Shown here in pieces: positions 1 to 52,288 of a stretch of 52,288 nt of DNA. Below the pieces are notes generated by a model. The model was given only the letters and a program-made list of their open reading frames with translations, was not told where the DNA came from and did no database searches. This stretch comes from Haloparvum sedimenti (GTDB lineage: Archaea; Halobacteriota; Halobacteria; Halobacteriales; Haloferacaceae), in assembly GCF_001462205.1 (NCBI RefSeq), contig NZ_LKIR01000119.1, positions 1 through 52,288 on the forward strand. The letters are read 5' to 3'. Each line of letters starts with the position of its first letter. Positions within the stretch are counted from its first letter, which is position 1. A program made the position numbers and the translations under genes.

Positions 1-1011
1 CTGCCGGACGCCGGACGGCTGCACGAAGTTCTCGATGGCCTGATCCATCGAGAAGCAGTAGTCGACGGCCTCGCGGACCGCGGGGTCCGCGGTCGGGCCC
101 TCGTTACAGTTGAACGCGAGGTAGAAGTAGCCGACGCCCGGCTCCTCGGAGATGCTCGCGTTCTCGTTGCTGCGCACCGTCTCGTACAGCTGGGGCGGAA
201 TCGTCTCGATGATGTCGACGTTGCCCGTCTCCAGCTCCGTGACGCGGGTCGTCTGCTCCTCGATGGGGTCGAACTCGATGGTCTGGACGTTCGGAAGCCC
301 CGCGTCTCCGTCCCAGTAGTCGTCCCATCGCTCGACGGTCGCGAAGTTCTCGGGCTCCCACTCGACGAGGTCGAAGGGACCGGACCCGACGGGGTCCTGG
401 TTGTACGCCTCGGTGTCCTCCTGCCGGACGGAGGCGTTGACGACGTTCCGGACCATCGCGGTGTTGAACGCGCCGTACGGGTACTTGAGGTCGAACTGGA
501 CCGTGTGCTCGTCGATGGCCTCCGCGGTGTCGATCATGTCGACCTCGGAGGCGTTCTCGGTCTCCTCTTCGACCGGTGCCGTCATCGTGTGGATGACGTC
601 CTCCGCGGTGACGGCGTCGCCGTTCTGGAACTCCGCGTTCTCGCGGAGCGGAACGATGTATCGCGTCCCGTCGTTCTCGACGGTCGGCTGCTCGGCCGCG
701 ATCTTCGGCACGATGTTGACGCCCTCGCCGTACTCGTAGAGGCCGTCAAAGATCTGGCCCGCGATCTGCGCGGACGGCACGTCGTTGATGACGATGGGGT
801 CCATGTCCAGCGCGCCCTTCACCTGACCGAAGTAGAGCTCCTGCTGGGGCAGGTCGCTTCCACCGTTGCCGCCGCCACCGCCGGAACCGTCCTCGGTGCC
901 GGTTCCGCCGCCGGAACCGCCGTCGTCTCCACCGGTACAACCCGCAAGCAGCGCCGTCGACGACAGCGCGGCTCCGCTTGCGAGCAACTTCCGCCTCGTA
1001 ACGTTGTCCAT
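1..1011 (-). CDS. ABC transporter substrate-binding protein, family 5 (peptide/nickel type), partial
   Basis: This is the N-terminal 337 residues of an extracytoplasmic solute-binding protein of the dipeptide/oligopeptide (SBP_bac_5) family; the C-terminus lies beyond the window start. The N-terminus carries an RRK twin-arginine motif (residues 6-8), a short hydrophobic stretch and the lipobox LLAGC ending at Cys25. A Gly/Asp/Ser-rich linker runs to about residue 50. The lipobox implies Tat export and lipid anchoring outside the membrane. The mature part shows family features such as LREN-EFQNGD-VTAEDV and later P-V-GSGPFDLVEWEP. Family members are usually 500-600 residues, so roughly 60% is present. 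The start at 1011 was chosen because a TATA box lies 33-44 bp upstream; an in-frame ATG at 1026 is possible. Its permease and ATPase partners are not in the window. Confidence 0.9.
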   Translation of the reverse strand, partial: MDNVTRRKLLASGAALSSTALLAGCTGGDDGGSGGGTGTEDGSGGGGGNGGSDLPQQELYFGQVKGALDMDPIVINDVPSAQIAGQIFDGLYEYGEGVNIVPKIAAEQPTVENDGTRYIVPLRENAEFQNGDAVTAEDVIHTMTAPVEEETENASEVDMIDTAEAIDEHTVQFDLKYPYGAFNTAMVRNVVNASVRQEDTEAYNQDPVGSGPFDLVEWEPENFATVERWDDYWDGDAGLPNVQTIEFDPIEEQTTRVTELETGNVDIIETIPPQLYETVRSNENASISEEPGVGYFYLAFNCNEGPTADPAVREAVDYCFSMDQAIENFVQPSGVRQ

Positions 1012-1043
1012 GCGTGACTTCCGCATGTTATGCCGGTTTCCTT

Positions 1044-1055
1044 TCTATATAATAA
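1044..1055 (-). promoter_or_regulatory. TATA box of the substrate-binding protein gene
   Basis: On the minus strand the sequence reads TTATTATATAG in an otherwise GC-rich intergenic region. It lies about 33-44 bp before the ATG at 1011, at a distance that gives a short leader. It separates this gene from the GTPase gene upstream on the same strand. Confidence 0.65.
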
Positions 1056-1173
1056 GGATTTCGCAAATCGTTCATGGATCTCCATCCGAGGTCGGTGATC
1101 TAACGGTAGATGTTGGACAGGAATGTACACTCCTGCGGATCCGTGTGACTCGGTCACAGGCGTTCCGGTCGTC

Positions 1174-2877
1174 TCAGTCGTCCGCGTTCGCGGGACTCGG
1201 TCGCGGCGTCACCGACGTGACGGTGCCGACGCCCTTGCTCGACCCCTCGCGGAAGACGAACCGCTGTCCCTCCTCCACGAGGTAGGGTCGGAACTTGAAC
1301 CGGACCGTGGCCTGGCCGGTGTCACCGGGCAGCAGCCGCCCGCCCTCGGGCGAAAACTCGGCCGCTTCGCTCATCGTCTCCAGATGGACCACCGGCTCGT
1401 AGCCGTCGCGGATCCGGGTGGGGTGGTTGAGCACCATCACCTCGGCCTCGAACTCCCGGACTGCGGGCGGGTTCTCCTCCCGCGGCACGAGCACCATGCC
1501 GCGTTCCAGCTCCGCCTCGTCGACGCCCTTCAGCGCGATGCCGACGATGCGCCCGGCCGTCGCACGGTCGACGCGGTGGTAGTGCATCTCGATGGAGCGG
1601 ACCTCGACCTCCCGGAAGCTCCCGTCGGGCATCGGCCCGCACAGCAGTTCGTCGCCCGCCTCGACCGCGCCGGAGTTCACGGTCCCGGACGCGACCGCGC
1701 CGACGCCGGTCACGCTGTAGGTCCGGTCGATGTACATCCGGAACGACGCGCGCTCGGGCGTCGCGCGCTTGGGGAGCGCCGCGAACAGCCGGTCGAGGTC
1801 GTCCAGTCCCTCCCGGGTCACCGCGCTCGTCCGGAAGACGGGGACCACCGACTCACCGATCTCGTCGGCCGCGGCCGCGACGCCGTGGCGCTCGACCGGG
1901 AGCGGCGTGCGCCCGACCTCCCGCAGCATCGACTCGACCTCACGCTCGACTGCGTCGACGCGCTCGTCGCTCACGGCGTCGGTCTTGGTGACAGCGACCA
2001 CGGTCGGAAGCTCGGTCGCCAGCAGGATCCCGAGGTGCTCGCGCGTCGTCTTGGTGGGCCCGTCGTCGGCCGCGACGACGAGCAGCCCGTAGTCGAGCTT
2101 CTGGCCCACCAGCCCGCGGATCGTCGTCCGGAGCCACGGCTCGTGGCCCACGGTGTCCACGAACGAGACGAGCCGGTCGGCCCGCTCGACGACGCCCGCG
2201 CGGTCCGTCTTGCGGTGCGGGTTGTCCATCCGGACCGGCACGGGGTCCTCGACGGGGTCTCCCGCGGACTCCGCGTTCTCGTCGCCCTCGAAGCCGTAGA
2301 CTGCGTACGACAGGTCCGCGGAGAGCCCGCGCTCGACCTCGTGGGGCTGCACGTCGAGGAAGCCGCGCGTCGCGCCGTCGCCGTCGTCCGCGTCTCCGGT
2401 GACGAGCGACCCGACGAGCGTCGACTTGCCGTGGTCGACGTGTCCCGCGGTGCCGACGACGAGGTGGTCCTCGTCCGTCTCCAGCACGCCGCCCTCGCGA
2501 ACCGTCGCGAGACCGACGATCCCCTCCGTCGGGCTCTCGCCGCCGTCAGCGCCCTCGCGAACGTCGCCGACGCTCCACGTGTCGACGTCGTGGATGTGCG
2601 CGTCGGCCTCCTCGGCGAGCACCGAGAGCACGTCCATCGTCTCCGAGAAAATTTCCGGCGGAACGCCGGCGAGTCCGCCGTCGTCGGTGACGCCGAGCAC
2701 GTACGTCGCCTCCCCATCCCCGGAGAGGACGCGGTGGCGGAGCTGCGCCACGAGCGACTCCATGCGCCCGTCCGCGAGGTGGACCTCGCGGGAGAGCCGC
2801 TCTTTGAACTCGACGGCGCCGCCGTCCTGCTCCCCGCGCTCGATGGCCCCCCGTATGGCGGACCGGTCAGCGCTCAT
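1174..2877 (-). CDS. GTPBP1-family GTP-binding protein (translation-factor-like GTPase)
   Basis: This 567-residue protein is an EF-Tu/EF-1-alpha superfamily GTPase most like the GTPBP1/GTPBP2 branch. The N-terminal ~135 residues are family-specific. The G domain follows: P-loop GTAGHVDHGKST (142-153), G3 DTVGHE (241-246) and G4 TKTD (297-300). Two beta-barrel domains fill the C-terminal half (RTYSVTGVGAVASGTV, then RFKFRPYLVEEGQRFVFREG). GTPBP1 proteins bind aminoacyl-tRNA and are linked to ribosome rescue and RNA turnover in eukaryotes; the archaeal role is inferred only. The start at 2877 (MSADRS) was chosen over an upstream in-frame codon at 2931, because the intervening residues are basic and atypical. 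The gene is followed by a 162-bp gap and the binding-protein gene. Confidence 0.88.
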   Translation of the reverse strand: MSADRSAIRGAIERGEQDGGAVEFKERLSREVHLADGRMESLVAQLRHRVLSGDGEATYVLGVTDDGGLAGVPPEIFSETMDVLSVLAEEADAHIHDVDTWSVGDVREGADGGESPTEGIVGLATVREGGVLETDEDHLVVGTAGHVDHGKSTLVGSLVTGDADDGDGATRGFLDVQPHEVERGLSADLSYAVYGFEGDENAESAGDPVEDPVPVRMDNPHRKTDRAGVVERADRLVSFVDTVGHEPWLRTTIRGLVGQKLDYGLLVVAADDGPTKTTREHLGILLATELPTVVAVTKTDAVSDERVDAVEREVESMLREVGRTPLPVERHGVAAAADEIGESVVPVFRTSAVTREGLDDLDRLFAALPKRATPERASFRMYIDRTYSVTGVGAVASGTVNSGAVEAGDELLCGPMPDGSFREVEVRSIEMHYHRVDRATAGRIVGIALKGVDEAELERGMVLVPREENPPAVREFEAEVMVLNHPTRIRDGYEPVVHLETMSEAAEFSPEGGRLLPGDTGQATVRFKFRPYLVEEGQRFVFREGSSKGVGTVTSVTPRPSPANADD

Positions 2878-3019
2878 GGGCGCTCGTAGGCGAGGACCAC
2901 GTATAACGGTTTTCGTGGGGTGTGTCCCCACGGCACGGGATCGGTCCGGACCGGCCGAGAGCGGGAGGGAGCGCTCTCGTGTTGGACGTATTTCTGTCTC
3001 GGACGCTTCGCTGACCGCC

Positions 3020-3586
3020 CTACGCCCGCGACCCTTCCTGTAAGCGCTCGTAGGCGGCGTTTAGCTCCTTGAACGCCTCCTCGTCGCCATCCGCGGCGTC
3101 GGGATGCAGCTCCTTCGCCTTCTCGCGGTACGCGCGCTTGACGGCCGCCTCGTCCGCGTCCGTCGAGAGGTCGAGCGTGGCGTATGCCTCGCGGACCGTC
3201 GGACCGCCGTCGGCCGGTGGGGCCCGGTCGCGGCGTCCGTTGCGACGGCTGCTCCGGCGTTGCCCGCCCCGTCGCCGCCGCTCGCGGTGCTGCCGCTCCC
3301 GTGAGCCCGCTCGGTCCCCGGAGAACGCCGCGCGGCGGTTCTCGGCGGCCCTGGCGCGTTGTCGGGCCCGCCTTCGATCACGGGCGGACGCGCCCGTCGC
3401 CTGCCGCCGGACGCGGGCCCGGAGCCGACCGCTGGCGTGGTACCAGAGGAAGTAGGTCGCGAACGCGAACGGGACGGCGACCGCCAGCATCACCGGGCTG
3501 ACCGCGAGCCCGCCGACCAGAAGCACCGCCGTCAGCCCCGCGAACGTCGCCGCGAGCCCCACGACCACCCGCTCGTTCGAGAGCAC
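3020..3586 (-). CDS. J-domain membrane protein
   Basis: This protein of about 188 residues has two hydrophobic segments near its N-terminus (VVVGLAATFAGLTAVLLVGG and the following LAVAVPFAFATYFLWY). A long Arg-rich linker and a C-terminal J domain (about 135-185) follow, with the HPD tripeptide at about 161-163. J domains stimulate DnaK-type Hsp70 ATPase; here the C-terminal, membrane-tethered layout suggests recruitment of DnaK to the inner membrane face (inference). The start is uncertain. A GTG at 3586 puts the first membrane helix at the N-terminus, as in related haloarchaeal proteins, while an in-frame TTG at 3682 would add an Arg-rich extension. It is transcribed in line with the DUF5809 gene, whose stop is at 3698. 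Confidence 0.75.
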   Translation of the reverse strand: MLSNERVVVGLAATFAGLTAVLLVGGLAVSPVMLAVAVPFAFATYFLWYHASGRLRARVRRQATGASARDRRRARQRARAAENRRAAFSGDRAGSRERQHRERRRRGGQRRSSRRNGRRDRAPPADGGPTVREAYATLDLSTDADEAAVKRAYREKAKELHPDAADGDEEAFKELNAAYERLQEGSRA

Positions 3587-3697
3587 GGTCTCCGTTGGGG
3601 GCGAAGCGCCGTAAGCGTCCCGCCGAGACGCCGTCCCCGTCGTCGGAGCGCGTCGTCGACGCCTCGGGCGACGCGTCGTCAATCCCCCGACCGACCG

Positions 3698-4120
3698 CTA
3701 CAGTTCGTCCCGATAGATCCGCCCGAAGGCGTTTCGACGGAGCGTGCCGGCGGCCGCGTCCGGTTCGTTCTGGAAGGTGGCGGCGACGACCGCGTCCGCG
3801 AACGGCGCGGCGTGCCAGACCACGTTGTCGACGTGTTCGGAGCCGAGCACCGTCACGTCCCCCTCGGTGAACGGGCGCTCGTCGAGCCACGTCTCGAACG
3901 TCTCGCGGTCGGCGACGTGGACGGTCAGAAGCGACGCGAACAGCGCGTCCCGGGCGGTCTCGATAACCTCGCCGGTGACGCGCTCGTCGTACTCCTCGCC
4001 GTCGAAGCCCATCGCCTTCGCCGTCTCGCGGACGACCACCCGCGCCGCCTCGCCGGCCTCCGCGTAGCGGTCGCGCGCCTCCTCCACGGTCGCCGGAGCG
4101 AACGAACCCTTCGTCTCCAT
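3698..4120 (-). CDS. DUF5809 family protein
   Basis: A 140-residue soluble acidic protein that I recognise as the haloarchaea-restricted DUF5809 family by its opening METKGSFAP, the central DERVTGEVIETARDALFASL, the NVVWHAAPFADAVVAATFQNE stretch (given in part) and the C-terminal AFGRIYRDEL. No catalytic motif is apparent and no function is known. It is next to the DUF5810 gene in the same orientation with a 51-bp gap. The two families are commonly neighbours in haloarchaea, which suggests a joint role (inference). Confidence 0.8.
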   Translation of the reverse strand: METKGSFAPATVEEARDRYAEAGEAARVVVRETAKAMGFDGEEYDERVTGEVIETARDALFASLLTVHVADRETFETWLDERPFTEGDVTVLGSEHVDNVVWHAAPFADAVVAATFQNEPDAAAGTLRRNAFGRIYRDEL

Positions 4121-4171
4121 GCCCCCGGATCCGACCGGCGACGGGAAGGGGTTTCCGCTCCGCGCCGGCGG

Positions 4172-4672
4172 TCAGGCGTCGTCTTCGGTCCCGGGAGTGT
4201 CGTCGTCCGACCCGTTGCCGTCGTCTGCCCCGCCGCCGTCGCCCGCCCCGTCGTCGTCGAGCATTCGCTCGGTCAACTCGCGCGCCTCCCGGAGGACCTG
4301 CTGGACCTCGGGGTCGTCGCGGCTGGGGGCCTCCGACGTGCCCCCCGAGGCGCGCCCGGTGCCGCCGGCGCCGAGTCCGCCCACTCCGCCGCCGAGGGGG
4401 CCGACGTCGGGCCGTCCCGGTTCCTGCCCGTGGCCCTGACCGTGGCCGTGCCGATGGTCGTGACCGTCCCCGTCCTCGGTCTCGACCTCCTCGGCGTGCG
4501 GCGTCACTTCGCCCGCGAGTTCGGCCGGGGTGCTGTCGCTCCACGCGTCGGCGTGCTCGTCGAGCCACGTTTCGTGGTCGTCGCCGTGCAGCATCGCCGT
4601 GAACGCGAGGTGATGCGCGAGGTGCTCGCCGTCGCGCTGCGGCAGGTCACAGACCGGACACGCGTAGCCCAT
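4172..4672 (-). CDS. DUF5810 family zinc-finger-like protein
   Basis: A 166-residue protein with an N-terminal CPVC motif (Cys5, Cys8) followed by HLAHH (His17, His20, His21), an arrangement suited to binding one zinc ion. The conserved region through about residue 60 (ETWLDEHADAW) matches the haloarchaeal DUF5810 family. The remainder is low-complexity: a His/Gly-rich patch (DGHDHRHGHGQGHGQ), then Gly-rich and a strongly acidic tail. A conserved helix (VQQVLREARELTERML) lies inside the tail. Function is unknown; nucleic-acid or protein binding is possible from the finger. The His-rich patch might bind metal, but it may also be simple low-complexity drift. Confidence 0.75.
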   Translation of the reverse strand: MGYACPVCDLPQRDGEHLAHHLAFTAMLHGDDHETWLDEHADAWSDSTPAELAGEVTPHAEEVETEDGDGHDHRHGHGQGHGQEPGRPDVGPLGGGVGGLGAGGTGRASGGTSEAPSRDDPEVQQVLREARELTERMLDDDGAGDGGGADDGNGSDDDTPGTEDDA

Positions 4673-4784
4673 TGTTCGTCCGCACGTCCGCGCGCCGGCC
4701 GCTTCAACCCGTCGTCCGCGGTCCGCGACCGAGCCCTCAGGGGTCAGAAAAAGGTCCGCGGACGAGGGTCGGGAACCGCGCCGC

Positions 4785-5243
4785 TCACGAGGGGTTCTTG
4801 CGCGTGAGCTCGCTGCCGCAGATCGGACACCGGTCCTTCTCCTCGTCGAAGACGCGGCCGCAGCCGAAACACTGCCACTGCCACTCGCGCTCCTCCGTGA
4901 TGCCGTCGCGGGCGATCACCTCCACGTCGAGGTCGAGCCGCTCCGCGACGTTCTGCATCGCGTAGTCGTCCGTGACGAGCGTCGCGTCGAGCTCGAAGGC
5001 CGCGGCGACGAGGCGGCGGTCCGTCTCCGAGAGCACGTCCGCGTCGCCGGACTCCTCGGCGGCGCGGGTGATCCGGCGGAGCGACGCCTCGTCGGGGATG
5101 TGGACGGTCATGCCGCCCCCCTCCATGGCGTCGAACCGCAGCGCGTGGCCGCCCTCCAGTTCCTCCTTCACCGCCGGGATGGAGGCGGTCGGTCCGTCCG
5201 GGTCGTGACCGTGGATGAACGCGGAGGCGTCGAGGACTCGCAT
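4785..5243 (-). CDS. nob1: Ribosome maturation endonuclease Nob1 (PIN domain and zinc ribbon)
   Basis: A 152-residue archaeal Nob1, which cleaves the 3' end of pre-16S rRNA (site D) during small-subunit maturation. The PIN domain begins with MRVLDASAFI (Asp5). Further acidic residues are Glu28/29, Asp69 and Asp92/93 in VTDDYAMQN. A C-terminal zinc ribbon uses Cys125, Cys128, Cys139 and Cys142 (CFGC-CPIC). Length and domain order fit archaeal Nob1. Its ATG overlaps the stop of the upstream PRC-barrel gene by one base (TAATG), so the two are translationally linked. Together with the divergent infB they form a translation-related locus. Confidence 0.9.
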   Translation of the reverse strand: MRVLDASAFIHGHDPDGPTASIPAVKEELEGGHALRFDAMEGGGMTVHIPDEASLRRITRAAEESGDADVLSETDRRLVAAAFELDATLVTDDYAMQNVAERLDLDVEVIARDGITEEREWQWQCFGCGRVFDEEKDRCPICGSELTRKNPS

Positions 5244-5488
5244 TAGCGGCCGACGACGATGTAGTCCTTCACCGCCTGCACGTTGCCGACGGGGACGAGC
5301 ATCCGCCCCCGCTCGTCGACCTGAAAGCTCGACCGCGCGGGGTCGAACTGGTCGTTCGGAGTGACGAGCAGGTGGTGGAGCTCGCCCGACTTGAGGTTCA
5401 TCGTGATGTTGTACAGGTCGCCGAGCTCGGTGCCGTCCGCGCCCATCACGGCCTTGCCGGAGAGGTTCTCCGCGAGGATGTCTGCCAT
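5243..5488 (-). CDS. PRC-barrel domain protein
   Basis: An 81-residue single-domain PRC-barrel protein (MADILAENLSGKAVMGADG, then ELGDLYNITMNLKSGEL and a C-terminal LVPVGNVQAVKDYIVVGR). PRC barrels bind proteins or RNA; the best known are photosynthetic reaction centre H subunit and RimM in 16S rRNA maturation. The pairing with nob1 suggests a ribosome-assembly role, and small archaeal PRC proteins have been implicated in cell division as well, so the assignment is open. The ATG at 5488 was chosen over a long in-frame extension because a TATA-like TTTAAG lies 25-30 bp upstream (minus strand, 5513-5518) and the extension runs through a tandem repeat. Confidence 0.85.
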   Translation of the reverse strand: MADILAENLSGKAVMGADGTELGDLYNITMNLKSGELHHLLVTPNDQFDPARSSFQVDERGRMLVPVGNVQAVKDYIVVGR

Positions 5489-5522
5489 GTCCGAACGAAT
5501 CCGGCGGACCGTCTTAAACGCC

Positions 5523-5592
5523 ACGGGGGCGTCCGACGGGCGGCACACGCCACACGGGGGCGTCCGACGGGCGGCACACGCCCACGGGGGCG
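5523..5592. repeat. 31-bp tandem repeat, 2.3 copies
   Basis: The unit beginning ACGGGGGCGTCCGACGGGCG occurs at 5523 and again at 5554. A third truncated unit begins at 5584. The repeat lies between the divergent PRC-barrel and infB promoters and is not coding in either direction under the chosen starts. Confidence 0.8.
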
Positions 5593-5664
5593 GACCGACC
5601 GGGAGCACGGGAGCCGGCCGCCGCACCCGGGATCGGTCCGATCGCTGCGCGACCGCCGTTTTGA

Positions 5665-5672
5665 AAGGCTTA
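5665..5672 (+). promoter_or_regulatory. Candidate TATA element for infB
   Basis: GGCTTAAC follows an AT-richer stretch (TTTTGAAA) and lies about 55 bp upstream of the infB ATG. It would give a leader of roughly 28 nt. It is one of the few AT-rich stretches in the intergenic region. Confidence 0.4.
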
Positions 5673-5725
5673 ACTGCCGCCCGCGATTCCCTCCGGTAAC
5701 GACCGATTTCTCGGGGTGACCTTCG

Positions 5726-7516
5726 ATGGCAGACACACACGCGGACACGCTACGCACGCCAATCGTCGCCGTGCTCGGGCACGTCGACCACGGCAAGACC
5801 AGTCTACTCGACAAGATACGCGGCTCCGCCGTCTCGGAGGGCGAGGCGGGCGCGATCACGCAGCACATCGGGGCGACGGACATCCCCCTCGCGACCATCT
5901 CCTCGATGGCGGGCGAGCTCGTCCAGCCGGAGGACTTCGACCTCCCCGGTCTGCTGTTCATCGACACGCCGGGCCACCACTCCTTCTCCACGCTTCGGGC
6001 CCGCGGGGGCGCGCTCGCGGACATCGCGGTGCTCGTCGTCGACGTCAATGACGGCTTCCAGCCCCAGACCGAGGAGGCGCTGGACATCCTCCGGCGGACG
6101 GGGACCCCCTTCGTCGTCGCCGCGAACAAGATCGACACGACGCCCGGCTGGAACCCCAACGAGGGCGAGCCGATCCAGCCTACCTACGACGCGCAGTCCG
6201 ACCGCGCGCAGTCGATGCTCGACGAGAACCTCTACAAGATCATCGGGGAGCTGTCGGACAACGGCTTCTCCGCGGACCTGTACTGGCGCGTGCAGGACTT
6301 CCAGAAGAATATCGGCGTCGTCCCGGTCTCCGCGATCACCGGCGAGGGCGTCCCGGACCTGCTGACGGTCCTGATGGGGCTCTCCCAGCGGTTCATGAAG
6401 GAGGAGATGGCCATCGACGTGGCCGGTCCCGGCAAGGGGACGGTGCTGGAGGTGAAAGACGAGCGCGGCTTCGGCGCGACCGTCGACGCCGTGATGTACG
6501 ACGGCGTGATCCGCACCGGCGACACGATCGTCGTCGGCGGGCAGGGCGACCCCATCGTGACGGAGGTGCGCGCGCTGCTCCAGCCCCAGCCGCTCGCGGA
6601 GATCCGGACCGAGAAGCAGTTCGAGACCGTCGAGGAAGTCGGCGCCGCGGCCGGCGTGAAGATCGCCGCGCCGGACCTCGACGACGCGATGGCGGGCGCG
6701 CCGGTCCGCGTCGTCCGCGACCGCACCGAGGCCGAGGTGATCGCGGAGGTGGAGGCCGAGCTCGCGGAGATCGAGGTCGAGACCGAGGAGGACGGCGTCG
6801 TCGTGAAGGCTGACACCCTCGGCAGCCTCGAGGCGATGGCGAACGCCTTAGCGGAGGCCGAGGTCCCCATCCTCCGCGCGGAGGTCGGCGACATCGCGCC
6901 GCGGGACGTGGCCATCGCGGAGACCGCCAACCAGGACGAGCACAAGGCCATCCTCGGGTTCAACGTCGACCTGCTGTCGAACGCCCGCGACGAGCTGGAG
7001 GCCGCGGACGTGAAGCTGTTCACCGACGACGTGATCTACCAGCTGATCGAGGACTACGAGACGTTCGTCGAGGAGCGCCAGCGCGCCCAGCAGGAGACCG
7101 TCCTCGACAAGATCGTCCGCCCCGCCCGGTTCCGCATCCTCCCGGACCACACCTTCCGGCAGAACGACCCCGCGGTCGTCGGCGTCGAGGTCCTCTCGGG
7201 CACCCTCCAGAACAACCGCAACGTCGGGAAGTTCGAGGGCAACGAGTTCGACCGCGTCGGCCAGCTCTCCGGCATCCAGAAGCAGGGCGAGGACGTGGAC
7301 GAGGCCCGCGCGGGCGAGCGCGTCAGCGTCGCCATCGACGGCCCGACCGTCGGCCGCGGCATCGAGGAGGGCGACACCCTCTGGACCGAGGTCCCCGAGA
7401 AGCACGCGAAGATCCTCGAACAGGAGCTCAAAAGCGAGATCACCGCCGACGAACTGGAGGCGCTGACGAGCTACCTGGATACGCGGCGCAAGCGGGACCC
7501 CTTCTGGGGGAAGTAG
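5726..7516 (+). CDS. infB: Translation initiation factor IF-2 (aIF5B)
   Basis: A 596-residue archaeal IF-2/eIF5B, the GTPase that promotes subunit joining and initiator tRNA positioning. The G domain has GHVDHGKT (18-25), DTPGHH (80-85) and NKID (133-136). Domain II follows (RGFGATVDAVMYDGVIRTGD), then domain III (ADTLGSLEAMANAL, with DIAPRDVAIA). A long linker helix (QQETVLDKIV) and domain IV (VEVLSGTLQNNRNVGKFEG) complete it. The C-terminal alpha-helical tail typical of eIF5B is present (ILEQELKSEITADELEAL). Archaeal and eukaryotic homologues end in this region, so it looks complete. In many archaea infB follows ndk; here the ndk operon is about 39 kb away. Confidence 0.96.
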   Translation: MADTHADTLRTPIVAVLGHVDHGKTSLLDKIRGSAVSEGEAGAITQHIGATDIPLATISSMAGELVQPEDFDLPGLLFIDTPGHHSFSTLRARGGALADIAVLVVDVNDGFQPQTEEALDILRRTGTPFVVAANKIDTTPGWNPNEGEPIQPTYDAQSDRAQSMLDENLYKIIGELSDNGFSADLYWRVQDFQKNIGVVPVSAITGEGVPDLLTVLMGLSQRFMKEEMAIDVAGPGKGTVLEVKDERGFGATVDAVMYDGVIRTGDTIVVGGQGDPIVTEVRALLQPQPLAEIRTEKQFETVEEVGAAAGVKIAAPDLDDAMAGAPVRVVRDRTEAEVIAEVEAELAEIEVETEEDGVVVKADTLGSLEAMANALAEAEVPILRAEVGDIAPRDVAIAETANQDEHKAILGFNVDLLSNARDELEAADVKLFTDDVIYQLIEDYETFVEERQRAQQETVLDKIVRPARFRILPDHTFRQNDPAVVGVEVLSGTLQNNRNVGKFEGNEFDRVGQLSGIQKQGEDVDEARAGERVSVAIDGPTVGRGIEEGDTLWTEVPEKHAKILEQELKSEITADELEALTSYLDTRRKRDPFWGK

Positions 7517-7691
7517 CGTCATCGAAGCCGCCACCTCCGTTTTCTGAGCTGCGAGGGCACTCCTGTCAGCGGCGCGATTTCCTGAACGACAGAATACTGC
7601 CCGCCAGAGTCGCGGTTTTCTGAACCACAAAAGGACGACCGCCAGCCCAGCCGCTCACGACCGCGAGCCTTTGGAAAAAGCGACTGCGGAT

Positions 7692-8147
7692 CTACGCGTA
7701 GCGTTCGAGTTCGGGGCGGTCGAGGTCCTCGAAGACGTCCTCGGCGACCTCGGCGAGGAAGGCGGTGCCCTCGCCGGTGAGGCGGCGGCCCTCGCCCTGC
7801 GCGGTCTCGACGAGGCCCTCCTCCTCGAGCTGCTGGAGCGCGGTGCGGATGACGTTGCGGGAGCCGGCCGCGTGCTCGCCGGGGCGGACGATGTAGCGGT
7901 TGGAGCCGCGCTTCTTGCCGCCGTACTCGGTGGCGAGGCGCTCGACGCCGACCGGGCCGCTCTTGGAGATCTTGCGGAGCAGGCTCGCGGAGCGGACGTA
8001 CCAGAAGTCCTCCTGCTCGGGGGGGAGTTCGTTGGCGGTGCCGGCCTTCGCGAACTCGGCCCACGCGGGCTCCTCGATGCGGTCCTCCAGTCGCGCGGCG
8101 GCCTCCTCGATGAGGTCCTCCGCCGGGACGTCGTAGATGGTTACCAT
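7692..8147 (-). CDS. rps19e: 30S ribosomal protein S19e
   Basis: A 151-residue archaeal/eukaryotic-type S19e from the small-subunit head, needed for late 16S-side maturation. Diagnostic stretches are MVTIYDVPAEDLIEEAA, WYVRSASLLRKI, the YGGKKRGSNRYI block and the winged-helix LQQLEEEGLVE. The start at 8147 was chosen because TTTAAA lies 26-31 bp upstream, which implies a leaderless message, and because the longer in-frame reading has no recognisable S19e sequence. It is divergent from thiL. The 175 bp between infB and this gene (converging) hold three short TTTTCTGA-like stretches but nothing clearly functional. Confidence 0.96.
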   Translation of the reverse strand: MVTIYDVPAEDLIEEAAARLEDRIEEPAWAEFAKAGTANELPPEQEDFWYVRSASLLRKISKSGPVGVERLATEYGGKKRGSNRYIVRPGEHAAGSRNVIRTALQQLEEEGLVETAQGEGRRLTGEGTAFLAEVAEDVFEDLDRPELERYA

Positions 8148-8172
8148 TGAGGCCAAATTCCGTCGCATGCCG

Positions 8173-8178
8173 TTTAAA
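8173..8178 (-). promoter_or_regulatory. TATA box of rps19e
   Basis: TTTAAA in the sequence CTTTAAACGG on the minus strand lies 26-31 bp upstream of the rps19e ATG at 8147. This spacing predicts transcription starting at or next to the start codon. Confidence 0.7.
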
Positions 8179-8285
8179 GTCATCGTATTCGGGAGGCACC
8201 GTGGGAACGGTTTGCAGGGCCGGAGCGGCGGGATTCCGGCCGCGTGTCGGCCCCTTTTAGTCGACCGCCGCCGAACCCCAGCCCG

Positions 8286-9176
8286 ATGGACGAACGCGAG
8301 GCGCTGGCGCGGATCGGCGCCACCCTCCCACACGCTGGCGACGACGCGGCGGTCGTGAACGGGACCGTCGTCACCACCGACATGCTCCACGAGCGGACGG
8401 ACTTCCCGGCCGGGACGACGCGGTACACCGCCGGCTGGCGCGCGGTCGGCGCCTCGTTGTCGGATGTGGCGGCGATGGGCGCCGACGCGACCGCCGCGGT
8501 CGCGGTGTACGCCGACGAGCGCTTCGATCCGGAGGAGCTGACGGCGTTCCTCGAGGGCGCCCGGGACGTGTGCGCGGCCGTCGAGGCCGAATACGTCGGC
8601 GGCGACCTCGACGAGCATTCGGAGTTCACCGTCGCCACGACCGCGTTCGGCGAGGTGGACGAGCGCGCGGGTCCGGTCCGCCGCACCGGCGCCGACCCCG
8701 GCGAGGCGGTCTGTGTCACCGGCGAGTGGGGCCGGAGCGCGGCCGCCCTCCGGCTGTTCGAGGCAGGAGAGGCGGAGCGGGCGAACGACCTGTTCCGGTT
8801 CACGCCCCGCGTCGCGGTCGGTCGCGTGCTCGCCGGGCGCGCGAGCGCGATGATGGACTCCTCCGACGGGCTGGCGCGCTCGCTCCACCAGCTCGCGGAG
8901 GCGAGCGACGTGGGGTTCGCGATCGACCGCGCGACGGTCCCGGTCCACCCCGCGGTGGAGGAGGTCGCCGCGGACGCGACGGACCGCTTCGAACTCGCGG
9001 CCCACTTCGGGGAGGACTTCGAACTCGTCTTCACCGCCTCCGAGCGCGCACTCGACGCGATCCGTGAGCGTTCACCCGCTCCGATCGCCCGGATCGGAAC
9101 CGTCGAACCGGCCGATAACGGCGTGACCGCCGACGAAAATTCCCTCCCCGATCGCGGTTACACGCACGGGACTTGA
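8286..9176 (+). CDS. thiL: Thiamine-monophosphate kinase
   Basis: A 296-residue ThiL, which phosphorylates thiamine monophosphate to thiamine diphosphate with ATP. It has the AIR-synthase-like fold: GDDAAVV (18-24), TTDMLHERTDF (30-40), SLSDVAAMGA (57-66), the central VTGEWGRSAAALRL and the metal/ATP motif MMDSSDGLARSLHQLA. FGEDFELVF near the C-terminus is also typical. The ATG at 8286 is preferred over the in-frame GTG at 8244. The stop codon lies inside the sequence TTGACATCC that begins an IS605-type end-like hairpin, but the C-terminus (LPDRGYTHGT) looks intact for the family. Confidence 0.94.
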   Translation: MDEREALARIGATLPHAGDDAAVVNGTVVTTDMLHERTDFPAGTTRYTAGWRAVGASLSDVAAMGADATAAVAVYADERFDPEELTAFLEGARDVCAAVEAEYVGGDLDEHSEFTVATTAFGEVDERAGPVRRTGADPGEAVCVTGEWGRSAAALRLFEAGEAERANDLFRFTPRVAVGRVLAGRASAMMDSSDGLARSLHQLAEASDVGFAIDRATVPVHPAVEEVAADATDRFELAAHFGEDFELVFTASERALDAIRERSPAPIARIGTVEPADNGVTADENSLPDRGYTHGT

Positions 9177-9208
9177 CATCCTCCCCGCCCTGAAGGGCGG
9201 GGATTTCT
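9175..9208 (+). mobile_element. Solitary IS200/IS605-type right-end-like hairpin
   Basis: GACATCCTCCCCGCCC-TGAA-GGGCGGGG-ATTTC overlaps the thiL stop. The stem pairs 9183-9190 with 9195-9202 (8 bp, 4-nt TGAA loop). From memory, this is the sequence seen directly after tnpB (orfB) in IS1341/IS605-type elements in haloarchaea and other prokaryotes. No tnpA or tnpB is nearby, so it is either a remnant or a minimal hairpin-only derivative. Copies B and C of the larger repeat lack it, so it is separate from element A. Confidence 0.6.
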
Positions 9209-9241
9209 CCTCTGTTCTCCGCATACCGAACTCCCAGACCG

Positions 9242-9792
9242 CGATACTGAGTGATGCAGACCGATTCAGAAGTCTCGCTTTTCTGAAACTCGCGGCGGTG
9301 CGGTGCTGTGCGGTCGCGGAGCGGTGCGGTTGCGGTGCGGTTGCGGTCGCAGTGCCGTGCTGTCGGCGCGCGCCGCGGCGACCTTGTGTCGCCGCGACCG
9401 CGCGAGGGAGGCGGCGGCGCGGCCGCATTGCGGTGCGGTCTCGCGGCCGCGCCGCCGCCGAGGTTGGGGAGGTGCGAGGCTGCTGTGCGGTTGCGGTGCG
9501 GGGTGGGGCTGAAAGGGGCAGTCGGCTCGACCGGCCCCGACGACGTAAGCACCGCAGCGGGCTGTGCGGAGAGCGAGGAGCGCAACGAGGCGCGGCCGGT
9601 CGAGCCGACTGGGGCTTTCTGGATGGTGTTGTTCCACGCAGCAGGATCTGCAACAGACACAAAAACCGCGTCCAGAGAGCCGGCTGGGGCTTTCTGGGTG
9701 TTGCTGTCCCCAGCAGCAGGATCGACAGCAGTCACAAAAACACCCACAAGTAGCAGAAAACAGACAAAAACACACCGCTCCACTAAGTATCG
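9242..9792 (+). repeat. Repeat element A (TIR-bounded, structured, non-coding; 551 bp)
   Basis: The left end is CGATACTGAGT (9242-9252) and the right end ACTAAGTATCG (9782-9792), an imperfect inverted repeat with one mismatch. Inside are three stems: 9374-9382/9388-9396 (9 bp), 9410-9426/9443-9459 (17 bp) and 9520-9536/9594-9610 (17 bp). Two tail modules starting CTGGGGCTTTCT lie 75 bp apart at 9609 and 9684, each ending in a CAGCAGGATC-CACAAAAAC segment. The same layout recurs at 28901-29451 (inverted) and 45008-45518. No ORF is conserved between copies. Element A fills the gap between thiL and cofD and ends 80 bp before the cofD start. No clear target duplication is visible. Confidence 0.82.
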
Positions 9793-9872
9793 GTATCGTA
9801 CAGGAAGATGGAGTGAGCGGTTTCGTCGTCGCGGAGGGCAGGTTACAAATCTCCCCGCGTCCATCCGTCTGT

Positions 9873-10874
9873 ATGGTCACCTTCCTCGCCGGCGGCACGG
9901 GGACGCCGAAGCTCCTCGACGGGGCGACGCGCCTGTGGGACCCCGACGACGTGACGGTCGTCGGCAACACGGGCGATGACGTGGAGCTCGGCGGGCACCT
10001 CGTCTGCCCGGACGTCGACACGGTGCTGTTCCACGGCGGGGGCGTCCTCGACCGCGAGACGTGGTGGGGGATCGCGGACGACACGACGGCGACACACGAC
10101 GAACTCCGCCGACTCGCGGACGCCGCGGGGCTCGACGACGGCCCGCGCTACCTCGCCGATGAGGCGCAGACCGCCGGCCGCGACATCGCGCGCTGGCGGC
10201 GCTTCTCCGGCGTCGCCGAGTTCATGGAGATCGGCGACCGCGACCGCGCGGTCCACGTCACTCGAACGAGCCTGCTCGACGAGGGCCACACCCTCACGGC
10301 GGTCACGCGCACGCTTGCGGACGCGTTCGACCTCGACGTGGACCTCGTGCCGATGTCCGACGACCCGGTCGCCACCATCGTCCACACCCCCGAAGGACCC
10401 CTCCACTTCCAGGAGTACTGGGTCGCGCGCCGCGCCGACCCCCCCGTGGAGGACGTGGAGTTCCGCGGCGCGGACGCCGCGGACCCCTCGCCGGCGTTCG
10501 AGAACGCCCTCCGCGGGCCGGTCGTGATCGGCCCCTCGAACCCGGTCACGAGCATCGGCCCGATGCTCGCGCTCCCGGGCGTCGAAGCGGCGCTCCGCGA
10601 GACGCCGGTCGTCGCGGTCTCGCCGTTCGTGGAAGACGAGGCCTTCTCGGGCCCCGTCGCGGACCTGATGCGGGGGACCGGGCGGGACCCCTCCACGGCC
10701 GGCGTCGCCGACGCCTACCCCTTCGCGGACGCGTTCGTGCTCGACGACGCCGACGGCACCGAGTTGGACCGGCCGACGGTCAGGACCGACACCGCCATCG
10801 CGGACGCCGACGACGCCGCGCGCGTCGCTCGGGCGTGCCGCGAGGCGCTGGAGCGGGCGGGGGCGGTCGCGTGA
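9873..10874 (+). CDS. cofD: 2-phospho-L-lactate transferase CofD
   Basis: A 333-residue CofD, which joins the activated lactyl/enolpyruvyl guanylyl donor (LPPG or EPPG) to Fo in coenzyme F420 synthesis. Motifs are [11 protein letters not shown] (7-17), VVGNTGDD (29-36), the central [15 protein letters not shown], and an internal [10 protein letters not shown]. Length fits the family. The ATG at 9873 follows a short AT-rich element (TTACAAAT) about 25 bp upstream. Reading-frame extension further upstream runs through repeat element A and is rejected. It opens a four-gene run with GTGA overlaps. A DUF2342-type protein annotated elsewhere as F420-associated lies at 18997-19956. Confidence 0.95.
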
Positions 10875-11749
10875 CCGGGGACGCGCCCGCCGCCCGAGAG
10901 CGCCGGCCACGTCCGTTCGATCCGCCGCTGGCGGCCGCCAGTCTCAGCGGCGTCGCGGACGCCGAATGGGCGCGGGCGGTCGCGGACCGGGTCGGGTGCG
11001 CGTTCCTCGGTGGCGTCTCGCTCGACCCCGCGAGCCGGGCCGCCGCGCGCGACCTCGTCGCCCGCGGCCGCGAGGAGTTCCTGCCGACGGACCCCGTCGC
11101 GTTCGTCGACGAGCAACTCGCCGCGCTCGCGGAGTCCGACGCTGGCGGGGACATCGACGACCTCCGCCCGGCGGTGAACCTCCGGAGCGCGACCCCGGGA
11201 CCGCTCGGCGAGGCCGCCGGAGTTTGCGCCGAACACGGCGCGATCGCCGAGGTGAACGCGCACTGCCGCCAGCCGGAGCTGTGCGCCGTCGGCTGCGGCG
11301 AGCGCCTCCTCGGCGAGGAGGACCGGCTCCGGGAGCACGTCCGTGCGGCCGTCGACGCCGGCGCGACGGTGAGCGTGAAGGTCCGCGCGGAGGTTCCGGG
11401 CGTCGACCTGCCGGCGGCCGCCGTCGCGGTCGCCGAGGCGGGTGCGGACGCGGTCCACGTCGACGCGATGGACTCGGAGGCGGTCGTGAGCGACGTGGTC
11501 GAGGCGCTCCGCGAGTGGGCGAACGCCGAGCCCGCGGAGGTGGAGCGCCCCTTCGTGATCGCCAACAACGAGGTGCGCGACCGCGCGACGGTCCGCGAGT
11601 ACCTCGACCACGGCGCGGACGCCGTGAGCGTCGGCCGTCCGACCGCACCGGACGCGGACGGCGCGGCGCTGGACCGCGTCGCGGCCGCCGTGGCGGACCT
11701 GACGGACGCGGAGCCGGATGCGGGCGACTCACGGAGGGCGCCGACGTGA
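10871..11749 (+). CDS. tRNA-dihydrouridine synthase-like (TIM-barrel) protein
   Basis: A 292-residue protein of the DUS/NifR3 flavoprotein superfamily. The region [19 protein letters not shown] (129-147) aligns with the DUS active-site block, with Cys132 at the catalytic position. However, the usual NxxCP reads [14 protein letters not shown] (168-176) and [20 protein letters not shown] match the FMN/phosphate-binding strands. The N-terminal half is divergent from true Dus enzymes. The GTG start overlaps the cofD stop (GTGA), and its own stop overlaps the next GTG. Its place between cofD and a CitG-like gene suggests a cofactor-related role instead of tRNA modification, but that is inference. 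Confidence 0.8.
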
Positions 11750-12621
11750 CCGACCGCGACCGCTCCGCGGACCCGGCCGACGACGCGCGCCTCGCGCTGC
11801 TGCTGGAGGTCGCGGGCACCCCGAAGCCCGGGAACGTCGACCGGGCGCGGGACCTCCCCGATCTCCGGTTCGAGCAGTTCCTCGCCGGCGCGGTCGGGGC
11901 CGGATCGGGACTGGACCGCGCCGCCGCGGGAGCGCCGGTCGGCGAGGCCTTCGAAGAGGCGGTCGCGGGCATGCACGCTCGGGCCGGCGAGAACACGCAG
12001 TTCGGGTGTCTGCTCCTGCTGGTTCCGCTGGTGCAGGCGGTCGCGGAGACCGGCGAGGGCGCGCTCACCCCGGCGGCCGTCGAGGAGGTGGTCGCGGGGA
12101 CGACCGTCGACGACGCAGTCGCGTTCTACCGCGCCTTCGACCGCGTGAACGTGGCCGTCGGCGACCCGCCCCCGGACGCCCCGGCCCTCGACGTTCGCCG
12201 GGGGGCGGCGGCGGAGCCGACCCTTCGCGAGCGCGGACTCACGCTGGCGGACGTGATGGAGCTCTCTGCCGCGCCGGAGGAGGGGGTCCCGGACCGGAAC
12301 GCACAGGAGTGGGTCGAGGGCTTCCCCCGGACGTTCGACGCCGCCGACTCCCTGCTGTCGATGGACGGGCCCGTGGGCGAGCGGACGGCGCGCGTCTTCG
12401 TCGACCTGCTCGCGGCCGAACCGGACACGCTGGTCGCCACGAACCACGGGGACGCGGTCGCCCGCGAGGTGTCACGGCGCGCGATGGCGGTCCGCGGCAA
12501 CCTCGACGCGGCGGCGGAACTGGCCGAGGAGCTCGTCGCCGAGGGGATCAACCCGGGGACGACCGCCGACCTCACCTGCGCCGCGCTGTTTATCGCGCTC
12601 CGACGGGGGTTGAGCGTGTGA
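11746..12621 (+). CDS. CitG/MdcB-like triphosphoribosyl-dephospho-CoA synthase family protein
   Basis: A 291-residue protein of the CitG family (COG1767 type). In bacteria this family makes the prosthetic-group precursor of citrate and malonate lyases from ATP and dephospho-CoA. Diagnostic motifs are TPKPGNVDR (25-33), ENTQFGCLLLLVPL (82-95) and the C-terminal GINPGTTADLTCAALF. No citrate or malonate lyase genes are present, so the substrate is probably a different phosphoribosyl-linked cofactor, as proposed for archaeal relatives. The GTG start lies in a GTGA overlap with the DUS-like gene. An in-frame extension upstream is only a shadow of that gene. Confidence 0.82.
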   Translation: MTDRDRSADPADDARLALLLEVAGTPKPGNVDRARDLPDLRFEQFLAGAVGAGSGLDRAAAGAPVGEAFEEAVAGMHARAGENTQFGCLLLLVPLVQAVAETGEGALTPAAVEEVVAGTTVDDAVAFYRAFDRVNVAVGDPPPDAPALDVRRGAAAEPTLRERGLTLADVMELSAAPEEGVPDRNAQEWVEGFPRTFDAADSLLSMDGPVGERTARVFVDLLAAEPDTLVATNHGDAVAREVSRRAMAVRGNLDAAAELAEELVAEGINPGTTADLTCAALFIALRRGLSV

Positions 12622-13325
12622 CTCGCGGTTTCGACTCCGACGCCGACTCCGACGCCGACTCCGACGGTGCCGACCTCGACGACGCCGGCTGGCCGGTCGA
12701 CCTGCGCGGCGTGACCGAGTCCGTCGTCGCCACGCGCGGGCCGAACGACCTGTGGAACCACGCCGCGCTCGGACTCCACGCGCCCGAGGGCGGAGAGGAC
12801 GGAAAGGGCGGAGAGAGCGGAGGAGAACGCGCCGCCGCCCGCGACCGCGTTACCGCGCGGACCTACGGCCGGACACGGACTTGGCGCAACTTCACCGAGC
12901 GCGGCCGGGGCGTCGTCCAGTTCACGAGCGACCCGCGCGAGTTCGTGGACGCCGCGCTGACGGTCCGGGAGACCGAGGCGCCGGTGCTCCCGAACGCGGA
13001 CGCGTGGGTCGAGGTCCGCGCCGAGCAGGTCGACGCCCGCGAGGAGAACGGGACGACGATCAGGGAGTGGGCGCTGGAGCCGATCGAGAGCGCCGTGCTC
13101 GACGAGCGCGTGCCCACGATCAACCGCGGCTTCGGCGCGGTGATCGACGCGACGGTCGCGGCCTCGCGGCTGGACGTGTCGGGCTTCGAGGAGGCGGACC
13201 TGCTCGACAGGCTCGCCTACTTCGCGGAGACGGTCGAGCGCTGTGGCGGCCCCCGCGAACGAGAGGCGTTCGCGCGGATCGACGACGCGACCGGCTGGCG
13301 CGATCGACTGGAAGGAGACGACTGA
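12618..13325 (+). CDS. DUF447 family protein
   Basis: A 235-residue protein recognised as the archaeal DUF447 family, a flavin-reductase-like split-barrel fold. Conserved parts are VVATRGPNDLWNHAALGL (about 40-57), ARTYGRTRTWRNF, RGVVQFTSDPREFVDAAL, and the C-terminal INRGFGAVIDATVAASRL. The N-terminus carries an acidic DSDADSDADSDG tract encoded by a 12-bp tandem repeat, and residues 60-76 are a Gly/Glu-rich insertion. The GTG start forms the third GTGA overlap of the run. The reaction is unknown. An FMN-like pocket is expected from the fold, which would suit a redox or prenylating cofactor enzyme (inference). Confidence 0.82.
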   Translation: MTRGFDSDADSDADSDGADLDDAGWPVDLRGVTESVVATRGPNDLWNHAALGLHAPEGGEDGKGGESGGERAAARDRVTARTYGRTRTWRNFTERGRGVVQFTSDPREFVDAALTVRETEAPVLPNADAWVEVRAEQVDAREENGTTIREWALEPIESAVLDERVPTINRGFGAVIDATVAASRLDVSGFEEADLLDRLAYFAETVERCGGPREREAFARIDDATGWRDRLEGDD

Positions 13326-13357
13326 CGGCCGATCCCGGCGGTTTCCCGATCCCTCCG

Positions 13358-13849
13358 CTACAGCACCAGCACGAACAGCACGAACCCCGCCAGCACCGAC
13401 CCCGTCAGCAGGACCTGCATGACCGCCGAGCCGAGCATCCCGAGCACCGTGTAGCCGGCGCGTCGGACGGCGTCCTCGCCGGTCTCGCCGCGGTGGAGTT
13501 CCAACAGGAGCACCGCGCCGAACGAGCCGATCAGGATGCCGACCGGGCCGGTGACGAAGAACAGCAGGACGCCCGCGCCGGCCGCGATCAGCATGGTCCG
13601 CGTCGACGCGCCAGTGGCGCGGGCGGTCAGCGGCCCGGCGAACTGCTCCAGCACCGCGGCCGCGAGCGCGACGAGGACGAGGCTCGCGAGGAGGAGCGAA
13701 CCGATCGGCTCCGCCCCCCAGACCGCGTACACGCCGACGCCCGCGAGCGACAGGAGCCCGGAGGGAAGCATTGGGACGACGCTCCCAACGACGCCCCCGA
13801 GCAGGAGCGCGAGCGTGACTCCCGTGACGAGCGTGGCCGGTTCGACCAT
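13358..13849 (-). CDS. DUF456 family membrane protein
   Basis: A 163-residue integral membrane protein with about four hydrophobic segments, starting MVEPATLVTGVTLALLLGGV. It contains the DUF456 family's GSVVPMLPSGLLSLAGV loop and the glycine-zipper-like GPVGILIGSFGAVLLLEL. No function is established. The start at 13849 is supported by CATAAAG (TTTATG on the minus strand) 24-30 bp upstream at 13873-13879. It converges with the DUF447 gene across 32 bp. An in-frame extension upstream runs through a tandem repeat and is rejected. Confidence 0.85.
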   Translation of the reverse strand: MVEPATLVTGVTLALLLGGVVGSVVPMLPSGLLSLAGVGVYAVWGAEPIGSLLLASLVLVALAAAVLEQFAGPLTARATGASTRTMLIAAGAGVLLFFVTGPVGILIGSFGAVLLLELHRGETGEDAVRRAGYTVLGMLGSAVMQVLLTGSVLAGFVLFVLVL

Positions 13850-13904
13850 GGTGGTGATTCCTCCCACGGTGACATAAAGAATCCCGTCCGCGGCCGTCCC
13901 CCGT

Positions 13905-13984
13905 CCTTCTGTCCCGGCCGTCTTCTGTCCCGGCCGTCTTCTGTCCCGGCCGTCTTCTGTCCCGGCCGTCTTCTGTCCCGGCGT
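13905..13984. repeat. 16-bp tandem repeat, about five copies
   Basis: Units of TCTTCTGTCCCGGCCG begin at 13921, 13937 and 13953. A diverged unit precedes them (13905) and a truncated one follows (13969). They lie upstream of the DUF456 gene, just past the 3' end of tmcA. Nothing in the unit suggests CRISPR, because there are no spacers. Confidence 0.85.
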
Positions 13985-14011
13985 CCTTCGGTCGCCGTGC
14001 TGCACCGCCGC

Positions 14012-16363
14012 CTACTCCGCGAACCGGTCCCGCTCAGCGTGCGCGGTCTCGTCGCCGTAGCGGTCCACCAGGGGCTTCGCCGCGTCGCCGAGCGCGCGCA
14101 TGCACTGGCCGGTGGAGACGTAGTCGAGGCGGTCCGCGACCACGTCCCACGCGTGGCCCTGCAACACCTTCGAGACGAGCAGGCGCTCCTCGCGGGGGGA
14201 GAGGTCGCCCTCGCGGACCGCCTCGCGGTCCAGCAGGTGCGCGAGGGCGAGGTCGCGGAACGCGCCGACCGCGGCGTCGTACATCCCCGGGCCGTAGGAG
14301 GCGCCGACGACGCCGCGCCAGTCGCGCGCGGACAGCGAGAGCTCCGGATCCGCCGGACAGGCCCGGAGCGCCGCCCGGCCCACGTCCGGGTCGAGGTCGC
14401 GGTGGGCGTCCGACAGCGAGTCGCGGAGGCGGTCCCGCAGCGCGGCGGCGTGTCTGTCCAGCAGCGCCTCGCCCGCGGGCGATTCCGGTCGGACCATCAC
14501 CGCGGAGTACTCGCCGGAGGCGTCGTTTCTGGTCGTCGAGACGTGGACCGTCCGGTAGCCCGCGCGGCGCCAGAACCGAAGCAGTCGCGGCGTCGCGCCG
14601 TAGCCGACGCCGAAGTAGTCCATCTCCGGCGCGAACTCGTCGTGGACGGCCTCCAGCAGTCGGCTTCCGAACCCCGAATCGCGGAGCGCGGGGTGGGTCG
14701 CGATGCGCATCGTCCGGAGCCCGCGGGTCTCGCCCGCGTCCTCGTCGCGGAGCTGGCTCGTCAGCACGTCCGGCACCATGTTCCCCCGGACGCGCGAGCC
14801 CTCGTACATCGACGCCCGGAGGTCGGCCGGAAGGTCCCCCTCGCGCGCGAGCAGGTCGACGGCGACGACGTGCCCCTCGAACAGCAGCGCGCGCACCGAG
14901 AGGTTCGGCGCGTCGAGCAGTCGAGCGAGGTCGTTCGGCTCGGTGCGGTAGTGTGCGAGTACCAGCAGGCCGAACGCCTCGCCGAGCAGGTGCTCGTCCG
15001 CGAGCAGGTCGTCCGCGTCGAGCGTGCGGTACTCGGCGTCCTCTGGTGTCGCGTCCGCGACGGCCGCGTCGACCGCCGGCCGCGCGTCGAGCATGAGCGC
15101 GCGGAACGCCCAGCCCTCGACGGGGTCGCCGCGCGCGTACCGGATCGGCTCCTCAAGGCGACGCTCGGTCACGGTCAGGTCGCTCGCCATGAGCCGCTCC
15201 GTGAACCGAACCGAGAACCCTCGGCCCGCGCCCTCATAGCCGTGGACCGTGGTACAGAAGGCGACCGCACGGGCGGCGAGCAGACGCGTCAGGAGCCGGA
15301 CCGGGACCGCGGCCGCCTCGTCGACGATCACGGCGTCCGGCACATCGCCGGGGGCGGTCGCCCCGCTGCCCCCGACCTCGCCCGCCACGAGGTCCGCCGC
15401 GGTCGCCGGGGACGCGAAGCGCACGACGCCGCCGGCCTGCGTCTCGATCCGGCGGTCGTCGGCCGTTGCTCTCTCGTCGTCCTCGACCCCCCCACCGCCA
15501 GCGCGCTCGCCGAGCGCGTCGACCAGCGTCCGCGCGCGCTCGAACACCTCGGCGGCGTTTCTGAACGCGGGGGCGGTGACGAGCACGTCCCGGCCCTCGG
15601 CGGCCAGCGACCCCGCGGCAAGCCCCGCCGCGCTCGACTTCCCGCGACCGCGGTCCGACTCCACGACGACCGCGGACCCGGGCGTTCGAAGGCGCTCGAA
15701 CGCCCGGAGCGCGCGACCCTGATCGGCGGTCAGACACGCCTCGTAGGCGGCCGCGGGGAAGGCGGTGTTCGTGGGCGCGGCGCGGTCCGCGGCGAGTCGA
15801 TCCCGGCCGGTCGCGCGCTCCGGCGGGTCGGTACGTCCGTCGCGCTCGACCGTGGGCGGTGCGGCGTCCACGTCGACGACCCCGATTCCGGAGTGCTGTC
15901 GGAGCGTGTCGACGAATCGCTCGCGAAAGCGGCCGGTCACGTCGTCGACCTGGAACGGCGGCACCGCGAGCGTCTCGTCGAAGTCGTCCCGGACGGCGGG
16001 CCACTCATCGAGCGGGGGCGTCAGCAGGACGAGCAGGCCGCCGCCGTCGACCGCCCCGACGACGCGCCCGAGCGCGTTCGGCGCGAAGTAGTCGTGGCAG
16101 TCGAGGATCACCGCCTTGCGGGTGCTCCCGAGGAGCGAGCCGGCGCTCCGGGGCGCGACGCGGTCGAACCGGAACCCCTCGCGCGTCGAGACGACCGTGG
16201 TCGCGTCGTCCGCGATCTCCGCCCCGGCGACGGCGTCGAAGGCGGCGTCGATGCCGGCCTCGCGGGCGCCCGCCAGCACGAGGACGCGGCGCTCGTTGCT
16301 CCGCTCGGCCTCCGCGCGGAGATCGGCCGCGAGGTCGGCGACGGCGTTCCCGTCCGTGGTCAT
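14012..16363 (-). CDS. tmcA: tRNA(Met) cytidine acetyltransferase TmcA
   Basis: A 783-residue TmcA/Nat10-type enzyme, which makes N4-acetylcytidine in tRNA and, in archaea, at many other RNA sites, using acetyl-CoA and ATP. Order of domains: an N-terminal DUF1726-like region (AVILDCHDYFAPNALGRVVG at about 84-103), a helicase-like ATPase with ESDRGRGKSS (235-244) and DEAAAVP (348-354), a GNAT domain with RIATHPALRDSGFGSRLLEA, and a C-terminal tRNA-binding region. The ATPase carries an acidic haloarchaeal insertion near residues 285-310. Both nucleotide-binding and acetyltransferase motifs look intact. The start at 16363 faces the divergent UPF0179 gene 117 bp away. Confidence 0.95.
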   Translation of the reverse strand: MTTDGNAVADLAADLRAEAERSNERRVLVLAGAREAGIDAAFDAVAGAEIADDATTVVSTREGFRFDRVAPRSAGSLLGSTRKAVILDCHDYFAPNALGRVVGAVDGGGLLVLLTPPLDEWPAVRDDFDETLAVPPFQVDDVTGRFRERFVDTLRQHSGIGVVDVDAAPPTVERDGRTDPPERATGRDRLAADRAAPTNTAFPAAAYEACLTADQGRALRAFERLRTPGSAVVVESDRGRGKSSAAGLAAGSLAAEGRDVLVTAPAFRNAAEVFERARTLVDALGERAGGGGVEDDERATADDRRIETQAGGVVRFASPATAADLVAGEVGGSGATAPGDVPDAVIVDEAAAVPVRLLTRLLAARAVAFCTTVHGYEGAGRGFSVRFTERLMASDLTVTERRLEEPIRYARGDPVEGWAFRALMLDARPAVDAAVADATPEDAEYRTLDADDLLADEHLLGEAFGLLVLAHYRTEPNDLARLLDAPNLSVRALLFEGHVVAVDLLAREGDLPADLRASMYEGSRVRGNMVPDVLTSQLRDEDAGETRGLRTMRIATHPALRDSGFGSRLLEAVHDEFAPEMDYFGVGYGATPRLLRFWRRAGYRTVHVSTTRNDASGEYSAVMVRPESPAGEALLDRHAAALRDRLRDSLSDAHRDLDPDVGRAALRACPADPELSLSARDWRGVVGASYGPGMYDAAVGAFRDLALAHLLDREAVREGDLSPREERLLVSKVLQGHAWDVVADRLDYVSTGQCMRALGDAAKPLVDRYGDETAHAERDRFAE

Positions 16364-16479
16364 GGTCTCGCCGTCGGTCGGCGCGGGCTTTGGCTCTTCG
16401 CTTCCGCGGTGCGGTTCGGATCGGCGCGGGCGGGTCCCGAGGCGGGAGGCTTAACGCCGGGGCGGTCGTTCCCTCGGAC

Positions 16480-16929
16480 ATGACCTCCATCACGCTCGTC
16501 GGGACGCGGCTCGCGGACGTCGGTCGGGAGTTCGTCTACGGCGGCGAGGCGCCGGGCTGTGAGGGCTGTCCGTACCGGAGCCAGTGTCTCAACCTCTCGG
16601 AGGGAACGCGCTACCGGATCACGGGCGTGCGCGACAACGCACAGACGCTGGAGTGTGCCGTCCACGACGCCGGCGTCCGCGCGGTCGAGGTCGAACCCAC
16701 CTCCGTGCCCGCGAACGTCCCGTCGCGCGAGGCGTACGCCGGGAGCAAGACCTCGCTGGCCGGTCCCTGCCCCCACACCGAGTGTCCGAGCCACCAGTAC
16801 TGCGTCCCCGAGGGCGCGGACTTCGACGAGGACCGGAAGGTGAAGCAGGTGCTCGGCGAACCGCCACACGACACCTGCTACCTCGACCGCGACCTGACGC
16901 TGGTGGAGTTCGCGCCCGAGGAGGAGTAG
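16480..16929 (+). CDS. UPF0179 family Cys-rich protein
   Basis: A 149-residue archaeal UPF0179 protein. Eight cysteines are visible (27, 30, 36, 59, 97, 102, 108, 133) in clusters CEGCPYRSQC and CPHTECPSHQYC, which suggests two metal or Fe-S sites. Known family features are the opening ITLVGTRLADVGREFVY and the CYLDRDLTLVEF end. Function is unknown. The ATG at 16480 follows CTTAAC, about 30 bp upstream, which fits a haloarchaeal promoter. The gene is divergent from tmcA. Confidence 0.88.
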   Translation: MTSITLVGTRLADVGREFVYGGEAPGCEGCPYRSQCLNLSEGTRYRITGVRDNAQTLECAVHDAGVRAVEVEPTSVPANVPSREAYAGSKTSLAGPCPHTECPSHQYCVPEGADFDEDRKVKQVLGEPPHDTCYLDRDLTLVEFAPEEE

Positions 16930-17182
16930 CCGTTCGCGGCGGCGGTCGGTAGGCCGCCGTTTCGCCGGGTTTCCGAGGAGCTCTTCCCCCATCGCTCCGG
17001 ACGGCGTGCACCCGGCGATGTCCGATACGGACGCACTACCCGGACGGAAGCCCGCCCGATAGGGACCCACGCGGAACTCACTGTGCCCCCGCCGAGCGTC
17101 GCGAAACGACGTGCCTCGTGGGGGATCTGAAGAACGGTGTATGCGGGTAATAACAATCCGTTCAGGCGACGGACACCACTCA

Positions 17183-17959
17183 ATGAGTTCCAAAGCGACG
17201 GAAACGAGTGTGACGACGGCCGACGCGGTCGCGCTTCAAGCCGGCGTGCCGGAGTATCTGCAGGAGACAGTCGCGGGGATCGTCGCTTTCCTCCCCCGCC
17301 TGGTCGGCGCGATCGTCATTTTGGCCATCGGCTGGGCCGTGGGTCGGCTCGTCGCCGGCGCCGTCCGCCGTCTCGCGGACAGGACGAACGTCGACCGACT
17401 CGTCATGAACACGCCGCTCGGCGGTGCGCTGGGTGGGACCGAGAAGGCGGTTTCACGGAGCCTCGGACGCGTTGCGGCCTACTTCATCTACGCGCTGGCG
17501 CTGCTCGCGGCGGCTGACGCCCTCGCCGTCGAACTCCTCTCCGAGTGGATCGCGGCCGCCATCTCGTACCTCCCGGCGTTCGTCGCCGGCGCGCTCGTCA
17601 TCGTCGTCGGCTTCGTCCTCGCCGACTTCCTCGCCGACGTGGTCGCTCACACCGAGACGGTCACGGACACCGGATACACCGACGTGTTCGCGGACGGACT
17701 GCGCGTCTTCCTCTACTTCGTCGCGACCGTCATCGGCTTGGGCACGATGGGCGTCGACGTCCGGATCCTCAACACGTTCGCACAGGCCGCGGCGTGGGGA
17801 GTGGCCGCGGGCGCGGCGCTCGCCGTCGGCATCGCGTTCGGACTCGGCGGCCGGGACTACGTCGCCGCCAACATCGGCGAGTGGCTCCCCGGTCGGTCGC
17901 CGAGCCCCGGATCGACGCCGATGGGCCAGCCCGACGGGGGCGAGGAGTCGGCCGAGTGA
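17183..17959 (+). CDS. Mechanosensitive-channel-like membrane protein (MscS/TM_helix family)
   Basis: A 258-residue membrane protein with five or so hydrophobic segments and the conserved TM-helix repeat seen in small haloarchaeal MscS-like proteins: VGAIVILAIGWAVGRLVAG, then LPAFVAGALVIVVGFVLADF, and a final GVAAGAALAVGIAFGLGGRD resembling the MscS pore helix (Ala/Gly pattern, GLGGRD). The cytoplasmic MscS beta and alpha/beta domains are missing, so the protein ends shortly after the putative pore. Channel function in osmotic protection is therefore only inferred. The ATG at 17183 is chosen; an in-frame ATG at 17141 exists. It converges on the next gene. Confidence 0.75.
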   Translation: MSSKATETSVTTADAVALQAGVPEYLQETVAGIVAFLPRLVGAIVILAIGWAVGRLVAGAVRRLADRTNVDRLVMNTPLGGALGGTEKAVSRSLGRVAAYFIYALALLAAADALAVELLSEWIAAAISYLPAFVAGALVIVVGFVLADFLADVVAHTETVTDTGYTDVFADGLRVFLYFVATVIGLGTMGVDVRILNTFAQAAAWGVAAGAALAVGIAFGLGGRDYVAANIGEWLPGRSPSPGSTPMGQPDGGEESAE

Positions 17960-18037
17960 CCCGCACCGTCCGGTGATTGGTTCACTCCGGCCAGAGGTCC
18001 GTCCCCAATAGCCGGTTGGAAGGTCGGAAGTGGGCCG

Positions 18038-18850
18038 TCACGTGCCGGCCGGGATCGAGAGCCGCCGGTAGACGGCGACCGAGAAGATCCCGAGGAAGGC
18101 CCCGACGACTCCGGTCGCGGCGACCGCGAGGACCGCGACCGCGACGACCGCGGCGATCGGGACGTCAATACCGGCGCCCGCGGTCGCTCCCGGCGTCGTC
18201 AGCAGGGACAGGACGCCGAACAGGAGGCCGACCCCGCCCCCGACGACGCCGCTGAGGAGCATGTAGCCGAACGTTGCGAGGGGGTTGTGCCGGACGCGGG
18301 CCGCGCTCCGTTTCAGGCCGTCGACCGCCCCGAGGTCGTCGAGGACGATGGCGTGGCCGTAGAACTGCAGGAAGAACGCGACCAGCAGGTACACGAGGAA
18401 CCCGGCCGCGACGATTCCGAGGATCGCCAGCACGCCGATCCCGCCGGCGCCGGAGGAACCGCCCTGCGCCATCGCGAGCACGCCGGTTCCGACGAAGGCG
18501 CTCGCGACGACGGTGACGATGCCCAGCGCGAGGTTGATCCCGAGCAGGGCGAGGTACGCGCCGAAGATGGAGAGGTAGTTCGACTTTCCGGCGTCGAGGA
18601 ACGTGTCCAGCGACGTCCGGCCGTCGAGCGCCTCGTCTGCCATCGCGACGATGCCGCCCTGGAAGAACGGGACGACGAAGACGATCCCGACCGAGACGAC
18701 GAGCGAGGCCACCGCCCCGAGGAGCGGGTTCACCGCCTGCAGGGCGAGCTGTGGAAGCTGCAGCGCCGCGAGCAGGATCACGGGGATCAGTACGACCGGA
18801 TTTCGGAGGAGAGCGCTCGGGCTCTCGCGGAGGGCATCGAAAACCGCCAT
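18038..18850 (-). CDS. Polytopic membrane protein of a haloarchaeal family
   Basis: A 270-residue protein with about six hydrophobic segments, starting MAVFDALRESPSALLRNPVV. The pattern of an N-terminal amphipathic segment, a conserved FQGGIVAMADEALDG-TSLDTFLDAGK loop, and a later HAIVLDDLGAVDGLKRSA loop resembles the membrane domains called DUF7544/DUF7847-like or glycerophosphodiester phosphodiesterase membrane regions in haloarchaea; I cannot fix the exact family. No catalytic residues are apparent. The start at 18850 is well placed, and the following gene on the same strand (DUF2342) ends 146 bp upstream. Confidence 0.6.
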   Translation of the reverse strand: MAVFDALRESPSALLRNPVVLIPVILLAALQLPQLALQAVNPLLGAVASLVVSVGIVFVVPFFQGGIVAMADEALDGRTSLDTFLDAGKSNYLSIFGAYLALLGINLALGIVTVVASAFVGTGVLAMAQGGSSGAGGIGVLAILGIVAAGFLVYLLVAFFLQFYGHAIVLDDLGAVDGLKRSAARVRHNPLATFGYMLLSGVVGGGVGLLFGVLSLLTTPGATAGAGIDVPIAAVVAVAVLAVAATGVVGAFLGIFSVAVYRRLSIPAGT

Positions 18851-18996
18851 GGAGACGCGTCAGCGTACTCATACAAAAGGATGGGTAGTAGGGAGTCCCG
18901 AACAGACCGACCGGTGTCGAACGTGAAGCGACGAGACGGGACCTCGGACGGTCCGTTACCGGGACCGGGAGTGCGACGCCCTCAAACCCGGTCCGA

Positions 18997-19956
18997 TCAG
19001 GGGTCGACGCGCAGCAGCCACGTCTCGGGATGATCGAGTTCGGCGTCGGTCGGGAGGTTCTCGGGGCGCTCCCACACCGCACCGGCCGCGGCGAGACTCC
19101 GGCGCTCCGCGACCGCCTCGAAGAAGGCGGCACCGCGCTCGTACTGCCGGCGCTTCAGCCCGAGTCCGAGCAGTCGCCGGACGAGCTTCGAGACCGGGCT
19201 CCCGCCCTGCCGGCGGGCATCGAGCTTGCGCCGGAGGTCCGCGTACTCGTCGTCGAACGCGTGGTCCATCAGGAGCTCCGCGTACCCCTCCACCGCGGTC
19301 ATCGCGGCGTCGAGCTCGCGGAACGCCTCTCGGTCGAGCGCGCCGTCGGTGAGCGCGAGCACGCCCTCCTCCATGCGGGTTTCGAGGTATTCGGGGAGCC
19401 ACGGCGCGGCGCCGAACTCCGCGGCGTGGGTCACCTCGTGGAACGCGATCCAGCGCCGGAAGCGGGGGTAGTCCACGTCGAGTTCCGCGGCCGCGTTCGC
19501 GATGTTCGGGTGGACGAAGTAGAGCCCGTGGGCGGCGTCGGGGTCGTCCGCCAGCAGCAGGGGGTCGTACTGGCCGAGGACGTTTCTGCCGAGGAAGCCG
19601 AGCATCACCGCCATGGTCCCGGTGTTGGCGACGCGGGAGGCGTCCGGGAGCAGGGGTGCGGCGCGGTCCTCTAGCGGTTCCATCACCGCGCGGAACGTCT
19701 CGAGGTTGGCGTCGATCCAGTGGTGGCGGTTCTGGATCTCGACGGTCTCGGGCACGTCGAAGGCCACGTCCGCGGTCTCCCGAAGGCGGTCGCGGGCGTC
19801 GCGCACGTCGGTCGCGTAGCCCTCGCGCTCCGCGGGCGGGAGGTCAAGCGTCCCCGGGTCGGTGCCGGCCTTCGCGGCCTCCGCCGCCCGGTCCCAGTCG
19901 ACGACGCCGTCGCCGGAGGCGGCCGTCACCGCGCGGACGCTCCGAAACAGGTTCAT
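18997..19956 (-). CDS. Zinc-dependent metalloprotease-like protein, DUF2342 (F420-associated) family
   Basis: A 319-residue soluble protein with the zincin motif HEVTH at 173-177 in IAFHEVTHAAEF and a downstream EGYAELL that could give the third ligand (Glu). The arrangement matches DUF2342, a family found in actinobacteria and haloarchaea and named in databases as coenzyme-F420-biosynthesis-associated because of co-occurrence with F420. The substrate is unknown. Its presence in the same 52 kb as cofD fits that association but is not adjacent. The start at 19956 precedes a clear MNLFRSVRAV. Confidence 0.82.
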   Translation of the reverse strand: MNLFRSVRAVTAASGDGVVDWDRAAEAAKAGTDPGTLDLPPAEREGYATDVRDARDRLRETADVAFDVPETVEIQNRHHWIDANLETFRAVMEPLEDRAAPLLPDASRVANTGTMAVMLGFLGRNVLGQYDPLLLADDPDAAHGLYFVHPNIANAAAELDVDYPRFRRWIAFHEVTHAAEFGAAPWLPEYLETRMEEGVLALTDGALDREAFRELDAAMTAVEGYAELLMDHAFDDEYADLRRKLDARRQGGSPVSKLVRRLLGLGLKRRQYERGAAFFEAVAERRSLAAAGAVWERPENLPTDAELDHPETWLLRVDP

Positions 19957-20028
19957 GGAGGGAGTCGGGCCGCACGACGCAAAGCCCTTGTGTCGCGGTG
20001 CAGTCGCGGCGCGGTCGGCGGGCGCGCC

Positions 20029-20361
20029 TCAGTCGACCAGTTCCTCGACCTCGTCCTCGATCTCCTCGAGGTCCTCGAACTCGCCGCCGCCGAGGAGCTT
20101 CCACGCGGCCACCGCCAGCGCGGCGAGGAGGCCGAGAACGAGCGCGGCCTTGCCGAGTTTGCAGGCCGGACAGTCGCACCCGTCCGAGCACATCGGACAC
20201 GGGCAGGACCGCGTCGCGGCGTCCGAGCCGGCGGTCGATTCGGCCTCGTGGGTCCCATCCGCGGCGTCGGCGGTCGACCCCGCGCCGAGCGACTTCGGTC
20301 CGATCTGCACGTCGCCGTCGCCGAGCCTGATCTGCAACAGCGTGAAGGATTTGTCGGCCAT
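20029..20361 (-). CDS. Small Cys-rich single-pass membrane protein, unknown
   Basis: A 110-residue protein that I do not recognise. The N-terminal 35 residues (MADKSFTLLQIRLGDGDVQI) look folded and conserved. A Ser/Ala/Asp-rich linker leads to a dense cysteine cluster, CPCPMCSDGCDCPACK, with seven or so cysteines that could bind zinc or Fe-S. One membrane helix follows (AALVLGLLAALAVAAWKLL), and the tail is acidic (FEDLEEIEDEVEELVD). The ATG at 20361 is preferred over a longer in-frame reading that lacks this opening. The gene lies 72 bp from the metalloprotease gene on the same strand and is divergent from the M42 peptidase. Confidence 0.7.
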   Translation of the reverse strand: MADKSFTLLQIRLGDGDVQIGPKSLGAGSTADAADGTHEAESTAGSDAATRSCPCPMCSDGCDCPACKLGKAALVLGLLAALAVAAWKLLGGGEFEDLEEIEDEVEELVD

Positions 20362-20513
20362 GTGCAGTGTTTCGCCCGGCGCGGGCTTAACGGTGCTGGC
20401 GAGACGCCGCGACGCGAACCGGCGTGCCACTGCTGCCGGGACGGGACGGAATGCGGCTCCCCCGTCCGGAGCCGAGCGCCGGCTTCATTGCGCCCGCGTT
20501 CGAGCCCCTGGGC

Positions 20514-21578
20514 ATGCACGAGTCACGGCGTGAGTTCCTCACCGACCTGCTGGAGACGCCGAGCCCCTCCGGCTTCGAGACCGCCGGCCAGCGCGTCTGG
20601 ACGGCGTACGTCCGCGAGTTCGCGGACGAGGTGGAGACCGACGCCTACGGCAACGCGGTCGCGGTCCACGAGGGGTCCGGCGAGGGGCCGACGCTGGCGT
20701 TCACCGGCCACGCGGACGAGATCGGGTTCATCGTCCGTGACGTGACGGAGGACGGGTTCCTCCGGATCGCGCCGGTCGGCGGGAGCGACCGCACCGTCTC
20801 GAAGGGCCAGCACGTCACCGTCCACGCCGACGAGCCGGTCCAGGGCGTGGTCGGGCAGACCGCGATCCACCTCCGGGACCCGAGCGAGGACGAGTTCGAG
20901 GACATCAGCGCGCAGTTCGTCGACGTGGGCGCCGACAGCGACGAGGACGCGCGCGAACTCGTGGAGGTCGGCGACCCCGTCACCTTCTCGACGACCGTGC
21001 AGGACCTCGCCGGCGACCGCATCGCCGCGCGCGGGATCGACAACCGGACGGGGACGTGGACCGCCGCGGAGGCCCTCCGGCGCGCGAGCGAGGCCGACGC
21101 CGACGCGACCGTCTACGCCGTCTCCACCGTACAGGAGGAGGTCGGCCTCAACGGGGCGCGGATGGTCGGCTTCGACCGCGAGGAGGTGGACGCCTTCGTC
21201 GCGGTCGACGTGACCCACGCGACGGACAACCCGGACGTGGCGACGAAGCGGCGCGGCCCGGTCGAACTCGGGGAGGGGCCGGTCGTCACGCGCGGGAGCG
21301 CCAACCACCCCGAACTCGTCACCCTCGCGCGCGAGGCGGCCGAGGCGGCCGACGTGGACGTGCAGTTGCAGGCCGCGGGCACCCGGACCGGCACCGACGC
21401 GGACGCCTTTTTCACCTCGCGGTCGGGCGTCCCCTCGCTGAACGTCTCCATCCCGAACCGCTACATGCACACGCCGGTCGAAGTCGTCGACACCGGGGAC
21501 CTCGTCGCTGTCGCGGAGCTGCTGGCCGCGATGGCGGAGCGCGCCGCCGGCCGCGAAGGGTTCGCGGTCGAGGTCTGA
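20514..21578 (+). CDS. M42-family metallopeptidase / zinc amidohydrolase
   Basis: A 354-residue enzyme of the M20/M28/M42 clan. Conserved metal-site sequences are TGHADEIGF (His66, Asp68), GIDNRTGTW (bridging Asp), VQEEVGLNGA (catalytic Glu and metal Glu), VAVDVTHATDNPD (Asp) and the C-terminal NRYMHTPVEVV (His). Likely an aminopeptidase of the M42 group, though related LysW-peptide hydrolases share this signature. The family needs two zinc or cobalt ions. The ATG at 20514 is chosen over an upstream in-frame codon. The stop is 3 bp before the glycosyltransferase start, so the two are likely one transcript. Confidence 0.85.
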   Translation: MHESRREFLTDLLETPSPSGFETAGQRVWTAYVREFADEVETDAYGNAVAVHEGSGEGPTLAFTGHADEIGFIVRDVTEDGFLRIAPVGGSDRTVSKGQHVTVHADEPVQGVVGQTAIHLRDPSEDEFEDISAQFVDVGADSDEDARELVEVGDPVTFSTTVQDLAGDRIAARGIDNRTGTWTAAEALRRASEADADATVYAVSTVQEEVGLNGARMVGFDREEVDAFVAVDVTHATDNPDVATKRRGPVELGEGPVVTRGSANHPELVTLAREAAEAADVDVQLQAAGTRTGTDADAFFTSRSGVPSLNVSIPNRYMHTPVEVVDTGDLVAVAELLAAMAERAAGREGFAVEV

Positions 21579-21581
21579 GCC

Positions 21582-22541
21582 GTGCCCAGTGCCTCTGCCG
21601 ACGGACCGCCCGCGAGCGTAATCCTCCCGACCGTCCGGTGGACCGACGCCTGCGATCAGGTGGCCACGCAGCTCCGCCCGGACGACGAGCTACTGATCGT
21701 CTGCGACGACGCGTCCGACCCCGTGGCGGCCCGTCGAGACGACGGATCCCTCCCAGATGGCGTCCGCATCGTGCTGGCGGGCGAACCCGAGGGGTGTTCC
21801 GGGAAGGCCAACGCCATCGCGGTGGGGATGGAAGCGGCGACCCACGACCGGATCGTCTGGACGGACGACGACTTCGACCACCCGCCGGCGTGGCTCCCAA
21901 CGCTGCTGGACGACTACGAGGCGCGGGGGGCGACCACAGAAGTCCCGTTCTTCGCGGGGAAGGACCCGTTCTCGACGTTCCTCGAGCCGATGAACGCGCT
22001 CGGCGGGTCGCTGTCGGTGCGGGCGGGCGGCATCGCGTGGGCGGGCGCCGTCGTCTTCGACCGCGCGGACCTCGACGAGGCCGCGTTCCACCGGGACCTG
22101 CGCTCGGCCGTGAGCGACGACGGGACGCTGAGCGAGCACGTGGACGTGACGCCCGTGGGACGGACGCGGCGCGTCTCCGCCGGCGGGAACCTGCGGGCGA
22201 CGCTGGAGCGGCACGTCCGCTTCGTGAAGATCGTCCGCTTTCACGACCCGCGCGGGATGGTCGGGTCGACCGCGCTCGCCGCGGTCGGGGCCGCGGCCGG
22301 CGTCGCGTTCCCGCTCCCGACGCTGCTGGTCGCCACGCTCCTGATGGTCGGCGTGTACGCGGTCCTCGGCGTCCGGCGCTGGACCGCGCTGCTGGCGTAT
22401 CCCGCGATGCTCGCCGCGCCGCTCCTGCTCGCGTACGGCCTCGGACGGCGGACGTTCGTGTGGGGCGGCCGCCGGTACCGCTGGCGGGCGCGGGACGACG
22501 TGAGGGTCGTCGACCGTGGACCGCAGGATGGCGACAGATAA
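21582..22541 (+). CDS. Family 2 glycosyltransferase with C-terminal membrane helices
   Basis: A 319-residue membrane-associated GT2 enzyme. The A-type fold shows PTVRWTDAC early, DDASD near residue 46, GKANAIAVG, and the metal-binding WTDDDFDHP. A region resembling ceramide-glucosyltransferase-like enzymes (AGGIAWAGAVVFDRADL) follows, and the C-terminal 100 residues hold two or three hydrophobic segments. It probably transfers a sugar to a lipid or lipid-linked acceptor at the inner face of the membrane. The GTG start at 21582 comes 3 bp after the M42 peptidase stop. Nothing nearby identifies the acceptor. Confidence 0.82.
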   Translation: MPSASADGPPASVILPTVRWTDACDQVATQLRPDDELLIVCDDASDPVAARRDDGSLPDGVRIVLAGEPEGCSGKANAIAVGMEAATHDRIVWTDDDFDHPPAWLPTLLDDYEARGATTEVPFFAGKDPFSTFLEPMNALGGSLSVRAGGIAWAGAVVFDRADLDEAAFHRDLRSAVSDDGTLSEHVDVTPVGRTRRVSAGGNLRATLERHVRFVKIVRFHDPRGMVGSTALAAVGAAAGVAFPLPTLLVATLLMVGVYAVLGVRRWTALLAYPAMLAAPLLLAYGLGRRTFVWGGRRYRWRARDDVRVVDRGPQDGDR

Positions 22542-22629
22542 CCACGTCTGTGCATATCTGTGGTCGAGGGAAGGAGCAAAGGGACCACGAACAAGAGGGT
22601 TTTTACCGATTCCCGACCCAGCCTCGCGC

Positions 22630-24129
22630 ATGGAACCCCGAGGGGTCGAGGCGGGCGACGAACCGCGCGAGAAGTGCGGCGTCGTCGGCGTCTCGCTCGC
22701 CGAGCGGGAGGCGGCCAGACCGTTGTACTACGCGCTGTACGCGCTCCAGCACCGCGGCCAGGAGTCGGCCGGCATCGTCACGCACGACGGCTTCCAGCAG
22801 CACGGCCACGTCGAGCGCGGCCTGGTCGGCGACGCCTTCGACGAGTCGGACCTCGAGTCGCTCAGCGGCTCGACCGGTATCGGGCACGTCCGCTACCCGA
22901 CCGCGGGCAGCCTGGACAAGTCCTGCGCGCAGCCGTTCTCCGTCTCGTTCAAGTCCGGCTCGCTCGGGCTCTCGCACAACGGCAACCTCGTCAACGCCGC
23001 CGAGGTGCGCGAGGAGTTGGCCGCGCTCGGGCACGCGTTCACGTCCGACGGCGACACCGAGGCCATCGCGCACGACCTCGCGCGCAACCTGCTCGACGAG
23101 GACCTCGTCCGCGCGGTCAAGCGCACGATGGGCCGCATCCACGGCTCCTACTCGCTGGCGATCATGCACGACGACACCGTCCTCGGCGTCCGCGACCCGA
23201 AGGGGAACCGGCCGCTGTGTCTCGGCGAGCTGGAGGACGGCTACGTGCTCGCCTCGGAGTCGGCCGCCATCGACACGCTCGACGGCGAGCTCATCCGGGA
23301 CGTGCGACCGGGCGAACTCGTCGTCCTCGAGCCCGACGGGCAGGGCTACGACACCTATCAGCTCGTCCAGGAGGACCGCACCGCCCACTGCTTCTTCGAA
23401 CACGTCTACTTCGCGCGCCCGGACTCCGTCATCGACGACAGCCTCGTCTACGAGGTGCGTCGGGAGCTGGGTCGACACCTCTGGGCGGAGTCGGGCGTGG
23501 AGACGGACGTGGTGATGCCCGTCCCCGACTCCGGCCGCGCGTTCGCGTCCGGCTACGCGGACGCCGCCAACGAGACGACCGCGGACGGGGAGCCGCGCGG
23601 CGACGAGCCCGGCGTCGAGTTCGCGGAGGGGCTGATGAAGAACCGCTACGTCGGCCGGACGTTCATCATGCCGACGCAGGACGAGCGCGAGCGCGCCGTG
23701 CGGCTGAAGCTCAACCCGATCAAGTCGACCGTCGAGGGGAAGACGGTCACCATCATCGACGACTCCATCGTCCGCGGGACGACCTCGACACAGCTCGTGG
23801 AACTCGTCAAGGAGGCGGGCGCGGAAGAGGTTCACCTCCGGATCGGCGCGCCGCCGATAATCGCGCCCTGCTACTTCGGCATCGACATGGCGACCCGCGA
23901 GGAGCTGATCGCCGCCAACCGGTCCACGGAGGAGATCCGGGAGCTGGTCGGCGCGGACTCGCTGTCGTACCTCTCGATCGACGCCGTCGCGTCGGCGCTC
24001 GACAGCTCGCGTGCGGACCTGTGTCTCGGCTGCGTCACCGGCGAGTACCCGTTCGACGTGCCCGACGAGGCGACCGACCGCGACGTGGCCCGCCCCGTCA
24101 TCGACGCGCCGGAGTCGGCCGGGGACTGA
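22630..24129 (+). CDS. purF: Amidophosphoribosyltransferase
   Basis: A 499-residue PurF, catalysing the first committed step of purine synthesis, PRPP plus glutamine to phosphoribosylamine. The class II glutaminase domain starts with EKCGVVGV, so Cys16 would become the N-terminal nucleophile after propeptide cleavage, as in the Bacillus enzyme. HRGQESAGIV and SHNGNLVN complete that domain. The PRTase site is TIIDDSIVRGTTS. Cys254 (AHCFFEH), Cys414 (APCYFG), Cys465 and Cys468 (CLGC) match the four ligands of the [4Fe-4S] cluster in the Bacillus-type enzyme. The ATG at 22630 lies about 25 bp from a TTTTTACC promoter element. Confidence 0.96.
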   Translation: MEPRGVEAGDEPREKCGVVGVSLAEREAARPLYYALYALQHRGQESAGIVTHDGFQQHGHVERGLVGDAFDESDLESLSGSTGIGHVRYPTAGSLDKSCAQPFSVSFKSGSLGLSHNGNLVNAAEVREELAALGHAFTSDGDTEAIAHDLARNLLDEDLVRAVKRTMGRIHGSYSLAIMHDDTVLGVRDPKGNRPLCLGELEDGYVLASESAAIDTLDGELIRDVRPGELVVLEPDGQGYDTYQLVQEDRTAHCFFEHVYFARPDSVIDDSLVYEVRRELGRHLWAESGVETDVVMPVPDSGRAFASGYADAANETTADGEPRGDEPGVEFAEGLMKNRYVGRTFIMPTQDERERAVRLKLNPIKSTVEGKTVTIIDDSIVRGTTSTQLVELVKEAGAEEVHLRIGAPPIIAPCYFGIDMATREELIAANRSTEEIRELVGADSLSYLSIDAVASALDSSRADLCLGCVTGEYPFDVPDEATDRDVARPVIDAPESAGD

Positions 24130-24151
24130 CCCAGGTCACGCTGCCGGGGCG

Positions 24152-24228
24152 TTTCTGTGCCCGGTCGCGCCGCTGGAGTATTTCTGTGCCCGGTCGCGCC
24201 GCTGGAGTATTTCTGTGCCCGGTCGCGT
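24152..24228. repeat. 29-bp tandem repeat, 2.7 copies
   Basis: Units starting TTTCTGTGCCCGGTCGCGCC begin at 24152, 24181 and 24210, the last truncated. They lie just past the purF stop. The core TTCTGT-CCCGG resembles the 16-bp unit at 13905-13984, which may point to a shared origin or a simple sequence preference. There are no spacers, so this is not a CRISPR array. Confidence 0.85.
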
Positions 24229-24326
24229 GGCCGGCCGACGCGTACCGGCCGACGCCTCTCGCGGTCGCTTTTCATGCCGTGGGAACGCCCGGTCCCTTAT
24301 TGCGCCCGTCACGCGAACGTGTAGCC

Positions 24327-25022
24327 ATGAGCCGACCAGACACCGACACGCGAGTGGGGCGCCGAGGGTTCCTCCGTGCGGGCGCGGCGGGGGCCGCGGC
24401 CGCGACCGGACTGGCAGCGGGCGCCGGCACCGCCGCCGCGCAGTACGACGGCTGGTTCGAGGACGTGGACAACTACGAGGGCACCTACGACTACACCGGG
24501 CAGGACGAGGTGACCGTCGCGGTGGGCGCGGGCGGCGGCCTGCAGTTCGAGCCCGCCGCGATCCTCGTCGACCCCGGCACGACCGTCGTCTGGGAGTGGA
24601 CCGGCGAGGGCGGCGACCACAACGTCGTCACCGAGGGCGAGGGCTTCGAGTCGGAACTCACCGGCGAGGCGGGCCACACCTTCGAGCACACGTTCGACGA
24701 CGCCGAGTCGGGCGACACGTTCCTGTACTACTGCGACCCGCACCGCGCGGTCGGGATGAAGGGCGCCGTCGCGGTCGGGGAGACGGACGACGAGCTGATC
24801 GAACCGGGAAGCGGCGGCGAGGGCACCGAGTCGGGCGGCGGAGAGGGAGACGAGTCGACCGGAACCGCGACGAACGAGAGCGCCGGGGGCGCCGGCGGCG
24901 ATGGCGGAAGCGCCGCGGCGTCGCTGACAGCCGGCGACGCCGGCGTGCTGGCGGTGGCGCTCGGCTTCGCGGGCCTGCTGTTCGCGGTCGGACTCGGCAT
25001 CGTGGACATCGAACCGGAGTAG
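24327..25022 (+). CDS. Halocyanin-like blue copper protein, Tat-exported and membrane-anchored
   Basis: A 231-residue cell-surface plastocyanin/halocyanin protein. The signal has GRRGFLRAG (Arg12, Arg13), a long Ala-rich hydrophobic core and an AAAQ cleavage region around residue 39. The copper site comprises His98 (GGDHNVV), Cys136, His139 and Met144 (YYCDPHRAVGM). After the cupredoxin domain there is a Gly/Ser/Glu-rich linker (about 155-195) and a C-terminal hydrophobic segment (VLAVALGFAGLLFAVGLG), giving an anchor outside the membrane. It probably carries electrons in respiration. The ATG at 24327 has the expected spacing to the signal peptide. Confidence 0.92.
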   Translation: MSRPDTDTRVGRRGFLRAGAAGAAAATGLAAGAGTAAAQYDGWFEDVDNYEGTYDYTGQDEVTVAVGAGGGLQFEPAAILVDPGTTVVWEWTGEGGDHNVVTEGEGFESELTGEAGHTFEHTFDDAESGDTFLYYCDPHRAVGMKGAVAVGETDDELIEPGSGGEGTESGGGEGDESTGTATNESAGGAGGDGGSAAASLTAGDAGVLAVALGFAGLLFAVGLGIVDIEPE

Positions 25023-25111
25023 CGAATCGGCCCGGAGACGCACCGGTTCGAAAAAGCCCCGCCGCCGGCCCGCTCTCGGCCGCCGGCGTTCAGTAGGCGC
25101 ATTCGCCCTCT

Positions 25112-26494
25112 TCAGTAGACGTACTCGTCCTCGGTGATCTGGGTGTACGACGAGCGCCACTTGCGCTTGTTCCACTTGTAGGAGAGCAGCAGCTTCGCCG
25201 CGTCCCAGCCCGCGGAGTACCCCCGTCGGAGCAGACTGTCGTCGGAGTCGTCGGCCAGCATCGTGTCGGCCGCCCCGATGATCCGGTTCCAGTCGCTCGG
25301 CGTGTACGCCTTCACCATGTCCGCCATCGTCACGTTCCGCAGCACCTCGTCGCCGATGGCCTCCTTCCAGCGGCGGTTGTACGCCGAGAGGTCGCCCGCG
25401 GCCGCGAGCTCGCCCGCGATGGCGCCCGTGCGCACGGCGACGTGGTCGCCGCCCTCGTGGAACGCCGAGGTGGTGCCCATGGCGCCGCCCGCGACCGCGA
25501 CGTCCGCGCCCGTCGGGGAGTCGATGGGGCGCGTCGAGGAGATGGAGTACGTCTCCGTCCCCCCGCGCTTGCCGGCGTCCTCGACGAGCGGGAAGTCCTC
25601 CTCGACGTCGTACTCGTCGCCGTACTGCCACTCCAGGAGGCGTTCGACGTACTCGGATCCGGAGGGGACGGAGTCGTCCTCCGGCCGCAGGAGTTCGTAC
25701 TCCTCGCGGTCCTCGACCGCGTCGAGGTCCAGCCCGATGGGCATCGTGAGCCCGACGCGGCAGACGCGGTCGCGGTTCGGGAACACCCACGGGTAGGCAG
25801 TCTCGCCGGGCATGACGCCCCACCAGAAGACGATGGCGTCCTCGACCTCCTCGTAGAGCTCCTCCGGGAACCGACGGTACTCCTGATACGCGATGTGGTT
25901 GGCGTCGCGGGAGGCGAGTCGCTCGGAGGCCTTCTCGCCGTCCGGGAGGTAGCGGTCCAGCACGCGGTTGGTCACCGTGCGCTGGGGACCGTCCGCGAGG
26001 ATCAGGAAGTCGCCGCCGACGGTGCTCCCGTCGGCGAGTTCGACGACGTGGCGGGGGTCGTCGTCGCCCGCGGCGCTCGACTCCACGTTCCGGACCGACG
26101 CCTCCACGCGGTACTCGGCGCCGGCATCCTCCGCCCGCTCGCGCATGAAGTCGTCGAACCGGGCGCGGTGGAAGGTGTAGCCGAACTCGTCGTACGAGGA
26201 GTCGATGCCGGTGCTGTACAGCGTACAGCCGGCGTCGGGGCCGCGGAACTCCGCGCGCTCCAGTTCGTTCTGCACGACGCCCTCGGGGAACTCGTCGGGG
26301 TGGATCCCCATGATGTCGACCCAGTAGTCGAGGATCCCGGCGGCGTCCGTCGAGTCGGGACCGAGGCCCTCGCGGTCGGCTCGCGGGACCCCCTTCTCCA
26401 ACACGATCGCGTCCGCGCCGCCGCTCGCGGCCGCGTGTGCCGCCGAGGTGCCGGCGGGTCCCCCGCCGACGATCACAACGTCTGCGCGTTCCAT
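25112..26494 (-). CDS. Geranylgeranyl reductase family flavoprotein
   Basis: A 460-residue FAD-dependent oxidoreductase of the digeranylgeranylglycerophospholipid reductase family, which saturates the isoprenoid chains of archaeal lipids. FAD binding is seen in VVIVGGGPAGTSAAH (6-20). The mid region has the family's LADGPQRTVTN and the C-terminal part a GDAM-like AVAGGAMGTTSAFHEGG. Two paralogues are common in haloarchaea, so lipid double-bond reduction versus menaquinone-side-chain reduction cannot be separated here. The ATG at 26494 is supported by TTTAATA on the minus strand about 25 bp upstream; an extension to 26557 is rejected. Confidence 0.85.
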   Translation of the reverse strand: MERADVVIVGGGPAGTSAAHAAASGGADAIVLEKGVPRADREGLGPDSTDAAGILDYWVDIMGIHPDEFPEGVVQNELERAEFRGPDAGCTLYSTGIDSSYDEFGYTFHRARFDDFMRERAEDAGAEYRVEASVRNVESSAAGDDDPRHVVELADGSTVGGDFLILADGPQRTVTNRVLDRYLPDGEKASERLASRDANHIAYQEYRRFPEELYEEVEDAIVFWWGVMPGETAYPWVFPNRDRVCRVGLTMPIGLDLDAVEDREEYELLRPEDDSVPSGSEYVERLLEWQYGDEYDVEEDFPLVEDAGKRGGTETYSISSTRPIDSPTGADVAVAGGAMGTTSAFHEGGDHVAVRTGAIAGELAAAGDLSAYNRRWKEAIGDEVLRNVTMADMVKAYTPSDWNRIIGAADTMLADDSDDSLLRRGYSAGWDAAKLLLSYKWNKRKWRSSYTQITEDEYVY

Positions 26495-26517
26495 ACACGT
26501 GAGCGTCGCGGTCAGGC

Positions 26518-26525
26518 TATTAAAC
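26518..26525 (-). promoter_or_regulatory. TATA box of the geranylgeranyl reductase gene
   Basis: The sequence TATTAAAC (GTTTAATA on the minus strand) lies 24-31 bp upstream of the ATG at 26494, predicting a nearly leaderless message. It shares a 245-bp divergent, AT-richer intergenic region with the NSS transporter gene. Confidence 0.65.
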
Positions 26526-26706
26526 CCACGGAACGAACGGGTATTCCGGCCCCTCACGGAGGACGAAATCTGGGCGTCCCGGTCGTGACGGTGCGCTGTG
26601 GAAGAATACCCATCAACGATCGTGATTGGGAATTGGTGTCCTTAATCGTGGTACTCCACGTCGATAGCTGTCACATCTCAGATGAAAACGTTCGCGAACG
26701 GACAGG

Positions 26707-26712
26707 TATATA
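26707..26712 (+). promoter_or_regulatory. TATA box of the first NSS transporter gene
   Basis: TATATA lies 28-33 bp before the ATG at 26740. This spacing supports that start over an in-frame GTG at 26719. Confidence 0.7.
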
Positions 26713-26739
26713 GGGCGCGTGGCACGTCAGCTCGTACCG

Positions 26740-28065
26740 ATGGCACGTGAAACGTGGGCCACGCGGCTCGGCTTCATCCTCGCGGCGGTCGGCAGCGCCG
26801 TCGGGCTGGGGAACATCTGGCGGTTCCCCTTCCTGACCGGCGAGGCTGGCGGGGCGGCGTTCCTCGTCGTCTACCTGCTGTTCGTCGCCGTGATCGGACT
26901 CCCCGTGCTGCTCGTGGAACTCGTCATCGGCCGACGGTCGAATCGTAACCCGATCGGCGCCTTCGAGGCGCTCGAAGCACCGAACTGGAAGTTCGCCGGC
27001 GTGGTGGGCGCGGTGGCAGGCTTCATCATCCTCTCGTACTACAGCGTCGTGGGCGGGTGGGTGATCCAGTACCTGATCGCCTCGCTCACCGGCGCGTACG
27101 CCGCGAACCCGGGAGAGTACTTCCTCTCGACCGCGAGCGGCCTCAACGCGGTGGCCTTCCACGCGCTGTTCATGGGGCTGGTCGCCACCGTCGTCGCGCT
27201 GGGCATCCGCGACGGGCTGGAGCGGGCAGCGAAGGTGATGGTCCCCTCCATCGTCTTCCTGCTGGTCGTCCTCGCCGGTTACGGCTCGACGCTCTCCGGC
27301 GCCGGTGCGGCGTACAGCTACTACCTCTCGCCCGATGTCGGAACGATCGTCGCCAACGCGACGAGCCTGATCCCGGACGCGGCGGGACAGGCCTTCTTCA
27401 CGCTCTCGCTCGGGATGGGCGTGATGGTGACGTACGCCTCCTACCTCGGCGAGGACCGGAACCTGTTCCGCGACGCCGGCACCATCGTCGTCATCGACAC
27501 GCTGGTGGCGTTCCTCGCCGGTCTCGTCGTCTTCCCGTTCCTGTTCACGCAGGGCGTCGAGCCCGGTTCCGGCGGCGCCGGCGCCGTCTTCATCAGCCTC
27601 GCGACGGCGTTCGCGGAGCTGCCGGCCGGCGGCGTCGTCGGCGCGGTGTTCTTCTTCATGCTGGGTATCGCGGCGCTGACCTCCGCGTTCTCCATCCTCG
27701 AGGTGGTCGTCTCCTACGTCGTCGACACCTACGGCGTCGCCCGCAAACCGGCGACGGTCGCGATCGCGGGGATCATCTTCCTCGTGGGGATCCCGACCGC
27801 GCTCGACCTGACGTACCTCGACACCTACGACCTGCTGGCCAACAACATCCTGCTGATCCTCGGCGGGCTGCTGTTGTCCCTCTTCGTCGGCTGGCGCTAC
27901 GCCGGCGAGGCCATCGAGGAACTGCGGAAGGGCAGCGGCGACGCGACGCTCTCGGTCGCGTGGATCTGGATCGTCCGGCTCCTCGTCCCGGCCGTCCTCC
28001 TGTACACGCTCTACCTCGGGATCGAGGGCTACGCGGAGTTCCTCGTCGAGACCTACATCGCGTAA
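26740..28065 (+). CDS. Sodium-dependent transporter of the neurotransmitter:sodium symporter (SNF/NSS) family
   Basis: A 441-residue membrane protein with a LeuT fold (about 11 hydrophobic segments). Helix 1 carries the Na+/substrate motif AVGSAVGLGNIWRFPFL and helix 6 the unwound region (SLGMGVMVTYASYL). NSS proteins take up amino acids or related solutes with sodium. The start MARETWATRLGF matches the second NSS copy in this window (MTRETWATRVGF). Substrate cannot be predicted. The downstream gene sod starts 155 bp away under its own promoter. Confidence 0.9.
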   Translation: MARETWATRLGFILAAVGSAVGLGNIWRFPFLTGEAGGAAFLVVYLLFVAVIGLPVLLVELVIGRRSNRNPIGAFEALEAPNWKFAGVVGAVAGFIILSYYSVVGGWVIQYLIASLTGAYAANPGEYFLSTASGLNAVAFHALFMGLVATVVALGIRDGLERAAKVMVPSIVFLLVVLAGYGSTLSGAGAAYSYYLSPDVGTIVANATSLIPDAAGQAFFTLSLGMGVMVTYASYLGEDRNLFRDAGTIVVIDTLVAFLAGLVVFPFLFTQGVEPGSGGAGAVFISLATAFAELPAGGVVGAVFFFMLGIAALTSAFSILEVVVSYVVDTYGVARKPATVAIAGIIFLVGIPTALDLTYLDTYDLLANNILLILGGLLLSLFVGWRYAGEAIEELRKGSGDATLSVAWIWIVRLLVPAVLLYTLYLGIEGYAEFLVETYIA

Positions 28066-28176
28066 TTCCCGACCGCGCCACTTTTTCGGCATCGACAGCC
28101 GCCGCGCCGCAGTTCCCCGGCGGGCGACGCCGGCGCGGCCGAACTAGTGGTGTGTGGTAACGTGTCTCTCCTCAAT

Positions 28177-28183
28177 CTTTAAC
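28177..28183 (+). promoter_or_regulatory. TATA box and GAGGAG leader of sod
   Basis: CTTTAAC lies 38-44 bp before the ATG at 28221. The leader contains GAGGAG (28207-28212), a Shine-Dalgarno-like sequence 8 bp before the ATG, so this gene may be read by the SD route instead of as a leaderless message. Confidence 0.5.
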
Positions 28184-28220
28184 AGCTATCCGACCAATCC
28201 TGTACCGAGGAGAATTCACA

Positions 28221-28820
28221 ATGAGCCACGAACTCGACCCACTTCCGTACGAGTACGACGCGCTGGAACCGCACATCTCCGAACAGGTGCTCACCTGGCA
28301 TCACGACACCCACCATCAGGGCTACGTCAACGGTCTCAACAGCGCCGAGGAGACCCTCGCGGAGAACCGCGAGGAGGGCGACTACGGTAGCACCGCGTCC
28401 GCGCTCGGCAACGTCTCCCACAACGGGAGCGGTCACTACCTCCACCACCTCTTCTGGAACAACATGTCGCCGAACGGCGGCGGCGAGCCCGCGGGCGCGC
28501 TCGCGGCCCGCATCCAGGAGGACTTCGGGTCCTACGAGGGCTGGAAGGGCGAGTTCGAGGCGGCCGCCTCCGCCGCGGGCGGCTGGGCGCTGCTCGTCTA
28601 CGACCCGGTCTCCAAGCAGCTCCGGAACCTGAAGGTCGACAAGCACGACCAGGGCGCGCTGTGGAGCGCACACCCCATCCTGGCGCTGGACGTCTGGGAG
28701 CACTCCTACTACCACGACTACGGCCCGGCCCGCGGCGAGTTCATCGAGAACTTCTTCGAGGTCGTCGACTGGGACGACGTGGCCGACAACTACGAACACG
28801 TCGTCGCGAAGTTCGAGTAG
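28221..28820 (+). CDS. sod: Superoxide dismutase (Mn/Fe type)
   Basis: A 199-residue cytosolic Mn/Fe superoxide dismutase converting superoxide to oxygen and hydrogen peroxide. Metal ligands are His27 (WHHDTHH), His75 (GHYLHHLFW), Asp157 and His161 (LDVWEHSYYHDY). Halophilic SODs of this type usually bind Mn. The protein is strongly acidic, as expected for a high-salt cytosol. Repeat element B begins 81 bp past the stop. Confidence 0.97.
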   Translation: MSHELDPLPYEYDALEPHISEQVLTWHHDTHHQGYVNGLNSAEETLAENREEGDYGSTASALGNVSHNGSGHYLHHLFWNNMSPNGGGEPAGALAARIQEDFGSYEGWKGEFEAAASAAGGWALLVYDPVSKQLRNLKVDKHDQGALWSAHPILALDVWEHSYYHDYGPARGEFIENFFEVVDWDDVADNYEHVVAKFE

Positions 28821-28900
28821 CCCGGACGTTTGCGGGTCGACCGCAACCCTCGCTTTCTTTCGAGACCGCCCCCGAGCCGCTGCGCTATCACAACAGATAC

Positions 28901-29451
28901 CGATACTGGGTATAGCGATGTGTTTGTGTCTGCGTTCTGTTACTGGGCGGTGTTTTTGTGACTGCTGTCGATCCTGCTGATCTGGACAGCAACACCCAGA
29001 AAGCCCCAGTCGGCTCTCTGGACGCGGTTTTTGTGTCTGTTGCAGATCCTGCTGCGTGGAACAACACCACCCAGAAAGCCCCAGTCGGCTCGACCGGCCG
29101 CGCCTCGCTGCGCGCTCGCGCCTCTCAGCACCGCCCGGCGCAAGTGCTTACGTCGTCGGGGCCGGATCGAGCCGGCTGCCCCTTTCAGTCCCACCCACCG
29201 CAACCGCACCACGGGCCTCGCACCTCCCCAGCCTCGGCGGCGGCGCGGCCGCGGGACCGCACCGCACAGCAGGCGGCCGCGCCGCCGCCTCCCTCGCGCG
29301 GTCGCGGCGACACGCTCCGCGGTCGCCGCGGCGCGCGCCGACAGCACGGCACCGCAACCGCACCGCTCCGTGACCGCACAGCACCGAACCGCCGCGAGTT
29401 TCAGGAAAGCGATGTTTCTGAATCGGGCTGCATCACTCAGTATCAGTATCG
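28901..29451 (-). repeat. Repeat element B (551 bp, inverted relative to A and C)
   Basis: End sequences are CGATACTGGGT (28901-28911) and ACTCAGTATCAGTATCG (29435-29451), an imperfect inverted repeat. Read from the minus strand, the layout matches element A: stems 29303-29311/29322-29330 (9 bp), 29236-29252/29273-29289 (17 bp), and 29083-29099/29160-29177 with one bulged T and one T-G pair. Two tail modules lie 75 bp apart, with starts at 29009 and 29084 on the minus strand. The first stem's loop is 10 nt and the second stem's loop 20 nt, both different from A. It sits between sod and the APC-permease gene with no coding capacity shared with the other copies. Confidence 0.82.
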
Positions 29452-29576
29452 GTCGGATCGACGGCCGCTCCGCTGCTCACGAGGCGGCGACCAATCACGA
29501 CCAGCGAGGGGCGCTCCTCGATGGCGCCCTCGCCGCAAACGGAACCAACTAAGCGGCTCGCACACGAGGTCCCGGT

Positions 29577-29693
29577 ATGAATCGCCTTCTCCGACGCCCG
29601 GGTCCGGACCCGAGGGGTCGCCGAACCGCGCGCACCCGGAGCGATCCGCTCCGGTCGCATCTCCGCTCTCTACGGGGGGCTTTCCACGCGTGA
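29577..29693 (+). CDS. Putative 38-residue leader ORF of the APC permease gene
   Basis: ATG at 29577 opens a 38-codon Arg-rich frame (starting [10 protein letters not shown]). Its stop TGA (29691-29693) overlaps the GTG start of the permease by two bases (GTGA). It has no recognised homology and could be a chance ORF. It is listed because the same arrangement occurs before two other genes in the window (39351 and 39876). Translation is not proven. Confidence 0.25.
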
Positions 29694-32065
29694 GCGACGA
29701 GGAACTCGCCAAGGACCTCGGTCCGCTCGCGGCGCTCACGATCGGCATCGGAACGATGATCGGCGCCGGGATCTTCGTGCTTCCCGGGACCGCGGTCGCA
29801 CGGGCCGGCCCGCTCGCGGCCGCCACCTTCGTCATCGGCGGCGTCACCGCGCTGTTCACCGCGCTGTCGGCCTCGGAACTCGGCACCGCGATGCCGAAGT
29901 CCGGCGGCGCCTACTTCTACGTCAACCGGGCGCTCGGACCGCTGTTCGGGTCGATAACCGGCTGGGCCAACTGGCTCGGGCTGGCGTTCGCCTCCGCGTT
30001 CTACATGTACGGGTTCGGCGAGTACGTCAACACGCTCGCCGGACTCGGCCCCGTCTCGCTCGGTCCGGCCTCTCTGGAGGCGGCGCAGGTCATCGGCCTG
30101 TTCGGTGCGCTGCTTTTCATCGGGGTCAACTACTTCGGCGCCAAGGAGACCGGCGGGCTCCAGAACGCCATCGTCCTCCTCCTGCTGGCGATCCTCGGCC
30201 TGTTCACCGTCGTCGGACTGTTCAACGCGGACCTCGACTCGCTGCGGCCGATCGCGCCGCCGGGGGCGGCCGCCGAGGTGCTCCCCGTCACTGCGGTCGT
30301 CTTCGTCTCCTATCTGGGATTCGTTCAGATCACCTCGGTCGCCGAGGAGATCCAAGACCCCGGGCGGAACCTCCCGCGGGCAGTCATCGGCTCCGTCGTC
30401 ATCGTCACCGTCGTCTACGCGCTGTTCCTGTTGGTCCTGCTCGCGGCGGTCCCGACCGAGCTGGTCGCGAACAACGACACCGCGGTCGTCGAGGCCGCGC
30501 GCCTGCTGTTCGGACAGTACGAGATCCTCGGCTACTCGCTCGGGGCCGTCGGGGCCTGGATGCTGTTGATCGGCGGGCTGCTGGCGACCGCCTCGTCCGC
30601 GAACGCCTCCATCCTCTCCTCGTCGCGGATCAACTTCGCGATGGGTCGCGACAAGATCGTCACGCCGAAGCTCAACGAGATCCACCCGCGCTTCGGGACG
30701 CCGTACAAGTCCATCGCGCTGACCGGCGGCCTGATCCTGCTGTTCCTGCTCGCGGGCGGGCTGGAGCTCCTCGCGACTGCGGGGTCGGTGCTCCATCTGG
30801 TCGTCTACGGCCTGCTCAACCTCGCGCTCATCGTGATGCGCGAAGCGGAGCCGGAGGGGTACGACCCCGACTTCGAGGTGCCGCTGTACCCGATCGTGCC
30901 GCTGATCGGGACGGTCTCGTCGTTCGCGCTGATCGCCTACATCGAGCCGTTCGTCATTCTCCTGTCCGGGGGGCTCGTCGCGTTCGCCGCGCTGTGGTAC
31001 CTGCTGTACGCGCGCCGGAACGTCGAACACGCCGGCGTGCTGGCCGACTGGGTGCTCGACCGCTCCGAGGAACTGCCCGACGCCGCCGTCTCCGCGGCTA
31101 CCACCGTCCAGCCGGACGCGACCGGCTACCGCGTGATGGTTCCGCTGTCGAACCCCAAGACGGAGGAGCACCTCATCTCGCTTGGCGCCGCCATCGCCAG
31201 TCAGAACGACGGCACCGTGGTCGCGGTGAACATCGCGAACGTGCCGGACCAGACCTCGCTCGAGGCAGCCCGCGAGCGCGGCGCCCACGACGCGGCCCAC
31301 GACCTGCTCGAGAGCGCGAAGGCCGACGCCGAGACGTTCGGCGTGGACGTGGAGACGCACGTCGTGCTCTCACACCGCACCTTCGAGGAGGTGTTCGACG
31401 CCGCCCGCCGGTTCGGCGCGGACATGACAGTGATGGGCTGGGGGCCGGACGCCCACGGTTCGCCCGGCCGCGCGGAGTCGGCCATCGACGAGCTGGCGCA
31501 CTCGCTGCCGTGCGACTTCCTCGTGTTCAAGGACCGCGGCTTCGACCCCTCGCGGATCCTGGTGCCGACCGCGGGCGGTCCGGACTCCGACCTCTCGGCG
31601 GCCGTCGCCCGCATGCTTCGCGCGGAGTTCGGCTCCGAGGTGACCCTGCTGCACGTCGCGGACGACCGCGACGCCGGCCAGCGGTTCCTCACGGAGTGGG
31701 CGGCCGACCACGGGCTCGCCGACGCCGCGACGCGCGTCGAGTCCGGCGACGTGGAACGGCGCATCGAGGAGGCCGCGGCCGAGGCCACGATGCTCGTCAT
31801 CGGTGCGACCGAGAAGGGCCTCCTCTCGCGGCTGGTCCGCGGCTCGCTCGTGTTGAGCGTGCTCGACGACGTGGAGTGCTCGGTGCTGCTGGCCGAGAAG
31901 CGCCACGACCGCGGACTCCGGGATCGGCTGTTCGGCTCCGGCGCCCGATCGAAGGCGACGGATTGGGACGGCGACGAGTCCGACGAACCGGGCGAAAGCG
32001 GCGGGGAAGCGGCCGGAGACGCGCCGGGGACGGCGACCGATTCGGGGACGACGACCGACAACTGA
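29690..32065 (+). CDS. APC-family amino acid permease fused to two Usp domains
   Basis: A 791-residue protein. The N-terminal ~430 residues are an APC-superfamily transporter with 12 helices, starting [23 protein letters not shown], typical of cationic or general amino acid permeases. Two UspA-like domains follow, about 450-590 and 595-735; the second has [14 protein letters not shown], the ATP-loop pattern. The last ~60 residues are an acidic Gly/Ser tail. Usp tails on permeases are common in haloarchaea and may sense adenine nucleotides or stress to gate uptake. The GTG at 29690 overlaps a short leader ORF. No in-frame ATG lies upstream, and the 240 bp after element B hold only that leader ORF. 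Confidence 0.87.
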
Positions 32066-32116
32066 CCGTCCGTCCGAACCCCCGAACTTTTCACGGATAG
32101 CGGAGAACGCCGCCGT

Positions 32117-32659
32117 ATGAACGCGGAGGACGCCGCCGGTGGCGACGATGAGGAGCGGCTTCCGGGGGAGCCAGCGACGGTCGACACACTCGCGGATGTG
32201 GCGGGGCTCGCGAACGGAGTCTCCTCGGTCACGTCGGTCGAAGTGCGCTGTCCCTCGGACGCTGAACCACCCGAGCGCGTCTCCTCGATCCTCGTCGCGG
32301 TCGGCGGCGGTCCGCACGCGGCCGCGACCGTCGACCTCGCACGAGCACTGGCCGAGGAGACGGACGCGTGGCTGGAGCTGTTCCACGTCGCGACCGACGA
32401 TGTCGACGACGAGGCGCTACTCGACGACGCGACCGCCCGGCTGGGCGAGTTCGAACGGGTCGACAGGTGGGTAGTCGAGGAAGGAGCGCCGGCGTCCGCC
32501 ATCGTCGAGCAGTCGGCTTACTACGACGCCGTCGTACTCGGGTCCTCCACGCGCGGCCGCGTCGAGCGATTCGTTCGGGGATCGACGACCGCCACGGTTG
32601 CCGAGCGCGCCGCCAGTCCGGTAGTCGTCGTCTCGGGCGACGGTGCGACGCCGATCTAA
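32117..32659 (+). CDS. Universal stress protein (UspA) family protein
   Basis: A 180-residue single Usp domain with an N-terminal extension of about 50 residues that may mediate binding. Family features are SSILVAVGGGPHAAATVDLARALAE and the C-terminal ATP-binding VLGSSTRGRVERFVRGS. It begins 51 bp after the permease stop, so it probably shares the transcript and may be a soluble partner of the permease's own Usp domains (inference). It converges with deoC. Confidence 0.85.
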   Translation: MNAEDAAGGDDEERLPGEPATVDTLADVAGLANGVSSVTSVEVRCPSDAEPPERVSSILVAVGGGPHAAATVDLARALAEETDAWLELFHVATDDVDDEALLDDATARLGEFERVDRWVVEEGAPASAIVEQSAYYDAVVLGSSTRGRVERFVRGSTTATVAERAASPVVVVSGDGATPI

Positions 32660-32679
32660 CCGCGACGGCCTCCCCGACG

Positions 32680-33321
32680 CTACTCGGGATACCCCTCGAC
32701 GATGGCGACGCCGGAGGAGGCGCCGATCCGCTCGGCGCCCGCCTCCAGCATCGCCGTCGCCTCCTCGTAGGAGCCGACGCCGCCGGAGGCCTTGACGGGG
32801 AGGTACTCGCTCATCAGTTCCACGTCGGCGACCGTGGCGCCGCCGTCCGCGAAGCCGGTCGAGGTCTTGACCATGTCGGCGTCGGCCTCGACGGCGGCCT
32901 CGCAGGCGCGGCGCTTCTCCTCGTCGGTCAGCAACGCGGTCTCGATGATCACCTTCACCGGGACCGGAACCGCGGCGACGACCTCCGCGATGTCGGCAGC
33001 GACGGCGTCGTCCTCGCCGGCCTTCAACCGTCCGACGTTGATCACGAGATCGATCTCGTCGGCGCCGTCGTTCCACGCGTTGACCGCCTCGTCGTGTTTC
33101 GACTCGGTGCTGTGCTGGCCGTGCGGAAACCCCACGACGGTCGCGAGCGTCACGTCGTCGTAGGCCGGGTCCGCGGCAGCCTCCGCGACGTAGCAGGGCG
33201 GGATGCAGGCGTTCATCCCGTGGGCGGCGGCCTCGTCGAGGACGGTGCACACGTCGCCCCAGGTCGTCTCCGGGCCGAGGACGGTGTGGTCGATGCTGGC
33301 GGCGAACTCCGCGCGGTTCAT
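32680..33321 (-). CDS. deoC: Deoxyribose-phosphate aldolase
   Basis: A 213-residue DeoC, which cleaves deoxyribose-5-phosphate to acetaldehyde and glyceraldehyde-3-phosphate in nucleoside salvage. The Schiff-base lysine is Lys152 in MVKTSTGF. Asp91 ([10 protein letters not shown]) and Lys177 (VKASGGV) complete the catalytic set of the family. The TIM-barrel length is normal. It is transcribed alone, facing the Usp gene. Confidence 0.95.
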
Positions 33322-33457
33322 ACCCGGCAGTCGCGGGCCCGCCTCAAAAGCGGTGCGGGGTCGTCGCGCTCGGGGGCGCTTCGAGCGCGGACGGAGTTGA
33401 CGTGCGGGCGGTCCACCTGTCGGCCGCTTTTTACCCCGTCCCGTTCAACTGACGCCC

Positions 33458-33859
33458 ATGACCCGATTCGACGCCGCCGAGGAGGCGGAGCGGCGAAAGC
33501 TCTACGCGGAGGCCGTGACGGCACACAGAAAGCGGTCCAGTCCGGTGACGACGATCGACGTCGACCCCGACAGCGACACCACGGAGACCGACGAGGAGTT
33601 TCCCCCGTGGATACAGGTGGCGGGCACGGAGGTCGTGATGGACTGCACAGACGCCGAACTGGAGCGGTTGAAGGACCTGCTGGGGGCGTACCCGGAGTTC
33701 CGTATCGAGGAACTGGAGAGCCCGGAGGAGGCGGAGGGGACGAACGCCGTGATCTCGGCGCGCTCGGACGCCAACCGGATCGCGGATTTCGTCGAGCGCG
33801 CGTTCCGCGAGGTGTACGAACTGGAGCCGGACTACCGCGCGTGGGTCTCCGCCGTCTGA
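33458..33859 (+). CDS. Conserved haloarchaeal protein of unknown function
   Basis: A 133-residue acidic soluble protein that I do not recognise. The first 30 residues are a charged helix (FDAAEEAERRKLYAEAV), then a low-complexity acidic stretch (DVDPDSDTTETDEEF) and a folded C-terminal part that contains WIQVAGTEVVMDCTDAELERL. No active-site motif or membrane segment is seen. The start at 33458 has a TTTTTACC element about 25 bp upstream, typical of local promoters. It converges with the NSS transporter on its right. Confidence 0.7.
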   Translation: MTRFDAAEEAERRKLYAEAVTAHRKRSSPVTTIDVDPDSDTTETDEEFPPWIQVAGTEVVMDCTDAELERLKDLLGAYPEFRIEELESPEEAEGTNAVISARSDANRIADFVERAFREVYELEPDYRAWVSAV

Positions 33860-33884
33860 GCCGGCAGCACGTTTGAACGCGCCG

Positions 33885-35300
33885 TCAGACCGCCGACCGC
33901 GTCCGTGCGCGTGAGAGCACCGCGGCCGCGACCGCGACCGCGGCCACGGCGACTCCGACGACCCCCCAGTCTCCGACGACGCGCCCCGCACCGAGCGCGC
34001 TCAGCAGCGTGAACGCGAGGAAAACCGGCAGCAGCGTCCCGATCAGGTAGCGCCACGGTACCGCCAGCGCCGCGGCGATCGGCCCCGCGCCCGATCGGAG
34101 TTCGGCGACCGCGTCGTCGCCGAGCGTCCACCCGGCGAACAGCAGGAACGCGAGGAGGCCGAGCGCGAGCAGGTTGTCGACCACCGGACCGGCGACGAGC
34201 TCGAACAGCGCGGGGCGAAGCGCGTTCGCCGTGCCCGTGACGGCGATCAGTGCGCCAGTGCCGGCGACCGCCCGCTTCCGCGAGATCCCGAACTCGTCGA
34301 CGAGGAACGCGACCGGGATCTCGAGGATGCTGATCGACGAGGAGAGCGCCGCCAGAAGCACCACGCCGAAGAACGCCGCGGCGACGAGATTGCCGAACGG
34401 GAGCGCGGTGAACGCGCCCGCGAGGCTCACGAACAGGGCGCCGGGGCCGCCCGCGCCGGGGTCGACCTCCAGCGCGAACAGGAGCGGGAAGACGACCAGT
34501 CCCGCCAGCACGCCCACGGCGGTGTTCAGCGCGGCGATGGTCGTCGCGTCGACCGCGAGCGACCGGTCCTCGCCGACGTAGGAGGCGTACACGAGCATCG
34601 TCCCCGCGCCGACCGAGAGCGTGAACAGCGCCTGCCCCGCGGCCGGCAGCAGGAGATCGAGCGCGTTCGCGCGCAGCGTCCCGAGGTCGAACCCGAGCAG
34701 GAACGCGAAGCCGGCGGCGGCGCCCTCCTGCGTGCCGGCCCACGCCGCCAGCGCGACCAGCAGGACGACGATGGCGGGCATCATCACCTTCGTCGCGACC
34801 TCGATGCCGCGGCGGACGCCCGCGGCGACGACGACCCCGGTGATCGCGAGGAACGCGAGGTGGAACGCGACCGCGGACGGGCCGAACGAGATCGCCGAGA
34901 AGTGCGCGCCGGGCTCCGCCGCGTACGGCGCCGCGCCGGCGAGCCCCGCGATGCTCTCGAGGAAGTACCTGAGGATCCACCCGCCCACGACGCTGTAGAA
35001 GGAGAGCAGCACCGTCGCGGCCACGACCGCGATGCCGCCCGCGGCGCCCCACGCACGCGACCCGGACAAGTCCCGGAGCGCGCCCACGGGGTTCCGGTTC
35101 GCGCGCCGCCCGATCACGAACTCGGCGAGGAGGCCCGGCACCCCGACGAGAAGCACGACGCCGAGGTAGACAGCCAGAAACGCGCTCCCGCCGTTCTCGG
35201 CGGTCATCCACGGGAACCGCCAGACGTTTCCGAGCCCCACGGCGCTACCCACCGCCGCGAGGATGAAGCCGACTCGCGTCGCCCACGTTTCGCGTGTCAT
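33885..35300 (-). CDS. Sodium-dependent transporter of the NSS/SNF family, second copy
   Basis: A 471-residue LeuT-fold sodium symporter with about 11 hydrophobic segments, related to but clearly diverged from the one at 26740. It has the helix 1 motif AVGSAVGLGNVWRFPWM and the helix 6 sequence SVGAGTMLVYASYVG. The C-terminus is extended by an extra hydrophobic pair (GDWGVVGVAVAAVAVAAAVL). The substrate is unknown. The ATG at 35300 has a TATA-like CTTTTGAG about 25-30 bp upstream on the minus strand. It is divergent from the suf genes. Confidence 0.9.
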   Translation of the reverse strand: MTRETWATRVGFILAAVGSAVGLGNVWRFPWMTAENGGSAFLAVYLGVVLLVGVPGLLAEFVIGRRANRNPVGALRDLSGSRAWGAAGGIAVVAATVLLSFYSVVGGWILRYFLESIAGLAGAAPYAAEPGAHFSAISFGPSAVAFHLAFLAITGVVVAAGVRRGIEVATKVMMPAIVVLLVALAAWAGTQEGAAAGFAFLLGFDLGTLRANALDLLLPAAGQALFTLSVGAGTMLVYASYVGEDRSLAVDATTIAALNTAVGVLAGLVVFPLLFALEVDPGAGGPGALFVSLAGAFTALPFGNLVAAAFFGVVLLAALSSSISILEIPVAFLVDEFGISRKRAVAGTGALIAVTGTANALRPALFELVAGPVVDNLLALGLLAFLLFAGWTLGDDAVAELRSGAGPIAAALAVPWRYLIGTLLPVFLAFTLLSALGAGRVVGDWGVVGVAVAAVAVAAAVLSRARTRSAV

Positions 35301-35656
35301 TACCCGTCACAGCGGATCCGCACTCAAAAGCGTAACTACCTGACGATCCCTCAACTCCGCGGTACCTACGTTTTTGAGTCGATTTGCGGCCGATATGTTC
35401 TCGAATCTATCGCCGATCGCGGCGAGACGATGTTGGATCGTCGTTTATGTCAATCAGGTTTCTGTATCGGTCGGCCAGCGCCCGTTGCGGTCGGATCTCG
35501 ACTACCACCGACACCGTGTGGTCGCTAGTCGGGGGTCCCCGTCGCTCTTTCTGATTCGGAAAATTATTTTCCAGATTCGGGGGATTTGCAGGGGTGAATG
35601 CGTAACCATTAACCTCGGCAGTCCCCACTCTACACACACGAGGCACGAGACTACAC
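35301..35656. promoter_or_regulatory. Divergent intergenic region upstream of sufC, with palindrome
   Basis: A 356-bp stretch, more AT-rich than its surroundings. It contains GGAAAATTATTTTCC (35558-35572), a perfect palindrome with 7-bp arms, flanked by direct copies of GATTCGG. The likely sufC TATA (CCATTAACC) is at 35606-35614, about 43 bp before the ATG. The palindrome sits about 35-50 bp upstream of that TATA. It may be a regulator site, perhaps for the DtxR-family protein encoded at 39935. The left part serves the NSS transporter promoter. I see no RNA gene. Confidence 0.5.
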
Positions 35657-36577
35657 ATGGCAACTCTCGAAATTAACGATCTCCACGCACGAGTGGCTGA
35701 GGAGGACGGCGAACGGATCCTGCGCGGTGTTGACCTCACGGTCGAGTCCGGCGAGATCCACGCGCTGATGGGCCCGAACGGCTCGGGCAAGTCGACGACC
35801 GCGAAGGTCATCGCGGGCCATCCGGCCTACGAGGTGACCGACGGCGAGATCCTCCTCCACCTCGACGAGGCGGACGTAGCCGACATCGACGAGGACATCG
35901 ACGAGGCGGACTACACCTGGAACCTCCTCGAGCTGGAGCCCAACGAGCGCGCCGCGCTCGGCATCTTCCTCGGCTTCCAGTACCCCGCGGAGATCGAGGG
36001 CGTCACGATGACGAACTTCCTCCGGCAGGCGATCAACGCCAAACACGAGGAGCGCGAGGAGCTCTTCGAGGACGAGGAGGCGGAGGCCGACGCCGACGAG
36101 GACGAGGACGCCGGCTACGACTCCTCGCCGATGGAGGGTCCCACGGACGAGGGCGAGATCGGCGTCGCGGAGTTCCAGCAGCTGCTCTCCGAGAAGATGG
36201 AGCTGCTCGACATGGACGAGAAGTTCATGCAGCGGTACCTCAACGCCGGCTTCTCCGGCGGCGAGAAGAAGCAGAACGAGGTGCTGCAGGCCGCGATGTT
36301 GGAGCCGGCCGTCGCCGTGCTCGACGAGATCGACTCCGGGCTGGACATCGACCGCCTGCAGGACGTGGCGAAGGGGATCAACGCGCTCCGCGACGAGCAG
36401 GGCACGGGCGTCCTCCAGATCACCCACTACCAGCGCATTCTGGACTACGTCGAGCCCGACCACGTCCACATCATGTTGGACGGCGAGGTCGTCAAGAGCG
36501 GCGACGCCGAGCTCGCTGAGCAGCTCGAGGACAAGGGCTACGACTGGGTCCGCGAGGAAGTCTACGAGGCAGCGTAA
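35657..36577 (+). CDS. sufC: Fe-S cluster assembly ATPase SufC
   Basis: A 306-residue ABC ATPase of the SUF scaffold. Walker A is GPNGSGKST (39-47), the signature FSGGEKKQNE, Walker B AVLDEIDSGLD and the switch TGVLQITHYQRIL. A strongly acidic insertion (EDEEAEADADEDEDAGYDSS in part) lies after INAKHEEREELF, extending the protein beyond the usual ~250 residues. It drives assembly of clusters on the SufB-SufD scaffold. SufB starts 53 bp downstream. A TATA-like TATAAT in that gap may allow extra transcription, although the three genes are probably one operon. Confidence 0.96.
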   Translation: MATLEINDLHARVAEEDGERILRGVDLTVESGEIHALMGPNGSGKSTTAKVIAGHPAYEVTDGEILLHLDEADVADIDEDIDEADYTWNLLELEPNERAALGIFLGFQYPAEIEGVTMTNFLRQAINAKHEEREELFEDEEAEADADEDEDAGYDSSPMEGPTDEGEIGVAEFQQLLSEKMELLDMDEKFMQRYLNAGFSGGEKKQNEVLQAAMLEPAVAVLDEIDSGLDIDRLQDVAKGINALRDEQGTGVLQITHYQRILDYVEPDHVHIMLDGEVVKSGDAELAEQLEDKGYDWVREEVYEAA

Positions 36578-36630
36578 CTACTCGTGGTTACACACCAGTA
36601 TAATGTCCACGCGAACGTAATCAACACACA

Positions 36631-38058
36631 ATGAGTTCCGAAGACCACATCAAAGAGACCGACACCGAGGCTCGCTTCGAGTTCAAGAAGGAGCAGAAAT
36701 CGGCGTTCCAGACCGAGAAGGGCCTCACCGAGGAGACCATTCGGCTCATCTCCGAGGACAAGGACGAGCCGGAGTGGATGCTCGAGCGGCGCCTCCGCGC
36801 GCTCGAACAGTACAAGGCGATGCCGATGCCGACCGACTGGCCCGGCCAGCCCGACCTCTCCGAGGTCGAGATCGACGAGATCGTCCCCTACATCCGCCCC
36901 GACATCGAGACGCGCGGCGGCGCGGAGAACTGGGACGACCTCCCCGAGGAGATCCAGGACACCTTCGACAAGCTGGGGATCCCCGAGGCCGAGAAGAAGG
37001 CGCTCTCCGGCGTCGGTGCGCAGTACGAGTCGGAGATCGTCTACCAGAACATGCAGGAGCAGTGGGAGGAGAAGGGCGTCATCTTCTGTGACATGGACAA
37101 GGCGGTCCAGGAGCACGAGGAGATCGTCAAGGAGCACTTCATGACGAAGTGCGTCCCCCCGAGCGACAACAAGTTCGCGGCGCTCCACGGCGCCATCTGG
37201 TCCGGCGGCTCGTTCGTGTACGTCCCCGAGGACGTCACGGTCAACATGCCGGTCCAGGCGTACTTCCGGATGAACTCCGAGGGGATGGGCCAGTTCGAGC
37301 ACACGCTCATCATCGCCGAGGAGGGCTCCGAGATGCACTACATCGAGGGCTGTTCGGCCCCGAAGTACTCGGCGTTCAACCTCCACTCCGGCGGGGTCGA
37401 GGTGTTCGTCGGCGAGGACGCCCACGTCCAGTACTCGACCGTGCAGAACTGGTCGAAGAACACGTACAACCTCAACACGAAGCGCGCCATCGTCGAGGAG
37501 AACGGCCGCATGGAGTGGATCTCGGGCTCGATGGGCTCGAAGGCCACCATGCTGTACCCCTCCACGATCCTGAAGGGCCGCGGCGCCTCCGACAACCACA
37601 TCACCATCGCCATGGCCGGCGAGGGACAGGACATCGACACCGGCGCGAAGGTGTACCACAACGCGCCCGAGACGAAGTCGACCATCGAGTCGAAGTCCAT
37701 CGCGAAGGACGGCGGCCGCACGAACTACCGCGGGCTCGTCCACATCGCGGACGGCGCCGAGAACTCCTCGACCGCCGTCGAGTGTGACGCGCTGATGTTC
37801 GACAACGAGTCGACCTCCGACACCATGCCGTACATGGAGATCAACGAGTCGAAGGTCGACGTGGCCCACGAGGCGACCGTCGGGAAGATCGGCGACGAGG
37901 ACATCTTCTACCTCCAGTCGCGCGGACTGGACGACGACGACGCCAAGCAGATGATCGTCTCCGGGTTCATCGAGCCGATCACCGAGGAGCTGCCCATCGA
38001 GTACGCCGTCGAGCTGAACCGGCTCGTCGAGCTGGAGATGGAGGGGAGCCTGGGATAA
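36631..38058 (+). CDS. sufB: Fe-S cluster scaffold protein SufB
   Basis: A 475-residue SufB. Conserved features are the N-terminal ISEDKDEPEWMLERRLRAL, the central GSFVYVPEDVTVNMPVQAYF, ECDALMFDNESTSDTMPY with the Cys used in cluster transfer, and the C-terminal VEATVGKIGDEDIFYLQSRG region (here HEATVGKIG). The beta-helix core binds the nascent cluster together with SufD. Its TAA stop shares one base with the sufD ATG (TAATG), so translation is coupled. Confidence 0.96.
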   Translation: MSSEDHIKETDTEARFEFKKEQKSAFQTEKGLTEETIRLISEDKDEPEWMLERRLRALEQYKAMPMPTDWPGQPDLSEVEIDEIVPYIRPDIETRGGAENWDDLPEEIQDTFDKLGIPEAEKKALSGVGAQYESEIVYQNMQEQWEEKGVIFCDMDKAVQEHEEIVKEHFMTKCVPPSDNKFAALHGAIWSGGSFVYVPEDVTVNMPVQAYFRMNSEGMGQFEHTLIIAEEGSEMHYIEGCSAPKYSAFNLHSGGVEVFVGEDAHVQYSTVQNWSKNTYNLNTKRAIVEENGRMEWISGSMGSKATMLYPSTILKGRGASDNHITIAMAGEGQDIDTGAKVYHNAPETKSTIESKSIAKDGGRTNYRGLVHIADGAENSSTAVECDALMFDNESTSDTMPYMEINESKVDVAHEATVGKIGDEDIFYLQSRGLDDDDAKQMIVSGFIEPITEELPIEYAVELNRLVELEMEGSLG

Positions 38059-39266
38059 TGTCCGTGCAGGTACCCGCCAGCATCTCGGCCGAGACGGTCG
38101 AGCGCATCGCCGAGGAGCGCGACGAGCCCGAGTGGCTCCTGGAGACGCGGCTCGCGGCACTGGAAGCGCTCGAGGACCTCGACCTCCCGGACGTCATCCA
38201 GACGCCGGGCAACCGCTGGACCGACCTGGAGTCGCTCGACTTCGAGTCGCTCGTCGATCCGCTCAACCAGGCGGACGCGACCGAGCGCTCCGAGGACACC
38301 GACGCGGTCGTCCTCCCGTTCACTGAGGCGCTCGAGGAGTACGGCGACCTGATCGAGGCGAACTTCGGCTCCGTGCTGGACCCGCAGGAGAACTACCTCA
38401 CGGCGCTGTCGGTCGCGCTGTTCACCACCGGCACGTTCGTCTACGTCCCCGAGGGCGTCGACGCCGAGGACGTGACCGTGCGCGCGGAGATGAACTCCCG
38501 CTCGCTGTTCAGCCAGACGCTCGTCGTCACCGAGGAGTCCTCGTCGGTCACGATCCTCGAGGGGATCGAGACGGGCGACGACGTCGAGGGCGAGCGCTAC
38601 TTCTCGAACCTCGTGGAGGTCGCGGCCGGCGAGAACTCCCACGTGCAGTTCGGATCGCTCCAGAACCTCGACGAGGAGACGTACACGTACGCGCTCAAGC
38701 GCGGCGTCACCGACACCTACGCCACGATCAACTGGATCGAGGGGAACCTCGGCTCCCGCCTGACGCGGTCGGACATCGAGACCGACCTCGACGGCGACGG
38801 CTCCGAGAGCCAGATCGTCGGCGCGTTCTTCGGTCACGAGGACCAGCACTTCGACATCAACGCCCGCGTCTGGCACCGGGCCGAGAACACGACCGCGGAC
38901 CTGGTGACGCGCGGCGTGCTCGACGACGAGGCGCGCTCGGTCTACGAGGGCGTCCAGGACGTGGGGCAGGACGCGTGGAACACGTCCTCCTACCAGCGCG
39001 AGAACACGCTGATGCTCTCGGACGACGCCGAGGCGGACGCGTCGCCGAAGCTGATCATCCACAACCACGACACCGAGGCCTCCCACTCGGCCACGGTGGG
39101 GCAGGTCGACGCCGAGGACCTCTTCTACATGGAGAGCCGCACCATCGACCCGATCACCGCCCGCAACATGCTCGTCGAGGGCTTCTTCGTCCCCGTCCTC
39201 GAGGAGATCGCGGTCGACGAGTTCCGCGAGGACCTCGAGGCGCTCGTCGGCGAGCGCCTGCGCTGA
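38058..39266 (+). CDS. sufD: Fe-S cluster assembly protein SufD
   Basis: A 402-residue SufD paralogue of SufB. The family core is seen in EPEWLLETRLAAL, TTGTFVYVPEGV, and the C-terminal HSATVGQVDAEDLFYMESRTI, with the conserved His in NHDTEASHSA. It forms a heterodimer with SufB that is loaded by SufC. No SufS or SufE genes are adjacent. The start is fixed by the one-base overlap with sufB. The next gene (ferritin-like) starts 122 bp on, past a short leader ORF. Confidence 0.94.
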   Translation: MSVQVPASISAETVERIAEERDEPEWLLETRLAALEALEDLDLPDVIQTPGNRWTDLESLDFESLVDPLNQADATERSEDTDAVVLPFTEALEEYGDLIEANFGSVLDPQENYLTALSVALFTTGTFVYVPEGVDAEDVTVRAEMNSRSLFSQTLVVTEESSSVTILEGIETGDDVEGERYFSNLVEVAAGENSHVQFGSLQNLDEETYTYALKRGVTDTYATINWIEGNLGSRLTRSDIETDLDGDGSESQIVGAFFGHEDQHFDINARVWHRAENTTADLVTRGVLDDEARSVYEGVQDVGQDAWNTSSYQRENTLMLSDDAEADASPKLIIHNHDTEASHSATVGQVDAEDLFYMESRTIDPITARNMLVEGFFVPVLEEIAVDEFREDLEALVGERLR

Positions 39267-39350
39267 AGCGGAGCGTTTCCGCGCGACCTTTTTAACACGG
39301 CGCCGTCTCCGAGGGAACCCCTTAAGTCGGCGTCGCCCCGACGCACGTGT

Positions 39351-39392
39351 ATGCGACCGGGAGCAACGACCCGAGGTGACCGCCGCCGATGA
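39351..39392 (+). CDS. Putative 13-residue leader ORF before the ferritin-like gene
   Basis: ATG at 39351 opens a 13-codon frame (MRPGATTRGDRRR) whose TGA overlaps the next gene's ATG (ATGA, 39389-39392). A likely TATA (CTTAAG) lies at about 39321-39326, so the leader ORF would be close to the transcript start. It could set translation of the downstream gene. Chance occurrence is a real alternative. Confidence 0.25.
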   Translation: MRPGATTRGDRRR

Positions 39393-39874
39393 GCGTCGGC
39401 AGCCGGATCACCTCCGACGACCAGCTCGCGCGCCTGCTCCAGATCGGCATCGTGCTGGAGGAGGTCGTCGAGGCGCGGGCGTATCACCACTATCGGAGCC
39501 TCGACGAGGAGCTGGACGCCGAGATCGAGGAGCTGCTCGAGGAGGCGGCCACCGAGTCGGCCGAGCACCGCGAGCGGCTGGAAGACCTCATCGCCGACCT
39601 CGACGTCGAGAGCGTCCCCTTCGAGGAGATCGAGACGCTCGTCGAGGCCCGGTACGGCCGCACGCAGCCGGACGACTTCGACGGGATCCTCTACGACCAG
39701 CTCTGTAACGAGGAGACGGCCTACAAGTTCTACGACGACCTCATCGAGGCGGTCGAGGACACGGACGCGGAGCTGTCCGTCGACCGCGAGGCGGTCCTCG
39801 ACGTGCTCCGGGCGATCCGCGCCGACGAGGCCGCGGGCGTCGAGGAGGTCGCGCGGATCATGGAGGACCGGTAA
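39389..39874 (+). CDS. Ferritin-like helical protein
   Basis: A 161-residue acidic, almost wholly alpha-helical protein. The helices have ferritin-like spacing with Glu/His residues placed for a di-iron site: LEEVVEARAYHHYRSL in the first helix, EAATESAEHRERLEDLI in the second, and YDQLCNEETAYKFYDDLIEA in the third. This resembles rubrerythrin/ferritin-like proteins. Its position between suf and a DtxR-type regulator suggests a role in iron handling or oxidative stress. The specific family is not certain. The ATG at 39389 overlaps the stop of a 13-codon leader ORF. Confidence 0.75.
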   Translation: MSVGSRITSDDQLARLLQIGIVLEEVVEARAYHHYRSLDEELDAEIEELLEEAATESAEHRERLEDLIADLDVESVPFEEIETLVEARYGRTQPDDFDGILYDQLCNEETAYKFYDDLIEAVEDTDAELSVDREAVLDVLRAIRADEAAGVEEVARIMEDR

Positions 39875-39875
39875 C

Positions 39876-39938
39876 ATGATGGCGACTCGCGGAGAATCGG
39901 CTATCGACCGGCAGGCGACGACGGGAGGGGACACGTGA
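39876..39938 (+). CDS. Putative 20-residue leader ORF before the metal regulator
   Basis: ATGATG at 39876 opens a 20-codon frame (MMATRGESAIDRQATTGGDT) that begins one base after the ferritin-like gene's stop. It ends in TGA at 39936-39938, overlapping the GTG start of the regulator (GTGA). It therefore bridges the two genes without a gap. It has no homology that I can see, and translation is not proven. Confidence 0.3.
   Translation: MMATRGESAIDRQATTGGDT
39924..39930 (+). promoter_or_regulatory. Shine-Dalgarno-like GGAGGGG before the DtxR-family regulator
   Basis: GGAGGGG ends four bases before the GTG at 39935. It supports that start and suggests SD-dependent or coupled translation inside the suf run. 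Confidence 0.5.
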
Positions 39939-40372
39939 ACACCGCAGACCAGTACCTCAAGGCGATCTACCTCATCCAAAAACAGGCGGACGGCCCGGCC
40001 GCGACCGGCGCGATAGCCGATGCGGTCGACGTGAGTCCGGCGAGCGCCAACGAGATGATCGGCAAGCTCGAGGAGCGGGGGCTCGCCGACCACGAGAAGT
40101 ACAAGGGCGTGATGCTCACCGACGACGGCATCGTCCGCGCCCGCGACGCGCTCCAGACGTACTGCATCATCGAGCGGTTCCTCGCGAACGTCCTCGGCGT
40201 CGAGGAGTTCCGCGAAGAGGCGGGCGAGCTGGAGGCCGTCATCGACGACACCGTTGCCGACCGCCTCGACACGATCATCGACCGCGAGCCCGAGTGTCCC
40301 GACTGCTTCGACGCGGAGGCCGACGCCTGTGCGTGTCTGGAGGCGGCCTTTGAGGGGACGGCGTCGGACTGA
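39935..40372 (+). CDS. DtxR/MntR/SirR-family metal-dependent transcriptional regulator
   Basis: A 145-residue regulator with an N-terminal winged helix (TADQYLKAIYLIQ, then VSPASANEMIGKLEERGLADHEKYKGVMLTDDG in part) and a dimerisation/metal domain (IERFLANVLGVEEFREEAGELEAVID). The C-terminal region contains CPDCFDAEADACAC, a cysteine cluster as in some haloarchaeal SirR-like proteins, rather than the usual SH3-like domain. Such regulators respond to Fe(II) or Mn(II). Its location after suf and a ferritin-like gene suggests that it controls iron homeostasis and possibly this operon. The palindrome at 35558-35572 is a candidate site (inference). Confidence 0.88.
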   Translation: MNTADQYLKAIYLIQKQADGPAATGAIADAVDVSPASANEMIGKLEERGLADHEKYKGVMLTDDGIVRARDALQTYCIIERFLANVLGVEEFREEAGELEAVIDDTVADRLDTIIDREPECPDCFDAEADACACLEAAFEGTASD

Positions 40373-40420
40373 CCGAAACCGCAACCGTTTGGTAGGACCG
40401 CCGTTTAGAAATTGATGCCC

Positions 40421-40493
40421 AGTCTCGTGGTGTAGTGGCCAATCATATGGGCCTTTGGAGCCCATGACGGCGGTTCGAATCCGCCCGAGACTA
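40421..40493 (+). tRNA. tRNA-Gln (anticodon TTG)
   Basis: A 73-nt cloverleaf without intron or encoded CCA. The acceptor stem pairs AGTCTCG with CGAGACT and the discriminator is A40493. The anticodon stem is TGGGC/GCCCA around the loop CTTTGGA, so the anticodon is TTG. The T arm is GGCGG-TTCGAAT-CCGCC. A short T-rich stretch (TTATATTTCG) follows and may end transcription. Confidence 0.95.
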
Positions 40494-40543
40494 CTTATAT
40501 TTCGTACATAAATTCCGACCGCGAAGTCGCGCTTACCCTTCGC

Positions 40544-42160
40544 CTACCCCTCGCCCACCATCCGGTCCTCCTCGGCCCACTCACGCTCGCGGAGCTCGTA
40601 CTTCTGGACCTTGCCGGTCGCGGTCGTGGGGAGCGACTCGACGAACTCCACCTCGCCGGGCGTCTTGTAGCTCGCGACGCGCTCCTTCACGAACGCGCGG
40701 AGGTCCTCGGCGGAGACGCCGGGGTCGTTCGAGTCGCCGGAGTCGGGGACGACGAACGCCTTCGGCGTCTCGCCCCACTGCTCGCTCGGCGCGGGGATGA
40801 CGGCCACGTCCGCGACCGCGGGGTGCTCGAAGACGGCGTCCTCCAGCTCGATGGAGGAGATGTTCTCGCCGCCGGAGATGATGATGTCCTTCTTGCGGTC
40901 CTGGATCGAGATGAAGCCGTCCTCGTCGACGACCGCCAGATCGCCCATGTGGTAGTAGCCCTCGGCGCGCTCGGAGAACGCCTCTTCGGTGGCCTTGGGC
41001 TTGTTCCAGTAGCGGTCCATCACCTGGTTGCCGCGGACGACGACCTCGCCGACCGTGGAGCCGTCCGGGGGCACGTCCTCGCCGTCCTCGTCGACGACCC
41101 GGATCTCGGTGCCGAGGTAGCCGATCCCCTGGGTCTTCTTCACGGCGAAGCGATCCTCGGAGTCGTCGTCGAAGTGGCGGCGAGCGTCCGAGGTGGTGAT
41201 CAGGGGGCCGGTCTCGGTCGCGCCGTAGACGTGTTTGAGGTACCAGCCGAACGTCTCCTCGACGGTTCGGATGGTCGCCTCCGGCGGGGCCGCGCCCGCG
41301 GTCGCGACGCGCACGTCGTTCGCGCCGGTCGTCGCCCCGCCGTGTTCGTCGTGGTACTCGCCGAGCGAGTTGAGCACGGTCGGCGCGGCACAGAAGTAGG
41401 AGACGTCCTCCTCGCGGATGCGGTCGAACACCTCGCCGGCGTCGACGCCGCGGGTGCAGACGTGACGCGCCCCCGCACCGGTGATCGCGTAGATGTGGCC
41501 CCAGCCGTTGACGTGGAACATCGGGAGCGTCCAGAGGTAGACGTCGTCGTCCGCGATCCCCTGGTGGATCGCGATCAGGTACGCGTGGAGCGTCTCCGCG
41601 CGATGTGTCCGGCAGACGCCCTTCGGGTCGCCGGTGGTGCCGGAGGTGTAGTTGATCGTGATCACCTCGTCCTCGTGCATCTCCGGACGTTCGGCGGCGT
41701 CGGGGTCCGCCTCGGCTAGGACCGCCTCGGCGTCCTCCCACTCCCCCTCGACGGCGTCCGGGTCGTCCGTAATGAACGTCTCCACGGGGACCTCCTCGCG
41801 CACCGCCTGCACCTTCTCGGCATACTCGTGGTCCGCGTACACGGCCGTGACGCCCGCGTCCGCGAGGATGTACGCGTAGTCGTCGGGCGTCAACCGGTAG
41901 TTCAGCGGCGTGTGGACCGCGCCGGTCTCCATGATCCCGTAGGCCGCTTCGAGGTGGTAGTGGGTGTTCGGGTCCAGCACCGCGACGCGGTCGCCCTTCT
42001 CGACGCCGCGCGCCTGGAGCGCGGCCGCGAACCGGTCCGCGCGCTCGCCCAACTCGTCGTAGGTGTACCGCGTCCCGTCCGTCGCCAGCACCGCCTCCTC
42101 GTCGGCGTAGTGGCGCCGCGCCCGGTCGAGGAAGTCGGTCACGAGCAGTGGCTTGTGCAT
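40544..42160 (-). CDS. AMP-forming acyl-CoA synthetase (medium/long-chain type)
   Basis: A 538-residue ANL-superfamily ligase that activates a carboxylic acid with ATP and CoA. Motifs are the P-loop NYTSGTTGDPKG, the A4-like TLPMFHVNGWG, the A5 VYGATETGPL, the A7 GYYHMGDLAV, A8 RKKDIIISGGENIS and the C-terminal catalytic lysine region PTTATGKVQKYELR. The VNGWG sequence and overall pattern are closest to the group annotated as long-chain fatty-acid or 3-methylmercaptopropionyl-CoA ligases, so the acid substrate is uncertain. The gene stands alone, in convergent orientation to tRNA-Gln. Confidence 0.9.
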   Translation of the reverse strand: MHKPLLVTDFLDRARRHYADEEAVLATDGTRYTYDELGERADRFAAALQARGVEKGDRVAVLDPNTHYHLEAAYGIMETGAVHTPLNYRLTPDDYAYILADAGVTAVYADHEYAEKVQAVREEVPVETFITDDPDAVEGEWEDAEAVLAEADPDAAERPEMHEDEVITINYTSGTTGDPKGVCRTHRAETLHAYLIAIHQGIADDDVYLWTLPMFHVNGWGHIYAITGAGARHVCTRGVDAGEVFDRIREEDVSYFCAAPTVLNSLGEYHDEHGGATTGANDVRVATAGAAPPEATIRTVEETFGWYLKHVYGATETGPLITTSDARRHFDDDSEDRFAVKKTQGIGYLGTEIRVVDEDGEDVPPDGSTVGEVVVRGNQVMDRYWNKPKATEEAFSERAEGYYHMGDLAVVDEDGFISIQDRKKDIIISGGENISSIELEDAVFEHPAVADVAVIPAPSEQWGETPKAFVVPDSGDSNDPGVSAEDLRAFVKERVASYKTPGEVEFVESLPTTATGKVQKYELREREWAEEDRMVGEG

Positions 42161-42315
42161 CGTTCGTCCGTATCCTTCATGATTAATAGCGATTGTGCTC
42201 GGCGCAAGGGAGGCGTCTGCGGACCGGGATGTGGCTCCGAGGGGACCGTCGTGCCGACCCGTCTCGAGGACCGGCGTCGGAAAGCCCTAAGCCCGTGGCC
42301 CTCTCCGATTTCAGC

Positions 42316-43110
42316 ATGCAACCCCTCTCCGTGCTGGGGCCGGATGCTGCGACGCTCGTGGACGCGCTCGCGGCGCGACTCGAGGGACGGACCGCTGTCG
42401 TCGACCACGCGGCCGTCGACGCGGGCGAGCAGTCGTCGATCGCGACGACGGCCTCGCTCGCCGCCGACGGGACGTGGACCGCGACCGGTACCGACGCGGA
42501 CTTCACCGACATGCTCGACCGGCTCGCGCCGGACCACGACTACCTACTCGCGACCGGCTTCTCGCGGCTCCGCGTGCCGACCGTCCTGATCGGCGATGAC
42601 CGCGACCCGACGGACGTGCCCGGCGACGTGGTGGCGACGCCGGACGCGGTCGCCGACGTCGACCTGGACGCGCTTATCGGAACGGTCGAGGACGCCGAAC
42701 CGTGGGTCACGCTGGAAACGCTCGTCGAGCGCGCGACCGCTCACCCGGACGCGGAGTTCTCGGGCGCGATCGCCACGTTCACGGGGCGCGTCCGCGCGAA
42801 GGAGGAACCCGGCGACGACCGAACGACGCACCTCGCGTTCGAGAAGTACGAAGGCGTCGCCGCCGAGCGTATGGCCGCCATCGCGACCGATCTGGAGGAC
42901 CGCGACGGCGTCTTTCGCGTGCTGATGCACCACCGGACCGGAGTCATCGAGGACGGGGAAGATATCGTCTTCGTCGTCGTTCTCGCGGGCCACCGCGAGG
43001 AGGCGTTCCGCGCGGTCGAGGACGGGATCGACCGCCTGAAGGACACGGTCCCCATCTTCAAGAAGGAGACCACGGAGGCGGAACAGTTCTGGGTTCACCG
43101 TCAGGAGTGA
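42316..43110 (+). CDS. moaE: Molybdopterin synthase large subunit MoaE with MobB-like N-terminal domain
   Basis: A 264-residue protein. The C-terminal half (about 130-262) is MoaE, which adds dithiolene sulfur to precursor Z: AEFSGAIATFTGRVRAKEEPG, then LAFEKYEGVAAERM, VVLAGHREEAFRAVEDGID, and the catalytic-lysine region FKKETTEAEQFW. The N-terminal ~130 residues (MQPLSVLGPDAATLVDALAA) look like a MobB-type domain that lost the P-loop. The fusion is the usual haloarchaeal form. In Haloferax, MoaE is a partner of the ubiquitin-like SAMP1. The ATG at 42316 is chosen because the MobB-like fold starts there. It is divergent from the ligase gene. Confidence 0.88.
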   Translation: MQPLSVLGPDAATLVDALAARLEGRTAVVDHAAVDAGEQSSIATTASLAADGTWTATGTDADFTDMLDRLAPDHDYLLATGFSRLRVPTVLIGDDRDPTDVPGDVVATPDAVADVDLDALIGTVEDAEPWVTLETLVERATAHPDAEFSGAIATFTGRVRAKEEPGDDRTTHLAFEKYEGVAAERMAAIATDLEDRDGVFRVLMHHRTGVIEDGEDIVFVVVLAGHREEAFRAVEDGIDRLKDTVPIFKKETTEAEQFWVHRQE

Positions 43111-43351
43111 GCCTCGGTCGCTCCTGCGCGCCCCAGCTCCCCGGCACAAATGCGGAAGATATTACCGCAATCGAGCGGATCACTCGGAGAATTTGGCCGC
43201 GATTCCACGGCCGTTTCGGATGCGACTTGACAGCCTCAGAAAAGCGAATGAATGTTCTCGGCCGATCTAAAAGAGTCGTGAAAGGTCTCTTTACTCCGTT
43301 TTACGTTAGCGAGACGATAAAACCGACCGAACGTCCCCTAACGTTGCTTCC

Positions 43352-43357
43352 TTTATA
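43352..43357 (+). promoter_or_regulatory. TATA box of the DUF7123-like gene
   Basis: TTTATA lies 32-37 bp before the ATG at 43389. The preceding ~200 bp (43150-43350) are unusually AT-rich for this genome. They hold no ORF that I can support, and may hold regulatory sites. Confidence 0.6.
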
Positions 43358-43388
43358 ACACCCTGCGGGGGTAAGCGTGAGGTACGTC

Positions 43389-43649
43389 ATGAGCGCAACC
43401 GCCAATCCCTCCACTGATGCAGGCACGACCGAGACCGCGAGCAAGGAGGAGCGGCTCAAGGAGTACCTGCTCGAGCGGGCGCAGGACGGCGAGATGTACT
43501 TCAAAGGGAAGTTCATCTCCGAGGACGTGGACCTCTCTCCGAAGGAGATCGGCGCCCTGATGGTGAAACTCCGCGACTCAGCGACGGAGCTCACCGTTGA
43601 AAAGTGGTCCTACACCGGCGCGACCACGTGGCGCGTCGAGCCCGCGTAG
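43389..43649 (+). CDS. Small haloarchaeal DUF7123-like protein
   Basis: An 86-residue protein. The core KEERLKEYLLERAQDGEMYF (in part) followed by KFISEDVDLSPKEIGALMVKL looks like a helix-turn-helix or winged-helix arrangement, ending WSYTGATTWRVEP. It matches a small family widespread in haloarchaea and usually called DUF7123. DNA binding is a guess from the fold pattern. The ATG at 43389 is preferred over a GTG at 43377 because of promoter spacing. Confidence 0.75.
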   Translation: MSATANPSTDAGTTETASKEERLKEYLLERAQDGEMYFKGKFISEDVDLSPKEIGALMVKLRDSATELTVEKWSYTGATTWRVEPA

Positions 43650-43838
43650 CGGGCAGACTCGATCCCCGGCTTCCCCGTCCGCCGTCATGTCACCGTCTCG
43701 GCGCGTCGGCCTCCCCGCCCTCGACCGTACCGCCCCTCCGACAGCGCCGACCGGCGACCGGTTTCGTTCTCCGCTTTTCGACCGCGGAGCGGCGCCGCCG
43801 GCGCGGGGTTTATTGGCGACCGAACCCAGGTTTCGGTG

Positions 43839-44969
43839 ATGGCAGACAGCCAGGTGGGCGGACCGGCGACGGAGACGGTTCCCCTGCCGAAGTCGCTCCG
43901 CACGTTCTTCCGCGTGGACGACGTGCGGCACGACGGCGACCGGATCCGATACGTCGGGGAGTCGTTGCTCCCGGAGCGCGCGCTCCTCCGGGAAGTGGCG
44001 CCCGCGTTTCACGAAGCGGGCTACGATGTCGACTTCCGGGCGACAGCGGAGGGGGACGTGCTGGTCGCCCGCCCGCACGGCAGCGGCCGCGAGGGGGTCC
44101 CGTGGCTCAACGTCGTCATGCTGCTCGCGACCGTCGCGAGCACGCTGTTCGTCGGCGCCTACGGCTGGTACTACGTCCCGCTGTCGACGCTGACCGAGAG
44201 TCCCCTCACGCTGCTCCGCGCGTGGCCGTTCACGGCCGCGGTGTTGGGCGTGCTCCTCACCCACGAGCTGGGCCACTACGCGGCCGGGCGCTATCACGGC
44301 GTGGACGTATCGCTTCCCTACGTGATTCCCTTCGTCTTCCCCTTCGGGACATTGGGGGCGGTAATCCGGATGCGAGGGCGGATGCCGTCCCGGAAGGCGC
44401 TTTTCGACATCGGCGTGGCCGGTCCGGTGGCCGGACTCGTCGCGACCGTCGTCGTCACCGCGGTCGGTCTCTCGCTCGACCCGGTTGCGGTTCCCGACCA
44501 CGTGCTACGCGAGTCCTCGCGGATGATCGTGTTCAACAACCCGCCGCTGCTGTCGTGGATCGCGGCCGCGCTCGGGCGAGATGCCGGTGCGTCGGTCCAT
44601 CCGGTCGTGATCGGCGGGTGGGTCGGGATGTTCTTCACCCTCTTGAACCTCCTTCCGGTCGGACAGCTCGACGGTGGCCACATGACCCGGGCCATGCTCG
44701 GCGAGCGGCAGGAGACCCTGGCCTCGCTCGTTCCCGGCGCACTGTTCGCCATCGCGGCGTACCTCCACTGGGTGCTCGACAAGGGGCTGCAGGAATCGGT
44801 CGGGTTGTGGGCCTTCTGGGGCCTTTTCGCGCTGTTCATCGCGTTCAACGGCCCCGCAAACCCCGTCGACGAGTCGGAGCTCGGCTGGCCGCGGCTGGCG
44901 GTGGGAATCGCGACCTTCGCAGCCGGCGCGACCTGCTTCCTCCTCGTTCCCGTCGAAATCGTTGGATAA
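43839..44969 (+). CDS. Site-2 protease family (M50) membrane metalloprotease
   Basis: A 376-residue intramembrane protease. A soluble N-terminal domain (1-85) precedes the membrane part. HELGH at 142-146 gives two zinc ligands and the catalytic Glu, and NLLPVGQLDGG (about 263-273) gives the third ligand, Asp. Six or seven hydrophobic segments surround these. The order matches the plant EGY-like and haloarchaeal S2P subgroup, which has GTLGAVIRMRGRMPSRKALFDIG. The substrate is unknown. The ATG at 43839 follows an in-frame GTG by one codon. Element C begins 39 bp past its stop. Confidence 0.9.
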   Translation: MADSQVGGPATETVPLPKSLRTFFRVDDVRHDGDRIRYVGESLLPERALLREVAPAFHEAGYDVDFRATAEGDVLVARPHGSGREGVPWLNVVMLLATVASTLFVGAYGWYYVPLSTLTESPLTLLRAWPFTAAVLGVLLTHELGHYAAGRYHGVDVSLPYVIPFVFPFGTLGAVIRMRGRMPSRKALFDIGVAGPVAGLVATVVVTAVGLSLDPVAVPDHVLRESSRMIVFNNPPLLSWIAAALGRDAGASVHPVVIGGWVGMFFTLLNLLPVGQLDGGHMTRAMLGERQETLASLVPGALFAIAAYLHWVLDKGLQESVGLWAFWGLFALFIAFNGPANPVDESELGWPRLAVGIATFAAGATCFLLVPVEIVG

Positions 44970-45007
44970 ACCGGGACCCTGCCCGGCTCCTTCGGAATGA
45001 TGAACAG

Positions 45008-45518
45008 CGATACTGAGTGATGCAGCCCGATTCAGACACATCGCTTTTCTGAAACTCGCGGCGGTGCGGTGCGGTCGCGGAACGGTGCGGTTGCGGTGCC
45101 GTACTGTCGGCGCGCGCCGCGGCGCCCCTGTGGCGCCGCGACCGCGCGAGGGAGGCGGCGGCGCGGCCGCATTGCGGTGTCTCCGGCGCGCCACTGCACG
45201 CCGGAGGCCAGCGGGACGCGGTTTGTCCCGCGCTGCGGGTCGCGGCCGCGCCGCCGCCGAGGTTGGGGAGGTGCGAGGCTGCTGTGCGGTTGCGGTGCGG
45301 GGTGGGGCTGAAAGGGGCAGCCGGCTCGAACCCGCCTGGACGACGCAAGCACCGCAGCGGGCGGTGCCGAGAGCGAGGAGCGCAGCGAGGCCCGGCGCGG
45401 TCGAGCCGGCTGGGGCTTTCGAGGTGTTGCTGTCCAGATCAGCAGGATCCGCACCAGTCACAGAAACAACGTAATCTGACAGAAAGACAGAACGAACCGC
45501 GTAGTAGACTCAGTATCG
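45008..45518 (+). repeat. Repeat element C (511 bp)
   Basis: The ends CGATACTGAGT (45008-45018) and ACTCAGTATCG (45508-45518) form a perfect 11-bp inverted repeat. Stems are 45118-45126/45132-45140 (9 bp), 45154-45170/45242-45258 (17 bp) and 45318-45329/45401-45412 (12 bp). The apical loop of the second stem is 71 nt, against 16 in A and 20 in B. It holds two further hairpins (45181-45188/45199-45206 and 45211-45217/45225-45231). Only one tail module is present, where A and B have two. It follows the M50 protease gene. A near match to the left end (CGATACTTGAGT) lies just outside at 45528-45539. Confidence 0.85.
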
Positions 45519-45717
45519 GGGTAGTAACGATACTTGAGTTTCGAAGTTCGGGCCGGTTCTCGGTTACCGATGCGGATGTGGAGAAACCGCAAACCCCGAT
45601 TCTGGCGGTTGTAGCTTCTGAAGCAGCCAGCTACACCGGAAACGTGGTGTGTGGAGAAATCACTGTCGGAGATGTTCGAAACGGATGGACGCGTCGGTCG
45701 TGACGCGTGTTGGTCCG
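45519..45717. other. Intergenic stretch between element C and ndk
   Basis: About 200 bp, less GC-rich than element C. No ORF that I can support is present on either strand. An imperfect copy of the element end occurs at 45528-45539. The stretch may be the remains of a further insertion or ordinary 3' flank of ndk. Confidence 0.4.
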
Positions 45718-46197
45718 CTAGTGGTCCTCGTCCTCGTACACCCAAGCGGCGGTGTCGAGGCCGTAATCGACGAGTTCGTCGTCGTCGAACCAGAGGTCGA
45801 TCTCGCGGACGTTAGCGCCCTCCTCCTCGTGGTCCGAGGCGTGGATGACGTTGTGTCCGAGATCGAGGCCGAGGTCGCCGCGGATGGTGCCGGGCGGGGA
45901 CTCGGCGGGGTCGGTCTCGCCGACCATGCTGCGGACCTGGGCGGTCGCGTCGGCGCCCTCCCAGACCATCGCGAAGACGGGGCCGGAAGTGATGAACTCG
46001 ACGAGCCCCTCGAAGAAGGGCTGCTCGGAGAGTTCGGCGTAGTGCTCGCGCGCGAGCTCCTCGTCGACCTGCATGAACTTGCCGCCGACGAGCTTCAGGC
46101 CGCGGTCCTCGAAGCGGGAGACGACCTCGCCGATGAGGCCGCGCTGGACGCCGTCCGGCTTGACCATCACGAAGGTGCGCTCGTCGTGGTGGCTCAT
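45718..46197 (-). CDS. ndk: Nucleoside diphosphate kinase
   Basis: A 159-residue NDK, which transfers the gamma-phosphate between nucleoside triphosphates and diphosphates. The family motif NVIHASD holds the phosphoacceptor His119; the N-terminal [17 protein letters not shown] and the TIRGDLG loop bind the nucleotide. The ATG at 46197 overlaps the rpl24e stop by four bases (ATGA). It is the last gene of the four-gene rpl7ae operon. The long acidic C-terminal helix is typical of halophilic NDK. Confidence 0.96.
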
Positions 46198-46388
46198 TCG
46201 TCCTCGCCCTTGGCGGCGCGGCCGGCCTCGGTCCACTCGAGGTCGCGGGCCTCACGCCCCATGAAGTAGTTCTTCTCCGCCTTCGAGTCGACGAAGTGGA
46301 GAACGGTGCCGTCGACCTTGACGTACATCGTGCCCGTGCCGGGCTCGATCTCCTCGCCGGTGTAGTCGCACGTTCGTGTCTCTACCAT
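46194..46388 (-). CDS. rpl24e: 50S ribosomal protein L24e
   Basis: A 64-residue L24e. [19 protein letters not shown] and the [20 protein letters not shown] region define the family. The zinc-binding cysteines are mostly lost: only Cys7 remains of the usual CxxC pair, and the second pair is absent. Such zinc-ribbon loss is known in some halophilic ribosomal proteins. It follows rps28e by 3 bp and overlaps ndk by four bases. Confidence 0.95.
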
Positions 46389-46391
46389 GGT

Positions 46392-46616
46392 CTACTGCCC
46401 TCCGATGGAGTCCGCGTCCCGCTGAGTCTCGCGGAGCTGGAGCACGTCGCCCAGCCGCACGGGACCCAGGACGTTTCGCGTGATGATCCGGCCCTGGTTC
46501 GAGCCTTCCTGGATGCGGCACTTGACCTGCATGGCCTCGCCGTGCATCCCGGTTTTGCCGACGACCTCGATGACCTCCGCGGCCGTCGAGTCGCCGGTGC
46601 CCTCTTCTGCGCTCAT
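46392..46616 (-). CDS. rps28e: 30S ribosomal protein S28e
   Basis: A 74-residue S28e, with the family sequence [20 protein letters not shown] and the ending [13 protein letters not shown]. It lies at the mRNA-exit region of the small subunit. The haloarchaeal form has a short acidic N-terminal extension (MSAEEGTGD). It starts 6 bp after rpl7ae and ends 3 bp before rpl24e, so all three share one message. Confidence 0.96.
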
Positions 46617-46622
46617 GGCGGG

Positions 46623-46985
46623 TTACCGGAGTTCCTCGACCTTCTCTGCGATGTCCTCGACGTCGTCGGACGCGTCGCCCGCGTCGACGACGGCGGCGGC
46701 GGCGGAGCCGACCTCCAGGCCGGCGGCCTGACCGACCTCGTCCTGCGTGTCGACGAAGACGACCGGGATGCCCTTCTCCTCGGCGAGTTCGGGGAGGTGC
46801 ATCACGATCTCCTCGGGGGAGACGTCCTCGGCGACGAAGACGAGGTCCGCGTTGCCGCGCTCGACGGACTTCGTGGTCTCGTTGGTTCCTTTCTTGACGC
46901 TACCGGTGTCTCGGGCGACCTCGAGGGCCTCAAGGGCTCGTTCTGCGAGGTCGGCTGGGGTGTCGTAGTCTACGTAAACTGCCAT
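46623..46985 (-). CDS. rpl7ae: 50S ribosomal protein L7Ae
   Basis: A 120-residue L7Ae, which binds kink-turns in 23S rRNA, box C/D and H/ACA guide RNAs and RNase P RNA. Family features are [37 protein letters not shown], and [22 protein letters not shown]. It is the first gene of the operon L7Ae-S28e-L24e-Ndk. The message has an unusually long leader of roughly 88 nt (see next entry), in contrast to the mostly leaderless genes in this window. Confidence 0.97.
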
Positions 46986-47106
46986 GGTTGTTCACCTTTC
47001 CTCCCCGTGGGCTCGCGTGCTCGTGCCGTGGCCGATCCCTAACGACACTGCACATCATCAACCCCGAAGAGGCTGTACCCCGGAATACTGTGGGACACCA
47101 TAAAAG
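46986..47106 (-). promoter_or_regulatory. Promoter and long leader of the rpl7ae operon, possible kink-turn
   Basis: CTTTTATGG (minus strand, 47098-47106) is a TATA box. With the usual spacing, transcription would start near 47073, leaving about 88 nt before the ATG. The leader RNA contains UUGAUGA (box C-like) and a GGAGG Shine-Dalgarno sequence 15 nt upstream of the ATG. L7Ae is known in another archaeon to bind a kink-turn in its own leader and lower its own synthesis. Whether this leader folds so is not shown. Confidence 0.45.
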
Positions 47107-47285
47107 CGCTTTCAATGCGATCCGGCCGTGGGACACCGGCTCATGCCCCGACGCGACGGGGTTCGGGTCACGAGACTGACCGTTCTGGACCGACTGCGAC
47201 CGCGGTCGTCCTCTGCCGAGAGCATCTCTCAGGGTGCCCGGTCACTCCGAGTCCTTTTACCCGATGGGGAGCCACTCTCCGTCGA

Positions 47286-48716
47286 ATGGCTCGGCTCCTC
47301 CACTACTCCGACATCGAGAACGTCTACGACACTCCGGAGCGGGCCGCCCGCCTCGCCGGCCGCATCCGCGAGCTCGACGGACCGGACGCCGCGGTCGTCG
47401 CGACCGGCGACACGACCGCGCCGGGTGTGCTCTCGCTCGTCGCCAAGGGCCGGCAGGTGACGGACTTCTACGCCGCCACTGACACCATGCTGGACACCTT
47501 CGGCAACCACGAGTTCGACTACGGTCCGGACGCGATCCGGGAGCTCGTGGCCGACGCCGGCCCGACCTTCGTCTCCGCGAACGTCCGCGACGAGGAGGGC
47601 GACCCCTTCGGCCGCGAGGCGGGGGTGGTCCCCCATGCGGTCCGCGAGGTGGGCGGCGACCGCGTCGGCTTCGTCGGCCTCACCGACCCCGCGACGGACT
47701 CGCTGAACCCCCTCGCGGCGCCGCTGACGTTCGACGACCCGCTCCCGGTCGCCCGCGAGGCGGTCGCGGAACTCCGCGCTGAGAATGTCGACCACGTCGT
47801 CGTCCTCTCGCACCTCGGCTCCGCTGACGACGACCTCGCCCGCGAACTCGAAGTGGACGCGGTCCTCGGCGGGCACGTCCACAGCCGCAGACACGAGTAC
47901 GTCGACGGCGTCCTCCTTGTTCGACCGGGCGTCAACGGCCGGTGCGTGATCGAGGTCGACCTCGACGGCGCCACCGAGGCATCCGAAGACGGGGTTCCCC
48001 GAGATGCACCGGCCGCGACCTTCCACGAGCGCGACGGCGCGGCGCCGCACGGCGACCTCCGCGAGGCGCTGGAGAGACGGATGGCCGCGGCCGATCTCGG
48101 CGAGGTCGTCGCGCACGTGGACGAGCCCATCGAACGCGCGGGCGAGGTCGTCCACGGCGGCGAGTGCCGGATCGGCAACTTCGTCGCGGACGCCTTCCGG
48201 TGGGCCCACGACGCGGACGTCGGCCTCTCGAACGCGGGCGGCCTCCGGCAGGGTGACCCCTTCGAGGGCGCGGTGACGAAGGCGGACACGATCAGCCTGA
48301 TCCCCTTCGAGGAGCCAGTCGTCGTGACGGAGCTTTCGGGGTCCGAACTGCGCGCGGTCCTCCGCGAGATGGCCGCGCCGGACGTGGACTTCGGCGAGGA
48401 CGACTGGTGGCACGGCCACGTCTCCGGCGCGCGCGTGGTCTGGGACGCCGAGGCGGAGGAACTGGTCGAGGCGACCGTCGACGGCGACCCGATCGCGGCG
48501 AACGACACCTACACGCTCGCGACCTCCGAGTACCTGCTCCACTCCGACCACGAGTTCCCGACGCTGGAGGAACGCCACCGCGCGGGCGAGGACGGCATCC
48601 AGCACGAGGTGCTGGCCGAGTACGCCCGCGAGTACGGCATCGCCCCCGAGATCGAGGGCCGGATCCGGATCGTCGAGGGAGTGCGGTCGACCCCCGCCCC
48701 CGACGCCGCGGAGTGA
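47286..48716 (+). CDS. 5'-nucleotidase/metallophosphatase family protein
   Basis: A 476-residue two-domain enzyme of the UshA/5'-nucleotidase family. The metallophosphatase domain has LLHYSDIENVYD (His6, Asp9), ATGDTTAPG, FGNHEFDYG, and GGHVHSRR for the dinuclear site. The C-terminal 5'-nucleotidase domain has ECRIGNFVADAFRWA, LSNAGGLRQG and the substrate-stacking region SLIPFEEP. No signal peptide is visible, so unlike UshA it is probably cytosolic. The ATG at 47286 has TTTTACCC about 25-30 bp upstream. It is divergent from rpl7ae. Confidence 0.88.
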   Translation: MARLLHYSDIENVYDTPERAARLAGRIRELDGPDAAVVATGDTTAPGVLSLVAKGRQVTDFYAATDTMLDTFGNHEFDYGPDAIRELVADAGPTFVSANVRDEEGDPFGREAGVVPHAVREVGGDRVGFVGLTDPATDSLNPLAAPLTFDDPLPVAREAVAELRAENVDHVVVLSHLGSADDDLARELEVDAVLGGHVHSRRHEYVDGVLLVRPGVNGRCVIEVDLDGATEASEDGVPRDAPAATFHERDGAAPHGDLREALERRMAAADLGEVVAHVDEPIERAGEVVHGGECRIGNFVADAFRWAHDADVGLSNAGGLRQGDPFEGAVTKADTISLIPFEEPVVVTELSGSELRAVLREMAAPDVDFGEDDWWHGHVSGARVVWDAEAEELVEATVDGDPIAANDTYTLATSEYLLHSDHEFPTLEERHRAGEDGIQHEVLAEYAREYGIAPEIEGRIRIVEGVRSTPAPDAAE

Positions 48717-48771
48717 GCCGGCCGGTGCCGGAAGGGGAGACTCTTTGAGGGCGCCGGTCGACTGCCCGGGC

Positions 48772-49173
48772 ATGACGCTGGTCGTGGTTCCCGTTCGGTA
48801 CCCGCTGTCGAGCCACTCGAAGGCGACCCTCAGCGAGGCGATCCGGATCGCCGACGAGCGCGACGCGGACCTCACGGTGTTACACGTCGACCTCTATCAG
48901 GACAGCCACAACGTCACCCGGATGGCGCTCAAGCGGGCCGTCGAGCGGGAGTTCGGCTCGCTCGACCGCGCACGCTACGTCGTCCGCAAGGGGTTCCTCG
49001 TGGAGGAGTCGATCCTCGACGAGGTCGCCGCGGAGGGCGCGGACGTGGTCGTCATCGGCTCGAAGCAGGCGGGGCGCTGGCGGCGGATGGTCCGGAAACT
49101 GCTCTCGGACCCGGACATCGACGCGTTCCTCCGCGAGAAGCTGGACGCGACCGTCATCTCCGTCGAGAACTGA
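48772..49173 (+). CDS. Universal stress protein (UspA) family protein
   Basis: A 133-residue single-domain Usp. MTLVVVPVRYPLSSHSKATL, VLHVDLYQDSHN and the C-terminal VVIGSKQAGRWRRMVRKLL replace the classical ATP-loop GxxGxGxxxxxxxGS, so nucleotide binding is uncertain. The ATG at 48772 is preferred over a TTG in frame at 48745. It follows the nucleotidase gene by 55 bp and may share its transcript. Confidence 0.85.
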   Translation: MTLVVVPVRYPLSSHSKATLSEAIRIADERDADLTVLHVDLYQDSHNVTRMALKRAVEREFGSLDRARYVVRKGFLVEESILDEVAAEGADVVVIGSKQAGRWRRMVRKLLSDPDIDAFLREKLDATVISVEN

Positions 49174-49222
49174 TCTGATCGAGAAGCGAACCGATCGGAG
49201 CCACGGCGCCCCGACCGTGTGA

Positions 49223-49306
49223 CGGTGGGACTGGGATTTGAACCCAGGAAGCCGTGAGGCTACCTGCTTTCAAGGCAGGCGCAATGGGCCACTCTGCCAT
49301 CCCACC
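49223..49306 (-). tRNA. tRNA-Ser (anticodon TGA)
   Basis: An 84-nt type II tRNA without intron. The acceptor pairs GGTGGGA with TCCCACC and the discriminator is G. The anticodon stem CCTGC/GCAGG encloses CTTGAAA, giving TGA. The long variable arm (about 14 nt) and GGTTCAAATCC T arm fit serine. A decayed repeat copy begins about 65 bp beyond its 5' end. Confidence 0.96.
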
Positions 49307-49370
49307 GCGACTGCGGATTGTCCCGGCCCGGACTAATGAATGTCGGTCGGCGGCCGAGCGGTGGCCGGTC

Positions 49371-49490
49371 GGCCCGCGGCCGAGGCTGGGGAGGTGCGAG
49401 GCTGCCGTGCGGTGGCGGTGTTGGGCGGTCGCAGTACTGGGCCGGGGGCGGGACTGAGAGGGGCAGCGAGTTCGATTCGGCCCCGACGCC
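49371..49490 (+). repeat. Decayed copy D of the repeat family (middle part)
   Basis: The stretch GCCCGCGGCCGAGGCTGGGG (in part) through GGTGCGAGGCTGCCGTGCGG and on to GAGGGGCAGCGAGTTCGATT-CGGCCCCGACG aligns with the centre of elements A-C, closest to B. Neither terminal inverted repeat is preserved. It lies between tRNA-Ser and the 3' end of the GH68 gene, in the orientation of A. Confidence 0.65.
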
Positions 49491-49509
49491 GCGACCGGCG
49501 AAGCTGGAG

Positions 49510-50898
49510 CTACCGCCGGTAGGCACCCGTCGCGCTAGCCGCACCGAGCCGCCGCTCTACGGGCTCCAGTTCCTCGTCCGGAAGCGGGAGGTGGCCGTGC
49601 CGCAGCGTTCCGGCGATTCGCGTTTCCGCGTCCGCGACGTCGAGTCGGAGCGTCGGCGCGAGCGTGCCGCCGAACCGGCGGAGCTGTTCCTCTTCCGGGA
49701 GGTGGGCGACCCCGTCGAGGTTCTCGCCGGCGTAGTCGTAGTAGTTGAAGAAGCTGACCGCGAGCAGTTCGTCCGCGTGCGGGTAGACCACCCACGAGTA
49801 GGCCTGGAACGGCGCGTTCGCGGGGTTGGTGGCGACGAGCCCGTGGCCGTTCAGCGGCTCGTAGTCGCCGCCGAGCGAGTCGGCGACGAAACCGTAGAGG
49901 GCGTCGTACCCCTCCAGCCCGGGGGCGAACGTGTGGAGGTGACTGGAGACGAACAGGTAGTACCGACCGTCGCGGACGACCACGTGGGGGCGTTCCAGTT
50001 CCTGATTCACACAGACGGCCTCGAGAAGCGGCGGCCGGAGCTCCCAGTCCATCGGGTCGCCGGTCGGGGAGTGGGCGACGCCCACGCTGCCGTTGAACTC
50101 CTGCTGAACGGGGTCCCCGCCACAGGCGTCCGACCCCTCCGGAACCGGCGTGTTCGCCTCGAACAGCAGGTACGTCTCGCCGGTCGCGGGGTCCTCGAAG
50201 AACCACGGGTCGCGGAAGGTGTAGGTCATCCCGCGCGACTGGTCCTCGCGCTCGTAGTGGTCGCCGTCCGGCTCCAGCAGGACCTCGTGGTCCCACGGGC
50301 CGGTTATCTCGACGCCGTCGTCGGTCGCCGCGATGGAACCCCCTGAGGCGCCCGCGATACGCTGCTCGTAGCTCAACTCGTCGCTCCCCCGGCGGCCGGC
50401 CGCGGTGTAGTAGCAGTAGAGTTCGTCCGCCTCGGCGTCGTACATCGCGGAGCCGGCCCACTGACGGGAGCCGTAGGGGACGGCGGTGGACGCGCCTTCG
50501 TCGTCGACGCTCTCGGGGCGCTGCGGGTCGTTCGGCTCCGAATCGTCCGGCTCCCCGAACACCGGCCCGCCGTGGGTCCAGTGTTCGCCATCCGCGGCGT
50601 AGAAGTAGTGGTGGCGCGCCACGTCGTGCCGCTTGCCCGGGAGCAGGTCGTCCGGCGTCGTGAGCGCGATCAGGACGCGGTAGCCGCCGACCTCCGCGAG
50701 GCTCCCGTCGCGGGCGCGGAGCGGCCACGTGTCCCAGACGTGGAGGCCGTCGAAGGTGTCGTGCTCGGGCGGGTAGATGACCGGCGCGACCGCGTCGGGG
50801 TCCCGCTCCAGCCCCGCCGCCTGCTCGCGCGTCCACGCGGGCGTCTCCTCGGTCTCGCGTCGAGGAACGTCCTCCTCGCGTCGAGGGGTGTGATCCAT
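49510..50898 (-). CDS. GH68 family fructosyltransferase (levansucrase/inulosucrase type)
   Basis: A 462-residue five-bladed beta-propeller enzyme of glycoside hydrolase family 68, which makes fructans from sucrose or hydrolyses it. Nucleophile Asp56 sits in HVWDTWPL, the stabiliser Asp230 in FRDPWFFED and the acid/base Glu302 in QELERPHV. RQWAGSAMY replaces the usual EWSGS. No signal peptide is visible: the chain starts MDHTPRREED. So export would need another route, or the enzyme may act inside. The start at 50898 follows GTTTTTCG, a likely promoter (minus strand, 50918-50927). It lies between two decayed repeat copies and next to tRNA-Ser, which hints at gain by transfer. Confidence 0.88.
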   Translation of the reverse strand: MDHTPRREEDVPRRETEETPAWTREQAAGLERDPDAVAPVIYPPEHDTFDGLHVWDTWPLRARDGSLAEVGGYRVLIALTTPDDLLPGKRHDVARHHYFYAADGEHWTHGGPVFGEPDDSEPNDPQRPESVDDEGASTAVPYGSRQWAGSAMYDAEADELYCYYTAAGRRGSDELSYEQRIAGASGGSIAATDDGVEITGPWDHEVLLEPDGDHYEREDQSRGMTYTFRDPWFFEDPATGETYLLFEANTPVPEGSDACGGDPVQQEFNGSVGVAHSPTGDPMDWELRPPLLEAVCVNQELERPHVVVRDGRYYLFVSSHLHTFAPGLEGYDALYGFVADSLGGDYEPLNGHGLVATNPANAPFQAYSWVVYPHADELLAVSFFNYYDYAGENLDGVAHLPEEEQLRRFGGTLAPTLRLDVADAETRIAGTLRHGHLPLPDEELEPVERRLGAASATGAYRR

Positions 50899-51327
50899 AC
50901 GCACGTCTGCGAGGGTCGTGCGAAAAACTCTTTCTTCATGTACTCGGTCGGTAGTTAACGATCTCCGCCGGATCGGATCCACCGACATCGTCGCAGCCTC
51001 TGCTCGGAGTAAGCCACACGTATCTCGAGGGATCGGCCCAGCGGCAGCGGCTGTCGATTCAGTCAGTGGCCGCGACGGTGCGGTGCTGTCGGCGCGCGCG
51101 AGCAACGCGCGCGAGGGAGATCGCGGGACGGTGCGCGGTTGCGGTGCGGTTGCGGGGCGGATGGGACTTCCTGGATGGCGCTGTCCAGCACAGCAGGATC
51201 TGCGACAGAAACTGGAACAACGTCGTCGGGAGAGCCGGGTGGGCGTTCGAACCGGATGCGCGTTCACGATCCGACCGTTCCAGTCACCGCTCCTCCTGTA
51301 ATCCCCGAGAACGCCCGTGGAGCGCTG
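50899..51327. other. Intergenic stretch with decayed repeat copy E
   Basis: The GH68 promoter (GTTTTTCG on the minus strand) lies at about 50918-50927. Then about 130 bp show nothing that I can support. Copy E follows at about 51055-51215, then about 110 bp up to the 3' end of the flippase-like gene. Open frames through this region are side effects of the base composition. Confidence 0.5.
51055..51215 (+). repeat. Decayed copy E of the repeat family (internal deletion)
   Basis: CGATTCAG, then GGTGCGGTGCTGTCGGCGCG match the left part of element A. A stem CGCGCGC-gagcaac-GCGCGCG (51093-51113) replaces the first stem. The tail module GGGACTTCCTGGATGGCGCT-GTCC-ACAGCAGGATCTGCGACAG is also present. 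The second and third stems are deleted. It is in the orientation of A, C and D. Confidence 0.65.
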
Positions 51328-52288
51328 TCAGTCCCGGAGCGTCAGCATCGAGGCGTAGCCGACGAGCAGGCCGGGCCAGTAGGTCGTGAGCCGGAAGAGG
51401 ACCGCGGCGGTCAGCGCGACAGACAGGTCGACCGAGTAGAAGACGGTCACCAGCCCGGAGAAGGCGGCCTCGTAGGTGCCGGAGCCGCCGGGCGTCGGCG
51501 AGACGGTCGCGACGACCGAGAGGTTCACGATGAAGTACAGCGGGACGAACGCCGGCTCCAGCCCCAGCGAGAGGAGGACGAAGTACAGCGAGACGATCTG
51601 TGCGAGGATCGCGAGGTGCGAGCCGAGCGCGGTCGTCACGAGGAAGCGGCGGTCGCTGCCCGCCTCCTGGAACGACGACTCGATGTTGCGGACGCGCTCC
51701 CGGATCGACTCGAAGAACCCCTCCCCGCGGTCGACCCGGCGCTCGACCGCGTCGACGACGCGGACCACTGCACCCGACAGCGTCGCGTCGTCCGACCACA
51801 GGAGGTACGCCACGAGCGAGGCCGCGAGCAGCAACACCATCGCGGCCGCCCCCACGTCCGCGAGGAAGCCGGTCAGCGCGCCGCGGAGCGCGAGGTAGAC
51901 GACGCCCCCGAGCGTGAACGTGAAGAAGGGGACCGCGTTGATCAGGTCCGCGGAGACGACGCACGCGAGGCTGCGCTCGTAGTCGGTGCCGGTGTTGTCC
52001 GAGACGATGTACGCCATCACCGGCTCCCCGCCGAACTGCCCGAGCGGCGTGATGGAGTTCAGGAAGTGGCCCGTCATGAACATCCGGAGGGTGCGGGAGA
52101 CGGTCGTCTCCATCCCCATCTGCCCGAAGAAGCGGTGCCAGACCCACGCCCACACCAGAAGCGAGGAGAAGCCGACGAGGAGCGCGACCGCGAAGAAGCG
52201 CGGGTCGGCCGCCCGGATCGACTCGATGAACCGGTCGAGGTCCGCCAGGTAGATCAGGGCCGCGAAGAGGACGCCGGCGACGACGAAC
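51328..52288 (-). CDS. Flippase-like (UPF0104/LPG-synthase TM) membrane protein, N-terminus cut
   Basis: The C-terminal 319 residues of an integral membrane protein of the lysylphosphatidylglycerol-synthase TM/UPF0104 family; the frame remains open to the window end, so the start is outside. About eight hydrophobic segments are seen. Family features are the HFLNSITPLGQFGGEPVMAY loop and TPTPGGSGTYEA-like SPTPGGSGTYEAAFSGL near the C-terminus. The reading frame continues through hydrophobic sequence (AGVLFAALIYLAD) beyond an internal GTG at 52155, which is therefore not the start. Related proteins are linked to membrane-lipid or glycan-lipid handling. No gene next to it tells the substrate. 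Confidence 0.85.
   Translation of the reverse strand, partial: FVVAGVLFAALIYLADLDRFIESIRAADPRFFAVALLVGFSSLLVWAWVWHRFFGQMGMETTVSRTLRMFMTGHFLNSITPLGQFGGEPVMAYIVSDNTGTDYERSLACVVSADLINAVPFFTFTLGGVVYLALRGALTGFLADVGAAAMVLLLAASLVAYLLWSDDATLSGAVVRVVDAVERRVDRGEGFFESIRERVRNIESSFQEAGSDRRFLVTTALGSHLAILAQIVSLYFVLLSLGLEPAFVPLYFIVNLSVVATVSPTPGGSGTYEAAFSGLVTVFYSVDLSVALTAAVLFRLTTYWPGLLVGYASMLTLRD

Follow-up and report, generated by a model that had tools for sequence, protein, structure and literature searches.

A dispersed family of folded intergenic elements in haloarchaea whose helices are kept by selection

The 52,288-nucleotide stretch of Haloparvum sedimenti DNA analysed here (the window) carries three copies of a dispersed repeat with a multi-helix core, and comparison of many copies from haloarchaeal genomes shows that the fold itself is kept by selection. 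We consider it rather probable that the repeat is a mobile, non-autonomous and non-coding element dispersed across the Halobacteria, which must fold to work, the folded single strand being the part that acts. The family of structured elements is apparently undescribed so far: no description was found in the open-access literature, searched by topic and by sequence motif, with subscription papers and supplementary files lying mostly outside that search. A known RNA family was also considered and rejected, as Rfam 15 gives only tRNAs in the window. In a relaxed Rfam 15 search of five loci, only matches far below the gathering scores were seen besides one tRNA.

Copy A lies on the plus strand at positions 9242–9792 and is bounded by terminal inverted repeats, CGATACTGAGTG at the left end (9242) and CACTAAGTATCG at the right end (9792). 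Its P1 hairpin (9365–9404) includes stem 1 (9374–9396) and is followed by the P2 hairpin (9410–9459, arms 9410–9426 and 9443–9459) and the P3 module (9503–9619, GTGGGGCTG), which corresponds to stem 3 of an earlier sequence-only reading. P3 of copy A consists of an outer GAAAG/CTTTC stem, a GGG/GGG loop (9516–9518 and 9612–9614), the arms 9519–9530 and 9600–9611, and a conserved apical part. Positions 9611–9760 hold two tail units, each about 75 bp long (GGGGCTTTCTGG...AGCAGGATC...), the first at 9611–9685 and the second with an approximate end. Copy B is on the minus strand (28896–29445), with its left end at 29429–29445, stem 1 at 29303–29330, P2 arms at 29236–29252 and 29273–29289 and P3 at 29074–29194. 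Copy C is again on the plus strand (45008–45518), with stem 1 at 45118–45140, P2 arms at 45154–45170 and 45242–45258, a P2 loop that holds an extra inserted hairpin, and P3 at 45302–45420. All three belong to a class of about 17 copies in this genome that are bounded by the inverted ends CGATACTGAGT...ACTCAGTATCG. The end pattern CGATACTGAGTGNNGCA occurs in 17 copies of the genome at 0–1 mismatch, the right ends being inverted matches. The sequence ACATCCTCCCCGCCCTGAAGGGCGGGGATTTC adjoining the left side of copy A (approximately 9170–9230) resembles the right end of an IS1341-type tnpB element.

The H. sedimenti assembly (3.24 Mb, 143 contigs) contains about 40 copies by BLAST. A covariance model of P3 gives 82 matches at E ≤ 0.001, around 60 of them strong and the three repeats of the window among them; copy number in this genome is a lower bound because assembly gaps and contig ends fall within repeats, as at five of the loci. 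The element opens with a variable left part that carries short TGCGGTGC-type repeats, followed by P1, P2, a linker, P3 and the tail units. P1 exists in two versions, and P2 sits between GAGGGA and GAGGCTGGGGAGG. Entire P2 helices are swapped between copies with pairing kept (GGCGGCGGCGCGGCCGC, GCCGCGGGCCGGGCGCG and CCCGCAGCCGCGGTCGC, each matched by a complementary arm of its own). P3, which spans GTGGGACTGAAAGGGGC to GGGGCTTTC, is a stem of about 110 nt (roughly 100–130 nt) with conserved GTGGGACTG...GGGGCTTTC; its outer helix is GAAAG/CTTTC, its GGG/GGG internal loop hardly varies, a 12-bp helix drifts freely in sequence, and the unpaired apical bases are near-invariant. One to five tail units of about 69–84 bp follow.

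Two features of this anatomy may be mentioned separately. Tail units, both in the window (9611–9760) and at three other loci, each restart with GGGGCTTTC and finish with a copy of the end of the P3 3' arm, as if the element had duplicated its own end. Further structured modules are found inside hairpin loops at 45171–45241 of the window and at seven other loci, among them hairpins of GCGCGCTACTGCACGC type in P2 and, in the P3 loop, a long insert AGTCGCAGCCCGG...CCCGGACCGTCT; the element appears to nest other folded repeats.

Regarding the compensatory changes, the sequence-only reading had reported that an A-T pair of stem 1 in copies A and B is C-G in copy C, and the quoted sequences are confirmed in all three copies. 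At this pair, the eighth of the stem, 23 copies of the genome have A-T and five have C-G, with no mismatched intermediates. The reported replacement of T-A in copy A by C-G in copy C at stem 3 is likewise correct (arm positions 9520/9600 in A, 45319/45401 in C and 29083/29167 on the plus strand in B). Copy B had been described as a T-G intermediate of this change. The pair does read T-G on the plus strand, but copy B lies on the minus strand while A and C lie on the plus strand, so that in the sense of A and C it is C·A and not a wobble intermediate on the element's own strand. For stem 1, which is palindromic, the strand of copy B is irrelevant; for stem 3 it is not. T·G does occur at this position, pair 4 of stem 3, in three other arm pairs of the genome: the 23 distinct pairs comprise 12 C-G, five T-A, three T·G and one each of C·A, G·G and G-C. 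Three copies gave only a weak basis for the selection on folding that had been deduced from these changes, as common descent or template switching in hairpins could look alike.

With many copies the arms do not vary independently, and the idea of selection on folding is supported. For 67 copies taken from other genomes, the share of cells that pair is 92.9%, as compared to 67.0% after shuffling, and 28 of the 33 base pairs carry a two-sided change. The observed covariation score of 0.540 compares with 0.123 (sd 0.007) in shuffles and 0.035–0.073 with slid partners; none of 500 shuffles attains any of the observed values. Paired columns are variable (frequency of the commonest base often 0.4–0.7) and unpaired columns are near-fixed, and the GGG/GGG internal loop, which belongs to the latter, keeps both its sides in 60 of the 67 copies. 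Since this alignment had been fitted to the model, the test was repeated without an aligner, taking P3 arms at a fixed distance from the conserved anchors AAAGGGG and GGGCTT. Across 118 distinct arm pairs, Watson-Crick pairs make up 93.7% of cells, as compared to 50.1% with arms shuffled between copies; the set admitted only copies with at least 7 of 12 Watson-Crick pairs, a cut-off that raises the pairing percentage yet does not account for why each position favours its true partner over many pair types. Specifically, mutual information peaks at the true partner, in row and in column, for all 11 outer P3 arm pairs, whereas off-diagonal columns, which share the same phylogeny, reach at most 0.67 bits. 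Pair 2 of P3 alone is found as C-G (48), A-T (28), G-C (24) and T-A (15). P2 gives the same picture in fewer copies, for eight of nine pairs.

The family extends far beyond H. sedimenti. In an even draw from the haloarchaeal order, P3 is found in 105 of 146 genomes, with one to more than 24 copies per genome and no match in some. In a phylum-wide draw of 197 genomes, 28 have a P3 match and all 28 come from the order. P3-bearing genera include Halorubrum, Haloarcula, Natrinema, Halosimplex, Haloterrigena, Natronococcus and Halonotius. P3-like sequence is also present on 21 plasmid records, and those listed are haloarchaeal. A phage or virus origin was rejected, there being no match in a phage collection or in viral contigs.

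Copies can be followed at orthologous sites in two genera. In the genus of genome G139, by inference Halorubrum, one intergenic site is filled in some species and empty in others. Between G139 and G192, six of the 19 P3 pairs at this site show compensated two-sided changes and none a one-sided change; the differences between G139 and G217 are a single two-sided change and a single step from T-A to T·G (arms for these comparisons were read manually in the alignment). Individual changes at this locus may go back to gene conversion by another copy. Finding compensated changes at an orthologous locus speaks against template switching or copy swapping as the sole cause. A dead transposon copy should not show this much compensated change at one locus across diverged species, which leaves room for a host function. 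In the second genus, a paired element is found in two species (G061 and G090), inverted in G090 relative to G061; most of the other eleven species seem to lack it at that site. The empty sites of the two genera have edges that are too diverged, and a precise empty site was not observed. At a Halorubrum locus (L232–L236), TTTATAA stands just upstream of P1 and within each tail unit and resembles archaeal TATA boxes or part of the inverted ends; by eye, TIR-like TTATAAAT ends are seen at the Halorubrum locus as well.

Concerning arrangement, P1 and P2 precede P3 in 42 distinct copies of H. sedimenti and 75 of other genomes, P3 faces another P3 head-to-head in 96 distinct copies, and it is solitary in 88 distinct copies of other genomes. 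Of 263 P3 copies in other genomes, 94, around one third, stand head-to-head, with spacers of 20–51 bp, mostly 25–32 and most commonly 30 bp; no such pairs were seen in H. sedimenti. All 307 distinct P3 copies are intergenic by an ORF heuristic built on the amino-acid composition of haloarchaeal proteins, so that a coding origin was rejected, and all four orientations of the flanking genes are common. A gene-linked regulator or terminator was rejected, as the orientation of neighbouring genes follows no fixed pattern in H. sedimenti or elsewhere. An associated transposase was looked for as well: ORFs near 191 loci form small families only, and the few members recognisable by eye look like housekeeping genes, e.g. 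isoleucyl-tRNA synthetase. In this inspection by eye, no transposase or other mobility gene family was seen to recur beside the 191 loci. The H. sedimenti genome has four Y1_Tnp matches, none of them at the listed copies. At seven loci P3 is near the same gene, which by eye looks like isoleucyl-tRNA synthetase, and at six others near a gene resembling the E subunit of glutamyl-tRNA amidotransferase. Recurrence beside these two tRNA-related genes possibly reflects chance or very old positions.

The exceptions to Watson-Crick pairing in P3 arms bear on which strand folds. On the element's strand there are 53 G·T and 18 A·C exceptions (binomial p ~4e-5), or 44 and 17 with each cluster of similar arms entered a single time (p ~7e-4). 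The excess is weak and not conclusive when only head-to-head copies are taken (11 G·T vs 5 A·C). A double-stranded role would be symmetric, and the G·T excess thus indicates that one strand is favoured. These counts favour folding of the element's own strand, whether the folded form is RNA or single-stranded DNA. The same strand would be indicated by a mutation bias linked to transcription.

Several known repeat classes share features with the family. REPINs, inverted REP doublets associated with RAYT transposases and predicted to fold as single-stranded DNA or mRNA (PMC3116915), are similar in being non-autonomous, in their many intergenic copies and in forming inverted doublets with a short spacer. 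According to PMC3733652, a REP is a short palindrome of 20–40 bp with a GTAG or CGTC tag, whereas the P3 unit, at about 100–130 nt (~110 nt on the whole), has a multi-helix fold, carries conserved GTGGGACTG...GGGGCTTTC instead of a tag and spans a whole archaeal class. REPINs have the RAYT transposase, and beside P3 copies no RAYT-type gene was recognised. We therefore do not file the family as a REPIN, the unit being several times too long, the tag absent and no RAYT link found. BOX elements of Streptococcus pneumoniae are modular repeats that would form a stem-loop if transcribed (PMC3049150). They resemble the family in modularity with a variable number of one module, in intergenic position and as presumed non-autonomous mobile elements, but have another anatomy, with no sequence relation known. 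In the P3 family, by comparison, compensatory change is documented across many genera and the tail units lie outside the P1–P3 fold. PATEs and SMRs of Haloquadratum walsbyi are also short, transposase-free mobile repeats of haloarchaea. In the portion of PMC3119063 on which we draw, PATEs have near-terminal palindromes related to the ends of IS605-type transposons and lack the inverted terminal repeats that the window copies have, SMRs have inverted ends and no target duplication, and no covarying multi-helix core is described for either. Terminal inverted repeats of MITE type are present on the roughly 17 H. sedimenti copies with CGATACTGAGT...ACTCAGTATCG ends. Inspected by eye, the flanks of about eleven copies in this genome showed no target-site duplication, and its end-motif matches include no autonomous element with CGATACTGAGT ends, the extra hits being copies broken by assembly gaps or contig ends. 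As neither a target duplication nor an autonomous parent was found, we do not class the family as a MITE.

Mobility is favoured by orthologous sites that are filled or empty in two genera, by the terminal inverted repeats of the H. sedimenti class and by head-to-head pairs. Against it, no target-site duplication or precise empty site was seen, no adjoining mobility gene was recognised, and H. sedimenti yielded no autonomous parent. In this reading, the strand that reads GTGGGACTGAAAGGGGC... would fold as RNA or single-stranded DNA, and a trans-acting protein could bind the folded strand, reading both the fold and the unpaired bases; such binding would spread or maintain the copies. Mobilisation in trans by a fold-recognising protein is suggested by analogy with REPINs and RAYT (PMC3116915) and with BOX (PMC3049150). 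The main rival is a multi-copy haloarchaeal non-coding RNA with a host function, for example in an RNA-protein particle or as a regulatory RNA, that was dispersed by past mobility and each copy of which is selected. Variable paired bases beside fixed unpaired ones are a textbook RNA pattern; this reading also agrees with G·T exceeding A·C on the sense strand, with compensated changes at a fixed orthologous locus and with the presence of P3 in most genomes of the order. It fits poorly with copy numbers from one to more than 24, with genomes that have no match, with orthologous sites that are often empty, with the variable gene context, where no shared promoter is demonstrated, and with the absence of an Rfam match, and we regard it as unlikely.

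A purely structural DNA element, i.e. a cruciform or a protein-binding palindrome comparable to bacterial REP/BIME sequences that bind chromosome proteins, would need no transcript. Intergenic position, freedom of orientation, palindromic form and frequent inverted pairs would all suit it. Being strand-symmetric, it predicts G·T equal to A·C instead of 53 against 18, and is in our view quite improbable. Least of all do we expect that the two-sided changes arose with no selection, from hairpin template switching or from whole-stem swaps by recombination. Recombination acts, since whole P2 helices are replaced and, of two sister species, one carries a head-to-head element in inverted form. Template switching or palindrome correction should also remove the mismatched GGG/GGG loop, and its retention argues against them; nor do such processes predict a G·T bias or account for isolated single compensated pairs at differing positions.

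P3 could conceivably mark a mobility system, so far undescribed, that reads folded RNA or a single strand, or else a new RNA-protein particle, which would have lasted throughout the class Halobacteria in up to tens of copies per genome; we put this forward tentatively and with some doubt. The finding adds a large family of structured elements, apparently undescribed so far, to a well-studied group of archaea, with genetically tractable hosts and copies at known orthologous sites. A covariance model is ready for the annotation of haloarchaeal genomes. Because single copies can be traced across species, it becomes testable whether the fold serves the spread of the repeat or the host, a question that is seldom open to testing for a dispersed repeat.
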